From assembly GCA_003010405.1 (NCBI GenBank), contig PJLO01000002.1:1-64000 (forward strand): DNA of 64,000 bases, written 5' to 3'. Positions 1 to 64,000 of the stretch are shown piece after piece. Both the position numbers and the translations under genes were made by a program. Origin of the DNA: Acidobacteriota bacterium. Its GTDB lineage: Bacteria > Acidobacteriota > Terriglobia > Terriglobales > Acidobacteriaceae. Below the pieces are notes generated by a model. The model was not told the DNA's origin. It did no database searches and saw nothing but the letters and a program-made list of their open reading frames with translations. Position 1 is the stretch's first letter, and every line of letters starts with the position of its first letter.

Positions 1-144
1 GCGGCGTAGTGTCTCTGGGCACCGCTCAGAACCGCCGGAACAACCCGGCCCATATCGAACTTGTATCCAAAACTCCTGAACTGTACCCGCTTTACCGAAA
101 AATGGCGAATCGCAAGCGAACTCCAGAACCTGTGCAGAGCGTCC

Positions 145-1095
145 CTAGGTACGGAAAGCGCGAACAAACGAGTTTGCGTCGTTATAACCGAGGAGGTAGG
201 CGGCTTCATTTAGCTCAAGGGCGGAGTTGTTTAGATAACGGCGAGCAAGCTGGTGACGGGCTTCTTCTAAAACGCGCTGAAAGCTGGAACCTGCATCTTG
301 CAAACGTCGCTGGAGCGTACGGGAGCTGAGGTGTAGCTTGCGAGCAATATCATCGATGCCGGGGCGGCGGCCGGTGAGTTCTTGCTGTATCGCTATGCGC
401 ACGCACTCGGCGAAATCTTCTTCGCCGTTTTGCTGCTTCAGCTCTTCTTCGAGTTGAGGCGCAAGCACGGCCAGAAGCTCGGCGTTTCGAGTAATGAATT
501 GACGCCCGGCATCGGCGGCACGAAATATGAGCGCGTTACGTGAGCCTCCGCAAACAACGGGGCAGCCAAAATGACGCTCAATCGCTTTCAAATATGAGCG
601 AGGTTCCATGAATTCCAGCCGCAACGGCGAGAGGCGGGTGCCGGTGCCGTGGCGAGCCACCGAGAGCACCCAGGCAAAGCAGGTATCAATAAGCACCTTC
701 GGCTCAACGTTCGTGGCAAGGCACCACCGAAAATGAATGCTCCACTCCTCAGCGCCTTTTTCCTGCACGATTTCTTCGGGACAGGTTAGCCGCTTGTAGC
801 GGGCCAACTGCTGCATGGCGGCGCCAAGATTTTCGGTTGAGAGAGCGGCGAGAGCACTGGGGCTGAAGTGTTCAATCTTAGCTTCGGCACCGAGCAGGAG
901 TCCGACCGCGGGATCAGGGCTTACTTCCCCAATCGCACGCCAGAAGGCAAAAAGCTCCTCCGTAGTGACCAGCACGCGCATTTGGTCGAAGAGTGTCTGC
1001 GGGAGTCCGGCGCTGCGCAACACCGCGGTGACACGGACTCCCAGTTCTTCCAGCTTCTGACAAATGCGCCCGGAAACGCGAAAGTGCTTATTCAT
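145..1095 (-). CDS. AraC-family transcriptional regulator, C-terminus clipped
   Basis: Predicted DNA-binding regulator. The N-terminal two thirds (about residues 15-200) read like the Arabinose_bd-type sensor domain of OruR/ArgR-like AraC members. The last 90 residues carry the AraC HTH, with first helix IDDIARKLHLSSRTLQRRL and second part EAAYLLGYNDANSFVRAF. The usual ending of the second HTH after the F-x-R-A-F motif (W-x-G-x-x-P-x-x-W/Y-R) is missing because a TAG follows FRT. The start is ATG at 1095. The gene begins 4 bp after the alcohol dehydrogenase stop, so the two are probably co-transcribed and the regulator may control that gene or the efflux operon upstream. The ligand cannot be inferred. 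The family call is secure; whether the protein is functional is not. Confidence 0.85.
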   Translation of the reverse strand: MNKHFRVSGRICQKLEELGVRVTAVLRSAGLPQTLFDQMRVLVTTEELFAFWRAIGEVSPDPAVGLLLGAEAKIEHFSPSALAALSTENLGAAMQQLARYKRLTCPEEIVQEKGAEEWSIHFRWCLATNVEPKVLIDTCFAWVLSVARHGTGTRLSPLRLEFMEPRSYLKAIERHFGCPVVCGGSRNALIFRAADAGRQFITRNAELLAVLAPQLEEELKQQNGEEDFAECVRIAIQQELTGRRPGIDDIARKLHLSSRTLQRRLQDAGSSFQRVLEEARHQLARRYLNNSALELNEAAYLLGYNDANSFVRAFRT

Positions 1096-1099
1096 CGTA

Positions 1100-2158
1100 T
1101 TACTCGGATTTGAGAGACGCCATATCGATGGAGAAGCGGTATTTCACATCGGACTTGAGCAGTCTTTCATAAGCTTCGTTGACCTTCTTGATCGGTATGA
1201 CTTCGACGTCGGCAGTGATGTTATGCGCACCGCAAAAATCGAGCATCTCCTGCGTTTCGGCAATGCCGCCGATAAGGGATCCGGACAGACTGCGGCGACC
1301 CATGATAAGTCCAAATGCCGCGATGGCATGAGGCTTTTCCGGCGCACCGACGAGCGTGATGTTTCCGTCGCGGCGCAGCAGATTGATGTACGCGTTGACG
1401 TCGTGATTGGCAGCGACCGCATCGAGAATGAAGTTGAAACTACCGGCGTGTTTTGCCATTTCGTCCGCATTCTTCGAGATAACTACCTCGTCGGCTCCCA
1501 GGCGGAGTGCATCTTCCTTCTTGCTGGGCGAAGTGGTGAATGCAACTACGTGGGCTCCGAGCGCATGGGCAAACTTCACGCCCATGTGGCCCAGTCCGCC
1601 GAGACCGACCACGCCGACTTTCTGGCCCTTCGTAACGCCCCAATGGCGCATCGGCGAGTACGTGGTGATTCCGGCACAGAGCAAAGGCGCGGCTCCGGCG
1701 AGGCTGAGGTTTGACGGTACGCGCAAAACGAACCTCTCGTTGACGACGACACTGTCGGAGTATCCGCCGTAGGTGATACCTCCCAGATGCTTGTCGGGAG
1801 AGTTGTAGGTATAGATCACATTTGGACAGAACTGCTCGAGCCCCGCCTGGCACTCTGGGCAGACGCCGTCCGAGTCCACCATGCAGCCAACACCGGCGAG
1901 GTCGCCGGGTTTGAACTTGGAAACGGCTGAGCCGACTTTTGTGACTCGGCCGACTATCTCATGGCCGGGAACGCAAGGATAAACAGTTTCAATCGCGTCT
2001 TTCCACTCGTTACGGACTGTATGCAGATCCGAGTGACAGATGCCGCAGAAAAGAATTTCGATTTGCACGTCGTGTTCGGTTGGATCGCGCCGCACGATTT
2101 TGGTAGAGGCAAGCGGCGATGTTGCAGAGGCAGCGGAATAAGCCTTGGCGTTGTACAT
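1100..2158 (-). CDS. Zinc-dependent NAD(P) alcohol dehydrogenase (YahK/cinnamyl alcohol dehydrogenase type)
   Basis: Medium-chain dehydrogenase of 352 residues that should interconvert aldehydes and alcohols with NAD(P)H in the cytoplasm. The catalytic zinc region CGICHSDLH (38-46) and PGHE (64-67) is intact, and the Rossmann loop VGLGGLGHMG is present. The structural zinc loop is unusual. Relatives have four cysteines (VDSC..C..C.......C), but here the first is aspartate (D97, in VDSDGVC), leaving C100, C103 and C111. The ATG at 2158 follows a weak AGGT. The gene lies 75 bp after the last permease gene of the efflux operon and 4 bp before the AraC regulator. It may detoxify aldehydes; the substrate is unknown. 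Confidence 0.9.
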   Translation of the reverse strand: MYNAKAYSAASATSPLASTKIVRRDPTEHDVQIEILFCGICHSDLHTVRNEWKDAIETVYPCVPGHEIVGRVTKVGSAVSKFKPGDLAGVGCMVDSDGVCPECQAGLEQFCPNVIYTYNSPDKHLGGITYGGYSDSVVVNERFVLRVPSNLSLAGAAPLLCAGITTYSPMRHWGVTKGQKVGVVGLGGLGHMGVKFAHALGAHVVAFTTSPSKKEDALRLGADEVVISKNADEMAKHAGSFNFILDAVAANHDVNAYINLLRRDGNITLVGAPEKPHAIAAFGLIMGRRSLSGSLIGGIAETQEMLDFCGAHNITADVEVIPIKKVNEAYERLLKSDVKYRFSIDMASLKSE

Positions 2159-2233
2159 GTACCTAATTTAGATGCTTAGCAATCTGTGAGATATGCGAAA
2201 TACGCCATTGTGTATGCAGAACACGCCAAATAC

Positions 2234-3367
2234 CTAGTCCAGAGATTTGTGGAAGCGCAGTACGCTTGCCAGCAGAACCAGTAGCGAATAGACCGCAAGA
2301 GAGGCCATCTGTGGCCAGAGCACGTCAAAGCCAACGCCCTTCAGAAAAACTCCGCGCAGTATGACATTGAAATAACGCAGCGGATTTGCGTAGGTCAGCA
2401 ACTGCATTGCGTAGGGCATGCTGCTGATGGGAGAAGCAAATCCGGAAAAGATGATGGCTGGCATTAGAAAGAAGAAAGCCGAGATCATGGCCTGCTGCTG
2501 ATTTTCCGAAATTGTTGAAATCAACAGCCCAATGCCAAGCACGCAAAGCAGATACAGCACCGTTCCGCCCAAAAGCACCAGCAGACTTCCTCGCAGCGGA
2601 ACCCGAAACCAGAGCGTCCCGACGCCAGTGATTAGTACGGCATCGAAGAGGCCGATCAGGAAAAACGGAACGGTCTTGCCGAGGATGAATTCCGCCTGAC
2701 TTATGGGTGTGACCATAATTTGTTCGAGAGTGCCGATCTCACGCTCGCGGACCACCGCGAATGCGGTTAGCAGCACGGTAATCAGCGTGACAAGGTTCCC
2801 CATCACTCCCGGCACAAAGAACCACTGGCTGCGCAGGTCGGGATTAAACCACGGCTGCCGCTCCAGCACGATCGAAGGCATTTGCCGCAGCAGTGAGGGA
2901 GAAGTGCGGTTCAGCCTTTCTGTCTGGTAATCTTGCGCAAATTTCGCCGCGACCTGGTTCACGTAGCCCAGCGAGACCAGCGCGGTGTTTGAGTTTCCCG
3001 CGTCAATGATTACCTGCACAGGTGCCGTCTGCCCTTTGCGCAGCAGTTCGGAAAAGCCCGCGTTGACCTGAACCGCAACAAGCACGTCGCCTCGATCCAC
3101 CATGCGATGGACCTTTGAACGGTCAAGGGTCTGCTCACGAATGTCGAAGTAGCGGCTCCCCTGAAAGCGGGAGATGAAATCGCGGCTTACCTGAGAATTC
3201 TCGTAATCGAGAATTGCCATTGGCACATGTTCGATTTCAAGACTCGCGGCATAGCCGAAGATGATCATCTGAATGAGCGGCGGAGCGATGAGAACGAAGC
3301 GCGTGCGCTTGTCGCGAAAAACCTGGATGAACTCTTTCACCAGCATTTGGCGCAGTCTGAGCCACAT
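2234..3367 (-). CDS. ABC-2 type efflux permease (second permease of the operon)
   Basis: Inner-membrane permease of about 377 residues in the ABC-2/YhhJ-YbhR class. One N-terminal membrane helix (FVLIAPPLIQMIIFGYAA) is followed by a large periplasmic domain (about 45-175) and five C-terminal helices. The conserved cytoplasmic stretch VREREIGTLEQIMVTPIS contacts the ATPase in this family. The ATG at 3367 is preferred because GAGGTG sits 8 nt upstream; a GTG at 3373 is the alternative. The gene begins just after the stop of the first permease and is last in the six-gene transporter operon. It presumably pairs with the other permease as a heterodimer. The substrate is unknown. Confidence 0.9.
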   Translation of the reverse strand: MWLRLRQMLVKEFIQVFRDKRTRFVLIAPPLIQMIIFGYAASLEIEHVPMAILDYENSQVSRDFISRFQGSRYFDIREQTLDRSKVHRMVDRGDVLVAVQVNAGFSELLRKGQTAPVQVIIDAGNSNTALVSLGYVNQVAAKFAQDYQTERLNRTSPSLLRQMPSIVLERQPWFNPDLRSQWFFVPGVMGNLVTLITVLLTAFAVVREREIGTLEQIMVTPISQAEFILGKTVPFFLIGLFDAVLITGVGTLWFRVPLRGSLLVLLGGTVLYLLCVLGIGLLISTISENQQQAMISAFFFLMPAIIFSGFASPISSMPYAMQLLTYANPLRYFNVILRGVFLKGVGFDVLWPQMASLAVYSLLVLLASVLRFHKSLD

Positions 3368-3374
3368 ACTCACC

Positions 3375-4508
3375 TCACCTCAACCGCTTTTCAAATACAC
3401 GAGTGGCAACCAACACGAGTACTGTCGCGAAAATGAAGAGCGCCAGCAGGTCCTCCCAGAGCAACAGCAGCGGAGAGCCTTTGAGGAAGACTGCGCGAAT
3501 GACTGACATGAAGTACCGCGCGGGAATAACGTGCGTGACCAACTGAATAAAGGCCGGCATCTGATCGATAGGAAAAATAAAGCCCGAGAGCAGGAACGCC
3601 GGAAGAAACGTTACGACCATTGATGCCTGGCTCGCGGCCAGTTGCGATTTGAGCGTTACCGACAGAAAGTATCCGAGCGAGAGCACCACGGCGAGAAACA
3701 AAGTCGAGCTGAAGAAGAGCACGGCAACGCTTCCGCGGAAGGGAACTCCGAACCACCACACGCCCATCGCGGCGCACAGGGCTGTGTCTGCGAGCCCGAT
3801 GACAAGATAAGGCGAGAGCTTCCCAATCATCAATTCCATTGGAGAGACCGGTGTGGAGATCAACTGCTCCATGGTGCCGCGCTCCCACTCGCGCGCGATC
3901 GTCAGCGAGGTGAGGAATGTGCCGACGACCGCCATTACAATCACCACTACTCCGGGCACAATGTTTGCCATGCTCTCCAGGTCCTCGTTAAACCATGTGC
4001 GCGCGGCCACCGCGAGCGGGGGATCAGGCGCGCGCTGACCCTTCTGACGCATCCAGTCGATTTGAAATTGCTGCGAATAGCCACGGACTACCGACTCCGC
4101 GTAGTTCATGCCTACGTTTGCGCTATTTCCGTCGGTGCCATCAAGAATTGCCTGCACGGAGACAGGTCTACCGTCGCTCAGCCTCTCCGAAAAATCCGAG
4201 GGAATGATGATCGCAAGTTGGCAATTTCCCGCGTCAATGGCGTGGACGAGGTCCCTGTAGTTATCAACCCTTTTGCGCACATGGAAGTATTCCGAGTCGC
4301 GGAAGCGTTGCACCAGGTCGCGGCTTTGCTGACTGTTCTCGCGGTCGAAAACATACGTCGGCAGATGCTTGATATCAAAGCTGACCCCGTAACCAAAGGC
4401 CAGCATCAGAATCACCGGCATCGCCACAACGATCAGAATGCTGCGCAGATCGCGCCGAATCTGGAGGATTTCCTTCCAGGCGATTGCACGAATCCGATAA
4501 AGCTTCAT
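3375..4508 (-). CDS. ABC-2 type efflux permease (first permease of the operon)
   Basis: Inner-membrane permease of 377 residues, paralogous to the next gene and matching YbhS-like proteins. It has an N-terminal helix (residues 22-45), a periplasmic domain to about residue 175, then five helices. The ATPase-coupling motif is IAREWERGTMEQLISTPVS. Its ATG overlaps the stop of the upstream ATPase by 4 bp (ATGA), indicating translational coupling. Together with its partner it should form the membrane channel of a TolC-dependent exporter. Drugs or organic anions are typical for the family, but nothing here shows which. Confidence 0.9.
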   Translation of the reverse strand: MKLYRIRAIAWKEILQIRRDLRSILIVVAMPVILMLAFGYGVSFDIKHLPTYVFDRENSQQSRDLVQRFRDSEYFHVRKRVDNYRDLVHAIDAGNCQLAIIIPSDFSERLSDGRPVSVQAILDGTDGNSANVGMNYAESVVRGYSQQFQIDWMRQKGQRAPDPPLAVAARTWFNEDLESMANIVPGVVVIVMAVVGTFLTSLTIAREWERGTMEQLISTPVSPMELMIGKLSPYLVIGLADTALCAAMGVWWFGVPFRGSVAVLFFSSTLFLAVVLSLGYFLSVTLKSQLAASQASMVVTFLPAFLLSGFIFPIDQMPAFIQLVTHVIPARYFMSVIRAVFLKGSPLLLLWEDLLALFIFATVLVLVATRVFEKRLR

Positions 4509-5452
4509 GGTGTCGCTCCTCGGGATTCATGCGCGGTCAGCGAGACGAACACATCCTCTAGAGAGGCTGGAATCGCTTCGATTCGAGTCACCGTAATTGA
4601 GTTCTTCTCAAGTTCGGTGCGCAATACCGGAATCGCCTCTGCTGCCTTGGAAACCACGGCGTGCAGAGCATTGCCGAAGACTGCCGCATCGATGACAATT
4701 GCGCTGTTTCCAAGCGCCTCCAACGCTGGTCCCAGAGGTGCACATTCGATAAGCAGCAACTCTCCTTTCATCGCCGTGCGCTTCAGTTGCGTCGGCGAGC
4801 CAGAGGCCACGATTTTGCCTTGGTAAATCAGCACCAGACGATTGCAGTACTCTGCTTCGTCCATGTAGTGCGTGGTGACGAAGACCGTTACTCCGGTGGC
4901 TGCCATTTCGTGAATCAGTTCCCAGAATTGCCTTCGCGAAATCGGATCGACGCCCGAAGTTGGTTCATCCAGAAAGAGCACGGCGGGCTTATGTAAAACG
5001 GCGCAACCGAGCGCAAGTCGCTGCTTCCATCCAACCGCAAGCGTCGCGGTGATTGCGTTTTCGCGTCCTTCCAGCCCCGCCATGCGCACGGCCCATCGGA
5101 GACGCTTCTCCATCTCCGATCGTGGAACCTGGTACATGCCTCCGAAGAACCGAATGTTCTCTTCCACCGTGAGGTCGTTATAGAGAGAAAACTTCTGCGA
5201 CATGTATCCGATGTTCTGCCGCACCCGCTCCGGTTCTTTTGCGACATCGATTCCGGCGACGCTTGCCCGCCCGGAGGTTGGGTGCAGCAGTCCGCACAGC
5301 ATGCGGATCGTGGTTGACTTGCCTGCGCCATTGGGACCGAGAAACCCGAAGATCTCTCCCTTGCGAGCCTGGAAGCTGATATGGTCCACCGCGTAGAAAT
5401 CGCCAAAGCGCTTTACGAGATCCTGCACGACGACAGAGAGTTCATCGTTCAT
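4505..5452 (-). CDS. ABC exporter ATPase, equivalent to the C-terminal half of YbhF
   Basis: Cytoplasmic ATP-binding subunit of 315 residues. It has Walker A FLGPNGAGKSTT (34-45), Walker B LFLDEPTSGVDP and switch histidine VTTHYMDEAEYC. The ABC signature is degenerate, LAVGWKQRLALG instead of LSGGQ. A comparable degenerate signature (LPLGFKQRLAL) occurs in the second half of E. coli YbhF. I therefore read this subunit as the partner that contributes the weak site in a heterodimer with the adjacent ATPase. It overlaps that gene by 11 bp and the downstream permease by 4 bp. Confidence 0.93.
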   Translation of the reverse strand: MNDELSVVVQDLVKRFGDFYAVDHISFQARKGEIFGFLGPNGAGKSTTIRMLCGLLHPTSGRASVAGIDVAKEPERVRQNIGYMSQKFSLYNDLTVEENIRFFGGMYQVPRSEMEKRLRWAVRMAGLEGRENAITATLAVGWKQRLALGCAVLHKPAVLFLDEPTSGVDPISRRQFWELIHEMAATGVTVFVTTHYMDEAEYCNRLVLIYQGKIVASGSPTQLKRTAMKGELLLIECAPLGPALEALGNSAIVIDAAVFGNALHAVVSKAAEAIPVLRTELEKNSITVTRIEAIPASLEDVFVSLTAHESRGATP

Positions 5453-6389
5453 GAGGCACCTCGCCTTGGCGTTCCACCGCGTTCACGAACACGTCCTCAA
5501 GGCTCGCCGTGACTGCCTCTATCGAGGTATGGCTTACCTGCGCCGCACTCATTGCTTCGCGAAGTCCCGGCGTAATTTTCGACGCGTCGTTCACGAGAAT
5601 GTGCACGCCGTCCCCGACGAGCACGACGTTGTGCACACCTGGAAAGTTTTCGATCGCCGCGCGTACCCCGCGCGGATCTAATGTCGAGATGGCAATCACA
5701 TTGTTATCAAGTTTGGCTTTTAATGCGGCTGGCTCGTCGCAGAACAAAATGCGACCCTGGTGCATGAGCGCAACCCGATGGCAGCGCTCGGCTTCGTCCA
5801 GATATGCGGTCGAAGTCAGAATGGCCACGCCTTCTTCAAGCAGGGAATAGAGGATCTTCCAGAAGTCACGGCGCGAAACAGGGTCTACGCCGTTGGTTGG
5901 CTCGTCCAGCAGCAGAACGCGCGGGGTGTGAATCAGGGCGCAGATAAGCCCCAGCTTCTGCTTCATTCCACCGGAAAGCTTGCCCGCAAGTCTGTTGCGA
6001 AAAGCCTGCATTCCGGCGGCCTGCAGGAGCCGTTCACTGCGTTCGCGATACACAGGACGCTTTACCGCGAAAACCTCCGCATAGAAGCGGATGTTCTCGT
6101 CCACCGTGAGATCTTCATACAGTCCGAAGCGCTGCGACATGTAACTGATCCGTTGCTTCACTTGCTCCGAATCGTTCACCACGTCACAGCCCGCGACGCG
6201 CGCCCAGCCTGAGTTGGGCAGAAGAACTCCGGCCAGAATGCGCATCGTGGTGGTCTTTCCCGCGCCATCCGGGCCTACCAGGCCGAAGATTTCGCCGTAG
6301 TTCACCGAAAAGCTCAGGCCGTCCACCGCCTTCACGCCAGGAAAAGTCCTGACGAGGTCGTGGACGATAATGGCGGCTTTTTCTGGCAT
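5442..6389 (-). CDS. ABC exporter ATPase, equivalent to the N-terminal half of YbhF
   Basis: Cytoplasmic ATPase with Walker A LVGPDGAGKTTT, canonical signature LSGGMKQKLGL and Walker B LLLDEPTNGVDP. The switch region reads TSTAYLDEAERC, so the usual H-loop histidine position is alanine-tyrosine. That again implies that the two ATPases function as an asymmetric pair. The start is set at ATG 6389 (MPEKAAIIVHDL), 7 bp after the HlyD stop and preceded by GGGAAAG. A longer reading to 6494 would add 35 residues of non-homologous sequence overlapping HlyD. Fused in E. coli YbhF, the two halves are separate genes here. Confidence 0.92.
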   Translation of the reverse strand: MPEKAAIIVHDLVRTFPGVKAVDGLSFSVNYGEIFGLVGPDGAGKTTTMRILAGVLLPNSGWARVAGCDVVNDSEQVKQRISYMSQRFGLYEDLTVDENIRFYAEVFAVKRPVYRERSERLLQAAGMQAFRNRLAGKLSGGMKQKLGLICALIHTPRVLLLDEPTNGVDPVSRRDFWKILYSLLEEGVAILTSTAYLDEAERCHRVALMHQGRILFCDEPAALKAKLDNNVIAISTLDPRGVRAAIENFPGVHNVVLVGDGVHILVNDASKITPGLREAMSAAQVSHTSIEAVTASLEDVFVNAVERQGEVPHER

Positions 6390-6396
6390 CGTATTG

Positions 6397-7404
6397 CTAC
6401 TTTCCCAGCTCAATCGTGATGTCGGCTGGCATTCCCGGTTTGAGTTCCCGGTTAGGATTCTCCACGTCGACCTTGATTCGATACACCAGCGCAACGCGCT
6501 CTTTGTTGGTCTGCACAGTCTTGGGAGTAAACTCGGCTTCCGGAGAGATGAACGTGATCGTGCCTTTGTACGATTTGCCGGGATAGGTGTCCGTGCGAAC
6601 CGACACTGTCTGTCCCCAGCGCACGCGGCCGAGATCGGTTTCGTTCACATAGGCACGCACCCAGAGATGGTCTATGTCGGCGATGGTCACCACTGGAGTT
6701 CCGGCCACGACGTACTCACCAAGCTCAGCCTGTCTTACCGTGATCACGCCCGTTACGGGCGCGTGCAGCACGGTAAAGTCGAGCCGTACCCTGGATAGTT
6801 CCAGGTTCTGTTTCGCCGTGTGCAGACTTGCGCGGCTCACCGCAATCTGCTCTTTGCGTGTGCCTTCGCGAATCTCGGAGAGATTCTGCAGGGCCCGTTC
6901 GTAGGAGGCCTGAGCGCGCTTAAAAGCAGTAGAGGCCTGGTCGTGCGTCTGCGCGGAAATCGCATCACGCTCATACAGTGCGCTGTATCGTTTCAGGTCT
7001 GCGCGCTTGAGTTCGAGGTCGGCCTTGGCATCGTCCACCGTCTGTTCAGCCGCCCGAATATCCTGCGTCCGGTTGCCAGCCTCTGCCAGGTCCAACTCTT
7101 TCCCACGCGTCTTCAGCAACGCCTCGTCAATGCGGACTTGCTGCTGATAATCGGTATCGTCAAGACGTGCGAGTAACTGTCCGGCTCTCACCGCTTGGCC
7201 TTCTTCTATGGGCAGAGCCACGATCCTGCCCTGGGTGCGAAATGCGACTACGCTTTCGTGCGCCTCAACGTTTCCAGAGAGCAGAAGAGTCGGGGCCGTG
7301 GCCTTTGCTCTGCGCGAGCCGCGGTAATAAAAGAAACCCGCGCCGATGGCCACCACCAGCAGAAAAAGGATAATGATTCGCTTCATAACCGTCTTCCGTT
7401 CCAT
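6397..7404 (-). CDS. HlyD-family membrane fusion (periplasmic adaptor) protein
   Basis: Adaptor linking the inner-membrane ABC transporter to the outer-membrane channel. A single N-terminal membrane anchor (IIILFLLVVAIGAGFFYY) is followed by a biotinyl-lipoyl half-motif (VALPIEEGQAVRAGQLLARLDD), a long alpha-helical hairpin (about 85-190, heptad-like) and the second lipoyl half (GVITVRQAELGEYVVAGTPV). A beta-barrel domain ends the protein. This is the YbhG layout. Starts at ATG 7404, ATG 7386 or TTG 7413 are all possible; 7404 is used. It sits between the TolC-like and ATPase genes of the same operon. Confidence 0.93.
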   Translation of the reverse strand: MERKTVMKRIIILFLLVVAIGAGFFYYRGSRRAKATAPTLLLSGNVEAHESVVAFRTQGRIVALPIEEGQAVRAGQLLARLDDTDYQQQVRIDEALLKTRGKELDLAEAGNRTQDIRAAEQTVDDAKADLELKRADLKRYSALYERDAISAQTHDQASTAFKRAQASYERALQNLSEIREGTRKEQIAVSRASLHTAKQNLELSRVRLDFTVLHAPVTGVITVRQAELGEYVVAGTPVVTIADIDHLWVRAYVNETDLGRVRWGQTVSVRTDTYPGKSYKGTITFISPEAEFTPKTVQTNKERVALVYRIKVDVENPNRELKPGMPADITIELGK

Positions 7405-7413
7405 TTCTGCCAA

Positions 7414-8757
7414 TCAGCGGCTCCCAACGTAGTCGGCATAAGACGCTTCCGTATTGCCCAGCGCGCGTGCCAGCGAAATCCGCGCGTCCACGTGATGCGT
7501 GAGCGCCGTAATTGAATTCTGCTGCGCCCGCGAGAGTGCATCCTGTGCACTGATTACTTCGATGTTGTTGGTCACCCCTTCGCTGAAGCGCAACCGTGCA
7601 AGATCAACTTCCTTTTTCGCAAGGTCCAGGCCCGCACCCGCCACGGTTACTTCCTCAGCCGCGGAATCGATGTTGAGCAGCGCCTGCCGAAGTTCCTGCT
7701 CCACCCCGAGCTTCGAATCGTTGATCTGTGCCTCAATGCGCCGGATTTTCGCCTCGGTTTCCAGTACTTCACCATTGCGATCGCGATCGAAGGCGGTGAA
7801 CACAAGCGAAACTTGCGCTGCCCCCGTCGGCAGTATCGATCCAATATTGCGGCCAACGCCGCCGTAATTCCCAGACAGAATGAGTTGCGGAAAAAAGCGA
7901 GCGCGCGCGGCGCGAAGCTGCTCGTTCAGCGCATCACGCTGGCGCAGCAGAGACTGATAGTCCGGACGTGCGGCCAGCGCCTCTGGCAAAACACTGGACA
8001 CGCTGATGGAACGCGTTTCTCGATATTCGAGGGGATCGGCCAGTTCAATTGCGATTCCCGGAGACATCCCAATGTTGCGTGCCAGCACTAGAAGCGAACT
8101 CTTGGCGCGGTTCTGCGATTGCACCAGCGACTGCCGCTCATTTGCCAGTTGCACCTGGGCGCGCAACACGTCGATCCCGGTCGCAACACCTGCAGCGCGC
8201 TGATCCCTGGCAAGCGTGGCCAGCGCCTGAGCGGTATCCACGCGCGACTGAGCAGCCACGACCTCTGCAAACTGCGATTGCGCGGAGAGATACAGCGCTG
8301 CAACATTGCGGATCACCAGGTCGCGCGCATCCTGATAATCGGATTTGGCTGCTGCCGCCGATTGCTTCGTGGCGCGGAACTGGTGCAACGCTTGCAGATC
8401 GACAATCGCCTGATCTGCATAGGCCCGGGTCTCATATGTACTGTAAGGACCAACGACTTCGGGCAGTGGTACGCGAGGGGAGCTGATTCCTAGCGCGACC
8501 AGACTGCGGCTCTGAATCGCAACCGGCGTTTCAATCCGCACACGCGGTAACAGTCGCGATTGCCGCCGCTCGGTTGTTCCTGCCGTCTCCTGCACGCGTG
8601 AGCCCGCAACTAGAACTCCAAGATTTGCCTGCAGACCTCGATGAATTGCATCTGCCAGCGTCAAGCGGAGGGGAACAACCGGAGCGCTCTGCGCCCAGGC
8701 GGAAGCCGTAATGGCGAAAAGCAAAACCGGCTTCAAGCAAATTGTCAGACGATGCAT
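7414..8757 (-). CDS. TolC-family outer-membrane efflux protein
   Basis: Outer-membrane channel subunit of 447 residues. A signal peptide (MHRLTICLKPVLLFAITASAWA) ends near AQS. Two OEP repeats follow, each with long coiled-coil stretches (for example QVDALNEQLRAARARFFPQL-like segments and the C-terminal LAKKEVDLARLRFSEGVTNNIEVISAQ). The ATG at 8757 is preceded by GGGGAGA at good spacing; TTG 8763 is less likely. It is the first gene of the exporter operon, and transcription presumably starts in the non-coding region above 8757. Export substrate unknown. Confidence 0.92.
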   Translation of the reverse strand: MHRLTICLKPVLLFAITASAWAQSAPVVPLRLTLADAIHRGLQANLGVLVAGSRVQETAGTTERRQSRLLPRVRIETPVAIQSRSLVALGISSPRVPLPEVVGPYSTYETRAYADQAIVDLQALHQFRATKQSAAAAKSDYQDARDLVIRNVAALYLSAQSQFAEVVAAQSRVDTAQALATLARDQRAAGVATGIDVLRAQVQLANERQSLVQSQNRAKSSLLVLARNIGMSPGIAIELADPLEYRETRSISVSSVLPEALAARPDYQSLLRQRDALNEQLRAARARFFPQLILSGNYGGVGRNIGSILPTGAAQVSLVFTAFDRDRNGEVLETEAKIRRIEAQINDSKLGVEQELRQALLNIDSAAEEVTVAGAGLDLAKKEVDLARLRFSEGVTNNIEVISAQDALSRAQQNSITALTHHVDARISLARALGNTEASYADYVGSR

Positions 8758-9555
8758 CAGCAAGTCTCCCCTTTGCGCTTGTCGCCCTTAGACACCATTC
8801 CACGCCATGCTGAACGCAGCGACTCAGAGATTTCACTGCGGCCGCCTGCTGGAAAACCATCGCCAATTCAATAATGTTCCTTTGCACGCAGCGGCTGCAC
8901 CGGACGATTTCTTTCCCCGTGGTGGTTTGGGCAAAACCTCGCGACGACAGGTCGCGTCGTTTTCAGTCGTCTGACCATCGGCGTAGTTGACCACTGGTCA
9001 TATATGTTGTCAAGCAATTTGGTCTAATGTATCGGCTAGACAGATGTGCCATTGCTGGGTCGATAGGACGCGTTGAAGGTCGAGACGTAATGGACCGGAT
9101 GTCGGTTCCGCTGTCCACCAAATTTGATTACGCCAGAAACGCCGCAAAATTCGCGTCAGATGACCGCGGATGGTCCGTGCGCAGTGGCCCGGTATCGGGG
9201 CATCGGCAATTCGCAAGAGAGATGATGCCGAACGGCGGGAATTCTGTGCTAATTTTATAATGTGAGCAATTTACAACGTATTGCCTTCGAGGCGGAGCTT
9301 CCGTCCCGGCAGGGCTTTCGTTTTTTTTTAAGAGGGAAAGTGTCTGCGTGATCGGTGAGGCGGTCACAAACGTACGCTGGTTTGTCGCACCGCTGTAGTA
9401 CGGCGGGGCGAGGTACAGGCCTTGCGTATTAGCATCCCTTCGTGATGCTCGCGACGAATTTGTGAGTAGATTTGTCTTCACTGTACGGAGTGAGATGCTC
9501 ACTTCCTTCTTGGTAATTTGCACACGGGAATGCTCAGCAATAGTGAGGAGACAAG
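8758..9555. other. Intergenic region between the divergent efflux and kor operons
   Basis: About 800 bp without a convincing gene; the short open frames on both strands have no Shine-Dalgarno support and read as random. It must hold the promoters of both operons. A TATAAT lies at 9256-9261 but has no clear -35 partner at 16-18 bp. Small hairpins (GCCT-TCG-AGGC at 9283-9293, GGA-GCT-TCC near 9294-9303, CCC-GGCA-GGG near 9305-9314) are followed by nine T at 9321-9329. Confidence 0.5.
9283..9329 (+). terminator. Possible intrinsic terminator or end of a small structured RNA
   Basis: Three short GC-rich hairpins in succession end in TTTCG followed by nine T. The stems are short (3-4 bp of perfect pairing each, extendable with G-U pairs), so this is only a candidate. 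It lies 225 bp upstream of the kor operon in the same direction, so it could end a short upstream transcript or act as a leader attenuator. Confidence 0.35.
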
Positions 9556-9825
9556 ATGGCTCGTGGGGCAGTTTCAATTCTCGTTGAGCGATGTAAATCG
9601 TGCGGCTTCTGTGTCGAGTTCTGTCCGTCTAAGGTGCTCGCCCTTTCGTCCGCGTTCAACTCCAAAGGACACCATCCACCGCACGTATTAAACCCCGAAA
9701 AATGTACCGGGTGTGACCTCTGCGGCAGGTATTGCCCAGATTTTGCAATTCATGGGTACCGCACGGACAACTCCGCAGAAACCACTATCAAGGAAATGGG
9801 AAAGGAGTCGGACGATGCACGCTGA
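9556..9825 (+). CDS. korD: 2-oxoacid:ferredoxin oxidoreductase delta subunit (2x[4Fe-4S] ferredoxin)
   Basis: A small 89-residue ferredoxin with two CxxCxxCxxxC clusters: C13, C16, C19, C23 and C50, C53, C56, C60, each followed by proline as in 2[4Fe-4S] ferredoxins. It should carry electrons from the TPP-containing beta subunit to soluble ferredoxin. The ATG is preceded by GAGGAGACAAG. It overlaps the alpha-subunit gene by 11 bp and is first of four tightly packed kor genes. The N-terminal position of the delta gene is typical of KorDABC operons. Confidence 0.93.
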   Translation: MARGAVSILVERCKSCGFCVEFCPSKVLALSSAFNSKGHHPPHVLNPEKCTGCDLCGRYCPDFAIHGYRTDNSAETTIKEMGKESDDAR

Positions 9826-10975
9826 CCCGATAGGAGTCCTTACAGGCGCACATTTCCTGGACGGTGACCATGCCGCCTGTGAGGGAGCGATCGCGGCCGG
9901 TGCTCGTTTTTCGGCTGGATATCCCATTACCCCCTCAACTGAAATCGTAGAGCGCTTTTCACTCCGAGCTCCGAAGATCGGCGCCACGTTTATTCAGATG
10001 GAGGACGAACTTGCCGCTTCCATCACCATTCTCGGCGCGGTCTGGGGTGGAGCAAAGGCTTTTACCGTCTCATCCGGTCCTGGTTTTTCTCTGATGATGG
10101 AGCACATTGGCTACGCGGCTATGACCGAAACGCCCTGCGTTTTCATCGATGTACAGCGCGGCGGCCCGTCCACCGGACTGCCCACATTGCCTGCACAAGC
10201 CGACATGATGCAGGTGAAATGGGGCTCTCACGGGGACTACGAGATCATCGCCCTGTGCCCGAATTCTCCGCAGGAATGCTTCGACCTGACCATCAAGGCC
10301 TTCAACTTGTCTGAGAAATACCGTGTGCCGGTCTTCCTGATGATGGACGAAGTCGTTGGACACATGACGGAGAAGGTTGTCATTCCTCCTGCTAACCAGA
10401 TTTACGTGGAGCCGCGGCGCTGGACCACCAAGGACAAGAGTGAATTCAAACTCTTCGCGCCCTGCGGTGAAGAGCAGGCTCCGGAGATGACACGGGCTGG
10501 AGCCGGATATCGTGTGCATGTCACGGGGTTAACGCACGATGAGCGGGGTTACCCGAGTCTGACAGCGCCCGTGCAGGACAGGATGATCAGACGACTGGTT
10601 AGCAAGATTCGCGACAACGCCCAAAAAATCTGCATGACTGAACAGCAGGATATTGACGGTGCCGATGTGGTAGTTGTCAGCTACGGAATTACCTCGCGAG
10701 TAGCGCAACGCGCAATCGACTTAGCACGCGCTGAAGGGTTGAAGGTTGGCAGTTTGCGCCTGATTACGGCATGGCCCTTCCCCGAGCACATCATCCGTGC
10801 ACTCGCGCCAAAGGTAAAGGGACTGGTCGTCCCCGAGCTCAACCTCGGCCAGATGGTGCGCGAGGTGGAGCGTTGCGCCGGCGGAAAATGTCGCGTCAAG
10901 CCGGTAGATCACGCCGGCGGCACCGTACACAAGCCCGAGGAGATTTTGAAGGCTATCCAGGAGGTCGCGCGATGA
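9815..10975 (+). CDS. korA: 2-oxoacid:ferredoxin oxidoreductase alpha subunit
   Basis: Subunit of 386 residues carrying the pyrimidine-binding and transketolase-C-like domains of a 2-oxoacid:acceptor oxidoreductase, probably for 2-oxoglutarate. Landmarks are YPITPSTEI (36-44), MEDELAAS (62-69) and TVSSGPG (84-90); the QADMMQVKWGSHGD region follows. The start is ATG 9815 (MHADPIG), with AAAGGAG upstream. A longer frame back to 9713 would run through the ferredoxin gene in another frame and is rejected. The stop overlaps the korB start (ATGA). Confidence 0.95.
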   Translation: MHADPIGVLTGAHFLDGDHAACEGAIAAGARFSAGYPITPSTEIVERFSLRAPKIGATFIQMEDELAASITILGAVWGGAKAFTVSSGPGFSLMMEHIGYAAMTETPCVFIDVQRGGPSTGLPTLPAQADMMQVKWGSHGDYEIIALCPNSPQECFDLTIKAFNLSEKYRVPVFLMMDEVVGHMTEKVVIPPANQIYVEPRRWTTKDKSEFKLFAPCGEEQAPEMTRAGAGYRVHVTGLTHDERGYPSLTAPVQDRMIRRLVSKIRDNAQKICMTEQQDIDGADVVVVSYGITSRVAQRAIDLARAEGLKVGSLRLITAWPFPEHIIRALAPKVKGLVVPELNLGQMVREVERCAGGKCRVKPVDHAGGTVHKPEEILKAIQEVAR

Positions 10976-11853
10976 GTGCATCTGCAGTTTCCAAATCAGC
11001 ACCAGCGAATCCGTCAGAACAGTTTCTGCGTACAGACCGCATGCCGCACATCTGGTGTCCGGGATGCGGCATTGGCGTCACGGTGAACTGCTTCACTCGC
11101 GCTCTGGGCGAGTCGAAGATCGATCGCGATAAGCTGGTCATCGTCAGCGGTATCGGTTGCACTGGACGGGTTGCCGGTTACGTCGATCTGGATTCGTTCC
11201 ACACGACGCATGGCCGCGCCATCCCGTTTGCGACCGGGTTGAAGCTAGCGAATAGCGAAATGAATGTGGTGGTTTATAGCGGCGACGGGGACCTGACTGC
11301 CATCGGCGGGAATCACCTGATCCACGCAGCCCGTCGCAACGTTGATATCAAGGTTATCTGCGTCAACAACCTTAATTATGCGATGACGGGTGGCCAGACC
11401 GCGCCTACCACGCCGCTGGATGTCATCACCGCGACTGCGCCTTACGGCACCTATGACCCGTCATTCAATCTGCCTTCTCTGGTGGATGCTGCGGGCGCGG
11501 TGTACGTAGCGCGTTGGACGACCTTCCACGTAACACAGCTTGCCAAATCCATGGCTGAGATGTTCAAGAAGAAGGGCTTCGGGTTCATAGAGATCATTTC
11601 GCCCTGCCCAACTCTTTATCAGCGTCGCAACAAAATGGGCGATGGTTTGGACGCTATGAAGTATTACAAGGAATTTTCCAGAATCAAGCACGGAGCTCCG
11701 ACGAGCGAAGTGGGACTCACAAAGAGCGGCGAAATCGTCGTGGGCAAGTTCGTGGACCGCGAGCGCCCGGATTATGCAACCATGATGCGAACGCATCTTG
11801 AGCAGCGGCTGGGCAGCGAGTTCATTCCAATGGGAGGGGCCGTATGCAGCTAA
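10972..11853 (+). CDS. korB: 2-oxoacid:ferredoxin oxidoreductase beta subunit (TPP binding)
   Basis: The thiamine-pyrophosphate-binding subunit, 293 residues. Visible motifs are CPGCG (29-33), GIGC (60-63), HGR (80-82), the TPP/Mg motif GDGD (104-107) and NLNYAMTGGQ (133-142). With KorA it decarboxylates the 2-oxoacid and forms the acyl-CoA. The start is ATG 10972 (MSASAVSKS), overlapping the korA stop; SD GGAGG is at 10959-10963. It overlaps korC by 10 bp. Confidence 0.95.
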   Translation: MSASAVSKSAPANPSEQFLRTDRMPHIWCPGCGIGVTVNCFTRALGESKIDRDKLVIVSGIGCTGRVAGYVDLDSFHTTHGRAIPFATGLKLANSEMNVVVYSGDGDLTAIGGNHLIHAARRNVDIKVICVNNLNYAMTGGQTAPTTPLDVITATAPYGTYDPSFNLPSLVDAAGAVYVARWTTFHVTQLAKSMAEMFKKKGFGFIEIISPCPTLYQRRNKMGDGLDAMKYYKEFSRIKHGAPTSEVGLTKSGEIVVGKFVDRERPDYATMMRTHLEQRLGSEFIPMGGAVCS

Positions 11854-12446
11854 CAGAGATTCGTGTCGCTGGATTTGGTGGCCAGGGCGTAATTATGTGC
11901 GCCAGTGTCATAGGTCGGGCCGCTTCTATTGTGGAAGACGGCTTTGCCACCATGACTCAGAACTTCGGTCCTGAGGCGCGTGGCGGTGCCTGCTCTGCGC
12001 AGCTTGTTCTTTCGCCCGAGCCGATCCTTTATCCTTACATTGAACAGCCGGACCTGATGGTGCTCTCGTCCCAGGAAGCGTTCGTAAAGTTTGCCAAGGA
12101 CATCAAACCAGGGGGAACGCTGATCATCGAGCAGGATTTGGTTCGCGTTGGGGAAATCGACGCATCGGACGTCAAGGTGTACGGCATTCCCTCAACCCGC
12201 ATCGCGGAAGAACTCGGCAAACGCATGGTACAAAACATTGTCATGACCGGATTCTTCGGTGCCGTCACTGGGCTGATCAAACGTGAGTCCTTGTGGAAAG
12301 CCGTGGAGGATACGATTCCTGCAGCATCCGTGGAACTGAACCGGAAAGCTTTTGATGCCGGCTATGAGTATGGCTTGCAGCACCTGGAGTCAGGTGCAAT
12401 TGAACTGGATGAAGAAGATCCGGCTTCGATTTGCGAACAAGAATAA
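11844..12446 (+). CDS. korC: 2-oxoacid:ferredoxin oxidoreductase gamma subunit
   Basis: The 200-residue gamma subunit with the POR_N-like glycine motif GFGGQGV (10-16) and the conserved NFGPEARGG stretch. It completes a four-subunit KorDABC enzyme. The C-terminal 20 residues are acidic. The ATG at 11844 has GGGAGGGG 5 nt upstream, within korB. Given this complete set the cell can presumably oxidise 2-oxoglutarate (or run the reductive reaction) with ferredoxin. The exact substrate is inferred from family resemblance. Confidence 0.94.
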   Translation: MQLTEIRVAGFGGQGVIMCASVIGRAASIVEDGFATMTQNFGPEARGGACSAQLVLSPEPILYPYIEQPDLMVLSSQEAFVKFAKDIKPGGTLIIEQDLVRVGEIDASDVKVYGIPSTRIAEELGKRMVQNIVMTGFFGAVTGLIKRESLWKAVEDTIPAASVELNRKAFDAGYEYGLQHLESGAIELDEEDPASICEQE

Positions 12447-12460
12447 GAGTGCACACTCAG

Positions 12461-12486
12461 AGCCCCGGGCGACCGGGGCTTTTCTT
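12461..12486 (+). terminator. Rho-independent terminator of the kor operon
   Basis: A perfect 8-bp GC-rich stem, AGCCCCGG / CCGGGGCT, with a GCGA loop is followed by TTTTCTTCTT. It lies 15 bp after the korC stop and before the convergent MFS gene. Confidence 0.9.
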
Positions 12487-12507
12487 CTTCTGTGTAGCTG
12501 ACGTCAA

Positions 12508-13725
12508 TCAAAGCGAAGCCACTCGCCTTTGCGCGAACAGAAAGTACAAAGCCACGAGAATCAGCAGCATCCCATTCAAGCCCAGCACAACGGGAGCGCT
12601 GAACACAGGAACGAGCCAGCCTGAAACCAGGTTTCCCATAGGCATGCCTCCCCGGAAGGCGCAGTTGTATACGCTCATTACGCGCCCGCGCATTTCGTTG
12701 GTTGTGATCAGCTGCACCAGCGAATTGACCGTGGCGAAGACCGCCATCATGGAGCCGCCCACCATCGCCAGCATGGTGTAGCTCACCACCAGAGATCTTG
12801 CCAGTGAAAACCCGGTAATTCCGGCTCCGAGGCAGATGAGCATGATGAGAGCGACCCGCCCCTTCTTATGTATATTGCCCATCCCGGCGATAATCAGCGA
12901 GCCGCAGATCGAGCCGACTCCCATGAATGAGAGCAGGTTTCCGTAAGTTTCCGGGCCGCGATGAAAGATGTCTTTGACGAATACGGGGATGTAGGTCCGC
13001 ATGGGCATGCTCAACGCCGTCATGCAGAACGCCAGCACGATCAGCGCCTCCATGGAGTTCTGCTTGCGAACGAACTTGATGCCCTGTTTCAAACTGCTGA
13101 AGACCGAATCGGTGGTAGTCTCCGGCAGAAATCGCGCCGAGATGATTGAGAGCGAAAGGATTGGCGCGAGGAAAGAAATGGCATTCAGGCCAAAGCACCA
13201 TTTTTCGCCCAGCTTGGCAAGAGCCAGTCCTGCCAGCGCGGGTCCGATGATTACCGCCATGTTGAACTGGATCGAGTTCAGCGCAATAGCGTTCGACATA
13301 TCTTCGCGCTTCACGAGCGTCGGAATCAGGGCCTGGTACGCCGGCCCCCCAAATGCCTGTGCCAGCCCGGAGATGAACGAGAGACAGAGAATCTGCCAGA
13401 CGTGTACTAACCCGGCCGCTACCAGGATGGTGAGCAGTGTCGCACCTGTCATCTGTACAAACTGCGAAGCGAGGAGGATCTTTCGCCGCTCAATGCGGTC
13501 GGCAGCCACGCCCCCGATCAGAGAAAAAAGGAAGACAGGAATACCTCCGAGAAACTGATCCAGCGCAAGCAGGAATGCTGAATGACTCAGTCGGTAGATG
13601 AGCCAGCCCTGAGCAACGATCTGCATCCAGGTACCAATGCTCGACGCACACGCGCCGAACCACATCAGGCGAAAATCCCGATAATGAAATGCTTTGAATA
13701 CCTTGTGAAAGGTTGAGGTCGACAT
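12508..13725 (-). CDS. MFS exporter (MFS_3/EntS-like)
   Basis: Polytopic inner-membrane protein of 405 residues with about 12 hydrophobic segments. The N-terminal half carries the MFS A-loop (GGVAADRIERRKILL) and the opening FRLMWFGACASSIGTWMQIVAQGWLIYRL, typical of the EntS/MFS_3 group (enterobactin and drug exporters). It should be a proton-driven exporter; the substrate is unknown. The start ATG at 13725 has a weak SD. It is monocistronic and convergent to korC. Confidence 0.9.
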   Translation of the reverse strand: MSTSTFHKVFKAFHYRDFRLMWFGACASSIGTWMQIVAQGWLIYRLSHSAFLLALDQFLGGIPVFLFSLIGGVAADRIERRKILLASQFVQMTGATLLTILVAAGLVHVWQILCLSFISGLAQAFGGPAYQALIPTLVKREDMSNAIALNSIQFNMAVIIGPALAGLALAKLGEKWCFGLNAISFLAPILSLSIISARFLPETTTDSVFSSLKQGIKFVRKQNSMEALIVLAFCMTALSMPMRTYIPVFVKDIFHRGPETYGNLLSFMGVGSICGSLIIAGMGNIHKKGRVALIMLICLGAGITGFSLARSLVVSYTMLAMVGGSMMAVFATVNSLVQLITTNEMRGRVMSVYNCAFRGGMPMGNLVSGWLVPVFSAPVVLGLNGMLLILVALYFLFAQRRVASL

Positions 13726-14321
13726 TTGTTCAGGTGCCCATTATCGTCCAGAATCCATCTACACGCACGTGTACACGGCCAATGCTCCACTGGGAGTTCT
13801 GATTCCGCAGAAGCACCTATTGTTAGAGAGGGAAATGCCGATGTTGTAAGTACGTTGTGACTGAGCCGCCATGAATTTCAGAACTCCAGCAGCGTTGATC
13901 CTTTTGCCGCCCGCATCAAGGACGGATTGCGATTCCACGAGTCTGGTTCTTGCGAACCGCCTCCCGGCAGTGAGTCGGACGATTTCGCGCAGCGACAACA
14001 CCAGCATTGAAGATGGTTACGTCTGGTCGGCTTCGGCGAACAAAGACGGTTCTGTCCTTTTATATGCAGCGCCACGGGCAAACTCGTACAGAAAGGACAC
14101 TGGCCAGCGGGATTTACTGTCGGAGCACGTGCCGCTCGCAGACTGGGACCAATTAAAGGCGTGCGGTGCGATAGCTCAATATGCTTTTTGCACCAGCGCT
14201 CTGATTCCCGTGTGCGGACAACTGTTGAATGTATATGCCTGAGCGAAGGGGCACTAGTTGATTGTTTATCTCGCCTTAAGCGGTTTTTGGCGCGATAATG
14301 GCGGCGAAAGGAGAGTGCCAA
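13726..14321. other. Intergenic region, no gene recognised
   Basis: About 600 bp. Open frames exist on both strands (for example 13871-14242 plus, 13878-14438 minus), but they lack ribosome-binding sites, overlap each other and show no family motif. It may contain the MFS promoter (minus) and the promoter of the 62-residue gene (plus). No repeat or strong hairpin was seen. Confidence 0.4.
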
Positions 14322-14510
14322 ATGAATTCGCCAAACACATCGACGCCGCAGCCATCCCGCAACCAGGCTGCAGAGCATGTGGCAGACGCTCACCATTTGC
14401 TGAAGAATCTGCGGGAAGAGCTGGGTAAGCATCCGCAATTAGATGAAGCCATCATGAAGCTGGAATTGGCGCTTAGCGCTCTCACAATACAGACAGGGGG
14501 CCTACTTTAG
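14322..14510 (+). CDS. Small helical protein of unknown function (62 aa)
   Basis: A short soluble protein. The first 15 residues are polar and disordered (Asn/Ser/Thr/Pro/Gln). The remainder is amphipathic helix rich in Leu, Glu, Lys and His (AEHVADAHHLLKNLREEL...AIMKLELALSAL). ATG 14322 has AAAGGAG at 14307-14313, a strong ribosome-binding site and the main reason to accept the gene. There is no signal peptide, Cys or known motif. It could be a coiled-coil adaptor. It ends 15 bp before a bidirectional hairpin. Confidence 0.65.
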   Translation: MNSPNTSTPQPSRNQAAEHVADAHHLLKNLREELGKHPQLDEAIMKLELALSALTIQTGGLL

Positions 14511-14525
14511 TCTTGGACGAAAAGA

Positions 14526-14559
14526 CAACCCCCTCGGCCCGAACGGACCGAAGGGGTTG
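14526..14559. terminator. Bidirectional hairpin terminator
   Basis: The arms CAACCCC-c-TCGG and CCGA-a-GGGGTTG pair over 11 bp with one mismatch and a 10-nt loop. On the minus strand it is followed by TCTTTTC, on the plus strand by TTGAAG. It lies between the 62-residue gene (plus) and the Gly/Tyr-rich gene (minus) and can serve both. Confidence 0.75.
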
Positions 14560-14595
14560 TTGAAGAGCAGGAGGAAATGGTTGGGAGCATACGAC

Positions 14596-15051
14596 TTAGC
14601 GGTGCCCTCCGCCATGTCCGCCGCTGAAGCCATGTCCGCCTCCGCCACTATAGCCTCTTGAGCCACCACCGTGGCCACCGTAACCACCGGAATAACCTCG
14701 ACCACCGTAGCCGTGCCCACCGTAGTAGCCACCGCGACCGCCATAATATCCGCCGCGGCCACCGTAGTAGCCGCCTCTGTATCCATGGCCATAATAGCCC
14801 CGACCGTAGCCATATCCGCCTCCATACCAGCCGAAGCCGACGTATGGATAGGCGTAGCCGTAATAACCAGGGTAGAGGCAGGCATAGTCATAAGGCGAGC
14901 ACACGTAACCCGGAGCATAGTAAGGCCCGGGGCCATAGACCGGAACGCCTACGCCAATCCCAACTGAGACCTGCGCGCTGGCACTGGGTGGAGCACACAG
15001 CATCGCTACGATGATCAGACCGAATAACACGAATACCACTTTCTTCATCAT
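14596..15051 (-). CDS. Secreted glycine/tyrosine-rich low-complexity protein
   Basis: A 151-residue protein with a clear signal peptide (MMKKVVFVLFGLIIVAM..APPSASA-Q). The mature part is extremely rich in Gly and Tyr: first a Pro/Tyr-rich section (about 28-75) with two Cys, then tandem GRGGYYGG-type repeats (about 85-115), then a Gly/Ser/His-rich tail ending GGHGGGHR. Such composition is seen in structural surface or cell-envelope proteins and in phase-separating domains; the real role is unknown. The His/Gly tail could bind metal (inference). It is monocistronic, with a hairpin terminator 36 bp downstream. Confidence 0.8.
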   Translation of the reverse strand: MMKKVVFVLFGLIIVAMLCAPPSASAQVSVGIGVGVPVYGPGPYYAPGYVCSPYDYACLYPGYYGYAYPYVGFGWYGGGYGYGRGYYGHGYRGGYYGGRGGYYGGRGGYYGGHGYGGRGYSGGYGGHGGGSRGYSGGGGHGFSGGHGGGHR

Positions 15052-15251
15052 GTTCCAGACCTCGCCGCTCTGTAATGTTTAAAACACCCGGGCAGGAAAA
15101 AGTTTCGGCACTCCTTCACTTTTCCTTCAACAGTGATTCAGGGTTTCTCCTAGTTACTGAGGTCGTGTTTCACGACGGTTAGACTCGATAGCCGTAGCTC
15201 TCGACAACTCCTGCGCATCTAAACTCGGCGAATCCAGTATTTGGAGCTTTT

Positions 15252-16154
15252 ATGTACGTTGTTGCAGGTGTCACCGGGAACACGGGAAGCGTGGTTGCGA
15301 AGCAATTACTGGCATTGGGCAAGAAGGTGCGTGGAATTGGCAGAACCGAACAGCGGCTGCAACCCTTCGTGCAGAAGGGCGGCGAACCGTTTGTAGCAGA
15401 CCTGACCGACAAAGATGCGCTTGCTGAAGCGTTTGCAGGTGCCGAGGGAGTGTACGTCATGATTCCTCCCAACCCATCGGCTCACGATTTTCGCGAGCAT
15501 CAGCATCAGGTTGCCGAGGCTATTGCTTCGGCTCTTGAGCGCTCCAATGTGAAGCATGTTGTCTCGTTAAGCAGCATTGGCGCGGATAAGGAGGAGGGAA
15601 CCGGGCCGGTAACAGGACTCCACAGAATGGAGCAGCGACTGGAGAGAATTCCCGGGCTCAACGTGCTCCATTTGCGCGCCGGATACTTCATGGAGAACAC
15701 GCTGATTCAGGCGGGAATAATTGACGCGCTTGGCGTTTGCTCTGGTCCGCTGCTGCCTGAGTTGAAAATCCCAATGATCGCGACGGCCGACATCGGAGCT
15801 GCCGCGGCGGAACACCTGCTCAAGCTCGATTTCAATTCGCATGTAACTTTAGAGTTGCAGGGCCCGCGGGACCTATCAATGAGCGAAGCCGTCAGCATCA
15901 TCGGTAAGGTGATTGGAAAACCGGATCTCAAATACGATCATGCTCCCGATGATCAGGTCAGCGATGCGATGCGGGAAATGGGAATGTCGCCCGATCTGGT
16001 AGAGCAGATGCTCGAAATGGCCAAGGCAATGAACTCCGGCCACATGAAGGCCCTGGAACCGCGTAGCGCTCGCAACATGACGCCAACCTCCTACGAGACG
16101 TTCGTTGAGCGTGAATTCGTGCCGCGTTACAAAGGAATCCTGAGAGCGGCGTAG
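15252..16154 (+). CDS. NmrA-like NAD(P)-binding oxidoreductase
   Basis: Atypical short-chain dehydrogenase of 300 residues with the NmrA/YtfG-type N-terminus (GVTGNTGSVV, residues 6-15) and the downstream R-T-E-Q-R cofactor stretch. The catalytic Tyr-x-x-x-Lys is not evident, so it may be an NAD(P)H sensor or quinone reductase rather than a classical dehydrogenase. ATG 15252 follows GGAG at 7 nt. It stands alone between the Gly/Tyr-rich protein gene (divergent) and cysK, and is followed about 200 bp later by a good terminator. Confidence 0.88.
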   Translation: MYVVAGVTGNTGSVVAKQLLALGKKVRGIGRTEQRLQPFVQKGGEPFVADLTDKDALAEAFAGAEGVYVMIPPNPSAHDFREHQHQVAEAIASALERSNVKHVVSLSSIGADKEEGTGPVTGLHRMEQRLERIPGLNVLHLRAGYFMENTLIQAGIIDALGVCSGPLLPELKIPMIATADIGAAAAEHLLKLDFNSHVTLELQGPRDLSMSEAVSIIGKVIGKPDLKYDHAPDDQVSDAMREMGMSPDLVEQMLEMAKAMNSGHMKALEPRSARNMTPTSYETFVEREFVPRYKGILRAA

Positions 16155-16532
16155 CCCAATACCGCTTCGAAGACAGTTTTGAAGATGCGGCAATGCTACT
16201 TGTTGCATTTGACTCCAAGGGAAAGAAGGGACTATAAACGATTTCATCATGATCACCCGCAGCCTGACCTGTCGCGTTTCTCCCTGTTGTTGTTGCGACA
16301 AGAGGCCGTCTGGCGATAATGCGATCGTGAAATAGAAGCCTTTTTAAAGAATTCACGAACCCACCGCCAGTGATTCAGGCCGGTGGGTTTTTTAGTTTTA
16401 ATGAAACGTAGTCATGGCGCATCCGATGAATCATGGCTCTCAAATGAATCTCCTGGCGCGTGGCACGATTCAGAGCCGGTTCCAGGGAAGTGAACACTAG
16501 CGGTTCGCGGGTCGCGGGCCAGAGGAGATCAA
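16155..16532 (+). other. Intergenic region upstream of cysK
   Basis: It holds the terminator at 16358-16396 in its middle, so the last 135 bp should contain the cysK promoter. No convincing -35/-10 pair or riboswitch was recognised. The first 200 bp after the NmrA-like gene has no plausible gene. Confidence 0.4.
16358..16396 (+). terminator. Rho-independent terminator
   Basis: The 9-bp stem AACCCACCG / CGGTGGGTT has a 14-nt loop and is followed by TTTTTAGTTTT. It is on the plus strand, about 200 bp after the NmrA-like gene and before cysK. Confidence 0.85.
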
Positions 16533-17516
16533 ATGAAAATTGCAAATACCATCACTGAGCTGATTGGAAATACGCCGCTGCTCTACCTGAACAAAATTAC
16601 CCAGGGAGTTGTTGCGCGAGTGGCGGTAAAACTGGAGAGCCAAAATCCGCTGGCGAGCGTCAAAGACCGCATTGGCATTGCGCTGATTGAGGCCGCCGAA
16701 CGCGAAGGAAAGATTACGCCTGGAAAGACCGTGCTCATCGAGCCCACCAGCGGAAACACGGGGATCGCGCTGGCTTTCGCTGCGGCAGTCAAAGGATACG
16801 AAGTGATCATCGTGATGCCGGATACGATGAGCCTGGAAAGGCGCGTACTCCTTCTGGCATTCGGAGCCAAGATCGTGCTCACCCCCGGTGCCAGCGGTAT
16901 GAAAGGCGCAATTGCCAAGGCCGAAGAAATTCTGGCCAGTATTCCCGACGGTTTCATCCCGCAGCAATTCGACAACCCAGCGAATCCGCAGATCCATTTC
17001 GAGACTACAGGACCAGAGATTTGGAACGACACCGATGGCGAGGTGGATATCCTGATTTCCGGCGTAGGCACCGGAGGCACGCTCACCGGAATCAGCCGCT
17101 ACATCAAGCCGAAGAAGCCGGAATTCAAAGCGATTGCAGTGGAGCCGACGGACAGCGCGGTGCTCTCGGGCGGCAAGCCTGGTCCGCACAAGATTCAGGG
17201 GATTGGCGCAGGATTTGTGCCCAGCGTGCTGGACACGAACTTGCTTGACGAAGTGATTCAGGTCTCCAACGAGCAGGCGCTGGAGTATGCGCGCCGTTTG
17301 CCGCAGGAGGAAGGTCTTCTGGTCGGAATCTCTGCCGGAGCGGCTGTTTATGCGGCTCTGCAGGTGGCAAAGCGTCCGGAAAATGCTGGCAAACTGATTG
17401 TGGCGATCATTCCGAGTTTTGGCGAACGCTATCTAAGCACGGTTCTCTTTGAGGAATTGCGCAAAGAAGCGCAGGAGCTGCCCACAACCCCGGTTGGTGA
17501 ACCGTTGACTCGTTAG
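16533..17516 (+). CDS. cysK: Cysteine synthase (O-acetylserine sulfhydrylase)
   Basis: PLP enzyme making cysteine from O-acetylserine and sulfide in the cytoplasm. The PLP lysine is K44 in SVKDR, the substrate/PLP phosphate loops are TSGNTG (72-77) and GVGTGGT, and the asparagine loop is normal. It is 327 residues long, slightly longer than E. coli CysK owing to a polar C-terminal tail. ATG 16533 follows GAGGAG at 6 nt. It is monocistronic with its own terminator. Confidence 0.95.
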
Positions 17517-17534
17517 CCGAGTTTTAGCTGAAGG

Positions 17535-17567
17535 AAGTCCCACGGTTGATGCCGATGGGACTTTTTT
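17535..17567 (+). terminator. Rho-independent terminator of cysK
   Basis: AAGTCCCA (17535-17542) pairs with TGGGACTT (17556-17563), and the inner CGG/GCC can extend the stem. Six T follow from the end of the stem. It lies 18 bp after the cysK stop. Confidence 0.88.
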
Positions 17568-17602
17568 GTTATGAGTTCAGTGCCGTGTCGCACCGGCATT
17601 GG

Positions 17603-18592
17603 TCAATCGCGTGTAATACGCATTCCGCCCCATGCCAACCCAGAACCCACGACCACCAGATGGACGATGCAGTTGCGCAACTCGTCCCAATTCTGCGACA
17701 GCACGGTGGGGGCTCCCGCCGCGCCGCAGTTTCCAAAATACTCGAGGTTGGCGTAGTGATCTTTCAATGCAATATCGGTGCGTCTGCAGACGTTCTCAAG
17801 CATACGCAGGTTTGCCTGGTGTCCAATGAAGACTTGGCGACGATTCTCGCTCGCAGGGACGGAGGCTTGTAACTGCTTCACAAGTTCGGTGGTGGTACGA
17901 ATTGCGAAGGCCTGTACGGCATGCCCTTCCTGTGCAAAGTGCCCACCCGTTGGAATCGTAATTTGGTGCTGCCCCGTCGGGTTGGAGTAGAAACTGGTTT
18001 CCGAAATCACCGATGACGAAGGGATGCGCGAGGAAACTATGGCAGCACTGGCGCCGTCGCCAAACAGGATGGCTTGTCGCCGGTCACTGTAATCGATGCT
18101 GTGGGTAAATATTTCGCTGTTCACCACCAGAACGTAATCGGGCAGCGCTTCCGGCCGCATCTGGTTCAGGAAGTGGATCTGCGACGCAAAGCTTGAGCAC
18201 GCCGATTGCAGGTCGAAGCACGGACATGGAGCGTCAATACCGAGCGCGTTGGCAACACGGCTCGCGTCAGCGGGAATCTGCATCTCAGGCGAGCATCCGC
18301 CAGAGACAACCATTCCCAGTTGACAAGCCTCAATTCCAGCACGCCGCAACGCCATTTCCGCAGCCCGCGCCGACATTTGTGTGGGCGTCGTGTGGGCCGC
18401 TTCGGCTCCAGCACGGGGATCCCTGTTGTACGTCTTGCGCAAATAATCCAATGGCAGCGTGGTGCGTCGTTCGATAATGCCGACCCGATCCTCGATCCAT
18501 TTCACATCCACCCCAATATCAAGGGAGGACAGAAAATGATTGTCGAGAACTGTTTCGGGATGAAAATGTCCTAGGGCGTGGAGGTACAGCAA
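17603..18592 (-). CDS. 3-oxoacyl-ACP synthase III-like condensing enzyme
   Basis: KAS III/FabH-fold protein of 329 residues. The catalytic triad is complete: Cys132 in SACSSF, His258 in GHQAN and Asn288 in FGNCGAAG. It would condense an acyl-CoA with malonyl-ACP or another acyl thioester. It lacks neighbouring fab genes, and relatives with such isolation include OleA-like and secondary-metabolite KAS III enzymes, so I do not call it FabH. The start is TTG at 18592 with AGGAG 7 nt upstream. It is divergent from the 938-residue fusion gene, with 353 bp between them. Confidence 0.88.
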   Translation of the reverse strand: MLYLHALGHFHPETVLDNHFLSSLDIGVDVKWIEDRVGIIERRTTLPLDYLRKTYNRDPRAGAEAAHTTPTQMSARAAEMALRRAGIEACQLGMVVSGGCSPEMQIPADASRVANALGIDAPCPCFDLQSACSSFASQIHFLNQMRPEALPDYVLVVNSEIFTHSIDYSDRRQAILFGDGASAAIVSSRIPSSSVISETSFYSNPTGQHQITIPTGGHFAQEGHAVQAFAIRTTTELVKQLQASVPASENRRQVFIGHQANLRMLENVCRRTDIALKDHYANLEYFGNCGAAGAPTVLSQNWDELRNCIVHLVVVGSGLAWGGMRITRD

Positions 18593-18945
18593 AAGTGTCT
18601 CCTCTGAATCGGCGATTCAACCAAGTTGCAATGTGGCAATGTGTTGAAGTCTAAATCGAGCGAAGCCCCGGTACAATGCAGCGGCGCTCTCTTTGGGGAT
18701 GCCGAGCGGGTTGTGACAGAAATATTACGCATCCGAGCTCTGAACTGCTCTGCAAGACCAACCTTGCTGTGTCGAAAATCATTTTCCGGCTATTTCAAAT
18801 CCAGAATGAAGACGCTTCTGTGAAAGGAGCTGGCTTAAACAGAGCTCAAGCATCCCGCGCTCGATTTTCTTCGTCCTATGTGAGTAGCTGTTTTTAAAGA
18901 TTCCATGTCTGAAGGTTCCATGCCTGAAGAAAGGATACTGGGACT
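18593..18945 (+). other. Divergent intergenic region upstream of the fusion gene
   Basis: It should hold promoters for the KAS III-like gene (minus) and the fusion gene (plus). A TACAAT is at 18672-18677 but its best upstream TTGAAG is 22 bp away. A 14-codon frame, ATG 18905 to TGA 18949, overlaps the GTG start of the fusion gene by the GTGA arrangement. No other gene is supported. Confidence 0.4.
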
Positions 18946-18949
18946 GTGA
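18905..18949 (+). CDS. Possible 14-codon leader peptide coupled to the fusion gene
   Basis: ATG at 18905, with a second in-frame ATG at 18920, opens a 14-residue frame (MSEGSMPEERILGL) whose TGA overlaps the downstream GTG as GTGA. The only hint of a ribosome-binding site is a weak AAAGA. If translated it would feed ribosomes to the GTG start. It may be chance. Confidence 0.3.
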   Translation: MSEGSMPEERILGL

Positions 18950-21762
18950 GCGCGGCAACTTCCAAAGCTGTGGACACGATCGAATCCGAGCGCCGTTTTT
19001 ACGAGCGCTACGCTTGGTGCCTTAACCCCTTTCAATCGATGAGCCAACTGTTTGTGCGGCTCGAAGACGAGCTGGCATGGTTTCCTCGCCTGACGAGCGA
19101 CTGGCAGCGGAAGGAATCGCGTACCAACCTCTTCCTTCTGACTTGTGCGATAAACTGCACGGTCTCGGATTACCTTGCGCCGTCTCTCCCATCCTTTGCG
19201 AAGCTGGCATCTCAATTTCGTCGTGCACGATTCGCGATAAAGGTCCTTGGCAAGGTCTCGACGAGCAGCTTCCGCCTGCGCAGTCTCCTGTTCGATTCCG
19301 CCGTTTATCACTGGAGCGAAGATTGGAAGCAATGTGTCGAACTTTCCTGTGAAATCCTTCTGAACGAAGACGAGCCAAACAGTCCGAAAGTAGCCCGCCT
19401 GGCTGCTCTCAGCCGCCAGTTGGCAGGCCGTGCCCTACCGAAGAAACTGCTTACGATGCGAATGCAACTGCCTTCCGGCTTCCGTGCGCAGGATCTGACG
19501 CACTATGACGTTCTGGCGCTGGCTGCTGCGTTCGCACGCTCTCATCCAGTTTGTGATGGCACGCTGGCCATCATTGGGGCGCGAACTGCGGGAGCCTATT
19601 TTGCGGCGTTGATGCGCACGAGGTTGCAGCGGGACGGATGGAATTCAGCATGGATATCTATCCGCCCGAAAGGCGGCGTGAGTTGGTGGGAGAGGAAATT
19701 TCTCCGCAAAACTGCTAAACGGGCAGCGAGAGTTTTGGTCGTGGATGACTACCCGGACACAGGCGAAACCATTCGTCTCATGATCGATCTGCTCGGTGAC
19801 TATGGTGTGGAACACCGGAACATCACTGTGGTGGTGCCCGGCCACGAGGCGCAAAGAAGCCCGCAGGTACTTACGGGAGGCTATGCCGACGTCGAGCTCG
19901 TTACGATTTCACCCCAGGAAACCTACGCCCACCGTTTGCTCGCCGGTCATACACTGAAGCCGCTGCTGGAACAGTTTTTATCCCGCGCCCTTCGCGCCAA
20001 TCTTCAGTTCGTCGACGACCAACAAACAACGGCAATCAACCAGCGGCTCGAATCACACTTACAGGATGATTTCCAGGTTCATATAAAACGTGTTTACGCT
20101 TTCAAAACACCTGAAACAGGTGATAACGTCCGCAAGGTTCTGGTAAAGGGCGTTGGCTGGGGATGGCTGGGATACCATGCTTTCCTGTCCGGAACTCGAT
20201 TACAGGAGTTTGTTCCCAGGGTTTTAGGTTTGCGAGATGGCCTGTTATTTAGCGAGTGGATAGAACCGCCGCCGGGCGGATCTGAAATTGATAGCAATGC
20301 CTTTTCATCCAGAGTAGCTGCTTACATTGCCGCACGCGTGAAGTTGCTTCCCCTCGCCGAGCACCCGTCGACCGATCAGCCTGCTTTCAAAGCAGGGGGG
20401 TGGTACACGGCGGCCAAGGTTCTGCGCGGCGTGTACCCGCCATATCTGCGGCTGCTGAAGATGAACGCACTCTGGCCCGCACTGACGGCGTTTGCCACCC
20501 CTCAACCCACATTCATAGACGGCAAACTCAATGCGGAGGAATGGCTGAGCGATGGGAAAAAGCTGCTGAAAGTCGACTATGAACATCACGGGTTCGGGAA
20601 CCCTTCGCCCAATATTGTCGACGCGGCGTACGACCTGGCGCTGGCTACTCTGCAACTTAACCTGTCGCCGGAAGCACAGGCTCGCCTGCTGGACGAATAC
20701 ATCGGGTTGACCGGAGATGTGAACGTTCGCAAACGTTTCGTGCTCCACACAATAATCTCTGGTCAGCTGGCTAAAGAATACGCGAGCTTTCATTCACCTC
20801 GCGCTCTTTCCCTTGAATCGCGCAAGCAGTTGGAAGCCGGCCATATTCGGGCGCACAACTTCCTTTTTTGCAGCTTAAGCGATTTTTGCTCCTCGGAATT
20901 CGTCCAATCCAGGCCCACGCATTGGTCAGACCGTTTGTTTTTCATGGACCTCGATGGAGTATTCGACCGTTCCTACTTGTTCTTTCCGCACGCAACAGCT
21001 AGCGGCTTTGCCGCACTTGAGTCTCTCAATCGGCAAGGATATTCCGTCGTGCTCAACACGGGCAGACCAGCAGCTCACGTACGCAAATATTGCTCTTCCT
21101 ACGCTCTCTCCGGAGGCATTGCAGAGTACGGTTGTGTCTTCGTCGACGGCATCAATAAGCGCGAAACGGTCCTGATCGACGAAGATAGCCGCGAACGGTT
21201 GGCTTGCCTCAGAGCGCAATTGAGTGCTGCTGAGGACATTTTTCTGGACCCGACCTACGAATTTGCGATTCGGGCCTACCGCTTACAAAACGGTAAGGCC
21301 GTCTGCTTGCCGCAGGCTCTTGTGACCGAGGCGCTACGAGATTTTCCGCAACTCACGTCTTTTTCCAGTCCGGTTGACACATACATATTTCCCGTCAGTG
21401 CGGGAAAGGGTTCTTCAACCGAGTGGGTGATGGAGCACTTCTCGGTTCCGAGGGGGGCAACCGCTGCCATTGGCGATTCGGAGATGGACATTCCGATGCT
21501 GGACAGTGTTGCGAAAGCCTATGTTCCCGCCAATGCATCGCAAGCCATGATTGTCCAAACTCGCCGCAATGGGTGCACCATTCTGGATACTCCGTTCCAG
21601 CGCGGATTAGTGGATGCGGTCAATTGCCTTCTGGGAGAATCGGCATGCTCACCAAGTGATTTATCATCGCAGCCGGAACATGTAGTAAAGACCCTGCTGC
21701 GGATTGCCGACCGAACCGCCGTGCAACACTTGAATGCCGTTCTGAAACCAAATCGGTTGTAA
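18946..21762 (+). CDS. Three-domain fusion: phosphoribosyltransferase, kinase-like, HAD phosphatase
   Basis: A 938-residue cytoplasmic protein. Residues 1-180 form an unassigned helical region. Residues 185-345 look like a type I phosphoribosyltransferase: IIGARTAG (209-216) and the PRPP loop VLVVDDYPDTGET (263-275). Residues 380-620 resemble an aminoglycoside/choline-kinase fold: VLVKGVGWGWLG (398-409), hinge-like FSEWIE (435-440), DGKLNAEEW (525-533) where kinases have HGDLH, and VDYE (543-546) with a metal-binding-type Asp544, then DLA. Residues 663-895 are a Cof/sucrose-phosphatase-type HAD: MDLDG (D668, D670), NTGRP (704-708), K821 and GDSEMD (843-848). GTG is the start; GGGA lies upstream. 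Together they suggest building or recycling a ribosylated, phosphorylated metabolite. Domain calls are by eye; the function is unknown. Confidence 0.8.
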   Translation: MSAATSKAVDTIESERRFYERYAWCLNPFQSMSQLFVRLEDELAWFPRLTSDWQRKESRTNLFLLTCAINCTVSDYLAPSLPSFAKLASQFRRARFAIKVLGKVSTSSFRLRSLLFDSAVYHWSEDWKQCVELSCEILLNEDEPNSPKVARLAALSRQLAGRALPKKLLTMRMQLPSGFRAQDLTHYDVLALAAAFARSHPVCDGTLAIIGARTAGAYFAALMRTRLQRDGWNSAWISIRPKGGVSWWERKFLRKTAKRAARVLVVDDYPDTGETIRLMIDLLGDYGVEHRNITVVVPGHEAQRSPQVLTGGYADVELVTISPQETYAHRLLAGHTLKPLLEQFLSRALRANLQFVDDQQTTAINQRLESHLQDDFQVHIKRVYAFKTPETGDNVRKVLVKGVGWGWLGYHAFLSGTRLQEFVPRVLGLRDGLLFSEWIEPPPGGSEIDSNAFSSRVAAYIAARVKLLPLAEHPSTDQPAFKAGGWYTAAKVLRGVYPPYLRLLKMNALWPALTAFATPQPTFIDGKLNAEEWLSDGKKLLKVDYEHHGFGNPSPNIVDAAYDLALATLQLNLSPEAQARLLDEYIGLTGDVNVRKRFVLHTIISGQLAKEYASFHSPRALSLESRKQLEAGHIRAHNFLFCSLSDFCSSEFVQSRPTHWSDRLFFMDLDGVFDRSYLFFPHATASGFAALESLNRQGYSVVLNTGRPAAHVRKYCSSYALSGGIAEYGCVFVDGINKRETVLIDEDSRERLACLRAQLSAAEDIFLDPTYEFAIRAYRLQNGKAVCLPQALVTEALRDFPQLTSFSSPVDTYIFPVSAGKGSSTEWVMEHFSVPRGATAAIGDSEMDIPMLDSVAKAYVPANASQAMIVQTRRNGCTILDTPFQRGLVDAVNCLLGESACSPSDLSSQPEHVVKTLLRIADRTAVQHLNAVLKPNRL

Positions 21763-21849
21763 TTTGTAGCTCTTATGACAACGTTTGATGGTTCCGGCGG
21801 TTCGCGTTCGTGAGCTGAATGCGCGCCCCGGATACCCTAAACTGTCTAC

Positions 21850-22683
21850 ATGAAAAAGATTGTCGCTATTCTGGCACTGGCGCTTGTGGTTACGTTCATC
21901 ACTGCCCGTGCCCACCGCAACTCCCGCCGCCCTGTAACCTATCTCGGGTTCGACCGTAACGAGTATCCCGGCGATGAGAACCTGCGAGCTTTGCGCCAAA
22001 CCTTTGCCTTCACGGGCTACTGGCTGAACAATCCGCCTGGAGCTACCGCCAACAGTTGGCACGGCAAGCGCGAGGCCGTGCAGCGTGCGGGTTTTGGTTT
22101 TCTCGTGTTGTTCAACGGACGCAGCTACGCGCAGCTGAAAGGTGCGCCAAACCCTGGCTCATCGGATGGCGATGCCGCTGCGCGGGCGGCGAAGGCCGAA
22201 GGTTTCCACCGTGGAACCGTGATCTTTCTGGACCAGGAAGAAGGCGGGCGCATGCTGTACGAGCAGAAGCAATACGTTTTCGCCTGGGCTGATGCGGTGA
22301 GGCGAGCCGGTTTCCGCCCCGGAGTCTATTGCTCGGGTATTGAAATTGCCGAGCAAGGAGGAGGCTTCATCAGCACGGCACGTGATCTGCATGGTTCCCC
22401 CGGCGGCGGCGATCTTGTCTTTTGGGTAGCCAATGACGCTTGCCCGCCCTCTCCCGGATGTGTCTTTCCGAAGCAACCTCCCCGGCCAGAGGCCAGTGGA
22501 GCACCCTTTGCGGAGATCTGGCAGTTCGCGCAATCGCCTCTGCGTCCGCAATTTGCCTCCGGGTGCAAAGAAGGCTATAAGCCCGACGGCAACTGTTATC
22601 CGCCGAACGCAGGTGCAGATTTGAAATTGCATCTCGATGTGAATTCGGCGCGCGTTGCCGATCCCTCGCACGCTCGCAACTAG
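21850..22683 (+). CDS. Exported DUF1906-like (GH25-fold) protein
   Basis: A 277-residue protein with an N-terminal hydrophobic export signal (MKKIVAILALALVVTFITARA). The body resembles the DUF1906/Rv2525c-like glycoside-hydrolase-like family: GFDRNEY with D35, FLDQEE (127-131, candidate acids D128 and E130), YCSG (160-163), WQFAQ (224-228) and LDVN (262-265). Such proteins have the fold of GH25 muramidases and probably act on cell-wall glycan, but catalysis is unproved. ATG 21850 lacks a strong SD. It lies 87 bp after the fusion gene on the same strand, so co-transcription is possible. Confidence 0.8.
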   Translation: MKKIVAILALALVVTFITARAHRNSRRPVTYLGFDRNEYPGDENLRALRQTFAFTGYWLNNPPGATANSWHGKREAVQRAGFGFLVLFNGRSYAQLKGAPNPGSSDGDAAARAAKAEGFHRGTVIFLDQEEGGRMLYEQKQYVFAWADAVRRAGFRPGVYCSGIEIAEQGGGFISTARDLHGSPGGGDLVFWVANDACPPSPGCVFPKQPPRPEASGAPFAEIWQFAQSPLRPQFASGCKEGYKPDGNCYPPNAGADLKLHLDVNSARVADPSHARN

Positions 22684-23268
22684 CATTCTAAAGTGAAGGC
22701 GGTGCTACTCCTCAGGCGCTGGTTCCTGCAGCGATACAGGCTTCCTGCCGGTGTGGTGCCGCCTTCTCTTCCGGTCTTCAGGAAATCGCGCAAAACCGTG
22801 TTCAGTGGAGGTTTGCTGTGCAAGAGCGGGATTACGTTCGCGAAGTCTGATGCCTCAGAGTTCGTGCAATCTGAATCGCGCTGAAGATGCTCAGAAACGG
22901 ACTGTCTTGTAGAAAAAACAGAAGAATCAACAGTTTAACTTCGCAAAAAAGAATGTTGACCTTAATGCGACAAAGTTTTAATGTACAGGATGTGAGCGGG
23001 TAACCGAATGTCACAGTGGCTGAGCTATTCATCTAAGGTCCGGGATCGCAGGAGCGATGGCAGGACCCTCCAAGCAAAAGCATTGACGGCTTTTAGAGAC
23101 TCGGCAGCGATCTGTCGCATCTAGAGATTTAGAGCAAAGCCGTAGAGGATCAGCAGACCAAAATTCGGACATTAGAGCAGTCGATTCCAATCGTGCTCAG
23201 GTATGACGACCGGTCACGCCGGCCTTCGGTTTGAACACCGCTGAGGTTAAAGCAAAAGGAGAATTTTA
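22684..23268 (+). other. Long intergenic region upstream of rpoZ
   Basis: About 585 bp with no convincing gene. A candidate promoter, TTGACC at 22956-22961 followed 15 bp later by TTTAAT (22977-22982), could transcribe rpoZ with a leader of about 280 nt. The leader shows no tRNA or riboswitch recognised by eye. Confidence 0.4.
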
Positions 23269-23484
23269 ATGCGTTCAGATAAAGTCTTTGAGGCTTTACA
23301 TACATTGCAAAATCGTTATATGCTCTGCCAGATTGCCTCCAAAGCAACTCGTAAGTTTCATAAACCGAATACCCGCATTCAGGACACGACAAATGATGTT
23401 CTGAACCGCATCTCCGAAAATGAGCGCGCCAACGTAATGGCCGATCCGGTGAATGCAAGTGACGCCCAGCGTCGGGCGGCTTAG
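23269..23484 (+). CDS. rpoZ: RNA polymerase omega subunit
   Basis: A 71-residue protein matching omega. It has an N-terminal MRSDKVFEAL, then NRYMLCQIASKATRKFHKP, equivalent to the conserved omega motif for contacting the beta-prime subunit, followed by the NTRIQDTTNDVLNRI stretch. Omega helps fold and retain beta-prime and can mediate ppGpp binding in some bacteria. ATG 23269 follows AAAGGAG at 7-8 nt. Transcribed toward rho, 260 bp away, it may share transcripts with it. Confidence 0.85.
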   Translation: MRSDKVFEALHTLQNRYMLCQIASKATRKFHKPNTRIQDTTNDVLNRISENERANVMADPVNASDAQRRAA

Positions 23485-23743
23485 GCGGCTGAGAAGTTTA
23501 GAATTACTTGCCTTGCGGTGTGCCGCATTTGCGGCGCCTGCAAGGAATCAGCTTTAAACTTGAATCAAGTAAAAAGGTAGTATTCAATAATAGCCATGAA
23601 TCATCCGGCCATCGAGGCTTTAGGCCGGGTTCCCATCCAACATGGTTGTCCGTTAGCCAAGCAGGATTAACCGCAACCACATTCCCGGCGCTTGGCGGCG
23701 CACCTGAATCCTTCCTCTCGAATAGAACGTTCCGTAGGTGAAC
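23485..23743 (+). promoter_or_regulatory. Structured leader of rho
   Basis: The 259 bp between rpoZ and rho contain a strong hairpin at about 23509-23544: outer arms CCTTGC / GCAAGG, inner GCCGC-ATTT-GCGGC, with no T run after it. The remainder is C-rich with several YC dinucleotides. Rho genes are often autoregulated by Rho-dependent attenuation in a leader; this leader has the length for that, but the regulation is inferred. Confidence 0.4.
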
Positions 23744-24994
<1,251 letters not shown>

Positions 24995-25356
24995 GAAATT
25001 GTGAATCGACCTTGCGATGTGCTCGGCTCCGGCCGGGCGCATTGCATTTTGGTGTGAACGTTTAAAGTCCCTCGCCGATTTTGCGTGCACGCTGCAACCA
25101 CTTCTTGGGTATCTCAGGCTGTGCGTTGCGTACCGTCAGCCCAATCCAGAGTTTTGCCACCGGATGCGCGCCCGGGCACCCGGCTGCGATGCGCAGCGCG
25201 CTCCGGTGATGAGTGGCATCAAAAAGCCCGGAGCTGCTGTCGAAACAATGAGCACGCCTTGCGCGGCATCGTCTTGCATTGCAGGCAATTTCGAAGTGAA
25301 GATTAGCGCTTTGGGATTCCCGTATAATCAACGAATTACCTTGGAGGAAGATACCA
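24995..25356 (+). other. Intergenic region between rho and mrp
   Basis: No convincing gene in about 360 bp. Overlapping open frames on both strands have no motif or ribosome-binding site. A TATAAT at 25323-25328 lies 29 bp before the mrp start and is a likely -10 element, though the -35 position is poor. Confidence 0.45.
25323..25328 (+). promoter_or_regulatory. Probable -10 box of the mrp promoter
   Basis: A perfect TATAAT 29 bp upstream of the TTG start, leaving room for a short leader with the GGAGGAAG ribosome-binding site. There is no TTGACA-like hexamer at 16-18 bp; an extended -10 is not evident either. Confidence 0.45.
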
Positions 25357-26208
25357 TTGCACAAGCCTGAACATTCACGTGGTTCGCAGCCCCCGGCGCC
25401 GCAGCCGATTCCCGGTGTCAACTCAATAATTGCAGTCGGTTCCGGCAAGGGAGGGGTCGGCAAAACTACGCTGACGGTGAATCTCGCGCTCGCTCTTGCG
25501 GGCCTTGGCTTTAAGGTTGGATTGCTGGACGCAGATATTTATGGGCCAAACGTGCCCCTAATGCTGGGGGCGAGCGGCGAGCCTAAGCTGACTGAAGGCA
25601 ACCGAATTGTTCCGATCGAGCGTTTCGGTATTCGGGTCATATCAATAGGTTATCTGAGTCCTGGTGACAAGCCGCTGGTATGGCGTGGCCCGATGCTGCA
25701 TAACGTGATCAAACAGTTCTTGGGACAAGTGGCGTGGGGAGAACTCGACTTCCTGATCATCGATTTGCCTCCCGGCACCGGCGACGTGGTCATTTCTCTG
25801 AGCCAGACGGTGCCCCTGACTGGAGCCATCGTCGTCACCACTCCTTCCGACGTTTCCTTGCAGGATGCGCGTAAGGCCATCGAGATGTTCAACCAGGTTC
25901 GCGTCGAAATTCTGGGTATTGCCGAGAACATGAGTTATTTCATCTGTCCTCACTGCAACCACGAGATCGACATCTTCTCCACCGGCGGCGGCGATCGCAC
26001 GGCAAAGCAGTTCGGCGTGCCATTTCTCGGACGCATCGAACTCGATCCGACGATCTGCTCGGGAGGCGATTCCGGTCAGCCTGTTGTCCTTGCTGGTGAG
26101 AACGCTAACAATGCCAAAAGCTTGTTCGCCTTCGCGCGCAAAGTACTGGCGCGTATCGACGAGTTGAACAGCAGAGGCGGAAGCGGAACCGTCCTCAGCA
26201 TCGATTAA
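25357..26208 (+). CDS. mrp: Iron-sulfur cluster carrier ATPase Mrp/ApbC
   Basis: P-loop NTPase of 283 residues that binds and transfers [4Fe-4S] clusters. The deviant Walker A is GSGKGGVGKTT (28-38), switch I-like DADIYGPNVP follows, and the cluster-binding CPHC is at 197-200. The N-terminal DUF59 domain of longer Mrp proteins is absent. The start is TTG at 25357, with GGAGGAAG 6 nt upstream and no in-frame ATG before the P-loop. It is followed 27 bp later by the CPBP protease gene, probably in one operon. Confidence 0.94.
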   Translation: MHKPEHSRGSQPPAPQPIPGVNSIIAVGSGKGGVGKTTLTVNLALALAGLGFKVGLLDADIYGPNVPLMLGASGEPKLTEGNRIVPIERFGIRVISIGYLSPGDKPLVWRGPMLHNVIKQFLGQVAWGELDFLIIDLPPGTGDVVISLSQTVPLTGAIVVTTPSDVSLQDARKAIEMFNQVRVEILGIAENMSYFICPHCNHEIDIFSTGGGDRTAKQFGVPFLGRIELDPTICSGGDSGQPVVLAGENANNAKSLFAFARKVLARIDELNSRGGSGTVLSID

Positions 26209-26235
26209 TTCCTGCTCAATTGCGCAAGGAGAAGC

Positions 26236-26973
26236 ATGGAGAGCACCACGCCCGATAGCGCGCTGGAAGAGACACTGGCGGAAAATCAGCGCTCCATCCC
26301 TTACTGGCACACCGGCGTGCTCGTGCTGGTGCTCGCCTTGCTCAGCATTCCGAACCTAAAGGGTGGTCATGTCGCGGGCGCAGGTCATCCTCCGACGCGC
26401 CTTTACTTGGCGACCATTGTTTACGAGTGGCTCTTTACCGGATACATCTGGTGGGGACTTCGCCGTGCCGGACTTAGTCTGCGCGAGCTGATTGGCGGCC
26501 GCTGGAATAGCGTTGAAGATTTCTTTCAGGACGTTCTGCTCGCAACCGGTGTCTGGATCGGTGCTCTCATGGTGATTGCCATGGCCGCCGTTGCCATGGG
26601 TATGAACCACGCCGGCAGTATCGGCGAAGTCCGTAGGAGGATCGGTTTTCTCGCGCCGCAGAGCGCGGCTGAAGTGTTCTTATGGATTTGCCTCAGCGCC
26701 ACGGCGGGCTTCTGCGAGGAGGTGCTCTTCCGTGGATACCTTCAAAAGCAGTTTACGCGATTGCTGCGCAACCGGTGGATAGCTCTGGTCGCCGTCAGCA
26801 TTCTGTTCGGCCTCGGCCACGGGTATGAAGGTGCGCAGCGCATGGTGCTGGTCTCCATCCTGGGCCTCGCCTTTGGTGCGATGAGTCTGCTCCGAAAGAG
26901 TCTGCGACCGGCAATGATGGCTCACACGATTCAGGATACGATCACAGGATTGCTGCTGAGAACGTTGCGTTAG
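26236..26973 (+). CDS. CPBP-family intramembrane metalloprotease
   Basis: A multi-pass membrane protein of 245 residues in the CAAX-protease and bacteriocin-processing family. Motif 1 is EEVLFRGYL (E161, E162, R166), motif 2 FGLGH (H195), motif 3 AHTIQD (H230, D234). Five to six membrane segments are visible. These proteases cut near the membrane; targets in non-producers are unknown. ATG 26236 follows AAGGAG. It is probably co-transcribed with mrp. Confidence 0.88.
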   Translation: MESTTPDSALEETLAENQRSIPYWHTGVLVLVLALLSIPNLKGGHVAGAGHPPTRLYLATIVYEWLFTGYIWWGLRRAGLSLRELIGGRWNSVEDFFQDVLLATGVWIGALMVIAMAAVAMGMNHAGSIGEVRRRIGFLAPQSAAEVFLWICLSATAGFCEEVLFRGYLQKQFTRLLRNRWIALVAVSILFGLGHGYEGAQRMVLVSILGLAFGAMSLLRKSLRPAMMAHTIQDTITGLLLRTLR

Positions 26974-27055
26974 ACGTTGCGAGTGTTGCGAATTTCGAGA
27001 CGTGAGTGAGTCGATACTGAGTGAGTGAGTAATACGATTTTGTTTCGTTTTTTTC

Positions 27056-27084
27056 TTGACATGGTTTTCTAATCAACTTATACA
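27056..27084 (+). promoter_or_regulatory. Consensus sigma-70-type promoter
   Basis: TTGACA (27056-27061), exactly 17 bp, then TATACA (27079-27084) make a near-ideal housekeeping promoter. Predicted start near 27091 leaves a leader of about 57 nt to the micro-gene ATG. It is the best promoter I see in the window. Confidence 0.8.
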
Positions 27085-27147
27085 ACTAACAATTGCAACG
27101 TTCGAGTTGTAATTAGAATCCAAGATTGTTCACAAGGGAGAATAGTC

Positions 27148-27216
27148 ATGGCAACCAAGAAGGCAGCGAAGAAGGCCGACAAGAAAGACGTCAAGAAAGT
27201 CGCGAAGAAAAAGTAA
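27148..27216 (+). CDS. 22-residue lysine/alanine-rich micro-protein
   Basis: A tiny gene: ATG 27148 with AAGGGAG 7-8 nt upstream, and TAA at 27214. The peptide has 11 Lys, 5 Ala, 2 Asp and 2 Val in 22 residues with K-K doublets every 3-4 residues, like the tails of bacterial histone-H1-like proteins. A consensus promoter precedes it and a 10-bp hairpin follows within 28 bp, so it is a complete transcription unit. Nucleic-acid or polyphosphate binding is an inference from charge alone. Confidence 0.6.
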   Translation: MATKKAAKKADKKDVKKVAKKK

Positions 27217-27243
27217 GATCCCAACGGTAAAAGGCTACATGAG

Positions 27244-27267
27244 AAGGGAGCGCCCAAGCGCTCCCTT
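27244..27267. terminator. Bidirectional hairpin after the micro-gene
   Basis: A perfect 10-bp stem, AAGGGAGCGC (27244-27253) with GCGCTCCCTT (27258-27267), and loop CCAA. The T run is poor on both sides (CAGTGTTTATG on plus). It lies between the micro-gene and the end of convergent rsmE. Confidence 0.7.
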
Positions 27268-27291
27268 CAGTGTTTATGCTGGTAAAACCTA

Positions 27292-27999
27292 TCAGTCCAA
27301 AATCGCCGACACAACTGCCAGTGCGGCAATTGCTGCAGTTTCCGCCCTCAAAATTTGCGAGCCCAAAGTGATGCTGCGCCAGCCGGCTCCGGCAAACTGT
27401 GTTAACTCTTCCTCCGTCCACCCACCTTCGGGACCGACCGCAATGGCGATTGGTGCCGACGCTTCGGTCAGCGCCTCGCAGAGATTTTCGCTTCGCTCGT
27501 TTTCATTCAGGAGCAGGCGCGTCGGAGCGTCCAACATAAGCGCAGATTTCAGCTTCACCGCTTCGTCAATTTGCGGGGAGCGAAGCCGTCGCGATTGCTG
27601 CGCTGCCTCGTGAACAATGCGTCGCCAGCGTTCCACGCGTTTGGCCGCTGCCGTTGCCAGATGCGAATCTGTTCGCCGTGCGATTACCGGAATGATCCGT
27701 GTGACTCCCAATTCCGTGCACTTTTCAATCGCCCACTCCATCCGGTCGAATTTGTAGATTGCCGCCACCAGAACTATCTCGCGCTCGCTCGCTTCGGAGA
27801 CCGCTTCGCCCAGGGAAAACTCCACGCGCTCGTCGGATACAGATGCAATGGAGCCCACTCGCACCGTTTCACCGCAGACAATGTCGAACTCCTGACCGAC
27901 CCGCGCCCGCAGCACTCTTGCCAGGTGCGCAGCGTTTTGTCCCAGCAGGGAAGCGTGGTCATTGGAGAATTCGTCGGCAATCCATCGTCGGCGTGTCAT
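27292..27999 (-). CDS. rsmE: 16S rRNA (uracil-1498-N3)-methyltransferase
   Basis: SPOUT-class methyltransferase of 235 residues that methylates N3 of U1498 in 16S rRNA. An N-terminal PUA-like domain (about 15-70) precedes the trefoil-knot domain with EKCTELGVTRIIPV, VGPEGGW and LGSQILRAETA, all family hallmarks. It is encoded downstream of dnaJ on the same strand but separated by a terminator, so probably transcribed separately. Confidence 0.93.
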   Translation of the reverse strand: MTRRRWIADEFSNDHASLLGQNAAHLARVLRARVGQEFDIVCGETVRVGSIASVSDERVEFSLGEAVSEASEREIVLVAAIYKFDRMEWAIEKCTELGVTRIIPVIARRTDSHLATAAAKRVERWRRIVHEAAQQSRRLRSPQIDEAVKLKSALMLDAPTRLLLNENERSENLCEALTEASAPIAIAVGPEGGWTEEELTQFAGAGWRSITLGSQILRAETAAIAALAVVSAILD

Positions 28000-28124
28000 T
28001 CCTCCAGCCTAAAGCAAGCTGGCTCAGCTTTCAAAAAGGAATGCTTCATGTCGGGCAAAGAAGATCGCTGAGAAAACGTTCTGAAACGGAGTTGCTGGAT
28101 TTGGTGATTATTGACGGAGCAGCC

Positions 28125-28160
28125 AGCAAAAAGAAAAAGCGCGGAATTTGTTCCGCGCTT
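28125..28160 (-). terminator. Rho-independent terminator of the hrcA-grpE-dnaJ operon
   Basis: On the minus strand AAGCGCGGAA pairs with TTCCGCGCTT (10 bp, loop of 4) and is followed by TTTCTTTTT. It lies 20 bp after the dnaJ stop. Confidence 0.9.
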
Positions 28161-28179
28161 CTCAGTTAGCTCGTGACCC

Positions 28180-29310
28180 TTAGCTGAAGATTTCCTTCAC
28201 TTTGTTTAGCAGGCTGTGCTTTTCCGGAAGGTTTTCCTGTCCCAGTGTCTCCGCCAGTTTCTCAATCAATTCGCGTTGCTGCTTCGTAAGCTTAGTCGGA
28301 GTGGAAACGTTCACCTGCACGAAAAGGTCACCGCGTCCATTGCCATTAAGAATGGGCATGCCTTGTTTGCGCACCCGGAAGCTCGTTCCGGTCTGTGTCC
28401 CTGCGGGAACATCCAGCGTCGTCTCGCCTTCCAGCGTTGGAATTTTCAGTGTCGCGCCAAGAGCAGCCTGAGTGAATGATATGGGGATAGCACAATGCAG
28501 GTCCTTGCCGTCGCGTTCGAAGAACGGATGTTCTGCCACATGCAGCACAACGTACACATCGCCTGCCGGGCCACCGTCGAGTCCGGCATCGCCGTGTCCT
28601 GAGTAAAGAATGCGGGTTCCATCCTCCACGCCCGGTGGTACTTTCACCTGCATCGTGTGGGATTTAGTCACAACGCGATGACCTTTGCACGTGGTGCATG
28701 GATCTTCGATCATCGTTCCCGTGCCCTGACAAACCGGGCAGGTGCGCGCTACGCTGATGAACGCTTGCTGATAACGCACCTGGCCATGGCCATTGCACTG
28801 TCGGCACTGGCTGGGTGCTTTTCCTTCCGCTGCACCGGTGCCTTTGCAGGACTCGCAAACCTCGTGGCGTCGTATGGTGACTTCCCTCTCGACGCCAAAC
28901 GCAGCGTTTTCGAATGTGATGGAGAGATCCTCCCGGATGTCATCGCCGCGCTGCGCGCGCGTGCGTCTTCCGCCCCGTCGGCCGCCACCTCCGAAAATAT
29001 CGCCAAAGCCGAACATCTCCCCGAAGATGTCGTTTATGTCTATGTGCTGGAACGGGTTCTGCCCGCCGCCTCCATTGGTGAAAGCGTCATGACCGAAGCG
29101 ATCATATGCAGCGCGCTTCTGCTGATCGCTCAGCACCGAGTAAGCTTCGCTACATTCCTTAAATCGTTCCTCGGAGTCTTTGTCGCCGGGGTTGCGGTCG
29201 GGGTGATATTGCAGCGCCATCTTTCGATAGGCGCTCTTAATTTCGGATTCTGCCGCCGTACGGGAGAGTCCAAGGATTTCGTAGTAATCGCGTTTGACGT
29301 TAGTAGCCAG
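28180..29310 (-). CDS. dnaJ: Chaperone DnaJ, probable CTG start
   Basis: Hsp40 partner of DnaK. The J-domain has HPD at 36-38, followed by the G/F region, four zinc-finger motifs (CESCKGTG, CRQCNGHG, CPVCQGTG, CTTCKGHR), and two beta-domains; the whole is 376 residues, normal for the family. The first ATG (29220) would cut away helix I and part of helix II of the J-domain. The homologous reading continues upstream without a stop to CTG at 29310 (reading LATNVKRDYYEILG, where relatives have MAT...), and an in-frame TGA lies two codons before. Initiation at CTG is therefore inferred. A 6-bp hairpin ACCGCC-TTT-GGCGGT lies upstream. Confidence 0.9.
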   Translation of the reverse strand: MATNVKRDYYEILGLSRTAAESEIKSAYRKMALQYHPDRNPGDKDSEERFKECSEAYSVLSDQQKRAAYDRFGHDAFTNGGGGQNPFQHIDINDIFGEMFGFGDIFGGGGRRGGRRTRAQRGDDIREDLSITFENAAFGVEREVTIRRHEVCESCKGTGAAEGKAPSQCRQCNGHGQVRYQQAFISVARTCPVCQGTGTMIEDPCTTCKGHRVVTKSHTMQVKVPPGVEDGTRILYSGHGDAGLDGGPAGDVYVVLHVAEHPFFERDGKDLHCAIPISFTQAALGATLKIPTLEGETTLDVPAGTQTGTSFRVRKQGMPILNGNGRGDLFVQVNVSTPTKLTKQQRELIEKLAETLGQENLPEKHSLLNKVKEIFS

Positions 29311-29367
29311 TTTTCAAAACACCGCCAAAGGCGGTCGTCCTCCGTGGCGCATACCGCGCCGGTCCAG

Positions 29368-29913
29368 TTATTTATTCGGATTCTGAGCTACGCGAACCAT
29401 TGAGGCGCGCAGCACGCGGTCGCGAAGGCGGTAGCCGCGTTGCAACTCGTCAATGACCTGATGATCCGGCACCTCGTCTGTCTCCACCATCTGGATAGCC
29501 TGGTGCAGGTTCGGATCGAAAGGCTGTCCTTCCGCTACGATCGGCTCCACGCCCAGACGCGTAAGAACGTCGTGGAACTGGCGATCGATCAACTCGATGC
29601 CTGAGCGCAAATCTTCGCTCGAAACGCCTTCAGCCTTTATTGCGCGATCCAGACTGTCCAGAATCGGAAGCAGTTGCTTCAGCGTATCGGTTAGTGCGTA
29701 ATCACGGAAGTCCTGCTGCTCGCGTAGATTGCGTTTGCGGAAATTATCAAACTCCGCCTGCAACCGTGCCAAGCGATCGAGATAAAGTGCGTTCTCGGAC
29801 TTCAGTTTTTCAATCTCCGAAGGCTGCGCGCTGACGGTGTCGCCGTTTGCGGTGCCTTCCGAAAGTTCGTGCTCCACGTCAACAGGAGTGTTTTGATTCT
29901 CTTCGTTTCTCAT
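29368..29913 (-). CDS. grpE: Nucleotide exchange factor GrpE
   Basis: A 181-residue exchange factor for DnaK. An acidic disordered N-terminus (1-30) precedes a long coiled coil (about 33-95, ENALYLDRLARLQAEFDNFRKR) and the beta-wing domain ending in LRDRVLRASMVRVAQ. It begins 9 bp after hrcA and is followed 57 bp later by dnaJ. dnaK itself is not in the window. Confidence 0.95.
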   Translation of the reverse strand: MRNEENQNTPVDVEHELSEGTANGDTVSAQPSEIEKLKSENALYLDRLARLQAEFDNFRKRNLREQQDFRDYALTDTLKQLLPILDSLDRAIKAEGVSSEDLRSGIELIDRQFHDVLTRLGVEPIVAEGQPFDPNLHQAIQMVETDEVPDHQVIDELQRGYRLRDRVLRASMVRVAQNPNK

Positions 29914-29922
29914 GATCTTTAC

Positions 29923-30960
29923 TTATTCCGAATCGTTTAGTAGCTTGTCGAACAATTGCGCAATATAGGAAACAGCGTTGATGGTGTGCTGATAGTCCAT
30001 CCGCGTAGGACCTATCACCGCCAAACGTCCCAGAATTTCTTCGCCGCTGCGGGCAGGAGCCCCGATGAGCACAAAGCTGCTCAGGTCCGGCATTGCCTCT
30101 TCCAAGCCGATGATCACGCGCACCGCTTCCTGGCGCGTATCGACATACGAAGAGAGCAACTCGATAATACGGGCTTTCTCTTCGAGCGTCTTGAGTAACT
30201 GGCGCAGACGCTCAGTGTTGTTCTCTTTCGATACCAGGTTGGCCGTGCCTTCGACGAAGACCTCGGCAGCTTCCTCGTTCGCAGCCAGCGCGCCACTCTG
30301 ATAAAGCTGAGCCACCGAATTCATCAGCTGGTCGTACTCGGAGCGCTCCTGTTCGATGCGGCGTTCCAGTTCGCGACGCACATCCTCAATCACCCAGCCG
30401 CGAAAGTTGTCATTAATATAGCGCGCCGCCAGGTCGAGCTCGGGTTGCGTCATGTTATGTTGCAGCCTCAGCACGCGATCACGGACCAAGCCGCCTCGCG
30501 TAACCATGACGGCCAGCACCCGATAATCCCTGAGTTTCTGGAAATGCACATGCTCCAGTGCCTTGCGAGGCCCCCCTGAAGTCACGGCAACGCCAACCCC
30601 CGAAGAAATGAGCGAGAGCACGTGCGAGGTGCGCTCCATAAACTCCTGAACATCACTCACGCCATGAAAGTAGCGTTGGATGATCTGCTCGTCATCGGGT
30701 TTCAGGGTTACCTGGCCAGAGAGCTTCTCCGCATAATAGCGATATCCGTCTATTGACGGCATCCGTCCGGCCGAAGTATGCGGCTGGGCCAATAATCCAG
30801 CTTCGGCCAGATCTGCCATTACGTTTCGAATGGTGGCCGCGCTCAGTCCTTCACGGTTGCGCCGTGCCAGCGTGCGCGAGCCCACCGGTTCACCCGTGGA
30901 GATGTAAGTCTCAATGATGGCCGTCAGAATTTCTTGCTCACGTTTGCCGATGGTAGCCAT
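29923..30960 (-). CDS. hrcA: Heat-inducible transcription repressor HrcA
   Basis: Repressor of class I heat-shock genes, 345 residues. An N-terminal winged helix (GSRTLARRNREGLSAATIRNVMADLAEAGLL) is followed by the GAF-like dimerisation domain and the inserted domain. The CIRCE operator (TTAGCACTC-N9-GAGTGCTAA) that HrcA normally binds is not visible upstream of this gene between 30961 and 31306, so control of this operon may use a divergent site. The order hrcA-grpE-dnaJ is common. Confidence 0.95.
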   Translation of the reverse strand: MATIGKREQEILTAIIETYISTGEPVGSRTLARRNREGLSAATIRNVMADLAEAGLLAQPHTSAGRMPSIDGYRYYAEKLSGQVTLKPDDEQIIQRYFHGVSDVQEFMERTSHVLSLISSGVGVAVTSGGPRKALEHVHFQKLRDYRVLAVMVTRGGLVRDRVLRLQHNMTQPELDLAARYINDNFRGWVIEDVRRELERRIEQERSEYDQLMNSVAQLYQSGALAANEEAAEVFVEGTANLVSKENNTERLRQLLKTLEEKARIIELLSSYVDTRQEAVRVIIGLEEAMPDLSSFVLIGAPARSGEEILGRLAVIGPTRMDYQHTINAVSYIAQLFDKLLNDSE

Positions 30961-31306
30961 TGCGTATTACCTCACCGCCATCCTGCTGGCTCCATTCCAC
31001 AGGACCGGTCATCTTGCTAATTTAGATGCCCTAGTTTGATTTACGAAGCGGTTTGTGCCCCGTTCTGGTCCGGAGGAACTATTGCAAGTTTAGCAAAGTT
31101 CGCTCAAGTTTGCGAAGATCGGCAATACAGTAGAGGTGCTTCTTCACCTTGGCGATTTATCAAAAACCGGAACGAACTCTCATGATTGAAACCTCCGCTG
31201 TTCCCCTGCCATCTTCACCCAACTGAATGCCCCAAATCGAGCCTCAGTAAGCCTTTGAGCGACACGGAAACTTACTGTGACGGCACCGGGCAGAAGGAGA
31301 AAGAAG
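30961..31306. other. Divergent intergenic region between hrcA and the exported 254-residue protein
   Basis: About 350 bp holding promoters in both directions. No CIRCE palindrome was found. A CAAGTTT motif recurs at about 31083 and 31108 around GCAAAGTTCGC, of unclear meaning. No gene is supported here. Confidence 0.4.
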
Positions 31307-32071
31307 ATGAAAAAGCTTATTTTGGCGTTCGCAGCTTTTGCTCTGGCCTCGATGACCGCCCAGACAATCCCTTTGGGAACGGTTATACCGGTTGTGCTGG
31401 ACTCGTCCATCGACACCAAGAGTTGCAAACCAGGAAAGATGTTAACCGCGAAAATCGCGCAGGATGTGCCCCTCGATCAACACAATAAACTAAAGGCCGG
31501 AACGCGAGTGGTAGGCGAGGTGGCTGAGGTTTCGCCAGCTTCGGGGAAAACACCAGCTATGATCTCCCTCCGATTCAATCGGATTGAGGATGGACAGGCA
31601 ATACGTATAACAACCCACTTGCGGGCCCTGGCTTCACCACTGAAAGTGAGCGGCGCGGACAGGCTAACATCAGGGGATCTTGACGGTTCTCCCTGGGCGC
31701 AAAACGTGTTACAGATCGGCGGCGACGTGGTATATCGCGAAGACGAAAAAGTCATCCGCGGAAATGAGGTGGTTGGCGTTCCGGTTTACGCAGGCGACTG
31801 GGGAGTACTGGCCCATCTTGCACCGAGCATCGACGAGAAGTGTCGCGGCGGGAGCAACAGGCTTCAGGCACTCTGGGTGTTCTCTCATGATGCTTGTGGA
31901 ATCTACGGATATGACGCAGTGATCGCCCAATCCGGCGGACCGGGGGCAATGGGCAAGATCGTGCTCGCTTCCAAGGAAGGAAATCTCAAAATCCGAGGGG
32001 GCAGTGGAATGCTGCTTAGAGTCGATTCAGCAACCGGCCATGTGCCACCCGGAAAATCAGCCGTAAAGTAG
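31307..32071 (+). CDS. Exported protein of unknown function (254 aa)
   Basis: A signal peptide (MKKLILAFAAFALASMTA-QT) is followed by a beta-rich globular part. The stretch IPVVLDSSIDTKSCKPGKM and the later LKAGTRVVGEVAEVSPASG recall, in pattern only, the beta-barrel of TrbI/VirB10-like proteins (aG..v.G.v). It has three Cys in the mature part (C41, and later C.. in EKCRG and HDACG). ATG 31307 has GAAGGAG upstream. It stands alone and I do not recognise the family. Confidence 0.7.
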   Translation: MKKLILAFAAFALASMTAQTIPLGTVIPVVLDSSIDTKSCKPGKMLTAKIAQDVPLDQHNKLKAGTRVVGEVAEVSPASGKTPAMISLRFNRIEDGQAIRITTHLRALASPLKVSGADRLTSGDLDGSPWAQNVLQIGGDVVYREDEKVIRGNEVVGVPVYAGDWGVLAHLAPSIDEKCRGGSNRLQALWVFSHDACGIYGYDAVIAQSGGPGAMGKIVLASKEGNLKIRGGSGMLLRVDSATGHVPPGKSAVK

Positions 32072-32222
32072 CCGGGGTTCGCTTACTGAAATGCCGTCAG
32101 TTAACAAGTCTATTGAGAGTTGGTGCCGCAGGCTGAACCTACCTTAGAATTAGAGACGAATCTCCGAAGGATCAGCCATTTGCAAACAGGGCGGTTGCGT
32201 CCTGCACGAAGGCGGCATACCT

Positions 32223-33770
32223 ATGCTTTTCAAGACCCTGAGCGCAGCCGTATATGGCATCGACGCGAACCTGATCGACGTTGAAGTGGATGTCTCCGGC
32301 GTCAAGATGAATGAGGACCACTTCACCACTGTTGGCCTGCCCGACACTGCCGTGCGTGAGAGCCGTGAGCGCATTCGAGCGGCTCTGAAAAATTGCGGCT
32401 ACGACATTCCTCCTACTCACATCACCATCAACCTGGCCCCGGCGGACTTGAAAAAAGAAGGCTCGGGTTTCGATCTGCCGATGGCGCTTGGAATTCTGGG
32501 GGCCTACGGCGGACTGAAGAAGCAGGATCTGGGAGAGTTCGTGATTGTGGGCGAGCTTTCCTTGGACGGTGGACTGCGTCCGGTGCGGGGTGCGCTGCCA
32601 ATTGCCGTTGCTGCGCGCAAGCGTAAGATTCCGAATCTGCTGGTGCCGGAGCAGAATGCTCGCGAAGCCGCGGTGGTCGACGGCGTCAGGGTGTTTCCGA
32701 TGAAGAGCCTGCTCGACGTGGTGCGTCTCGTCAACACCGGAGTGGGCCCCGAGCCGCTGGTGGTGAACAGCCAGGCATTGCTCGACCAGGTTGAGCACTT
32801 TCCGGTGGACTTCAAGGATGTGCGCGGCCAGCACACGGCCAAGCGCGCCATGGAGGTAGCCTGCGCGGGCGGGCACAATATTCTAATGATAGGGCCTCCT
32901 GGCGGAGGCAAGACGATGTTGACCAGGAGAATGCCGACCATCCTTCCGCCTCTAACCTTTGAAGAAGCGCTTGAGACAACCAAGATTCACAGCGTTGCCG
33001 GAGTGCTGGACGCGGATGGCGGATTAGTTGGCGTGCGTCCGTTTCGCTCCCCGCACCACACCATCAGCGATGCGGGACTGATCGGCGGAGGCGCGGTGCC
33101 GCGTCCCGGAGAAGTTTCCCTGGCGCACAACGGCGTGCTCTTTCTCGATGAACTGCCTGAGTTTCCGCGCAATGTGCTGGAGGTAATGCGGCAGCCGCTC
33201 GAAGACGGAACGGTTTCCATTGCGCGCGCCGCGATGTCGCTGACGTTTCCGGCGCGTTTCATGTTGGCTGCGGCGATGAATCCCTGTCCCTGTGGCTTTT
33301 TCAACGACCGTGCCCGTGAATGCCGATGCACTCCGCCCATGATCCAGCGCTATATCTCGAAAATCAGCGGGCCTTTGCTAGACCGAATTGATATTCACAT
33401 CGATGTCCCGGCGGTGAATTACAAGGAGCTGCGCTCGAAGGCACAGGCGGAGCCATCGGCTGCGATCCGCGATCGCGTATTGAGCGCGCGCGAACGGCAG
33501 TTGAAGCGTTTTCGCTCGGCAGGAGAAAAGATCTTTGCCAATGCGCAGATGGGCTCAAGACAGATTCGCACCTTCTGCGAACTTTCGCCGGACTGCGAGC
33601 GATTACTCGAACGCGCAATGACGCAACAGGGACTCAGCGCCCGCGCCCATGATCGCATCCTGAAAGTCTCGCGTACTGTCGCCGACCTGGAAGGGGCCGA
33701 ACAGTTGGAGGTAAAACACATCGCGGAAGCAATCCAGTACCGAACGCTGGATCGGACGTATTGGGCATAG
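32223..33770 (+). CDS. comM: YifB/ComM-family Mg-chelatase-like AAA+ ATPase
   Basis: AAA+ ATPase of 515 residues. An N-terminal Lon-protease-like S5 domain (about 20-165, [17 protein letters not shown]) is followed by Walker A GPPGGGKT (224-231), sensor and Walker [11 protein letters not shown], and a zinc-finger-like [15 protein letters not shown] insert. In naturally transformable bacteria ComM is a branch-migration helicase that extends heteroduplex; whether this strain is competent is unknown. ATG 32223 has a weak SD (GGCGGCATACCT). Confidence 0.93.
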
Positions 33771-33794
33771 GTGGTCAGCGGCAGCGCAGATCGG

Positions 33795-33831
33795 GTGCCC
33801 ATATCTGCCTTCCGTTGGCAGATGTGGGTGC
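33795..33831. repeat. Palindromic repeat copy 1
   Basis: GTGCCCATATCTGCC (33795-33809) pairs with GGCAGATGTGGGTGC (33817-33831) over 15 positions with G-T pairs and a 7-nt loop. The motif CCCATATC/CCCACATC recurs in copy 2. There is no T run after it, so a terminator role is unclear. Confidence 0.6.
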
Positions 33832-33933
33832 TCATTCTACCGACAATTTCATAGAGTTCTCGTCCCGGCGGCGCGTGTCAGCTCATTCGAATGACAATGG
33901 TTGCCGTTCCACCGTGGCCAAGAAAAGATCAGC

Positions 33934-33976
33934 GTGCCTCCCACATCTGGCCAGCAGCGGGCCTGATATGGGCCAC
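33934..33976. repeat. Palindromic repeat copy 2
   Basis: The arm around CCCACATCtGGCC (33940-33952) pairs with GGGCCtGATATGGG with a loop of about 6 nt. The outer GTG/CAC extends it. It shares the CCCAYATC core with copy 1, in the manner of REP-like intergenic palindromes. Confidence 0.5.
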
Positions 33977-34198
33977 CAATCCTTGATTCCTTAGCAAGCC
34001 TAGGGACAAGAAAGCCAGCCGCCATGTACGGCTCGTCCGGCGCGGTGGGCGTACTGTTCGGTGGCGCGTTGCGTTCTAAACTTTCATAGGGTTTTTGCTT
34101 GACACGCAATGCACATTCAGAGATCCTGTTCGGCGACCATTGAGTTTACTTTTCTGAAGTTTCTTGTTTTCTTGGCAGTGAAGGAGAATGTGGCGCAT

Positions 34199-34618
34199 AT
34201 GAAGAAGGCCGGATTGGTGTCTTCAATTTTTTCGCTAGGGTTACTGTTGTTCATACTTGGCTGCGGTCACCCAACAACCCTTGTCTCGATGTCTGTTACT
34301 CCGGCAACTGCCACTGTGGGCCCCGTTGGAGCCGTTATCCCCGTTCAGTACACTGCCTACGGTAACTTCATTCACCCGACCGAAACGCGGGACATCTCCA
34401 GCCAAGTGACGTGGACCTCGTCGGTTCCGATGATCGCAACTGTCAGCAGTACCGGTCTGGCTACTCCCACTGGCACAGCCTGCGGAACGACAACGATTAC
34501 TGCGATGGCCGACAAAAAGCTGATTGGCGGCGTGCACACGACATCTTCAGCCACACTGGTGGCGACCGCCACCTTCACCGTCGCCGATTCAAACGTCCCG
34601 GGATGTCCGTCCAATTAG
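34199..34618 (+). CDS. Small lipoprotein with Ig-like (Big_2-type) repeat
   Basis: A 139-residue protein. The hydrophobic leader ends in a lipobox LFILGC, so Cys22 should be lipidated. The rest reads as one bacterial immunoglobulin-like domain, with the pattern VTPATATVGPVGAVIPVQYTA, WTSSVPMIATVSSTGLATPTGTACGTTTITA, where the SSxPxxATVSxxGLxT motif is typical of Big_2. Its three further Cys may form disulfides. ATG 34199 is used (AAGGAG lies 12 nt upstream). Surface anchoring is likely; no partner is encoded nearby. Confidence 0.75.
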   Translation: MKKAGLVSSIFSLGLLLFILGCGHPTTLVSMSVTPATATVGPVGAVIPVQYTAYGNFIHPTETRDISSQVTWTSSVPMIATVSSTGLATPTGTACGTTTITAMADKKLIGGVHTTSSATLVATATFTVADSNVPGCPSN

Positions 34619-34651
34619 GTCGGCGTCTCAGCTAGACGTCTAGACGTTAAG

Positions 34652-34704
34652 CGCAGCCCTGCTCTCAGTCGTGATTTCATGACGCTATGTTGAGCAGGGC
34701 TGCG
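34652..34704. repeat. Long inverted repeat between convergent genes
   Basis: CGCAGCCCTGCTC (34652-34664) pairs perfectly over 13 bp with GAGCAGGGCTGCG (34692-34704). The loop itself can fold (GTCGTGA-TT-TCATGAC with one mismatch). No T run follows on either strand. It lies between the lipoprotein (plus) and the decarboxylase (minus). Confidence 0.75.
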
Positions 34705-34782
34705 TATACGTTGGCGACTATCGGGGCCAGTAGAGAAGCGGTTCCCAGCATCAAGGCAGAACCGGGAACCCGGCACTGAATC

Positions 34783-36240
34783 TCAGGCTTTCTGCGCCGC
34801 CGTTTTCTTTCCGACTTCCTCGGTCGCATCCAAAATCAGCTTCCATGCCAGCTTAACGTCCTCAAGACTGGAGGCGATATTGCCGATGGTGAGGCGGATC
34901 ACATACTGACCGTTGAGCGCAGTATGTGAGAGGAAGATTCTTCTGCTTGCGTTCACTTTCTCGATCACCGCTTTGTTCAACTCGTCGCTGCCGCGCAGGC
35001 GGAAACAAACGGTCGAGAAGGGAACTGGCGCGATGCGCTCGAAACGGTCGTCGGCATCGACCCAGCTTGAAAATTCTTGCGCGAGCTGACAATGGCGTCG
35101 AAGAAATTCCATTATGCCTTCGCGTCCGAAGTAGCGCAGGATGAACCACAGCTTCAGGCCGCGGAAGCGATGGCCAAGCGGGACTCCGTAATCCATCAGG
35201 TGAATGGCTCGCGGATTTTCGCTGGCGCGCAGGTATTCGGGTACAAGCGAGAGCGCCTGGCGCAGAATTTCCGGCTTTCGCGTGTAGAAGGCGCTGAGGT
35301 CCGCCTGGGTCATCAGCCATTTATGCGGATTCGTGACGACTGAGTGGGCGCCTGCCAGTCCAACAAAGTGCTCGGCACACTCGGGTAGGAGCGCGCATGG
35401 CCCAGCGTAAGCGCAATCAACGTGGAGCCACATGCCGAACTCTTCGGCCAGTTTCGCGCACTCCGCAACCGGGTCCACGCTGGTGGAAGACGTGGTGCCG
35501 ATGGTGGCGACGATGCAGCAAGGCTGGAGGCCCGCGCGCAGGTCAGTTTCGATGAGCGTGCGCAGGGCGCTTGCCTTCATTCGGAATTGTGCGTCAGTCG
35601 GAACCTTGCGTACAAACTTCTGGCCAATGCCGACGGCCATGGCGCCCTTCTCGACCGAGGAGTGTGCCTGTTCGGAGGTATAGACGACGAGGTTGCCGCG
35701 ATAGCCTTCGACGCGGGTATCGGGCTGGGAAAAGGCGCGGGCGCAGATGAGTGCGTGCATGGTGCTGGTGGACGCCGTGTCGTAAATGATGCCGAAAAAC
35801 TCGGGCGGAAGGCCAAGCCATTCGCGAAGCCACCCCATGGCCACCTGTTCCAGCTCAACCACGGCGGGGGAAGTCATCCAGTGCAGGCCGTTGGTGTTCA
35901 TGGCAGCAATCAACAACTCGGCGAGAATTCCCGGGGTGGATGCGGATGTGCCGAAGTAGGCCATGAAGCCGGGATGATTCCACTGCGTTACCGCAGGAAC
36001 AATCTTGCTGCGGAAGTCCTCCAGCATGGATTCAAAGCTCTCGCCCTGTTCGGGTGCGTGCGCCGGAAGGGAATCGATGAGCTCGCCGGGTTTCAGAGTG
36101 GGGAGTACGGGATAGTCGCGAATATTGCCGAGGTACTCCGCAATCCATTCCACGCTGTTGTGCGCGGATTTACGGAAATCTTCCACGTACCGCGCCCAAT
36201 CTTGAGGGTTTTGGGGATCGGGCAGATTATGATCTGACAT
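34783..36240 (-). CDS. PLP-dependent aromatic-L-amino-acid decarboxylase-like enzyme
   Basis: Group II PLP decarboxylase of 485 residues, like DDC/tryptophan decarboxylase. The PLP lysine is in VTNPHKW, the conserved HVDCAYAG aspartate binds the pyridine nitrogen, and NTNGLHWMTSPAVVELE precedes it. It would turn an aromatic amino acid into its amine. ATG 36240 (MSDHNLPDP) follows AGGAG at 6 nt; a longer frame to 36306 is not supported. The C-terminal helical segment and lysine tail (EEVGKKTAAQKA) are polar. It is divergent from hypA with 167 bp between. Confidence 0.9.
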   Translation of the reverse strand: MSDHNLPDPQNPQDWARYVEDFRKSAHNSVEWIAEYLGNIRDYPVLPTLKPGELIDSLPAHAPEQGESFESMLEDFRSKIVPAVTQWNHPGFMAYFGTSASTPGILAELLIAAMNTNGLHWMTSPAVVELEQVAMGWLREWLGLPPEFFGIIYDTASTSTMHALICARAFSQPDTRVEGYRGNLVVYTSEQAHSSVEKGAMAVGIGQKFVRKVPTDAQFRMKASALRTLIETDLRAGLQPCCIVATIGTTSSTSVDPVAECAKLAEEFGMWLHVDCAYAGPCALLPECAEHFVGLAGAHSVVTNPHKWLMTQADLSAFYTRKPEILRQALSLVPEYLRASENPRAIHLMDYGVPLGHRFRGLKLWFILRYFGREGIMEFLRRHCQLAQEFSSWVDADDRFERIAPVPFSTVCFRLRGSDELNKAVIEKVNASRRIFLSHTALNGQYVIRLTIGNIASSLEDVKLAWKLILDATEEVGKKTAAQKA

Positions 36241-36407
36241 TTGTGCTCCTGTATAAGAAATTTTACCGCAGGGAGCAGGGCCCGGCGACACTGTGAGAGC
36301 CGTCACAGCCGAATGTTCATTTGAAGACGAGAATCAAGCTAGCGCAGAATATAGGCCATTGCCTCGCGTAACGGCGCTAGCTGGAGCCGTGGATTCAGGA
36401 GTTTAAA

Positions 36408-36752
36408 TTGCACGAGCTATCCATCGTTTCTTCCGTCCTTGACCAGCTTGATGAGCTGAAGAAGCAGCACGAAGGCGCGGTGTTCTCGAAGGTGGGGTTA
36501 CGCGTGGGCGAGCTGGCGGGCGTAGACGTGGACTGCCTGCGTTTTGGTTTTGAAGCTGTTGTGAAAGACACGCATTGGGAGCGGCTGGCGCTGGAGATTG
36601 AGCAGGTTCCGCGTCGGCAGCGGTGCCCTGCGTGCAGCGAAGAATTCAGGGCAGAGAACTGGGCTACCACTTGTCCCAAATGCGGCGAGACGGAAACCGT
36701 AGTTGTTGCCGGGCAAGAGCTCGAGATCGCCTATGTCGAGGTAGAGGAATGA
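36408..36752 (+). CDS. hypA: Hydrogenase/urease nickel incorporation protein HypA
   Basis: Nickel metallochaperone of 114 residues. The nickel-binding His2-Glu3 (MHELSIV) is intact, and the structural zinc site uses C73, C76, C89 and C92 (CPAC...CPKC). The start is TTG at 36408 with AGGAG 8 nt upstream; His2 must follow the start codon, which fixes it. Its TGA overlaps the hypB ATG. No hydrogenase or urease structural gene is near. Confidence 0.93.
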   Translation: MHELSIVSSVLDQLDELKKQHEGAVFSKVGLRVGELAGVDVDCLRFGFEAVVKDTHWERLALEIEQVPRRQRCPACSEEFRAENWATTCPKCGETETVVVAGQELEIAYVEVEE

Positions 36753-37423
36753 GCCAGATCGTAGTTGAAAAAAAGGTGTTGAACGAAAATCAGAAGATTG
36801 CCCTTGAGCTGCGCGAGAAATTCCGCGCACACAAGATTCTAGTGATCAACATCGTTAGCTCGCCGGGATCGGGCAAAACAACTTTGCTGGAGCAAACCCT
36901 TGAGCGAATGGACAAGAGCAAGCGCGTAGCGCTGCTGACCGGCGATCTGCAAACGGAAAACGACGCCAGGCGGCTTGCGCAATGGGGCTTTCCGGTAAAG
37001 CAGATCATTACCGGAGGAACCTGCCATCTGGACGCGAAGATGATCGAGCGTCACTTGGCGGACTGGCCGCTGGAGAACATTGACGTACTGATCATCGAAA
37101 ACGTGGGTAACCTGGTGTGTCCGACTGGCTACGATCTGGGCGAGCATTTCAAGATCGTGATGCTGAGCGTAACCGAAGGCGAGGACAAGCCGCTGAAATA
37201 TCCATCAATCTTCGTTAAATCCGAACTGATGATTCTGAGCAAGGTGGATTTGCTGCCATACGTTCCTTTCGATGCCGAAGTGGCTAAGAGCAATGCGAGG
37301 ATGGTTCATCCGGGAATCGAGATTATTGAAACCTCAAACAAAGGCGATGGGATGGAGCAGTGGATGAAATGGCTGGAGGAAAAACTGGCTGCGGTGAAAT
37401 CAGGCGAGCTGATTTCCATTTAA
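36749..37423 (+). CDS. hypB: Hydrogenase nickel incorporation GTPase HypB
   Basis: GTPase of 224 residues that delivers nickel to [NiFe] hydrogenase together with HypA. The P-loop is SSPGSGKTT (37-45); the GTPase-domain metal site is C92-H93 (TGGTCHL) and C124 (NLVCPTG). The N-terminal CxxCGC motif and His-rich stretch of some HypB are absent. ATGA overlap with hypA implies coupling. It is followed after 146 bp by a thiolase. Confidence 0.94.
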   Translation: MSQIVVEKKVLNENQKIALELREKFRAHKILVINIVSSPGSGKTTLLEQTLERMDKSKRVALLTGDLQTENDARRLAQWGFPVKQIITGGTCHLDAKMIERHLADWPLENIDVLIIENVGNLVCPTGYDLGEHFKIVMLSVTEGEDKPLKYPSIFVKSELMILSKVDLLPYVPFDAEVAKSNARMVHPGIEIIETSNKGDGMEQWMKWLEEKLAAVKSGELISI

Positions 37424-37452
37424 CGTCATTCAGAATCTAGATTTTGTGTGCG

Positions 37453-37483
37453 GGCCGGGGAATAACTCTCTCCGGCCTTCTTC
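37453..37483 (+). terminator. Weak terminator or attenuator hairpin after hypB
   Basis: GGCCGG (37453-37458) pairs with CCGGCC (37472-37477) around a 13-nt loop and is followed by TTCTTC. The pyrimidine tail is short, so readthrough to the thiolase is possible. Confidence 0.45.
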
Positions 37484-37568
37484 CGTGTATGAGAGAAGCA
37501 GGGAACAAATGGAATCCTGGCCATACCAGAACGCATCTTGCAGAGGGGGAGAATTACTGGAGAACGAG

Positions 37569-38768
37569 ATGAAACCCGTCTATATAGCTGCCTATCACCA
37601 ATCCAAGTTCGGCAAACTGCTCGGAATGACCATCCCGCAAATTGTGAATAACTCAATTCAGGGCGTCTGCAGGGAAATTGGCGTTGATCCTTCGCTGCTC
37701 GATGTGGGGTCGGTCGGAGCTGCCTGCAATATCTCTCTGAACGAGCAGGGTTTGCTTTCTGGTCTTGCTGCTTCGGTACCGGGGCTGGCCAGCAAGCCCA
37801 TTGAAACCGTGGAAAATGCCTGTGCCTCCGGAGGGCAAGCCGTTCTCTCCACGATTCTGAAGCTGCAGGCCGGATGGGGAGAAACTGGCTTTGCGATGGG
37901 CTATGAGAAGATGCGCGACGCCGAGGGGAAAATGGATGGGAAACTCGTTGGCAAGGCGCTGGGAGAATACTCGCATCCGGATGAGCGCCCGGGCAAAATA
38001 TATGTTTTTCCCCATCTGTATGCCGAGATCATGGAATGTTATCTCAAGCGCCACAAGGTAACGGAAGCCGATCTGGCGACGATTTCGGTGGAAGAGTATG
38101 CCAACGGCAACAAAAATCCCTTGGCCCAGATGAACAAAGTGAAGATCACTCTCGACGATGTGATAACCATTAGCGACAGGAACCGCTACATCGTCGATGG
38201 CCTGCCGCTCAAGACCTACGACTGCTCGCAGATTTCGGACGGCTATGCGGCGCTCATTCTGGCGACGGAAGAAGGTTTGGCGAGGCTGGGTGTAAGTCGG
38301 GCCGATGCGGTTGAGATCGCCGGTTGTGCGCAGGCCACCGATCCGCTGATGAAGGAAGGGCGCGACATTCTGCGTCCGGCCGGGGCTTACCGTGCGATGA
38401 ATCGCGCTTATGAAATGGCCGGAGTCACGGCGCAGGACGTGAACGTGGCCGAAGTGCATGACTGCTTCTCCGTCATGGGCGCGATTGGCGCTGAGGTGCT
38501 TGGTAAAGCAAAGTTTGGCGAGGGTGCGAAGTACTGGGTGGAAGGGAAGGCGAGAGTCGATGGCGAGTGCGGCATCAACCTTTCAGGCGGACTGATCGCC
38601 AAAGGGCATCCGATTGGAGCAACGGGGGTTGCCATGGTGGGTACATGCTTCAATCAACTCATGGGACGGATGCCGGAAGGCTTGCAGATGAAGAATCCGA
38701 AGGTGGCAGCGACGTTTAATGTCGGCGGCGCGATTTGCGCCTCGGTCTGCACGGTTCTCAAGCGGTAG
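37569..38768 (+). CDS. Thiolase-family acyltransferase
   Basis: Thiolase-fold protein of 399 residues. The acyl-accepting Cys85 is in ENACASGGQA; the later catalytic residues appear in AEVHDCFS, AKGHPIGATG (His) and VGGAICASV (Cys). Overall it resembles SCP-x/SCP2-like archaeal-type thiolases more than FadA, so it may be a degradative or biosynthetic acetyl-CoA acyltransferase. ATG 37569 (MKPVYIAAYH) follows GGAG at 7 nt; the frame upstream is not homologous. It runs convergent with the small zinc-ribbon gene. Confidence 0.9.
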   Translation: MKPVYIAAYHQSKFGKLLGMTIPQIVNNSIQGVCREIGVDPSLLDVGSVGAACNISLNEQGLLSGLAASVPGLASKPIETVENACASGGQAVLSTILKLQAGWGETGFAMGYEKMRDAEGKMDGKLVGKALGEYSHPDERPGKIYVFPHLYAEIMECYLKRHKVTEADLATISVEEYANGNKNPLAQMNKVKITLDDVITISDRNRYIVDGLPLKTYDCSQISDGYAALILATEEGLARLGVSRADAVEIAGCAQATDPLMKEGRDILRPAGAYRAMNRAYEMAGVTAQDVNVAEVHDCFSVMGAIGAEVLGKAKFGEGAKYWVEGKARVDGECGINLSGGLIAKGHPIGATGVAMVGTCFNQLMGRMPEGLQMKNPKVAATFNVGGAICASVCTVLKR

Positions 38769-38778
38769 CCGCTCCGTT

Positions 38779-38994
38779 TTATTCGGGCTTTGGCGAAGGC
38801 ACGATGTGGCCTTCGCCGGGAATAAAGTCGTCGGTCGAGTAGTCCTGAAGCTCGTGACAGTGAGGGCATTCAAAGCGTCCGGCCCCGGAATGCGGGACAA
38901 GTGAGTCGGTGCTCTTTCCCTTTACGGCTTTGCGCGGGAGCACGGGGAAGCGCTGTGCGCAGATCTTGCATTCAACCATCCAGACTAGTGCCAT
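38779..38994 (-). CDS. Small zinc-ribbon protein of unknown function
   Basis: A 71-residue protein with two CxxC pairs, C9-C12 (ECKICAQ) and C43-C46 (ECPHCHE), suited to a zinc ribbon. The C-terminus is acidic and proline-rich. The start ATG at 38994 lacks a strong ribosome-binding site; ATG 38979 (MVECKIC) is an alternative. It is convergent with the thiolase (10 bp apart) and in the same direction as the peptidase upstream, with a terminator between. Confidence 0.65.
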   Translation of the reverse strand: MALVWMVECKICAQRFPVLPRKAVKGKSTDSLVPHSGAGRFECPHCHELQDYSTDDFIPGEGHIVPSPKPE

Positions 38995-39024
38995 AAATGA
39001 ATGTTACTCGAAACGCAGCAAAAA

Positions 39025-39073
39025 GTGCCCTGCACTCCCTCTGAAACCGGGCGGGATGACAGGGCTTTTTTTT
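39025..39073. terminator. Bidirectional terminator
   Basis: GCCCTG (39027-39032) pairs with CAGGGC (39060-39065). On the plus strand it is followed by eight T; on the minus strand by ACTTTTT. It ends the M13 peptidase transcript on the minus strand and catches plus-strand readthrough from the thiolase. Confidence 0.75.
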
Positions 39074-39075
39074 GT

Positions 39076-41142
39076 TTACCAGATGCGCACCCGCTCGGCT
39101 GGCGCAAGATAGAGTTTCTCTCCCGGTTCAACATGGAAGGCGGAGTACCAGGCATCGATGTTGCGCACGGTTGCGGCGCGAAATTCCGCTGGTGCATGGG
39201 AATCCGTCGCCACCTGTCGCCGAAGTGTGGCTTCGCGAGTTTTGTTAGCCCAGTTCTGGGCGAAGGCGATGAAGTACTGCTGGTCGCCCGTGAATCCACC
39301 CTGCTCGGGTGCGGGGTTGCCGCCGAGCGAGGCGCGATAGCCGTCGTAAGCGGCGGAGATTCCCGCTACGTCGGCGATGTTTTCGGCGAGTGTCTGTTCG
39401 CCGTTAACGGAAAGATTTGGGAACGGCTTGTAAGTATCGTACTGCGCAGCGAGTTTCTTTGTGGCCGTGTCAAAGTGTGCGAGATCGTCCTTAGTCCACC
39501 AGTTGCGCAGAGCACCCGTGGAGTCGAATGTGCTCCCCGCAGTATCGAAGGCATGGCTGATCTCGTGTCCTATGACTGAGCCGATGGCGCCATAATTGGC
39601 TGCCGCGGGTGCCTGTGGATCGAAGAAAGGCGGCTGGAGAATCGCGGCCGGGAAGTTCAGCGCGTTTTGCAATGGCAAGTTGACGGCATTCACCGTCTGC
39701 GGCATCATCGACCATTCTTTCTTGTCGACCGAGGCTCCCAGGCGCTTCACCTCGCGATGGTACTCGAAGAGACCGCCTCGCCAGAGATTGCCGAAAACAT
39801 CATCAGCTTTGATTTTGAGCGCGGAGTAGTCGCGCCATGTTTCTGGGTAGCCCACCCCTACATACAGCGTGTTGAGCTTGGCCTGGGCTTCAGCCTTGGT
39901 TGTGGGAGCCATCCAGGTCAGCGCTTCGATTCGCTTTCGGAATGCTTCAACGATATTGGCGACCATGACTTGTGCCTGTGTCTTGGCCTCCGGTGAAAAG
40001 TATCGCTGCGCGTAGATTTTGCCAACCTCGTCGCCTAGCAATCCGTTGACGACACGCACTCCTCGCTGCCAGCGCGGGCGCTGCTGCGGAGTGCCGGAAA
40101 GCGTCTTGCCAAAGAAAGCGAAGCGCTCTTCGGCAAAGGCCTTGGGCAGAACTCCGGCGTACTGTTCTATCAGGTGGAAGGCAAGCCAGTCTTTCCAGGT
40201 ATCGAGCGAAACGGAGGAAACGAGGGCTGCTTCCCCGGTGAACGCGGCGGGCTGCCAGACGATGAAGCTGGCCTGCTTGTCGAGCCCGGCGGCGCGGAAG
40301 TATTCGCTCCAATCGAGACCGGGAGCCTTGATTACGAAATCTGTCTTACTCCACGTGTTGTCTGCCTTGTGCACATCTTCGTTGTCTGCGAGAGAACTAT
40401 GCTTCTCGGCTATGGCGTGCTCCAGTTCCATAATGCGTGCGGCGCGCTCTTCCGGTTCGGTGAATCCGGCGAGCTTCAACATGGCGACTATGTGCGCCTG
40501 ATACTTGGCGCGGATATCCCGCATATGATCGCTGGAGGAGAGGTAGTACTCGCGATCGGGGAGCACGATGCCGCCCTGAAGCAGATATGCCCCGTAGTGT
40601 GCCGAGTCATGGAAGCCGGGAGCGACCCAGATTCCGAAGAGGTTTGAAGTATGGAAGTTGGTGTTGTTCAGGGGATCGACGTCGGCTCGGAGAGTTGCTC
40701 CGAGGGCGTGCGCCAATTGCTTCTTGTTCTTGATTGCGCCGATTGCCTTAAGATGCGGTTGGAGTGGCGCTAGGCCCTTGGCTTCGATTGCCTTCTCGTT
40801 CATATAGGAGTTGTAGAGGTCGGCTATTTTCCGCGCGCCGGTTCCGGGCTTTGCTTGCGATTTCGCAGCTTCCTCGATGATGCCCGCTGTACGCTTGTTG
40901 GCAGTGTCGTCCAAGGCGGTGAAGGCGCCGATGGAACCACGGTCGGCTGGAATGTCCGACTTCTTGATCCACTCGCCATTGGCAAAGCGATAGAAGTCGT
41001 CTCCGGGATTTACAGAGCGATCAATGTGGCTGAGAGCGATACCATGCGTCTGTTTTGCCGAGGCTTCCTGCGCGGACGCAGCAGAAGAGAAAACGAGAGT
41101 AGCGCCGAATGCTATGAACGCGAGATGAATGAGGTGACTCAT
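39076..41142 (-). CDS. Exported M13-family zinc metallopeptidase (neprilysin/PepO-like)
   Basis: A 688-residue peptidase. A signal peptide (MSHLIHLAFIAFGATLVFSSAASA-Q) directs it out of the cytoplasm. The zinc site is HEISH (about residues 525-531, in VIGHEISHAFD) with the third ligand in ENIADVAG, and the M13 C-terminal hallmark NAWYSAFHVEPGEKLYL is present. It begins with HGIALSHIDRSVNPGDDFYRFANG, the conserved M13 N-terminus. ATG 41142 follows AGGAGG at 4-5 nt. Substrates are likely oligopeptides in the periplasm. Confidence 0.95.
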   Translation of the reverse strand: MSHLIHLAFIAFGATLVFSSAASAQEASAKQTHGIALSHIDRSVNPGDDFYRFANGEWIKKSDIPADRGSIGAFTALDDTANKRTAGIIEEAAKSQAKPGTGARKIADLYNSYMNEKAIEAKGLAPLQPHLKAIGAIKNKKQLAHALGATLRADVDPLNNTNFHTSNLFGIWVAPGFHDSAHYGAYLLQGGIVLPDREYYLSSSDHMRDIRAKYQAHIVAMLKLAGFTEPEERAARIMELEHAIAEKHSSLADNEDVHKADNTWSKTDFVIKAPGLDWSEYFRAAGLDKQASFIVWQPAAFTGEAALVSSVSLDTWKDWLAFHLIEQYAGVLPKAFAEERFAFFGKTLSGTPQQRPRWQRGVRVVNGLLGDEVGKIYAQRYFSPEAKTQAQVMVANIVEAFRKRIEALTWMAPTTKAEAQAKLNTLYVGVGYPETWRDYSALKIKADDVFGNLWRGGLFEYHREVKRLGASVDKKEWSMMPQTVNAVNLPLQNALNFPAAILQPPFFDPQAPAAANYGAIGSVIGHEISHAFDTAGSTFDSTGALRNWWTKDDLAHFDTATKKLAAQYDTYKPFPNLSVNGEQTLAENIADVAGISAAYDGYRASLGGNPAPEQGGFTGDQQYFIAFAQNWANKTREATLRRQVATDSHAPAEFRAATVRNIDAWYSAFHVEPGEKLYLAPAERVRIW

Positions 41143-41281
41143 TGGGCCTCCTTGAACAGGTACGTAATCTGCCGCACCGAAGTTTAGATGAGACTGAAGC
41201 AAGTTGGATAGCGCTGCAGAGGGGCGCTTCACTCCGCCTATGGCAACGCAACACTTCGCGAACTCCGCAAAAGGGAACGGG

Positions 41282-42511
41282 CTACCGGATGCGCTCGAAG
41301 TGATAACCGGACTTGGCGAGGGCTTCGAGCAGAATTTTTACGTGTTCAGTGCCCCTTGTTTCCAGAGTCAGATCAATTGCCGTGTTGCCGAAATCCACGC
41401 CGAACTTGCGGTCATAGGTGGTTTCGACGATGTTGGCACGGTGCTCGGCCAGTACTCCGGTGAGAGTGTGTAGAGCGCCGGGATAATCCTCCAGGTAAAT
41501 GCGGAGGCGAATGAGGCGTCCATCTTTTGCCAGTCCGCGCTCAATGATGCGCGAGAGGATGCTGACATCTATATTGCCGCCACTAATAACGGCGGCGATG
41601 CGCTTGCCCTTGCAATGGATTTTGTCGTGAACCAGGGCGGCGACAGTAGCAGCGCCCGCGCCCTCGGCGACGGTCTTTTCGCGCTCCAATAGAAGCAGAA
41701 TTGCGCTGGCGATTTCTTCCTCTTCGACGGTGACGATCTCGTCCACGTATTTTTGCACCATGGGCATGGTGCGCTCGCCGGCGCGGCGCACGGCGATGCC
41801 GTCGGCCAGGGTTGACGCCATAGGCAGCGTGACCAGGTGTCCGGCATCAATAGCGGCCTTCATCGAAGGCAGGCGAGATGTTTGCACACCGATCACCTGA
41901 ATGCGTGGATTGATCTCCTTAAGCGCGCAGGCCATTCCGCCGATCAGTCCTCCGCCTCCGATGGGCACGACGACTACATCGACATCGGGGATCTGGCTTA
42001 ACAGTTCAATTCCGAGCGTGCCCTGCCCGGCGATGATAGCGTCGTCGTCGAAAGCGTGGATGAAGGTGAGGTTCATTTCGGTGGCGCGGCGCTTGGCCTC
42101 GTCACAGGATTCATCGTAGTTCGCGCCGTGCAGCACGACCTCTCCGCCGAAGCGTCGAGTGGCCATAACCTTGTTGAGAGCCGTGGCGAGCGGCATGACG
42201 ATCTGCGCCGGGATTCCGCGCTTTGTGGCATGGTAGGAGACCGCTTGCGCGTGATTTCCGGCTGAAGCGGCAATCAATCCGTGGCCCAGCTCTTCCGGCG
42301 TAAGTTCCAGAATCTTATTGAGGGCTCCGCGCTCTTTGTAGGCTCCGGTGATCTGGAGGTTCTCCAGCTTAAGAAAAATCTGGTTGCCGCAGAGCTGCGA
42401 GAAGGTATCCGAGCGCGAGCATGGCGAGTGGAAGACGGAGTCGCGGATTCTCGCATAGGCTCTTCTGACATCATCAACTGTCACCATGGCTGCCGCCGCA
42501 CCTAAGGTCAT
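41282..42511 (-). CDS. ilvA: Threonine ammonia-lyase with C-terminal ACT domain
   Basis: PLP enzyme of 409 residues converting threonine to 2-oxobutyrate, the first step to isoleucine. The PLP lysine is K59 (GAYKERGAL), the phosphate loop GGGGLIGG and SGGNID are present. Residues of about 330-409 form one ACT domain (LIRLRIYLEDYPGALHTLTGVL), so it may be feedback-regulated. ATG 42511 follows AGGAAA. It is divergent from the epimerase gene. Confidence 0.94.
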   Translation of the reverse strand: MTLGAAAAMVTVDDVRRAYARIRDSVFHSPCSRSDTFSQLCGNQIFLKLENLQITGAYKERGALNKILELTPEELGHGLIAASAGNHAQAVSYHATKRGIPAQIVMPLATALNKVMATRRFGGEVVLHGANYDESCDEAKRRATEMNLTFIHAFDDDAIIAGQGTLGIELLSQIPDVDVVVVPIGGGGLIGGMACALKEINPRIQVIGVQTSRLPSMKAAIDAGHLVTLPMASTLADGIAVRRAGERTMPMVQKYVDEIVTVEEEEIASAILLLLEREKTVAEGAGAATVAALVHDKIHCKGKRIAAVISGGNIDVSILSRIIERGLAKDGRLIRLRIYLEDYPGALHTLTGVLAEHRANIVETTYDRKFGVDFGNTAIDLTLETRGTEHVKILLEALAKSGYHFERIR

Positions 42512-42708
42512 AATTTTTTCCTGAATGCGATGCACTTAGTCCCGAGGGGGTTAAGTAGGCTCGCGAGAAATACAAGTATAAGCGATTCTCCCTTTGTGTC
42601 CGTTCCGATGTAAATACAGTTAAAAAGTAAACGTATGTAGGCATGCTCGCATCTATTCACGCTGAGACTGATTTGAGAGTAAGCGGGTGAACAGGGGATT
42701 AACGGGAA

Positions 42709-43809
42709 ATGCTTATCATGAAGCCAGAGTTCCGGTCCATCGTGATTTTTGGAGGAGCCGGGTTTATCGGCTCAAACTGGACGGAGCGGCTGCTGAATAG
42801 AACCGAAGCGAAGGTGCATGTGGTCGACAACCTCTCGCGACCGGGCTCACGACATAATCTGGAGTATCTGCAGAAAATAGCCGGTCCGAACGGACGATTG
42901 CAGATCACAATCGGAGATGTGCGTGATGCTGCGACAGTATCACGGGCGCTTAGAAGCGCAAGCGAGATCTACAATTTCGCCGCGCAGGTTGCAGTCACAA
43001 CCTCGCTGACCGATCCCAGGCTTGATTTCGAGGTAAACCTCGGCGGCACCTTCAACATTCTGGAAGCGGCTCGATGGCACGGGCGTAATCCGTACCTGCT
43101 GTTTACCTCTACGAACAAGGTTTATGGCAGTTGTGGAGATCCGGATGTGCGCGTGGAAGGCAACCGCTACGTGCCGGTTGCGCCAGGCGGAACAGATGAG
43201 TCACAACCGCTTGATTTCCACTCACCTTATGGCTGCTCCAAGGGTGGAGCCGACCAGTATGTGCGCGATTACGCGCGCATCTATGGGCTGAATTCGGTGG
43301 TCTTCCGTATGTCCTGCATTGCAGGGCCACGTCAGTTCGGAACTGAAGACCAAGGCTGGGTTGCTCATTTTCTGTACTCCGCGCTGGCGGGCAAGCCGCT
43401 CACGATCTATGGCGATGGGAGGCAGGTGCGGGATGTGTTGTACGTGGACGATCTGCTGCGTGCCTTCGAGGCTGCTTATCGGAACCGCGAGAAAACAGCG
43501 GGGCAGATCTTTAATATCGGAGGCGGGCAGAAGAACACGGTTTCGTTGCTGGAGCTCATCGACCGCATAGAAGAGCTTACCGGAGTGCGTCCGTGCTACA
43601 ACTTTGATGATCAGCGCGCGGGCGATCAGCTTATATACGTCACCAATCACGCCAAGTTTTCGCGTTTTACCAGGTGGCGACCAGAAGTAGGTGTGGACGG
43701 CGTTCTAAAGGGAATCTACAAGTGGTACACCAATAATCGCGAACTGTTCGCCTCCTCGCCAGCCGAACACCTGAACCAGGTGCTCACCCCGGCTCGGAGG
43801 ACAGCTTGA
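42709..43809 (+). CDS. Extended SDR sugar-nucleotide epimerase (CDP-paratose 2-epimerase-like)
   Basis: Extended short-chain dehydrogenase of 366 residues acting on nucleotide sugars. The NAD loop is GGAGFIGS (15-22), the catalytic residues are Thr135 or Ser134 with Tyr174 and Lys178 (YGCSK), and the family signature RMSCIAGPRQFG-TEDQGWVAHF is like CDP-paratose 2-epimerase. It should epimerise a CDP- or other NDP-linked sugar. Starts at ATG 42709 or 42718 are both possible. Its stop overlaps the TTG of the radical SAM gene (TTGA), so the two are translationally coupled. Confidence 0.87.
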   Translation: MLIMKPEFRSIVIFGGAGFIGSNWTERLLNRTEAKVHVVDNLSRPGSRHNLEYLQKIAGPNGRLQITIGDVRDAATVSRALRSASEIYNFAAQVAVTTSLTDPRLDFEVNLGGTFNILEAARWHGRNPYLLFTSTNKVYGSCGDPDVRVEGNRYVPVAPGGTDESQPLDFHSPYGCSKGGADQYVRDYARIYGLNSVVFRMSCIAGPRQFGTEDQGWVAHFLYSALAGKPLTIYGDGRQVRDVLYVDDLLRAFEAAYRNREKTAGQIFNIGGGQKNTVSLLELIDRIEELTGVRPCYNFDDQRAGDQLIYVTNHAKFSRFTRWRPEVGVDGVLKGIYKWYTNNRELFASSPAEHLNQVLTPARRTA

Positions 43810-45110
43810 CCGCCCGCTTTGCGCTGGTTAATCCGAACTGGAGCTTCACCGGTTCGACGTACTTTGGTTGCCGTGATCCTCATATCCCGCTTGAGTTGCT
43901 CTTTGCAGCGCAGAAGATCCGTGCCAAGGGGAATCACGCGGCAGTCTTCGATGCTCAGACCGAAGACCTGACTCTGGCGGAGACGCGTGAACAGGTGGCT
44001 CGCTACGATCCTGACTTTCTGGTGATCCCCTCCGCGCCATCTTATCTGTTCTGGCGTTGCCCGCCGCCGGAGCTTCGTGTTCCGAGCGAATGGTTTGCCG
44101 GGCTCGAAGGCCAGGCGAAAAAGGTTCTGATCGGGCCGCATGGTTCCGCCACGCCCCGCGCAGCGATACGTAAAACAGGAGCCGACGTCATCATAAAAGG
44201 TGAGTGCGAGGACGCGCTCGCCGGGCTCGCCTCCGAGCCCTGGGAAATGCTCGACGGCGTGTGCTTCCGCGATAGCTCCGGGCGCGAGCACTTCAGCCCG
44301 GGTCTTGCTGTGGTGGACATGAAGACGCTGGCCGCCCTCGATTTTGCCGATTACAACGTAGAGAAGCACTGGCACCGGCATCACGTCTTCAATCAGGGCG
44401 ATGGGCGTGGAGCCGAGATCGAGTTCTCCCGCGGCTGCCCCTGGAACTGCATCTTCTGCAATAAGCAGCTCTTCCGGAACAAGTTCCGCGAGCGCGATGT
44501 AGATGCCGTGCTGCTGGAAATTGATCGTCTCATTGCTCGCGGGGTCGATTACATTTACTTCATCGACGAAATTTTCGGGGTTGGCAAGAATACGTTGCGG
44601 CTGCTGGAGGGGATAGCCCAGCGCAACGTCCGCATCGGATTCCAGAGCCGTATCGACCTGTGGAACGAAGAGAAGCTCGACTTGGTGGGCCGGGCTCACA
44701 CGATTTCTGCCGAGTTCGGCATCGAATCAATCACCGCCGCAGGGCGGGATGAGCTGAACAAGAATTGCTCCATAAATACCGAGCGCATCTACGAGCTGCT
44801 GGTTCGTGCCCGTCAGCACATCCCCTGGGTGCAGGCCAACCTTATTCTGACCGAACACGATAAACGCGACGAGATTCGCAGCTGGCAGGAACGAATGAAA
44901 GCTGAAGGAGTCTGGGTCAGCGAACCAGTCCCCATGTATCCGTTCCCCGGCTCGCCACTCTACCTGCAGCTCTTTGGTCCTCCCGATGATCAGGCCTGGG
45001 AGCGGGCTCATCATTACTACATCTCAACGTTTGAGACCAAGGGCTACAGTGACATTCAGGAGCAGCGCCCCAAAGCGCTGGAGGAGATGGAAAGAAACAC
45101 CACACTTTGA
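43806..45110 (+). CDS. B12-binding-domain radical SAM protein
   Basis: A 434-residue enzyme. Residues 1-150 form a cobalamin-binding-like domain (without the classical DxHxxG). The SAM cluster motif is C211-x3-C215-x2-C218 (GCPWNCIFC), followed by FIDEIFGVGKN. Such proteins often methylate or rearrange unactivated carbon, and related families accompany sugar-modification gene sets. TTG at 43806 is coupled to the epimerase stop. Together with that epimerase it suggests modification of a nucleotide sugar or glycan. No glycosyltransferase is next to them. Confidence 0.88.
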   Translation: MTARFALVNPNWSFTGSTYFGCRDPHIPLELLFAAQKIRAKGNHAAVFDAQTEDLTLAETREQVARYDPDFLVIPSAPSYLFWRCPPPELRVPSEWFAGLEGQAKKVLIGPHGSATPRAAIRKTGADVIIKGECEDALAGLASEPWEMLDGVCFRDSSGREHFSPGLAVVDMKTLAALDFADYNVEKHWHRHHVFNQGDGRGAEIEFSRGCPWNCIFCNKQLFRNKFRERDVDAVLLEIDRLIARGVDYIYFIDEIFGVGKNTLRLLEGIAQRNVRIGFQSRIDLWNEEKLDLVGRAHTISAEFGIESITAAGRDELNKNCSINTERIYELLVRARQHIPWVQANLILTEHDKRDEIRSWQERMKAEGVWVSEPVPMYPFPGSPLYLQLFGPPDDQAWERAHHYYISTFETKGYSDIQEQRPKALEEMERNTTL

Positions 45111-45327
45111 GCTTTTTCCCTTTTCGATCCCACGAGAGCCTCTATTTCCTCTGAGCCGCTGCTGCCTCCGCGATTTCCTCCCGAAAGTTAAGCCATCACA
45201 GGCGTGCTGCTGACCCATTGCAATCCGTACAAAACCTCCATAAGTGCTCGTAACGCAGCGAAAGTTTCTCTCTGGGAATACACAAAAGGCCATGAACGAA
45301 ATTTCTTTCCCAAATATAAATTTAGCC

Positions 45328-45355
45328 TTGACAGGCAAAAGATTAGGGCTAGGAT
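45328..45355 (+). promoter_or_regulatory. Promoter of the division and cell-wall cluster
   Basis: TTGACA (45328-45333), 16 bp, then TAGGAT (45350-45355). It matches four of six at -10 and all six at -35. The putative transcription start lies within the MraZ-box-like repeats just downstream. The 368 bp between 45111 and 45478 contain no gene. Confidence 0.65.
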
Positions 45356-45379
45356 GGAGTGCAGTGGAGCAAAAGGGAG
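45355..45379 (+). promoter_or_regulatory. Three MraZ-box-like repeats (candidate operator)
   Basis: TGGAG (45355-45359), TGGAG (45365-45369), GGGAG (45375-45379): exactly 10 bp apart, 5-bp spacers. MraZ in other bacteria binds directly repeated TGGGN boxes with this 10-bp period before its own gene. The position immediately after the -10 box fits autorepression. Confidence 0.65.
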
Positions 45380-45478
45380 CCTAGAGGATTTATTTCGCCG
45401 GTTTCCGATTCCTAAATGACATATACCTCCTCGCTGGACCGCCCAGCTTGAGAGTTAGCCCATTGAAAGGGCTTGCGA

Positions 45479-45919
45479 ATGTTTCGCGGCAACTGCCCAA
45501 CCCGACTCGATGACAAGGGCCGCTTGAAAATGCCCGCCGAATTTAAGCGTGAAATTGACGAGAGATATGACGGTCAATTTTACATTACCAGCTTCGACGG
45601 TAAGGTCATCCAGCTCTATCCCTTGTCGGAGTGGGAAGTTGTCGAGCAGCGGATGGCAAGCCAGCCCGTCTCGAACGTTAAGGTTCAAAAGTTTTTGGAC
45701 GTAACGAGCTACTACGGTCAGGTAGTCGCACTGGATAGCCAGGGCCGGTTGACAATCGCCGAATGGCTTCGGAACAAGTTTGGGCTCAAGGGCGAAGTTG
45801 CGGTCATTGGTAAACTGAAGCATATCGAAATCCGGTTGATGGAAGACTTTGGTAAGCAGGTGGAAGAGAACCCTCTGACGCCGGAAGATCTGGACGAACT
45901 TATGCGGCAAGGAATTTAG
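45479..45919 (+). CDS. mraZ: Transcriptional regulator MraZ
   Basis: A 146-residue protein with two SpoVT/AbrB-like MraZ domains: RLDDKGRLKMPAEF (9-22) and the second LDSQGRLTIAEWLR (about 88-101). It forms an oligomeric ring that binds TGGGN repeats and represses the division cluster. ATG 45479 with AAAGGG 7 nt upstream is preferred over TTG 45473. It is the first gene of the cluster; the adjacent repeats are described separately. Confidence 0.95.
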   Translation: MFRGNCPTRLDDKGRLKMPAEFKREIDERYDGQFYITSFDGKVIQLYPLSEWEVVEQRMASQPVSNVKVQKFLDVTSYYGQVVALDSQGRLTIAEWLRNKFGLKGEVAVIGKLKHIEIRLMEDFGKQVEENPLTPEDLDELMRQGI

Positions 45920-45922
45920 TTT

Positions 45923-46903
45923 GTGGACGAAATAGGGTCCGAAGGCAGCGAAAGCGCTCTTACGAGCGCGCATGGCGGGAGGCGTTTCAGCCATGCACCG
46001 GTTCTTTTACAAGAGGCAATCGACTTCCTGGCCATAAGGCGCGGAGGGACTTACATCGATGCCACTCTGGGGCTCGGCGGACATAGTTCCGCCATTGCAG
46101 CAATGCTTGGCCCGGAAGGAAGGCTGATCGGCTTCGATAAGGACACCAAGGCGCTTGAGATGGCACGCAAACGATTGAATGCCCCGGAAGGGCGCGAGCA
46201 GGACTGGCCTGAGATTACGCTGCATCACGCCTCCTACGCTGAAATAGCGGAGCGCGTGGCCCCCGGTAGCGCGGATGGTCTGCTCGCCGATCTGGGTGTT
46301 AGTTCAATGCAGCTTGACGATGCCAGCCGAGGATTTAGTTTTCAGGCGGAAGGTCCGCTCGATATGCGTATGAACCCGCAATCCGAGCTATCCGCCGATC
46401 AAGTGGTAAACCAGTTCGACGAGAGCACTCTCGCTGATCTGATTTACGAATTCGGTGAGGAGAGGAGGTCGCGGAGAATCGCCAGAGCCATTGTACGGGC
46501 GCGGCCGATAAAATCGACTGCTCATCTAGCACGAGTCGTATCGGCTGCAGCCCGGCCAATGAATCAACCAAGAGGAAAAGGCATTCATCCTGCGACACTG
46601 ACTTTTCAGGCGATCCGAATTTATGTGAATCGCGAACTGGAAGATTTGCGGGCGCTGCTCAAAGGCGCGCCCAAGGTAGTGAAACCGGGGGGAAGGCTGG
46701 TTGTTATCAGCTTCCACTCGCTGGAAGACCGCATGGTGAAGGACGCCATACGGGAAGGGGCTCGCGAAGGAATATGGGAGCCATTGACCAGGAAACCAGT
46801 GATTGCTTCTGAGCGCGAAATCGCGGAGAACCCGCGAGCGCGTTCGACAAAGATGCGTGCGGCGGTTCGGATGGAGTCCCAGAGCCGACTGAAAAATAGA
46901 TAA
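45923..46903 (+). CDS. rsmH: 16S rRNA (cytosine-1402-N4)-methyltransferase
   Basis: SAM-dependent methyltransferase of 326 residues. The opening HAPVLLQEAIDFL, SAM loop DATLGLGGHS, DLGVSSMQLD, RGFSF and C-terminal GGRLVVISFHSLEDRMVK are all RsmH hallmarks. It methylates N4 of C1402 in 16S rRNA. GTG 45923 follows AAGGAA at 8 nt, 3 bp after the mraZ stop. A 20-residue non-conserved N-terminus is present. Confidence 0.96.
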   Translation: MDEIGSEGSESALTSAHGGRRFSHAPVLLQEAIDFLAIRRGGTYIDATLGLGGHSSAIAAMLGPEGRLIGFDKDTKALEMARKRLNAPEGREQDWPEITLHHASYAEIAERVAPGSADGLLADLGVSSMQLDDASRGFSFQAEGPLDMRMNPQSELSADQVVNQFDESTLADLIYEFGEERRSRRIARAIVRARPIKSTAHLARVVSAAARPMNQPRGKGIHPATLTFQAIRIYVNRELEDLRALLKGAPKVVKPGGRLVVISFHSLEDRMVKDAIREGAREGIWEPLTRKPVIASEREIAENPRARSTKMRAAVRMESQSRLKNR

Positions 46904-46929
46904 ATTTTTTGAAATGTTTCTGAACATCG

Positions 46930-46959
46930 TGTGGAAAAACCTGTGCATGTTGTGAATAA
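46930..46959 (+). promoter_or_regulatory. Two DnaA-box-like 9-mers upstream of ftsL
   Basis: TGTGGAAAA (46930-46938) and TGTGAATAA (46951-46959) each differ by one base from TGTGGATAA. They are in the same orientation and 21 bp apart, so on one face of the helix, in the 79-bp gap between rsmH and ftsL. Occupancy by DnaA is inferred. Confidence 0.4.
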
Positions 46960-46982
46960 CTTAGGAAAAGCGGGAGTGGTAT

Positions 46983-47477
46983 ATGGCGATCTGGGCAACT
47001 GTGTTGCCGCAAAGGGTGAGTGAAAGAAGTCAGAATGCAGCTCCGGTCGCTCCGCGCCGCTACATGCCCGGGGCGCCAGAGATTTACTTCCAGAAGGGGA
47101 TTGATAATTCCCGTCTCGTGCGCTCGGTAGATCCGGTGCGCAAACGTGAGATGCACGTATTTACTGCCACCGTGGTGACTTGCTTCCTGATGGCGCTGGT
47201 TTATCTTTGGCAGCACTGCAACTCGATTGAGTGCGGCTACAAGATAGAGGACCTGCGCTCGAAGCGGAACCAGGCGGCGGACTTGAATCGGACGCTGAAG
47301 CTCGAAGAGGCCACGCTTAAGGAGCCGGGCCGAATTGACGCCTTGGCGCGCGAAATGGGAATGTCTTTGCCTGCAGTTGGACAGGTGCAGCGACTGGACG
47401 AACCTGGTGCCCTGGATAACGGTGCTCCGGTGATGGCACGAGCCAGCAACGTTTCAGTTGTTTCAATTCCGTACTGA
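46983..47477 (+). CDS. ftsL: Cell division protein FtsL-like
   Basis: A bitopic membrane protein of 164 residues. A 55-residue cytoplasmic part precedes one membrane segment (FTATVVTCFLMALVYLW, about 60-76), then a periplasmic coiled coil (KIEDLRSKRNQAADLNRTLKLEEATL) and REMGMSLPAVGQVQRL, the typical end of FtsL. It is identified mainly by position and layout between rsmH and ftsI. It links the FtsBLQ complex to FtsWI. Confidence 0.85.
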   Translation: MAIWATVLPQRVSERSQNAAPVAPRRYMPGAPEIYFQKGIDNSRLVRSVDPVRKREMHVFTATVVTCFLMALVYLWQHCNSIECGYKIEDLRSKRNQAADLNRTLKLEEATLKEPGRIDALAREMGMSLPAVGQVQRLDEPGALDNGAPVMARASNVSVVSIPY

Positions 47478-47719
47478 GTGCGGGGCGAATCTGGCGAATG
47501 ACGGAGCTCGTGCGGAATTGTCCAACAATTATTTGGGCGGAGCTTTCACGGCTGTATTACCTTAAGAAAATGCAGTGCTACGGTCCTAATAGTTTCTTGG
47601 GGCGCGTTCAGCGCTCTTCTGCAGTTCTCTTGCGAACCTTCAGCAACTTCGATTTGACCAGTAGTTCCAGTTCTCGGGCAGGGGAATACTCGGGTTCCCC
47701 GGCAGGGCGGGTGTAAGCG

Positions 47720-49831
47720 ATGGCAGCAGGCGCCAGTGCTCCAACTGATACGAAATCCCGCCTCCTCAAGTTTGGAGTCTTCCTCGTCGTCTGGACTTTG
47801 CTGATTCTCGGGCGGTTGGCGATTTTGCAGGTGCTGCATCACTCCGAATGGGTTGAGCGAGCGCAGCGTCAGCAGCAACGGAGCGTCGAAGTCTCTCCGC
47901 AGCGCGGCGTTATCTATGACCGCAATGGGCAGGCGCTCGCGATGACCGTGCAAGTCGATTCGGTCTTTGCGGTGCCCAGCGAAATTCCGGATCAAGGCGC
48001 CACGGCCAACATGCTGTCAGCCGTGACCGGCGAGGCTGCTGGCAACATACTGCAACGCATACAATCGCAGAGACATTTTGCCTGGGTCGCCCGCAAAGTA
48101 GACGCTGAAACTGCCGACCGGATTCGATTGCTGAATCTTCGCGGTATCTATTTTCAAAAGGAAATGAAACGCTTTTATCCCAAACGGTCGCTGGCCGCGC
48201 AGGTGCTCGGCTACGTGGGCATGGAAGACACGGGCCTGGCCGGGATAGAGCACCTTTACCAGGATCAGCTGAACGGCGTGAAAGGCCGCCTGGTTGTGAG
48301 CGTGGACGCGCGGCGCAAGTGGTTTGGCCATATGGAGCACCCGCCCGAGCCGGGGGATAACGTCGTGCTCACCATCGACGAAAAGATTCAGTTCATCGCG
48401 GAGAAAGAACTGGAACAGGCGATGCAGGACACCAAGGCTCTCAGTGGTACGGTCGTCGTGCAAAATCCACGTACGGGCGAGATTCTTGCCCTGGCCAACT
48501 CGCCGACCTTCAATCCGAATGTTTCACGCGAGATCACGCCGGAAAAACTGAAGAACCATGCGGTCAGCGATGTGTATGAACCGGGCTCGATGTTCAAAAC
48601 GGTGACCTTTTCTTCTGTGTTCGAGGAAAAGTTGGCGCGGCCAGAAGAGATCATTAACTGCGCACCTGGTTTTGTCGTGGTTGGCGGAATTCGTATTCGC
48701 GATTCGCACCACATGGGCACGGTGACTTTGGAGGAGGCTTTTGCGCAGTCCAGCAATACGACTTCCGTGAAGATGGCTCTGCGTATGGGGCCTGAACGCT
48801 TCTACAAGCACATACAGGATTTCGGATTCGGACAGTCTACAAACATAGAACTGCCGGGCGAGACTCGCGGACTGGTGCGGAAAGTTGAACGCTGGTCTGG
48901 GTCTTCCGTTGCATCCATTGCAATCGGTCAAGAGATCGGCGTTACGCCGTTGCAAGTAGTCTCGATGATGTCCGCGATTGCCAACGACGGCATTTATTCT
49001 CCACCGCGCATTGTGGCTAGCGTAACTCCGCCCAATCAGGGATATCAGCGAATCGAATTTCGTCCTCAATCACAGCGGCGCGTCATCACTTCCTATACCT
49101 CTGCGATCATGCGCCGGTTGACTGAGGATGTAGTGCTGGGAGGAACCGCCCGCCGCGCTATCCTCGATGGTTACACTTCAGCGGGAAAGACGGGCACGGC
49201 GCAGAAGGTCGATCCGCGCACGCGCGCCTACTCCAAGACAGACTACGTTGCGACCTTTGCGGGTTTCACCCCTGTAAGCAATCCTGCGCTGACGATAGCG
49301 GTCATCCTTGATACGCCGCACGGGCTGCATCAGGGTGGGCAGGTCTGCGCGCCTGTTTTCAAGCGGGTTGCCGAACAGGTGCTGGCATATTACGGCGTGC
49401 CTCACGACGTGGAGCCTAAGAACAATTCTGCACGTCGTTTGCTGGTGGCACGCGCTGCCGAGGGCGACATTGAAGATATGCAACCACATGCGCTGGGCGG
49501 CAAGATAGAGTTAGAGAACGCTGCGCCGACAGCTTTTCCTGCATTGGCAAAAACGGCCTCAACCGCTGCGCCGGTTGATCCCGCAGGGGTTCTGCGCGCA
49601 CCCACGCCCGCGCAGATTGATGCGCAGGGCGGAACAGTAATGCTCGATGTGAAGGCCGGTTCCACGGTACCATCATTATTAGGGCTTTCAATGCGCAGCG
49701 CCATCGAGTCGGCGCACAAAGCTGGATTTCAATTGCAGATTATGGGCAGCGGAATAGCACGCGAGCAGCTGCCACCGCCGGGCGCTTCTTTGCCGCGGGG
49801 TTCGAGAATTGCTGTTCGCTTCTCTCGATAG
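47720..49831 (+). CDS. ftsI: Division transpeptidase FtsI/PBP3-like with PASTA domain
   Basis: Class B penicillin-binding protein of 703 residues. A membrane anchor lies at 18-35, and RGVIYDRNGQALA opens the pedestal domain. The transpeptidase has S290-M-F-K293, SSN (344-346) and KTG (490-492). A C-terminal PASTA domain (about 640-703) follows a Pro/Ala-rich linker, as in SpoVD/PBP2x-type proteins. It cross-links septal peptidoglycan with FtsW. A 242-bp gap precedes it, unusually large in this tight cluster. Confidence 0.95.
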   Translation: MAAGASAPTDTKSRLLKFGVFLVVWTLLILGRLAILQVLHHSEWVERAQRQQQRSVEVSPQRGVIYDRNGQALAMTVQVDSVFAVPSEIPDQGATANMLSAVTGEAAGNILQRIQSQRHFAWVARKVDAETADRIRLLNLRGIYFQKEMKRFYPKRSLAAQVLGYVGMEDTGLAGIEHLYQDQLNGVKGRLVVSVDARRKWFGHMEHPPEPGDNVVLTIDEKIQFIAEKELEQAMQDTKALSGTVVVQNPRTGEILALANSPTFNPNVSREITPEKLKNHAVSDVYEPGSMFKTVTFSSVFEEKLARPEEIINCAPGFVVVGGIRIRDSHHMGTVTLEEAFAQSSNTTSVKMALRMGPERFYKHIQDFGFGQSTNIELPGETRGLVRKVERWSGSSVASIAIGQEIGVTPLQVVSMMSAIANDGIYSPPRIVASVTPPNQGYQRIEFRPQSQRRVITSYTSAIMRRLTEDVVLGGTARRAILDGYTSAGKTGTAQKVDPRTRAYSKTDYVATFAGFTPVSNPALTIAVILDTPHGLHQGGQVCAPVFKRVAEQVLAYYGVPHDVEPKNNSARRLLVARAAEGDIEDMQPHALGGKIELENAAPTAFPALAKTASTAAPVDPAGVLRAPTPAQIDAQGGTVMLDVKAGSTVPSLLGLSMRSAIESAHKAGFQLQIMGSGIAREQLPPPGASLPRGSRIAVRFSR

Positions 49832-49867
49832 AACTTGCCTGCACCGCAGGCTTCGGATACAGGGGTA

Positions 49868-51361
49868 ATGAATTTTTCTAGAATTCTTGACGGCGCAGAA
49901 GTGCTCTCGCAGAGCGGCTCGTGCTCGGTGAAAGGGCTCGACTACGACTCGCGTCGCGTGCAACCCTCTTGGCTGTTTGTCGCTATGCGCGGCGAAAGCA
50001 CGGATGGCAATCGCTACATTGACGCCGCCATTGCCGCTGGAGCCGTGGCGGTAGTCACGGATTCTGCAGAGCAAACGCCGCGCAAAGGCGTGGCCTGGGC
50101 CGTGGTGCCGCATGGACGGCGCGCGCTGGCCCGTTTGAGTGCAAATTTCTACAAGCGCCCCGCCGAACGTCTTTGCTTCACGGGTATCACTGGCACGAAC
50201 GGCAAGACGACCGCGAGCTTTATTGTCGAGGCGATTCTGCGGGCCGCGAAACGCAAGAGCGCGCTGATTGGCACGGTGGAGTATCACTTGCCGGGAGAAG
50301 TTCTGGTCGCGCCCCACACCACGCCTGAATCGCTCGAACTGAACCAGATGTTTGCCCGCTGTGTGGCGCATGGAGCGACGGAAGTGGTAATGGAGGTTTC
50401 CTCGCACGCTCTGAAACAGGCGCGCGTATTCGGCATTCCTTTCGATGTTGCGGTTTTCAGCAATCTAACGCAGGACCATCTCGACTATCACAAGACGATG
50501 GAGGACTACTTTGCGGCAAAGCGCGTTCTGTTCGAGGGGTGCGGTACCGAGCCTCCGCGTTGCGCAATCGTGAATGTGGACGATGAGTATGGGCGCAGCC
50601 TTGCGGAGTTCTCGCGCCGCCGCTCAAAGCTTTTCACGTTTGGAATTAAGCAGGGCGATTTTCACGCCGAGCGCTTGGAGATGACTCCGCTCGGGAATAA
50701 GTTCACGCTTGCCACGCCGGGGGAACCAATTGAGCTGACGTCTCCGCTGATTGGGTTGGTGAATGTTTACAACGTGATTGCCGCCTGTGCCGCTGCTTAC
50801 GCACGCGGTTGCACGCCGGAGCAGATCGTCCGGGGAATTGACGGGATGCGTCGCGTTCCGGGCCGCTTCGAGCGCGTGGACGAAGCGCAGCCCTTTGCGG
50901 TAGTTGTGGACTACGCGCACACGGATGATGCACTGAAGAACCTGACGCGGCTTGCGCGCGACTTCGCCTCCCGCAGCAATGGCCGTGTGATTACGGTTTT
51001 CGGATGCGGTGGCGATCGCGATCGTACCAAGCGGCCCAAGATGGGACGCGTGGCAGGAGAGGGAAGCGACTTTGTCGTCATAACCTCGGACAACCCGCGT
51101 AGCGAAGACCCGCGGGCAATTATCGAGGATGCCGTGCCGGGGCTGCGCGAAACCAGAACGCCCTTTATCGCCGAGCCCGACCGCCGGAACGCCATTGCGA
51201 TTGCACTCAGCGAAGCGCGCGCTGGAGACATTGTTCTGCTTGCAGGCAAGGGCCACGAACGCGTGCAGATCACGCGCGAAGGAGAGCTTCCCTTTGACGA
51301 TCATCGGGTCGCGAGTGAGGAACTCAATCGTATTGGCTACAAGCGAGGAGGACGCGCATGA
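49868..51361 (+). CDS. murE: UDP-MurNAc-L-Ala-D-Glu: meso-diaminopimelate ligase
   Basis: Mur ligase of 497 residues. ATP loop GTNGKTT (109-115), the family triad TTPESLEL, EVSSHAL and N-L-T-Q-D-H-L-D-Y-H, and the selectivity motif DNPR (408-411) that specifies meso-diaminopimelate. It therefore implies DAP-type peptidoglycan. ATG 49868 is chosen (homology starts there); TTG 49835 would add 11 residues. It overlaps murF by 4 bp (ATGA). Confidence 0.95.
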   Translation: MNFSRILDGAEVLSQSGSCSVKGLDYDSRRVQPSWLFVAMRGESTDGNRYIDAAIAAGAVAVVTDSAEQTPRKGVAWAVVPHGRRALARLSANFYKRPAERLCFTGITGTNGKTTASFIVEAILRAAKRKSALIGTVEYHLPGEVLVAPHTTPESLELNQMFARCVAHGATEVVMEVSSHALKQARVFGIPFDVAVFSNLTQDHLDYHKTMEDYFAAKRVLFEGCGTEPPRCAIVNVDDEYGRSLAEFSRRRSKLFTFGIKQGDFHAERLEMTPLGNKFTLATPGEPIELTSPLIGLVNVYNVIAACAAAYARGCTPEQIVRGIDGMRRVPGRFERVDEAQPFAVVVDYAHTDDALKNLTRLARDFASRSNGRVITVFGCGGDRDRTKRPKMGRVAGEGSDFVVITSDNPRSEDPRAIIEDAVPGLRETRTPFIAEPDRRNAIAIALSEARAGDIVLLAGKGHERVQITREGELPFDDHRVASEELNRIGYKRGGRA

Positions 51362-52731
51362 AGCTTTCATTGGACAAGGTTGCGGCATTCACTCAGGGCA
51401 GCGGCACGTTTGACCGCGCCGCGGTTGCCGAGGGCTACTCCATCGACACGCGCACGTTGCGTCCGGGCGATCTGTTCTTTGCAATCAAAGGTGAACGCCT
51501 TGACGGCCATGATTATGTAGAAGCTGCTCTGAATGCAGGTGCGGTGGCTGCCGTAGTTGCCCATGATCAGCTGGAGCGTTTTGCCGAAAGATCGAAGCTG
51601 ATTGAGGTTGAAGATTGCGCCGTGGCGCTGCAACATCTGGGCGCGGCTGCGAGGCGGTTGTGGGGCAAAAAACTGATTGCCGTAACCGGATCGGCGGGCA
51701 AGACCACCACCAAGGATTGCATCGCGCATGTGCTGGGTGCGCAATTTCAAGTGCTGAAATCGCTGGGAAATCTGAACAACCACTTCGGACTTCCAATGCA
51801 GCTTTTGCGGCTGGAAGCGCAGCACGAGATCGCGATCATCGAAATGGGCATGTCGCACGCGGGCGAAATCACCACACTGGCGCAAATTGCCGCGCCGGAT
51901 GAAGGCGTGGTGACCAACATCGGGCTTGCGCATTTGGAGAGCTTCGGAACGCAAGCCGGCATTGCGCGAGCCAAGTATGAACTGATCGAGGCGCTCCCGG
52001 CCGGGGGGCATTGCTTCCTCAATGCCGATGATCCTTACGCCTCGCAGTTCGGCCGCGATTTCCGCGGTAAAGTTACGCTTTATGGAATTGAGCATCCGGC
52101 TGACTATCGCGCCGAAAATCTTGTTTTGCGCGGGGTCCTGGGGGCGGAGTTCGATGTAGTTGGCCCCGGCTTCCGGGAGCACGCTCGGTTGCTCCTGATG
52201 GGACGCCATAACGTGCTGAATGCGCTGGTGGCCGTCGCGGTGGCGGCTGAGCATGGCGTGAAACCATCCGATGCGATGGCCCGCTTGGGTTCGCTAAGTG
52301 CCGGTGATAAACGCGGCGAAGTGCGCGAGGTTTCCGGGGCAATTCTCATCAATGACTGCTACAACTCTAATCCCCAGGCTCTGGACAGCATGGTTGCCGC
52401 TCTGGCGCAGACGCCGGCCCGGCGGCGGATCGTCATTGCCGGTGAGATGCTGGAACTGGGGGCGAGTTCGCCGGAGCTGCATCGCGAGTGTGGCCGGAAA
52501 ATGGCGCAGAACAAGGCGGACTACGTCGTGGGAGTTCGAGGTAATGGCGAGCTCATTGCCGAGGGTGCGGCGTCGGCCGGTGTAGCTTCCGAATTTGTGG
52601 AGACTCCCGAGCAGGCGGGCGAGTGGCTTGCACGCAACCTGCGCGAAGGAGATGCAGTGTTACTGAAGGGTTCGCGGGGGGTAGGTCTGGAACGCGCGCT
52701 GGCGGCCTTTGAGGCGCAACAAAAAGCTTAA
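51358..52731 (+). CDS. murF: UDP-MurNAc-tripeptide: D-Ala-D-Ala ligase
   Basis: Mur ligase of 457 residues adding D-Ala-D-Ala to the tripeptide precursor. The P-loop is GSAGKTT (111-117); LGNLNNHFGLP, EMGMSHAGEI and NDCYNSNP are MurF-specific. Its ATG overlaps the murE stop. Its 3' end is followed by a 42-bp gap before mraY. Confidence 0.95.
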   Translation: MKLSLDKVAAFTQGSGTFDRAAVAEGYSIDTRTLRPGDLFFAIKGERLDGHDYVEAALNAGAVAAVVAHDQLERFAERSKLIEVEDCAVALQHLGAAARRLWGKKLIAVTGSAGKTTTKDCIAHVLGAQFQVLKSLGNLNNHFGLPMQLLRLEAQHEIAIIEMGMSHAGEITTLAQIAAPDEGVVTNIGLAHLESFGTQAGIARAKYELIEALPAGGHCFLNADDPYASQFGRDFRGKVTLYGIEHPADYRAENLVLRGVLGAEFDVVGPGFREHARLLLMGRHNVLNALVAVAVAAEHGVKPSDAMARLGSLSAGDKRGEVREVSGAILINDCYNSNPQALDSMVAALAQTPARRRIVIAGEMLELGASSPELHRECGRKMAQNKADYVVGVRGNGELIAEGAASAGVASEFVETPEQAGEWLARNLREGDAVLLKGSRGVGLERALAAFEAQQKA

Positions 52732-52773
52732 GTTCAACAGCGGGCCTAGACCCGCGCAACGATCGAGGATCCA

Positions 52774-53913
52774 TTGCTTTATTGGCTTTTATACGAGTAC
52801 ATATTTCGCCACTTCAACGTGGGACCGTTCCGGATTTTTCGGTATCTGACTTTCCGTACGGCTTTTGCCAGCTTGACGGCGCTCTTCATGGCGCTCATCA
52901 TCGGGCCTTCGGTGATTCGCCGTCTGCGCGAGTTCCAGATCGGCCAATACATTCGCGAAGAGGGGCCGCGCTCGCACCAGAAGAAAGCGGGCACGCCGAC
53001 CATGGGAGGACTGCTGATTGTGGTCTCTATTGTTCTGCCCACGGTGCTCTGGGCAGACCCGGCAAACAAGTTCGTCTGGCTTGCTGTGCTCTCCACGCTG
53101 TCGTTTGGAGCGATTGGTTTTGCGGATGATTATTTGAAAGTTGTCCGCAAGCAAAACCTGGGATTGAACGGACGCAGCAAACTGCTGCTGCAAACGCTGG
53201 TTGCTTTTGTAATTGCAGTGGTGCTCATTATTTTGCAGGCAGAGGGGCAATACTCCACGCACCTGCTGGTGCCATTTTTCAAGAGATTCCGTCCGGACCT
53301 CGTCGTGACCGCGCTGGCGGCCAACCCGCACCTGTGGCCCCTCGCGTTTCTCCCTTTTATCGTTTTTGTAATCTTCGTGCTTGTCGGCTCCACCAATGCA
53401 GTCAACCTCACGGATGGACTCGACGGGCTTGCCATCGGGTGTACGTTGATTGCCGCCGGAGCGCTAACGGTGCTTACCTACGTGAGCGGCCATGCGGTTT
53501 TCTCGGACTATCTTGAGTTACAGAAGATGCCCATGGTAGGCGAGTTGACGATTTTCTGCGGAGCCATGGTCGGTGCCTCAATTGGCTTTCTCTGGTATAA
53601 CACGCATCCTGCGGAAGTATTCATGGGCGATGTAGGTTCGCTTGCCCTGGGCGGAGCCATTGGTACGGTCGCTGTCATCATCAAGCAGGAGTTGCTGCTG
53701 CCCGCTATTGGCGGAATTTTCGTGCTGGAAGCGCTGTCGGTTATTCTGCAGGTAGGCTCATTTAAGCTGCGCGGAAAGCGTATTTTCTTGATGGCTCCAT
53801 TGCATCATCATTTTGAGCAGCTCGGGTGGTCGGAGTCAAAGGTGATCGTGCGATTCTGGATAGCCTCGCTGATTTTCGCTTTGTTCGCGCTAACCACGCT
53901 TAAGTTACGATAG
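52774..53913 (+). CDS. mraY: Phospho-MurNAc-pentapeptide transferase
   Basis: Membrane enzyme of 379 residues making lipid I from UDP-MurNAc-pentapeptide and undecaprenyl phosphate. About ten membrane segments. Motifs: RSHQKKAGTPTMGG, FADDYLK (catalytic Asp pair), NAVNLTDGLDGLA, EVFMGDVGSLALGG and the histidine loop APLHHHFE. The start is TTG at 52774, with GAGG at 5 nt; no ATG is available upstream. Confidence 0.96.
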   Translation: MLYWLLYEYIFRHFNVGPFRIFRYLTFRTAFASLTALFMALIIGPSVIRRLREFQIGQYIREEGPRSHQKKAGTPTMGGLLIVVSIVLPTVLWADPANKFVWLAVLSTLSFGAIGFADDYLKVVRKQNLGLNGRSKLLLQTLVAFVIAVVLIILQAEGQYSTHLLVPFFKRFRPDLVVTALAANPHLWPLAFLPFIVFVIFVLVGSTNAVNLTDGLDGLAIGCTLIAAGALTVLTYVSGHAVFSDYLELQKMPMVGELTIFCGAMVGASIGFLWYNTHPAEVFMGDVGSLALGGAIGTVAVIIKQELLLPAIGGIFVLEALSVILQVGSFKLRGKRIFLMAPLHHHFEQLGWSESKVIVRFWIASLIFALFALTTLKLR

Positions 53914-53946
53914 AGGGCGAGCTGCTCGAAGGCAGGAAAGAATCTT

Positions 53947-55326
53947 ATGGACATTCAAGGCAAACGAGTTCTGGTTGTCGGGTTGGGCAAGTCGGGCGTG
54001 GCCTCCGCGCTCTTCCTCGAATCCCGTGGCGCGCGCGTTACCGTCAGCGACGCCAAGAGCGAGGATCAGCTTTGCAATGAGATTCCGTCGCTGCTCGACC
54101 GCGGCATTACGGTGGAAACCGGCAAGCACGGCGAGCGCACATTCCGCGATCAGGACTTGATTGTGGTCAGTCCCGGCGTTCCGAACAACGTTGCTCCGCT
54201 TCAGCATGCGCGTCGTCTTGGTATCCCAGTGATCGGCGAGATCGAGCTGACCGCGCGCTTCCTTCAGGGACAGATCGTGGCCATTACGGGGTCGAATGGC
54301 AAGACGACCACGACGACACTGACCGGGGAGATCATCGCTTCTGGCGGGCGCAAGACGCTGGTCGGAGGAAATATCGGTACACCCGCGATCACCTTCGTTG
54401 AGCAGTCCTCGCCGGACACCTGGGTTGTGCTGGAGATTTCGAGCTTTCAGCTTGAGTCAATTGAATCCTTTCACCCGCATATCTCGGCTATTCTTAACGT
54501 CACGCCGGATCACCTCGACCGCCATGGCTCCATGCAAAACTACATTGCGGCGAAAAGGCGAATCTTTGAGAATCAGACAGCCGACGACTATGCGGTCTTG
54601 AATGCCGACAGCGAAGTGAACCTTCAGATCGCAGAGGGGCTGAAGTCCCAGGTGCTGTGGTTCAGTCGAAAGCATCCTGTGGATCGCGGCGCATTTGTCG
54701 AAGGTGGCACCATTTGCTACCGCGACCCCGAACTCGTGGAAATTATGCCGGTTACGGAAATTGCGCTGAAGGGTGCGCATAACGTGGAGAACGTGCTTGC
54801 CGGTGTGGCAATCGGCATGGCTGCGGGAATTGAGCCTTCGGCGATACGCCGCGCAGTGAAGGATTTCCGGGCCGTGGAGCATCGTCTTGAATACGTCGCC
54901 ACCTTGCGCGGCGTGCAGTACTACAACGACTCCAAGGCCACGAATGTCGACGCGACTATTAAGGCGCTGGAATCTTTTCCCGGCAACATCCACCTTATCC
55001 TCGGTGGCAAGGACAAGGACAGCGACTACACTGAACTGAACGGGTTGATCGCCGAGCGGGTGAAATGTGTGTATACCATTGGCGCGGCTGCGGAAAAAAT
55101 CGAATCGCAGATTGGCAACACTGTTCCAGTCATCAGTGCACAGACCCTGGAGTCAGCGGTGCGGAAGGCCTCCGACCTGGCCGGCGAGGGCGACATTGTG
55201 CTTTTGGCGCCGGCCTGTGCCAGCTTCGATCAGTTTTCAAGTTACGAGCATCGAGGACGGGTGTTTAAAGACCTGGTGCAATCTCTGGCAGCATTGCAAT
55301 CAGCTTCACCCTCAGGAGAACGTTAG
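53947..55326 (+). CDS. murD: UDP-MurNAc-L-Ala: D-glutamate ligase
   Basis: Mur ligase of 459 residues. N-terminal Rossmann VLVVGLGKSG, P-loop GSNGKTTT (115-122), LEISSFQLE and NVTPDHLDRH are present, with KDKDSDYTEL at the C-terminal domain. It adds D-glutamate to UDP-MurNAc-L-alanine. Its TAG shares a base with the GTG of ftsW. Confidence 0.96.
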   Translation: MDIQGKRVLVVGLGKSGVASALFLESRGARVTVSDAKSEDQLCNEIPSLLDRGITVETGKHGERTFRDQDLIVVSPGVPNNVAPLQHARRLGIPVIGEIELTARFLQGQIVAITGSNGKTTTTTLTGEIIASGGRKTLVGGNIGTPAITFVEQSSPDTWVVLEISSFQLESIESFHPHISAILNVTPDHLDRHGSMQNYIAAKRRIFENQTADDYAVLNADSEVNLQIAEGLKSQVLWFSRKHPVDRGAFVEGGTICYRDPELVEIMPVTEIALKGAHNVENVLAGVAIGMAAGIEPSAIRRAVKDFRAVEHRLEYVATLRGVQYYNDSKATNVDATIKALESFPGNIHLILGGKDKDSDYTELNGLIAERVKCVYTIGAAAEKIESQIGNTVPVISAQTLESAVRKASDLAGEGDIVLLAPACASFDQFSSYEHRGRVFKDLVQSLAALQSASPSGER

Positions 55327-56417
55327 TGGCTAAGCGCGTCAGCGTGGACCGATGGCTCTTTGGCGTGACCATGCTCATGGTCTTCGCCGGGTTAATGATG
55401 GTCTTCAGCGCATCGGCCATTATGGCGAAGGAGCGCTTCGGGTCGGAGTCCTCGTTTCTGGTGAAACAGGGCCTGTTTGCTCTGATCGGACTTGCTGCGA
55501 TGTTCGCGCTGATGAAGGTGGACTACCGCAAACTCAACAGTCAGCAGCTGGTCTTTGTTACTCTGGGCGTGACCTCTCTGCTCCTGGCCGCGGTTTTTCT
55601 GCTGGACCGCTCGCATAATACCCACCGCTGGATCAAGCTCGGCTTTTTTTCACTGCAACCCGCCGAACTTGCCAAGCCTGCGATCATTCTCTTTATGGCG
55701 CACTTTCTTGAGAGCAGGCTTCGCTCCATCGCCGACCTGCACCATACGATATTGCCTGCGATTGCACCGACTGGCGTTTTTTGTCTGCTGATTGTTGCTC
55801 AGCCGGATCTTGGTACGGCCATGACCTGCGCCTTCATCACTGCGGCCATTCTGTACGTTGCAGGGATAGAGACGAAATACTTCGGTTATGCGTTAGCCCT
55901 GGCGGTGGTGCCAATGTATTTCCTGCTCTTTCGCACTGCCTGGCGCGCGCGCCGCATGGTTGCCTTCGTAAATCCCTTCGCAGACCCGCAAGGCGCCGGC
56001 TTCCATATCATTCAGTCGCTCATCGCTGTGGGAACCGGGGGCCTGACGGGACTCGGCCTGATGGAGGGCAAACAGAAGCTCTTCTACTTGCCTGAGCCGC
56101 AGACCGATTTTATCTTCGCGGTGGTTTGTGAGGAGTTGGGGATGATCGGGGCGGTACTCTTCGTCGCGGCATTTGCATTCTTCTGTTTCCGTGGTTTCCG
56201 CGTAGCTTGGAATACGCGCGACAATTTTGCTCGCCTTCTTGCCGTTGGCATCACGGCAATGATCGGCATTCAGGCTTTTTTCAATATCAGCGTTGTGCTC
56301 GGGCTGTTGCCGACGAAAGGCATTCCGCTGCCGTTCGTTTCCTATGGCGGTTCGTCGCTCATTGTCACGCTGGCCTGCGTAGGAGTGCTGCTTAACATTA
56401 CGCAGCAGACGGACTGA
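55326..56417 (+). CDS. ftsW: Septal peptidoglycan polymerase FtsW
   Basis: SEDS-family glycosyltransferase of 363 residues with ten membrane helices. Landmarks: LDRSHNTHRWIKLG, LQPAELAKPA, QPDLGTAM, and the C-terminal LPTKGIPLPFVSYGGSS typical of FtsW. It polymerises lipid II together with FtsI. The start is GTG at 55326, overlapping the murD stop. Confidence 0.95.
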   Translation: MAKRVSVDRWLFGVTMLMVFAGLMMVFSASAIMAKERFGSESSFLVKQGLFALIGLAAMFALMKVDYRKLNSQQLVFVTLGVTSLLLAAVFLLDRSHNTHRWIKLGFFSLQPAELAKPAIILFMAHFLESRLRSIADLHHTILPAIAPTGVFCLLIVAQPDLGTAMTCAFITAAILYVAGIETKYFGYALALAVVPMYFLLFRTAWRARRMVAFVNPFADPQGAGFHIIQSLIAVGTGGLTGLGLMEGKQKLFYLPEPQTDFIFAVVCEELGMIGAVLFVAAFAFFCFRGFRVAWNTRDNFARLLAVGITAMIGIQAFFNISVVLGLLPTKGIPLPFVSYGGSSLIVTLACVGVLLNITQQTD

Positions 56418-56418
56418 T

Positions 56419-57477
56419 ATGAACATCATTCTTGCCGGTGGAGGTACCGGAGGCCACGTTATTCCGGCTCTTGCCATTGCCGAAGAGCTAAGGAAACAGG
56501 GACACAGCGCTGTGTTTGTGGGCACTGCTCGCGGCATTGAAGTGCGTCTGGTTCCCAAGGCTGGCTTTCCGCTTCAGCTGGTCAAGATCGGTGGGCTCAA
56601 TCGCGTCAGCCTCGGCACTCGCCTGCGTACCCTGATGGATTTGCCGCTGTCAATCTTTGCGGCAATGCGTATTTTGCGTCGCTTTCGGGCGCAGGCGGTC
56701 ATCGGAGTCGGAGGCTATGCCGCCGGTCCGGCCACTATCGCCGCGGTGCTGTTGCGCATTCCGGTCATTCTTTTTGAACCGAACGTGGTTCCCGGCGTTG
56801 CGAATCGCGTGGTGGCCCGCTTTGCCGCAAAAGCCGCAGTCCACTTTGCGCCGACAGGGCGCTGGTTCCGCAGCTTCGAGGTAACCGGGGTTCCGGTGCG
56901 TCCGTCGTTCTTCGCTCTGCCCGAACGGAAAAGCAAACAGCCCACCTTGCTTGTCTTCGGCGGAAGCCAGGGAGCGCGCGCGTTGAACCGCATTCTTTGC
57001 GAATCGGCTGCGGAGTTGCTCCAGCGCATTCCAAATCTGAATATCGTGCACCAGACAGGGGAACGCGAATTTTCCGACGTTTGCGGCTTTTATGCAGAAC
57101 ACCGGATCAAGGTGGAAGTGAGCGCATTTATCGACAATATGGCGCAGAGCTTCGCAGATGCAGATCTGGTCGTCTGTCGCTCGGGTGCCTCGACCGTTGC
57201 CGAGATTGCAGCAGCAGGGAAATGCGCTTTGTTTGTGCCTTTCCCGGGCGCCGCTGACGATCATCAATTGCGAAACGCCGAGTTGCTCGCGCAGGAGAAT
57301 GCCGCGTTGTTGGTTCCGGAGAGTGAGTTGACAGCCGAGCGATTTATGAAAGAAGTGACGGCATTGCTCAGCGATCCGGCAAGGCTGACAGCAATGGGCT
57401 CCAAAGCCCGCACGCTGGCACACCAGGATGCTGCCCTGCGCATCGCGGAGATGGCGCTCAGCGTGGCAAAATCTTAA
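56419..57477 (+). CDS. murG: Lipid II-forming N-acetylglucosaminyltransferase
   Basis: GT-B glycosyltransferase of 352 residues. The G-loop GGGTGGHV (7-14) is at the N-terminus; GVGGYAAGP, FGGSQGARALN and the HQTGE/RSGAST/PFPGAADDHQ stretch of the donor site follow. It adds GlcNAc to lipid I. It is the last gene here: murC, ddl, ftsQ, ftsA and ftsZ do not follow, because the mlaF-like gene converges 15 bp later. Confidence 0.96.
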   Translation: MNIILAGGGTGGHVIPALAIAEELRKQGHSAVFVGTARGIEVRLVPKAGFPLQLVKIGGLNRVSLGTRLRTLMDLPLSIFAAMRILRRFRAQAVIGVGGYAAGPATIAAVLLRIPVILFEPNVVPGVANRVVARFAAKAAVHFAPTGRWFRSFEVTGVPVRPSFFALPERKSKQPTLLVFGGSQGARALNRILCESAAELLQRIPNLNIVHQTGEREFSDVCGFYAEHRIKVEVSAFIDNMAQSFADADLVVCRSGASTVAEIAAAGKCALFVPFPGAADDHQLRNAELLAQENAALLVPESELTAERFMKEVTALLSDPARLTAMGSKARTLAHQDAALRIAEMALSVAKS

Positions 57478-57492
57478 CGAAAGCGATCTTAA

Positions 57493-58311
57493 CTACAGCG
57501 TTAAATACTCGCGGATGTACTGGTCGTCTGAGTTCGCAATTTCAGCGGCGCTACCTTCGAAGAATATCTTGCCGTCTTTCAGTACCATGAAATTCATCTT
57601 CGAGTCCCAGTCTGTACCGGGCGGCACGGGAACCATTTTGTTCTGTTCGCGGCTGAAAACGTGCGTCGCCATCATGAAAGCGTCCTGCAGGCGATGCGTA
57701 ACCAGCAGCGCGCTCGTGTGGTACACATCACGCTGCTTCATCAGCAGCTCCATGATCGTGGTAGAGGTTACCGGGTCCAGTCCCGCCGTGGGTGAATCGT
57801 AGAGCAGTATTTCTGGATTTGAAATGATTGCGCGTGCAATTGCCACGCGCCGTCTCATGCCGCCGGAGAGTTCGGCCGGAAGCAGATTCAGCGTTTGCTC
57901 CAGTTCCACAAAGCGCAGTGCTTCCAAAACGCGGCGCTCTATCTCGTGCTCGGGAACTCTTTCTTCCAACAGGCGGAAAGCAACGTTTTCTTCCACGGTT
58001 TGCGAATCAAAAAGTGCGGATTCCTGAAACACGATCCCAAGGCGGCGGCGCAATTCGAACAGTTCTGTCTCGCGCATGGCCGTCACTTCCTGTCCCAGCA
58101 CAAAAATGCGACCGTTATCAGGACGTACCAACCCGAGTGTGAGTTTCAGAATGGTTGTCTTGCCGGCCCCGGCTACTCCGAGCAGAACCTTGGTGGCGCC
58201 ATGATCGAGTTCGAAGGAGAGGCCATCGAGAACAACCTGCTCGTCAAAGCGCAGGCTTACATTTTCAAAGACTATAGCCTTCTCCGTCCCGCTTTGGCTG
58301 GCCGTGCTCAT
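57493..58311 (-). CDS. ABC transporter ATPase, MlaF/Mkl-like
   Basis: ATPase of 272 residues likely driving lipid transport across the periplasm with the adjacent MlaE-like permease. Walker A GVAGAGKT (45-52), signature LSGGM (148-152), switch His206 in LVTHRLQD. Walker B reads LLYDSPTAGLDP, so the catalytic glutamate after D172 is serine (S173). A C-terminal extension (about 215-272) resembles the regulatory tail of Mkl-type ATPases. MlaD-like and other partners are not in the window. Confidence 0.88.
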   Translation of the reverse strand: MSTASQSGTEKAIVFENVSLRFDEQVVLDGLSFELDHGATKVLLGVAGAGKTTILKLTLGLVRPDNGRIFVLGQEVTAMRETELFELRRRLGIVFQESALFDSQTVEENVAFRLLEERVPEHEIERRVLEALRFVELEQTLNLLPAELSGGMRRRVAIARAIISNPEILLYDSPTAGLDPVTSTTIMELLMKQRDVYHTSALLVTHRLQDAFMMATHVFSREQNKMVPVPPGTDWDSKMNFMVLKDGKIFFEGSAAEIANSDDQYIREYLTL

Positions 58312-58314
58312 CGT

Positions 58315-59112
58315 TTATAGAGGCCCCAGCATGACCATCAGCAGGCGGGTTACGAACAGATCAACGGCGAGGATCAGGACGCTTGCTGCGACCACGGCCT
58401 GCGTGGTTGCACGGCCCACACCTTGCGTGCCGCCTTTTGCGCTCAGTCCGTAGTAACAGCCAATCGTCGCGATGATGAAGCCGAAGAGCACCGGTTTGGT
58501 CAAGCCCATGAATACGTCGGCATAGCGCAGTGTCTGCCAGGCGGATGTCCAGTATTCGTTCAGGTCCAGACGAAGCAGAATCAGTGCAATCGCCGCGCCG
58601 CCGGCGAGCCCCACCAGGTCCGAGAGGATAGTAAGGAAGAACAGCATGAACATGGTGGCGGTCAATCGCGGGGTCACCAGTTTGCGGCTGGGGTCCGTGC
58701 CGAGCGCGCGCATCGCGTCGATCTGTTCGGTCACTCTCATTGAGCCTAGTTCGCTGGCCATGCCGCTTGCATTGCGTCCGGCCACCATAAGGCTGGTGAG
58801 GACAGGTCCCAGTTCGCGCACCATCGACATGGAAACCAGTTGCCCGGTAAAGGAAAGCGCGCCGAAGCGGGCCAGCGAGTTTGCGCTCTGCAACGCCAGC
58901 ACGGCTCCGGTAAAGAATCCCGTGAGGACGACAATCGGCAGTGATCCCACACCGATAACATCCATTTGCTGCAGCATATCCCCGAGATACCGGGGCTGGC
59001 TGAAGAGATTGGCGAAGGCGCGCCAGGAGAGAAAAGAATACTCCTGCACTGCCAGCAAGTTTTCCTTCACGTATTGGCCAAGAGAGAATGCCATTCCGGT
59101 ACGGGACCCCAC
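58315..59112 (-). CDS. MlaE-family lipid transporter permease
   Basis: Membrane permease of 265 residues, with about five hydrophobic segments and the MlaE signature GLLTGAVLALQ-like (FFTGAVLALQSANSLARFGA) and RELGPVLTSLMVAGRNASGMASELGSM. It is the inner-membrane core of Mla/Mce transporters that move phospholipid between membranes. The start could be GTG 59112 or ATG 59094; neither has a clear SD. The gene precedes the ATPase with a 3-bp gap. Confidence 0.93.
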   Translation of the reverse strand: MGSRTGMAFSLGQYVKENLLAVQEYSFLSWRAFANLFSQPRYLGDMLQQMDVIGVGSLPIVVLTGFFTGAVLALQSANSLARFGALSFTGQLVSMSMVRELGPVLTSLMVAGRNASGMASELGSMRVTEQIDAMRALGTDPSRKLVTPRLTATMFMLFFLTILSDLVGLAGGAAIALILLRLDLNEYWTSAWQTLRYADVFMGLTKPVLFGFIIATIGCYYGLSAKGGTQGVGRATTQAVVAASVLILAVDLFVTRLLMVMLGPL

Positions 59113-59340
59113 TTAACGGGTCTGTTGCTCAGTATGCGGCTCCCTAGCGACTATACCAAAATGCAAGTGAAACACCTAAGAGATGTGACGAAACAGTGTC
59201 TTTGTCCGGGACTTTGATTCGATAAAACCTCGGCAGTCGCAGTTTGGTTCCAGTTGCAGTGTTCCAGCCATTGAAGGATTGCGCGGCGTCGCAATCTGGC
59301 TTGCCGCTCCCATTAGAGCGCCAGATGTAATAATGTCCCA

Positions 59341-60735
59341 ATGGACTTGCGCCCGCAGTTCGTGAAAGCCCTCACTGGCATTAAGCGCGGCGCTTGGGTT
59401 CGACCTCTTATTGCTATCTTTGGTCTTGCGCTGGCGTTCGCATCGGCTTTGCTCTCCACAGCTTCGCGAGAGGCTGGAGACGTGCTGGCCACTGCTGTTT
59501 TTGCCTCCTCCGCTCTGCTGCTTGCCGGAGTGGTGGCCGTACTGATAGTTCCTTATCTAGCTCGTCGAGTGTTGGTGAATCGCGTGCGTGACGCCTTGAG
59601 CTATGACATCACTCGCGAAGGTCTCATTTATCTGGTTCTTACCTTACTCATCGGCGTGGCCGCACTGAATACGGGGAACAATCTGCTGTTCATTGTGGTT
59701 GCTGCCATGCTTGGTGCGGTGCTGGTCAGCGGTGTCGTTTCGGCGCTAATGATCAATGGACTCGAGATCGAGTTGCACCTCCCACGCCACGTCTTCGCCA
59801 GGCAAAACTACGCCGGAGCGGTGCTGCTTCAGAATCGTCGTTGGCTGCCGGCCTTCTCCATTTCAGTCGTGCCGCCGGTTAAGAAAAAAGATCGCGCCGC
59901 GTGGCGATGGCAGCGCACGGAATTTGTCTTTCCTCCGGCGCGCACGGGAAAGAGGCCGATCATTCGATGGCCCGATTACTCTTACGTCAAATTCATTCCC
60001 CCGCGCCAAGTGCCGCCTGTGTTTGAGCAGAGTGTGTATTTTCCCTATCTCCCCGGACACTATCGTCAAAGCGCCGAACTGAGTCTTTGTTTTTCTCTGC
60101 GTGGTCTTTACGCACAACACGGCATTGGGATCTCCACGCGCTTTCCGTTTTCCTTCCTCACCAAGACTCGCACAATTGCGCTCGAACGGGAGGTCCTGGT
60201 GTTTCCCTCGGTGGAACCTACGGACGAAATGCTCGAAGTATTGCCGATGATCACCGGCGAGCTGGAGACGAACCAGCGCGGCCGCGGTTCGGATCTTTAC
60301 AGCATCCGCGACTACGCGCCGGAGGACAGCGCTCGCCACGTCGACTGGAAAGCCACGGCTAAGTCGAGAGAACTCAAAGTTCGCGAATACAATCGCGAAG
60401 ACGAACGTCGCGTTTGCATCGTCTTCGATAATCCCGCTCCCGGAGTGCTAGACGGCCCGCATTACGAGCGTGCGATTAATCTTGCTGCTTCCATTGCCTG
60501 GCATTTTTTTCAGCAGGACACAGAACTCAGTTTTGCAGCCCCGATCCTTGCTGAAGGTCAGGATGTGTACGGCTTCCTCGAGTATCTTGCGCTTGCCGAA
60601 CCGCGCATGGATGGGGATGTTCTATCCACGCTCCCCGGATCCGGGCAATACAACATCATCATTACGGCTCGCATGCGCGGACAGATTCCAACCACGATCT
60701 GGCAATCTTCCTATGTTCTGTTCGCGCAGGAATGA
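59341..60735 (+). CDS. DUF58-domain protein with N-terminal membrane segments
   Basis: A 464-residue protein. Four hydrophobic segments occupy about 20-140, followed by a beta-rich middle part and the DUF58 core (SDLYSIRDYAPEDSARHVDWKATAKS, about 320-345; LKVREY). DUF58 proteins are usually encoded with a MoxR AAA+ ATPase and a transglutaminase; neither is in the window. Function of the family is largely unknown, though a von Willebrand-like role is suspected. The start lacks a recognisable SD. Confidence 0.85.
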   Translation: MDLRPQFVKALTGIKRGAWVRPLIAIFGLALAFASALLSTASREAGDVLATAVFASSALLLAGVVAVLIVPYLARRVLVNRVRDALSYDITREGLIYLVLTLLIGVAALNTGNNLLFIVVAAMLGAVLVSGVVSALMINGLEIELHLPRHVFARQNYAGAVLLQNRRWLPAFSISVVPPVKKKDRAAWRWQRTEFVFPPARTGKRPIIRWPDYSYVKFIPPRQVPPVFEQSVYFPYLPGHYRQSAELSLCFSLRGLYAQHGIGISTRFPFSFLTKTRTIALEREVLVFPSVEPTDEMLEVLPMITGELETNQRGRGSDLYSIRDYAPEDSARHVDWKATAKSRELKVREYNREDERRVCIVFDNPAPGVLDGPHYERAINLAASIAWHFFQQDTELSFAAPILAEGQDVYGFLEYLALAEPRMDGDVLSTLPGSGQYNIIITARMRGQIPTTIWQSSYVLFAQE

Positions 60736-60838
60736 GGCGAGAACTCTTTATGATGGCTTTCATTTTTGAAACTCGGATAGCGCAGCTAGTACTCTGAAAC
60801 AGCACACTTGTTTTGTTAAAGGAGAACTCACGCCGATA

Positions 60839-62290
60839 ATGCAGTTCGAACAGAAACGTAACGCCCTCTGGATCGCTCTATTCATTCTCCTGGCTTCCTC
60901 GCTGGCGCTTCCGTTTCTCTTCGTCAAAGAACCTCCACTTCTGGACTACGCAAACCACCTTGCGCGCGCTTTCGTTCTGAATCATCTGCACGATCCGGCA
61001 TTCCACTTTTCGGAGTACTACAGCGCGGATTGGAAGCCATATCCTTACATTCTCTGGGACCTTCTGATGGTCGCATTTCAGCAGGTCTTGCCCGTGGAGG
61101 CTGCCGGCAAACTACTGCTCATGCTGACCGCTGTGCTAGTGCCGGTCGGAGTGGCATGGTTTCTGTGGCAGGCGAATCGCAGCGAGATGAAGCTTTCACT
61201 GCTTGCGTGTGCGCTTGCCTATTACGTGCTGTTTCTCTGGGGATTCGTCGCCTATCACCTCGGCGTGGGATTCTGTTTTCTGATGGTGGGAACGTGGCTC
61301 TGGTATCGCCGCGAGCCTTCGCTGTGGCGTGCGGTGATGTTTTTCGCCGTCACGTTCCTCACGTATTTCGCGCATCTGCTGGGCTTTGCTGCCGCGGCGT
61401 TCATTCTGGTGTTGTATGAGTTAACTTCCTTCAACTGGCGCGAGTGGCTGAGGCTCGGATGTTTTCTCCTTCCTCCGTCACTGCTGTTCCTCTGGGCGCG
61501 CCCCGGCCTCTCCAAGCAGAACACCATGGAGTGGCGGCCCTTCGTGGAAAAACTGAAGATGCTGCGCGACCTGCCTACCCATGGATACAACGACAGACTT
61601 GACCAGATCTTTCTTTATGGGCTTTTGCTCTGCTTCCTGGTCGCTGTTGTGCGCAATCGCGAATTGCGAGTGAACCGGCGATGGCTTGTAGTTGCTCTGG
61701 GATTCTTTGTAGTGTTCTTACTGCTTCCTTATGGCTGGGGAACCAGCTTCGATCTCGATGTGCGCCTGGTGCCACCGCTTTGCCTGCTGATGCTCGCGGT
61801 CTTTCGCGTTGGGCGGCGGGCGAACTGGATCGCCGTACTTGCCGTGGCGCTTACGCTTGTCCGAGTGTTCAATATCACCACGGGCTTTCACGAGCAGGCG
61901 GAGAGCAACGAGGCAATGGATCGCGGGATTGAGCAGATCGCTCGCAGCGCGAGCGTCTTTCCTCTGGTGGACACCTGCAAGGAGGATGACCCGCTGTATT
62001 ACCACTATGTGCACTACTGGGCCTACTCGGTAATACGCCGCGGGGCAATTTCACCGTACCTGTTCGATATTCCCGGACAGACGCCGATGCGCATCACCTA
62101 TGAGCCGTACATGTCAGATGACTACTGGGGCCACTGCTACGACGTACAGCCAGAGTGGGAGTTGGTCGCAGCGGACTACGATTACATCTGGAGCTACGGA
62201 GATAATCGATATCAGCGCGGTATTGAAGAAGTCGCGGACAGTGTTTTTGAAGAAGACCAGCTCGTTCTTTATCGCGTGCGCAGACACTAG
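60839..62290 (+). CDS. Polytopic membrane protein, GT-C-like
   Basis: A 483-residue protein with about 10-11 membrane segments (from LWIALFILLASSLALPFLF at residue 10), an N-terminal extramembrane loop carrying LLDYANHLARAFVLNHL, and a C-terminal soluble part (about 370-483) rich in Asp/Tyr/Trp. The loop D-Y after the first helix resembles the GT-C glycosyltransferase first-loop acidic motif, so transfer of lipid-linked sugar is possible but unproved. AGGAG lies 14 nt upstream of ATG 60839. Confidence 0.7.
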   Translation: MQFEQKRNALWIALFILLASSLALPFLFVKEPPLLDYANHLARAFVLNHLHDPAFHFSEYYSADWKPYPYILWDLLMVAFQQVLPVEAAGKLLLMLTAVLVPVGVAWFLWQANRSEMKLSLLACALAYYVLFLWGFVAYHLGVGFCFLMVGTWLWYRREPSLWRAVMFFAVTFLTYFAHLLGFAAAAFILVLYELTSFNWREWLRLGCFLLPPSLLFLWARPGLSKQNTMEWRPFVEKLKMLRDLPTHGYNDRLDQIFLYGLLLCFLVAVVRNRELRVNRRWLVVALGFFVVFLLLPYGWGTSFDLDVRLVPPLCLLMLAVFRVGRRANWIAVLAVALTLVRVFNITTGFHEQAESNEAMDRGIEQIARSASVFPLVDTCKEDDPLYYHYVHYWAYSVIRRGAISPYLFDIPGQTPMRITYEPYMSDDYWGHCYDVQPEWELVAADYDYIWSYGDNRYQRGIEEVADSVFEEDQLVLYRVRRH

Positions 62291-62301
62291 GAACAGATGT
62301 T

Positions 62302-63930
62302 TTACGGGGCCATCTGCGCATTTTGTGTGGGAACTTCGGACTCACGCGCCAGATAAACGGTTTGTGACGGGAAGGCCAACGAGGTCCCGCAGCTCTCCAC
62401 AATATCCATCACGCGCAGCAGAAGGTCTTCCCGCACGGTTGCGTACTCGTTATATTCGCGAGTCAGGACGTAGGCTTGCATCTCCAGTTCAAGCGCACTG
62501 TCAGCGAGTTTTGCGAGGCGTATCCACGCTGTTTCAGACTCAACTCGCGGATGATCGCGCAACATTGTTCCTATCTGCCGCAGCACTTCTTCGAGTTGTT
62601 TCCGGCTGGTCTCATATCGCAGGCCGATCTTGCAAAACACGCGCATCTTATCGCGCGAGCTGAGGTTCTCTATGTTCGAGGCATTCAGAGATCCGTTTGG
62701 TACCGAGATGAGTCCGCGCTCGGGGGTGCGAATGCGCGTGGAACGAAGGCCTATGTCCTCTACCGTGCCGGTGGTTTCACCAACGCGGCAGAGATCGCCG
62801 ACGCGCATGACCCGGTCGCTGAGAATGCTGATGCCACCGAAGAGATTCTCGATGGTTTTCTGCGCGGCCAAAGCAACGGCGATACCGCCGATCCCGACTC
62901 CGGCGAGTGCGGCTGAAAGGTTGACGCCGGCCAGATACAGGATGCTGAGCATTGCCACCGTGACTATGCCGACCTTGAGCATGCGGTGCAGCAGCAGCGT
63001 GAGCGACAGCGTGCCTCTGTCCTCAGGCGCGACGAGGCGTCGCCGCACGCGGCGCGTCGAAACCGTAACCAGATCCCACAGCAGCCATGCCACGGCAAAC
63101 AGCAGCGCAGCGCCCTGGACCTTCAGGTAGAACTCGCGGAAGAGCAAAGGGACAGAAACCATGCGCATCCCAATGGCGTGGGCTGCGGCTGTTGCAAAGA
63201 GCAGAATGGGGCCGCGGATATTTGTCCATACTTCCGATTTCGCTGCGCGGTGATTAAAGCGGGACAGCACCCATACGGGCAAGCGTGCCAGAGCTACGGC
63301 AGCCAAGCCGGCAAGCAACGCAACCGGAATGAGAATGAAAAACGCTGCCAAGACCCACAAAGGAACTGACAAGAAGCTGTAGCGCATCAGCATCTTCGGC
63401 AGATGCTGCTCCATCTCGTGTGAACGCAAATCGTTGGCGAAATCTTCAGTTCGGCTGAGGGTGGTCCAGGCGATGAGCCAGAGATGTCCGTTGTTGCCAT
63501 CTGGAACGCGGACAACTGCCAGAGGCAACTCCTTGCCGTTGACAACGAACAAGCCGACTCGCTCGTGATTGGCTTCGAGCTGCGGATCAAAGGTGAGATC
63601 GGTATTGTCGGTGACGGCTGCGAGTCGGCCCACGTAAGCGTAGTCCAGCAGCTTCTTAAGATCTGTCACGACGCGTTCGGTGTCAATACCGCTTTCCTGG
63701 TGTGGCAGTTGCAGGTACTGGGCGGCGCGTTCAGTATCGCCTTTTTGCGCAGCTTCCATGAAGCCGGTGAGGGTGCCGCGCGGGCTTTCTCGTCCCAGCG
63801 GATCGAGGTTCTTCGACGCGACCTGAACGCCACCAGTAGCGAGTGCCTTCAGAACAGACTGCGCCAGCAACGGAGCGCACAGCAGGCTCAGTAATAACAA
63901 AAGGCGAAAGCTGGTTCTTATGACTCGCAT
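62302..63930 (-). CDS. MscS-family mechanosensitive channel with N-terminal extracellular domain
   Basis: A 542-residue protein. A signal sequence (MRVIRTSFRLLLLLSLLCAPLLA-Q) leads into a periplasmic domain (about 25-180), followed by several membrane helices. The pore helix and upper beta-domain of MscS are seen in AALAGVGIGGIAVALAAQKTIENLFGGISILSDRVMRVGDLCRV. It should open at raised membrane tension. ATG 63930 follows TGAGGA; a longer frame to 63984 is not needed. It is convergent with the preceding gene. Confidence 0.92.
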   Translation of the reverse strand: MRVIRTSFRLLLLLSLLCAPLLAQSVLKALATGGVQVASKNLDPLGRESPRGTLTGFMEAAQKGDTERAAQYLQLPHQESGIDTERVVTDLKKLLDYAYVGRLAAVTDNTDLTFDPQLEANHERVGLFVVNGKELPLAVVRVPDGNNGHLWLIAWTTLSRTEDFANDLRSHEMEQHLPKMLMRYSFLSVPLWVLAAFFILIPVALLAGLAAVALARLPVWVLSRFNHRAAKSEVWTNIRGPILLFATAAAHAIGMRMVSVPLLFREFYLKVQGAALLFAVAWLLWDLVTVSTRRVRRRLVAPEDRGTLSLTLLLHRMLKVGIVTVAMLSILYLAGVNLSAALAGVGIGGIAVALAAQKTIENLFGGISILSDRVMRVGDLCRVGETTGTVEDIGLRSTRIRTPERGLISVPNGSLNASNIENLSSRDKMRVFCKIGLRYETSRKQLEEVLRQIGTMLRDHPRVESETAWIRLAKLADSALELEMQAYVLTREYNEYATVREDLLLRVMDIVESCGTSLAFPSQTVYLARESEVPTQNAQMAP

Positions 63931-64000
63931 ATTCCTCAGGGTAACTCCTCGCGCGCTGTTACGGCTAGATGGTGATGAGAACAATGGTTAACTCTCCGGC

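Follow-up and report, generated by a model that had tools for sequence, protein, structure and literature searches.

Ribofuranose in bacterial glycans has been explained only recently, by pairs of PRPP-dependent phosphoribosyltransferases (PRTs) and HAD phosphatases. For the O antigens of Klebsiella and the capsule of Hib, the action of a PRPP-dependent PRT followed by that of a phosphatase is established, and in the synthesis of the ribofuranose of a Citrobacter O antigen a membrane enzyme replaces the PRT in the same two-step logic (PMC11127046, PMC10299916, PMC11231755). Where ribofuranosyl groups are transferred from PRPP into polysaccharides, PRT and HAD domains are known to be placed on one chain (PMC11127046, PMC10299916). 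This applies for the dual-domain gPRT+PRP ribofuranosyltransferases of Klebsiella O4/O7 and Thermobacillus composti as well as for CriT-CrpP of the Hib polymerase Bcs3. The nucleoside-like Ter-operon pathway of R478 (PRTase_2-TRSP, HAD, StiP-PELOTA, C-C bond lyase) pairs a PRT with a HAD-IIB phosphatase, too.

The DNA analysed here, called the window below, is a stretch of 64,000 nucleotides at the start of contig PJLO01000002.1 of an Acidobacteriota genome. Genomes, loci and contigs are numbered with G, L and C, respectively, G000 being the genome of the window. The uninterrupted ORF at 18946-21762 (+) encodes 938 residues, combining a PRT, an altered kinase-fold and a HAD domain on one chain. 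The same long protein was found in other genomes with 30-39% identity, which identifies the ORF as a real gene; the identical fusion in independent genomes rules out a fusion artefact or a sequencing error. Its features are as follows.

18930-18935, plus strand: Shine-Dalgarno-like AAAGGA, 10 nt upstream of the GTG (read directly from the sequence)
18946-21762, plus strand: coding sequence with GTG start, protein of 938 aa composed of N-terminal, PRT, kinase-fold and HAD domains (ORF list, full-length relatives)
18946-19473, plus strand: predicted all-helical N-terminal domain, residues 1-176, without Pfam match (AlphaFold secondary structure and pLDDT, Pfam)
19474-19995, plus strand: type I PRT domain by fold, residues 177-350 (PF00156 4e-5, fold match)
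19576-19593, plus strand: GARTAG, residues 211-216, presumed pyrophosphate loop (conservation, PRT family knowledge)
19732-19770, plus strand: PRPP-binding motif VLVVDDYPDTGET, residues 263-275 (sequence, conservation)
19999-20910, plus strand: choline-kinase/APH-fold domain, residues 352-655 (model, fold search)
20518-20544, plus strand: altered catalytic loop DGKLNAEEW, residues 525-533 (conservation in 23 sequences)
20575-20577, plus strand: D544, retained metal-site Asp, DFG-like (23/23)
20923-21624, plus strand: HAD-IIB phosphatase domain with C2 cap, Cof/S6PP-like, residues 660-893 (PF08282, TIGR00099/TIGR01484)
20947-20955, plus strand: HAD motif I, D668-L-D670 (both Asp in 10/10 relatives)
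21058-21060, plus strand: HAD motif II, T705 (10/10 relatives)
21406-21408, plus strand: HAD motif III, K821 (10/10 relatives)
21472-21489, plus strand: HAD motif IV, GDSEMD, residues 843-848 (G843, D844, S845 and D848 in 10/10)

A sequence-only reading of this DNA had described the protein as a fusion of PRT, kinase-like and HAD domains. Fold search and Pfam profiles bore out this assignment, and together with structure prediction they placed the domain boundaries nearly where that reading had drawn them. Pfam itself recognised the HAD domain and, below threshold, the PRT domain in the 938-residue protein, and returned nothing for the kinase-like middle region or for residues 1-176; the earlier reading had put down the first 180 residues as an unknown domain. 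An AlphaFold model of residues 1-660, built from 22 relatives (mean pLDDT 86, pTM 0.89), confidently predicts these N-terminal residues to form an all-helical domain, in which D75 is conserved in most relatives. Neither a membrane segment nor a signal peptide was evident in the protein, and the scan for promoters and terminators gave no result above chance. The protein had no match in phage and plasmid collections or in viral contigs, and the viral fold matches were single-domain choline kinases, PRTs or partial matches only, so that an origin from phages, plasmids or viruses was rejected. A literature search for a fusion of this kind found nothing.

The PRT part of the model matched PyrR with a Z score of 13.2 (141 aligned residues, rmsd 3.6) and UPRT, OPRT and APRT with Z scores of about 12; the corresponding PF00156 match of 4e-5 is sub-threshold. 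In the PRPP motif, D267 and G273 are conserved in all 24 three- and two-domain relatives compared, and residue 268 is D or E in each of them. G211, R213, G216, R240 and P241 are likewise invariant (24/24), the first three of these belonging to the GARTAG stretch which we take, from knowledge of the PRT family, to be the pyrophosphate loop. By its fold and its intact PRPP motif the domain is classified as a type I PRT with predicted transfer activity, in agreement with the PRPP-loop domain proposed from the sequence.

For the HAD domain, Pfam gave PF08282 with 7.2e-10 and S6PP with 1.3e-4, and NCBIfam (TIGR00099/TIGR01484) concurs on HAD-IIB. The complete motif set named by the sequence-only reading (DxD, Thr, Lys, GDSEMD) was recovered with all catalytic residues present in 10 of 10 relatives. 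Motifs I and II are 37 residues apart (D668-T705) and motifs II and III 116 residues (T705-K821), and the cap is inserted after motif II and before motif III, i.e. at the position defining the C2 type. CrpP, in contrast, carries a helical cap after motif I (PMC10299916). A further difference concerns the PRT, since the window protein keeps the adjacent acidic pair D267-D/E268, whereas CriT has D680 and E818 on separate loops (PMC10299916). The known ribosyltransferases have no counterpart of the kinase-fold domain. Common to both sides are the PRT fold and the HAD domain on one chain and, for those systems and most relatives of our protein, the location in polysaccharide loci (PMC11127046, PMC10299916, PMC11231755). 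Because cap position, acidic pair and kinase-fold domain differ, the window protein is probably an analogue of the gPRT+PRP ribofuranosyltransferases and not a member of this group. No solved gPRT+PRP chain appeared in the 60 best PDB hits to the profile, although entries may be missing from the copy searched, and the PRT fold matches listed did not include Bcs3 or the T. composti proteins, which is not evidence of absence.

The kinase-fold part, modelled separately (residues 352-660, pLDDT 82), matched 3csv with a Z score of 17.4 (249 aligned residues, rmsd 3.5), followed by the corramycin phosphotransferase (15.6), LicA (14.9) and NahK (14.2). The bilobal fold of the choline kinase/APH type is thus present (3csv Z 17.4), while at sequence level PF01636 was matched in only 2 of the 23 members (best value 6.6e-4). 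With the choline kinase/APH family the domain shares the fold, the N-lobe Lys and the DFG-like Asp. The replacement of the usual HGDLH by DGKLN (residues 525-529), noticed already in the sequence-only reading, was confirmed within this fold. In an ungapped alignment to HGDxxxxN, D525 takes the position of the His, residue 527 that of the catalytic Asp and residue 532 that of the Asn. In contrast to choline kinase/APH, residue 527 is K, R or H and residue 532 is E or D in this alignment, each in 23 of 23 sequences; so aligned, no member has the catalytic Asp of the HxD motif. D525 and W533 are invariant (23 sequences); all 23 sequences also share K542, D544 and H548, of which D544 represents the second metal-binding Asp, and K401 is present in 23 out of 24. 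D525 may serve as catalytic base through a two-residue shift in the alignment. Since the replaced residues are themselves invariant, decay of the domain is ruled out, and the conservation pattern points to an active site which is altered yet strictly fixed. To judge from these residues, the domain is probably not an ordinary kinase; its likeliest role is the binding of the acceptor or of a nucleotide, or else a reaction of non-standard type. The proposal that the protein works in three steps is not supported at this point, because a third, ordinary phosphotransfer is doubtful with K, R or H at the catalytic-Asp position of 23 out of 23 relatives.

Full-length relatives were found at five loci in four 'Bacteroidetes' MAGs (31-34% identity), assemblies of a kind which may be chimeric, furthermore in G264 and in the Acidobacteria G032, G533 and G640; G693 contains a fragment at a contig end. 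Among 396 Acidobacteria genomes the three-domain protein occurs in 4. A two-domain form of about 550-650 aa, consisting of N-terminal, PRT and kinase-fold domains, is present in other Acidobacteria. These proteins share the N-terminal helical region, the PRT motifs and the altered kinase loop with the window protein, but they lack the HAD domain, have other neighbours (DegT aminotransferase, SH3 lipoprotein) and show only 17-21% identity to it. Examples of about 550 aa are L009 and L099; the two proteins checked gave no Pfam match at all. The genome of the window encodes such a two-domain protein of 570 aa as well (G000:C52:79554-81266, corresponding to L099:7555-9267), and in L099, L017 and L024 the two-domain gene lies near genes for a DegT-type aminotransferase and an SH3-type lipoprotein. 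In the tree, three-domain and two-domain forms are separate (support 100/100), and the window protein groups with G032 and G693 (98/99), beside G533 and G640. With a strict cut-off the kinase-fold profile matched, among 119 evenly drawn genomes of the phylum, in the genome of the window only, so that both forms are patchily distributed.

A GNAT/FemAB-like gene (PF13480) and a divergent ProDH-like gene accompany the three-domain gene in the Acidobacteria loci L093 and L094 as well as in L096, L102, L103, L105 and L106; in L104 the ProDH-like gene is present and the GNAT match is distant only. This operon, whose genes abut or overlap in L093 and L096, is conserved across two phyla. Wider neighbours include genes for GT2, WecG, hexapeptide transferases, GH9, polysaccharide deacetylase and ATP-grasp proteins, in L096 also for a ComA-like protein. 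Around the gene of G032 we found a UDP-sugar dehydrogenase, a nucleotidyltransferase, a polysaccharide deacetylase, a flippase-like (Wzx-like) protein without Pfam match, two alpha/beta hydrolases, NRPS modules and a P450. Part of these neighbours come from a simple ORF-calling script, and their names were given by eye wherever Pfam had not been searched. Directly upstream of the ProDH-GNAT-three-domain operon of L096, a ComA-like gene (phosphosulfolactate-synthase-like) and two ATP-grasp genes are located (L096:2754-6328), one of the ATP-grasp proteins scoring just below the ATPgrasp_Ter cut-off. In the ProDH-like family (L093:7470-8495 and relatives) the KG and ATH motifs are conserved, but by eye the two arginines that a proline-specific enzyme should have are missing, which makes a substrate other than proline probable.

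Most relatives thus lie in polysaccharide loci. The window gene itself is situated outside such a locus, whereas its partner pair is inside one: on another contig of the same genome (G000:C21:26410-28369, corresponding to L113:12411-14370) adjacent and overlapping ProDH-like and GNAT/FemAB-like genes encode proteins with 49% and 43% identity to the partners in G640. They are neighboured by genes for a Wzz-like protein and Wzx; by eye, further genes there appear to encode a Wzy-like protein, along with a glycosyltransferase and a UDP-sugar dehydrogenase. Of the 396 Acidobacteria genomes, 5 encode the special ProDH-like protein, which at E below 1e-80 is clearly set apart from ordinary ProDH; 4 encode the three-domain protein and 3 have both (hypergeometric p ~4e-6, kinship ignored). 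Against this link, G032 and G693 possess the three-domain protein without the special partner, and in G644 and G687 no three-domain gene lies within about 10 kb of the ProDH-like/GNAT pair. Tree and partner distribution suggest as the simplest and likely history that the operon is the ancestral state, which was split in the lineage of the window and partly lost in G032 and G693.

In the window, a 3-oxoacyl-ACP synthase III-like gene (17603-18592, minus strand) is divergent from the three-domain gene, and a plus-strand gene 87 nt downstream of the latter encodes an Rv2525c-like, glycoside-hydrolase-like protein with signal peptide (PF08924, 21850-22683). Both, as well as cysK, were rejected as pathway partners, as they had no match (E<=1e-10) in the loci of the relatives. 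Two genes at 42709-45110 of the window encode an epimerase and a radical SAM protein of the B12 type, the family being judged by eye. In L097 their homologues (52% and 46% identity) share one cluster with genes for CgeB-like glycosyltransferases and a PRT-kinase-fold protein.

The predominance of surface-polysaccharide genes around the relatives suggests a role in such a pathway. Our main reading, to which we assign a probability of about 0.45, is that the protein is a multi-domain PRPP-dependent enzyme ribosylating an acceptor of a surface-polysaccharide (EPS) pathway. The ORF, its folds, the conserved motifs, the operon and the co-occurrence were observed; from these we infer the order of the reactions, the class of the acceptor and the role of the kinase-fold domain as follows. 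The PRT domain would transfer 5-phosphoribose from PRPP to the acceptor; removal of the 5'-phosphate by the HAD domain would then leave a plain ribosyl group. The kinase-fold domain might bind the acceptor or a nucleotide, act as a carrier or contribute a non-standard catalysis, and the GNAT/FemAB-like and ProDH-like partners would probably make or further modify the acceptor. The ribosylation reading is supported by the known polysaccharide ribofuranosyl layout of PRT and HAD on one chain, by the HAD catalytic residues kept in 10 of 10 relatives and by the PRT fold with its intact PRPP motif. The operon shared by two phyla and likely ancestral, the partner pair beside Wzz and Wzx and the co-occurrence in 3 genomes count in its favour as well. 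The existence of two-domain PRT-kinase proteins without HAD counts against it, as does the HAD type, which is not the C1-cap type of the known ribosyl phosphatases. Moreover, the window gene does not lie in a glycan cluster, its adjacent genes being those for KASIII and the Rv2525c-like protein, and we know of no ribose-containing product for any organism carrying these proteins. The idea put forward from the sequence is supported to the extent that a seemingly undescribed pathway, in which ribosylation from PRPP precedes a dephosphorylation, is likely.

Instead of a glycan, the product may be, in line with the sequence-only reading, a small diffusible ribosylated (nucleoside-like) metabolite, for which the PRT would join ribose-5-phosphate to a base or small molecule, the HAD domain would dephosphorylate it, and GNAT, ProDH-like and sometimes ATP-grasp and ComA-like proteins would build the aglycone. 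The ter operon of R478, where a PRT likewise goes together with a HAD-IIB phosphatase, speaks for this unlikely alternative, as do the ComA-like TIM barrel and the two ATP-grasp proteins adjoining the L096 operon, one of them near the ATPgrasp_Ter cut-off, and the NRPS and P450 genes near the G032 gene. Polysaccharide genes are, however, the more constant neighbours. The link to ter stress operons drawn by the sequence-only reading was not supported. PRTase_2 (PF15609) had no match in the window protein or its genome, and hhalign related the window PRT profile neither to the R478 ter PRTase nor to StiP; PRT family and absence of PRTase_2 exclude membership in a Ter operon. The window PRT belongs to another family and is fused to a kinase fold, a fusion which the Ter system lacks, and the TerY-associated kinase (annotated as InaA-family) proved unrelated to the kinase-fold domain by hhalign. 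Reading of the ORFs at 10-64 kb of the window, as distinct from a profile search, revealed no TerB, TerC or TerD, and the neighbourhood survey placed the relatives in polysaccharide clusters with a single sub-threshold ATPgrasp_Ter neighbour. The Ter comparison therefore holds as chemistry only, in the pairing of PRT and HAD-IIB.

Somewhat less probable still is a kinase-fold domain that is catalytic by another route, with D525 or E532 as base or metal ligand and Lys/Arg527 near the phosphates, so that all three domains would act in sequence by transfer, dephosphorylation and re-phosphorylation or adenylylation. The complete retention of D525, basic 527, E/D532, K542, D544 and H548 (23/23; K401 23/24) is consistent with this, and kinase folds with moved catalytic residues perform other reactions, the AMPylase SelO being a precedent (PMC12663964); the basic residue at the catalytic-Asp position of all members (ungapped alignment) argues against it. 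We consider it improbable that PRT and kinase-fold domain together form a PyrR-like sensor of PRPP or nucleotides, gating the HAD phosphatase without any ribosylation. In its favour, PyrR ranks high among the folds matched by the PRT, the sequence matches include the pur operon repressor, and the kinase-fold domain may be non-catalytic. However, likeness to the PyrR fold is common to all type I PRTs listed, the residues expected for PRPP binding are all invariant, and the protein contains no DNA- or RNA-binding domain.

Returning to the ribosylation of a surface-polysaccharide acceptor, a tentative extension, less probable than this reading itself, would be a new PRPP-dependent surface-glycan pathway of soil and environmental bacteria, in which a choline-kinase fold with an Asp to Lys/Arg exchange in its active site would have a new catalytic or carrier role between the PRT and the HAD phosphatase, joined by a FemAB-like acyltransferase and a repurposed ProDH-like flavoenzyme. 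With a basic residue in place of the catalytic Asp in all its members, the kinase fold offers a conserved case of such an exchange, and the three-domain gene forms with the GNAT and ProDH-like genes a compact and testable gene set. If the main reading is true, the Acidobacteria would harbour a second, differently built lineage of PRT and HAD proteins, distinguished by a HAD type of its own, a rewired kinase fold and two partner enzymes that are conserved, and ribose-bearing glycans or ribosylated decorations would be expected more widely.
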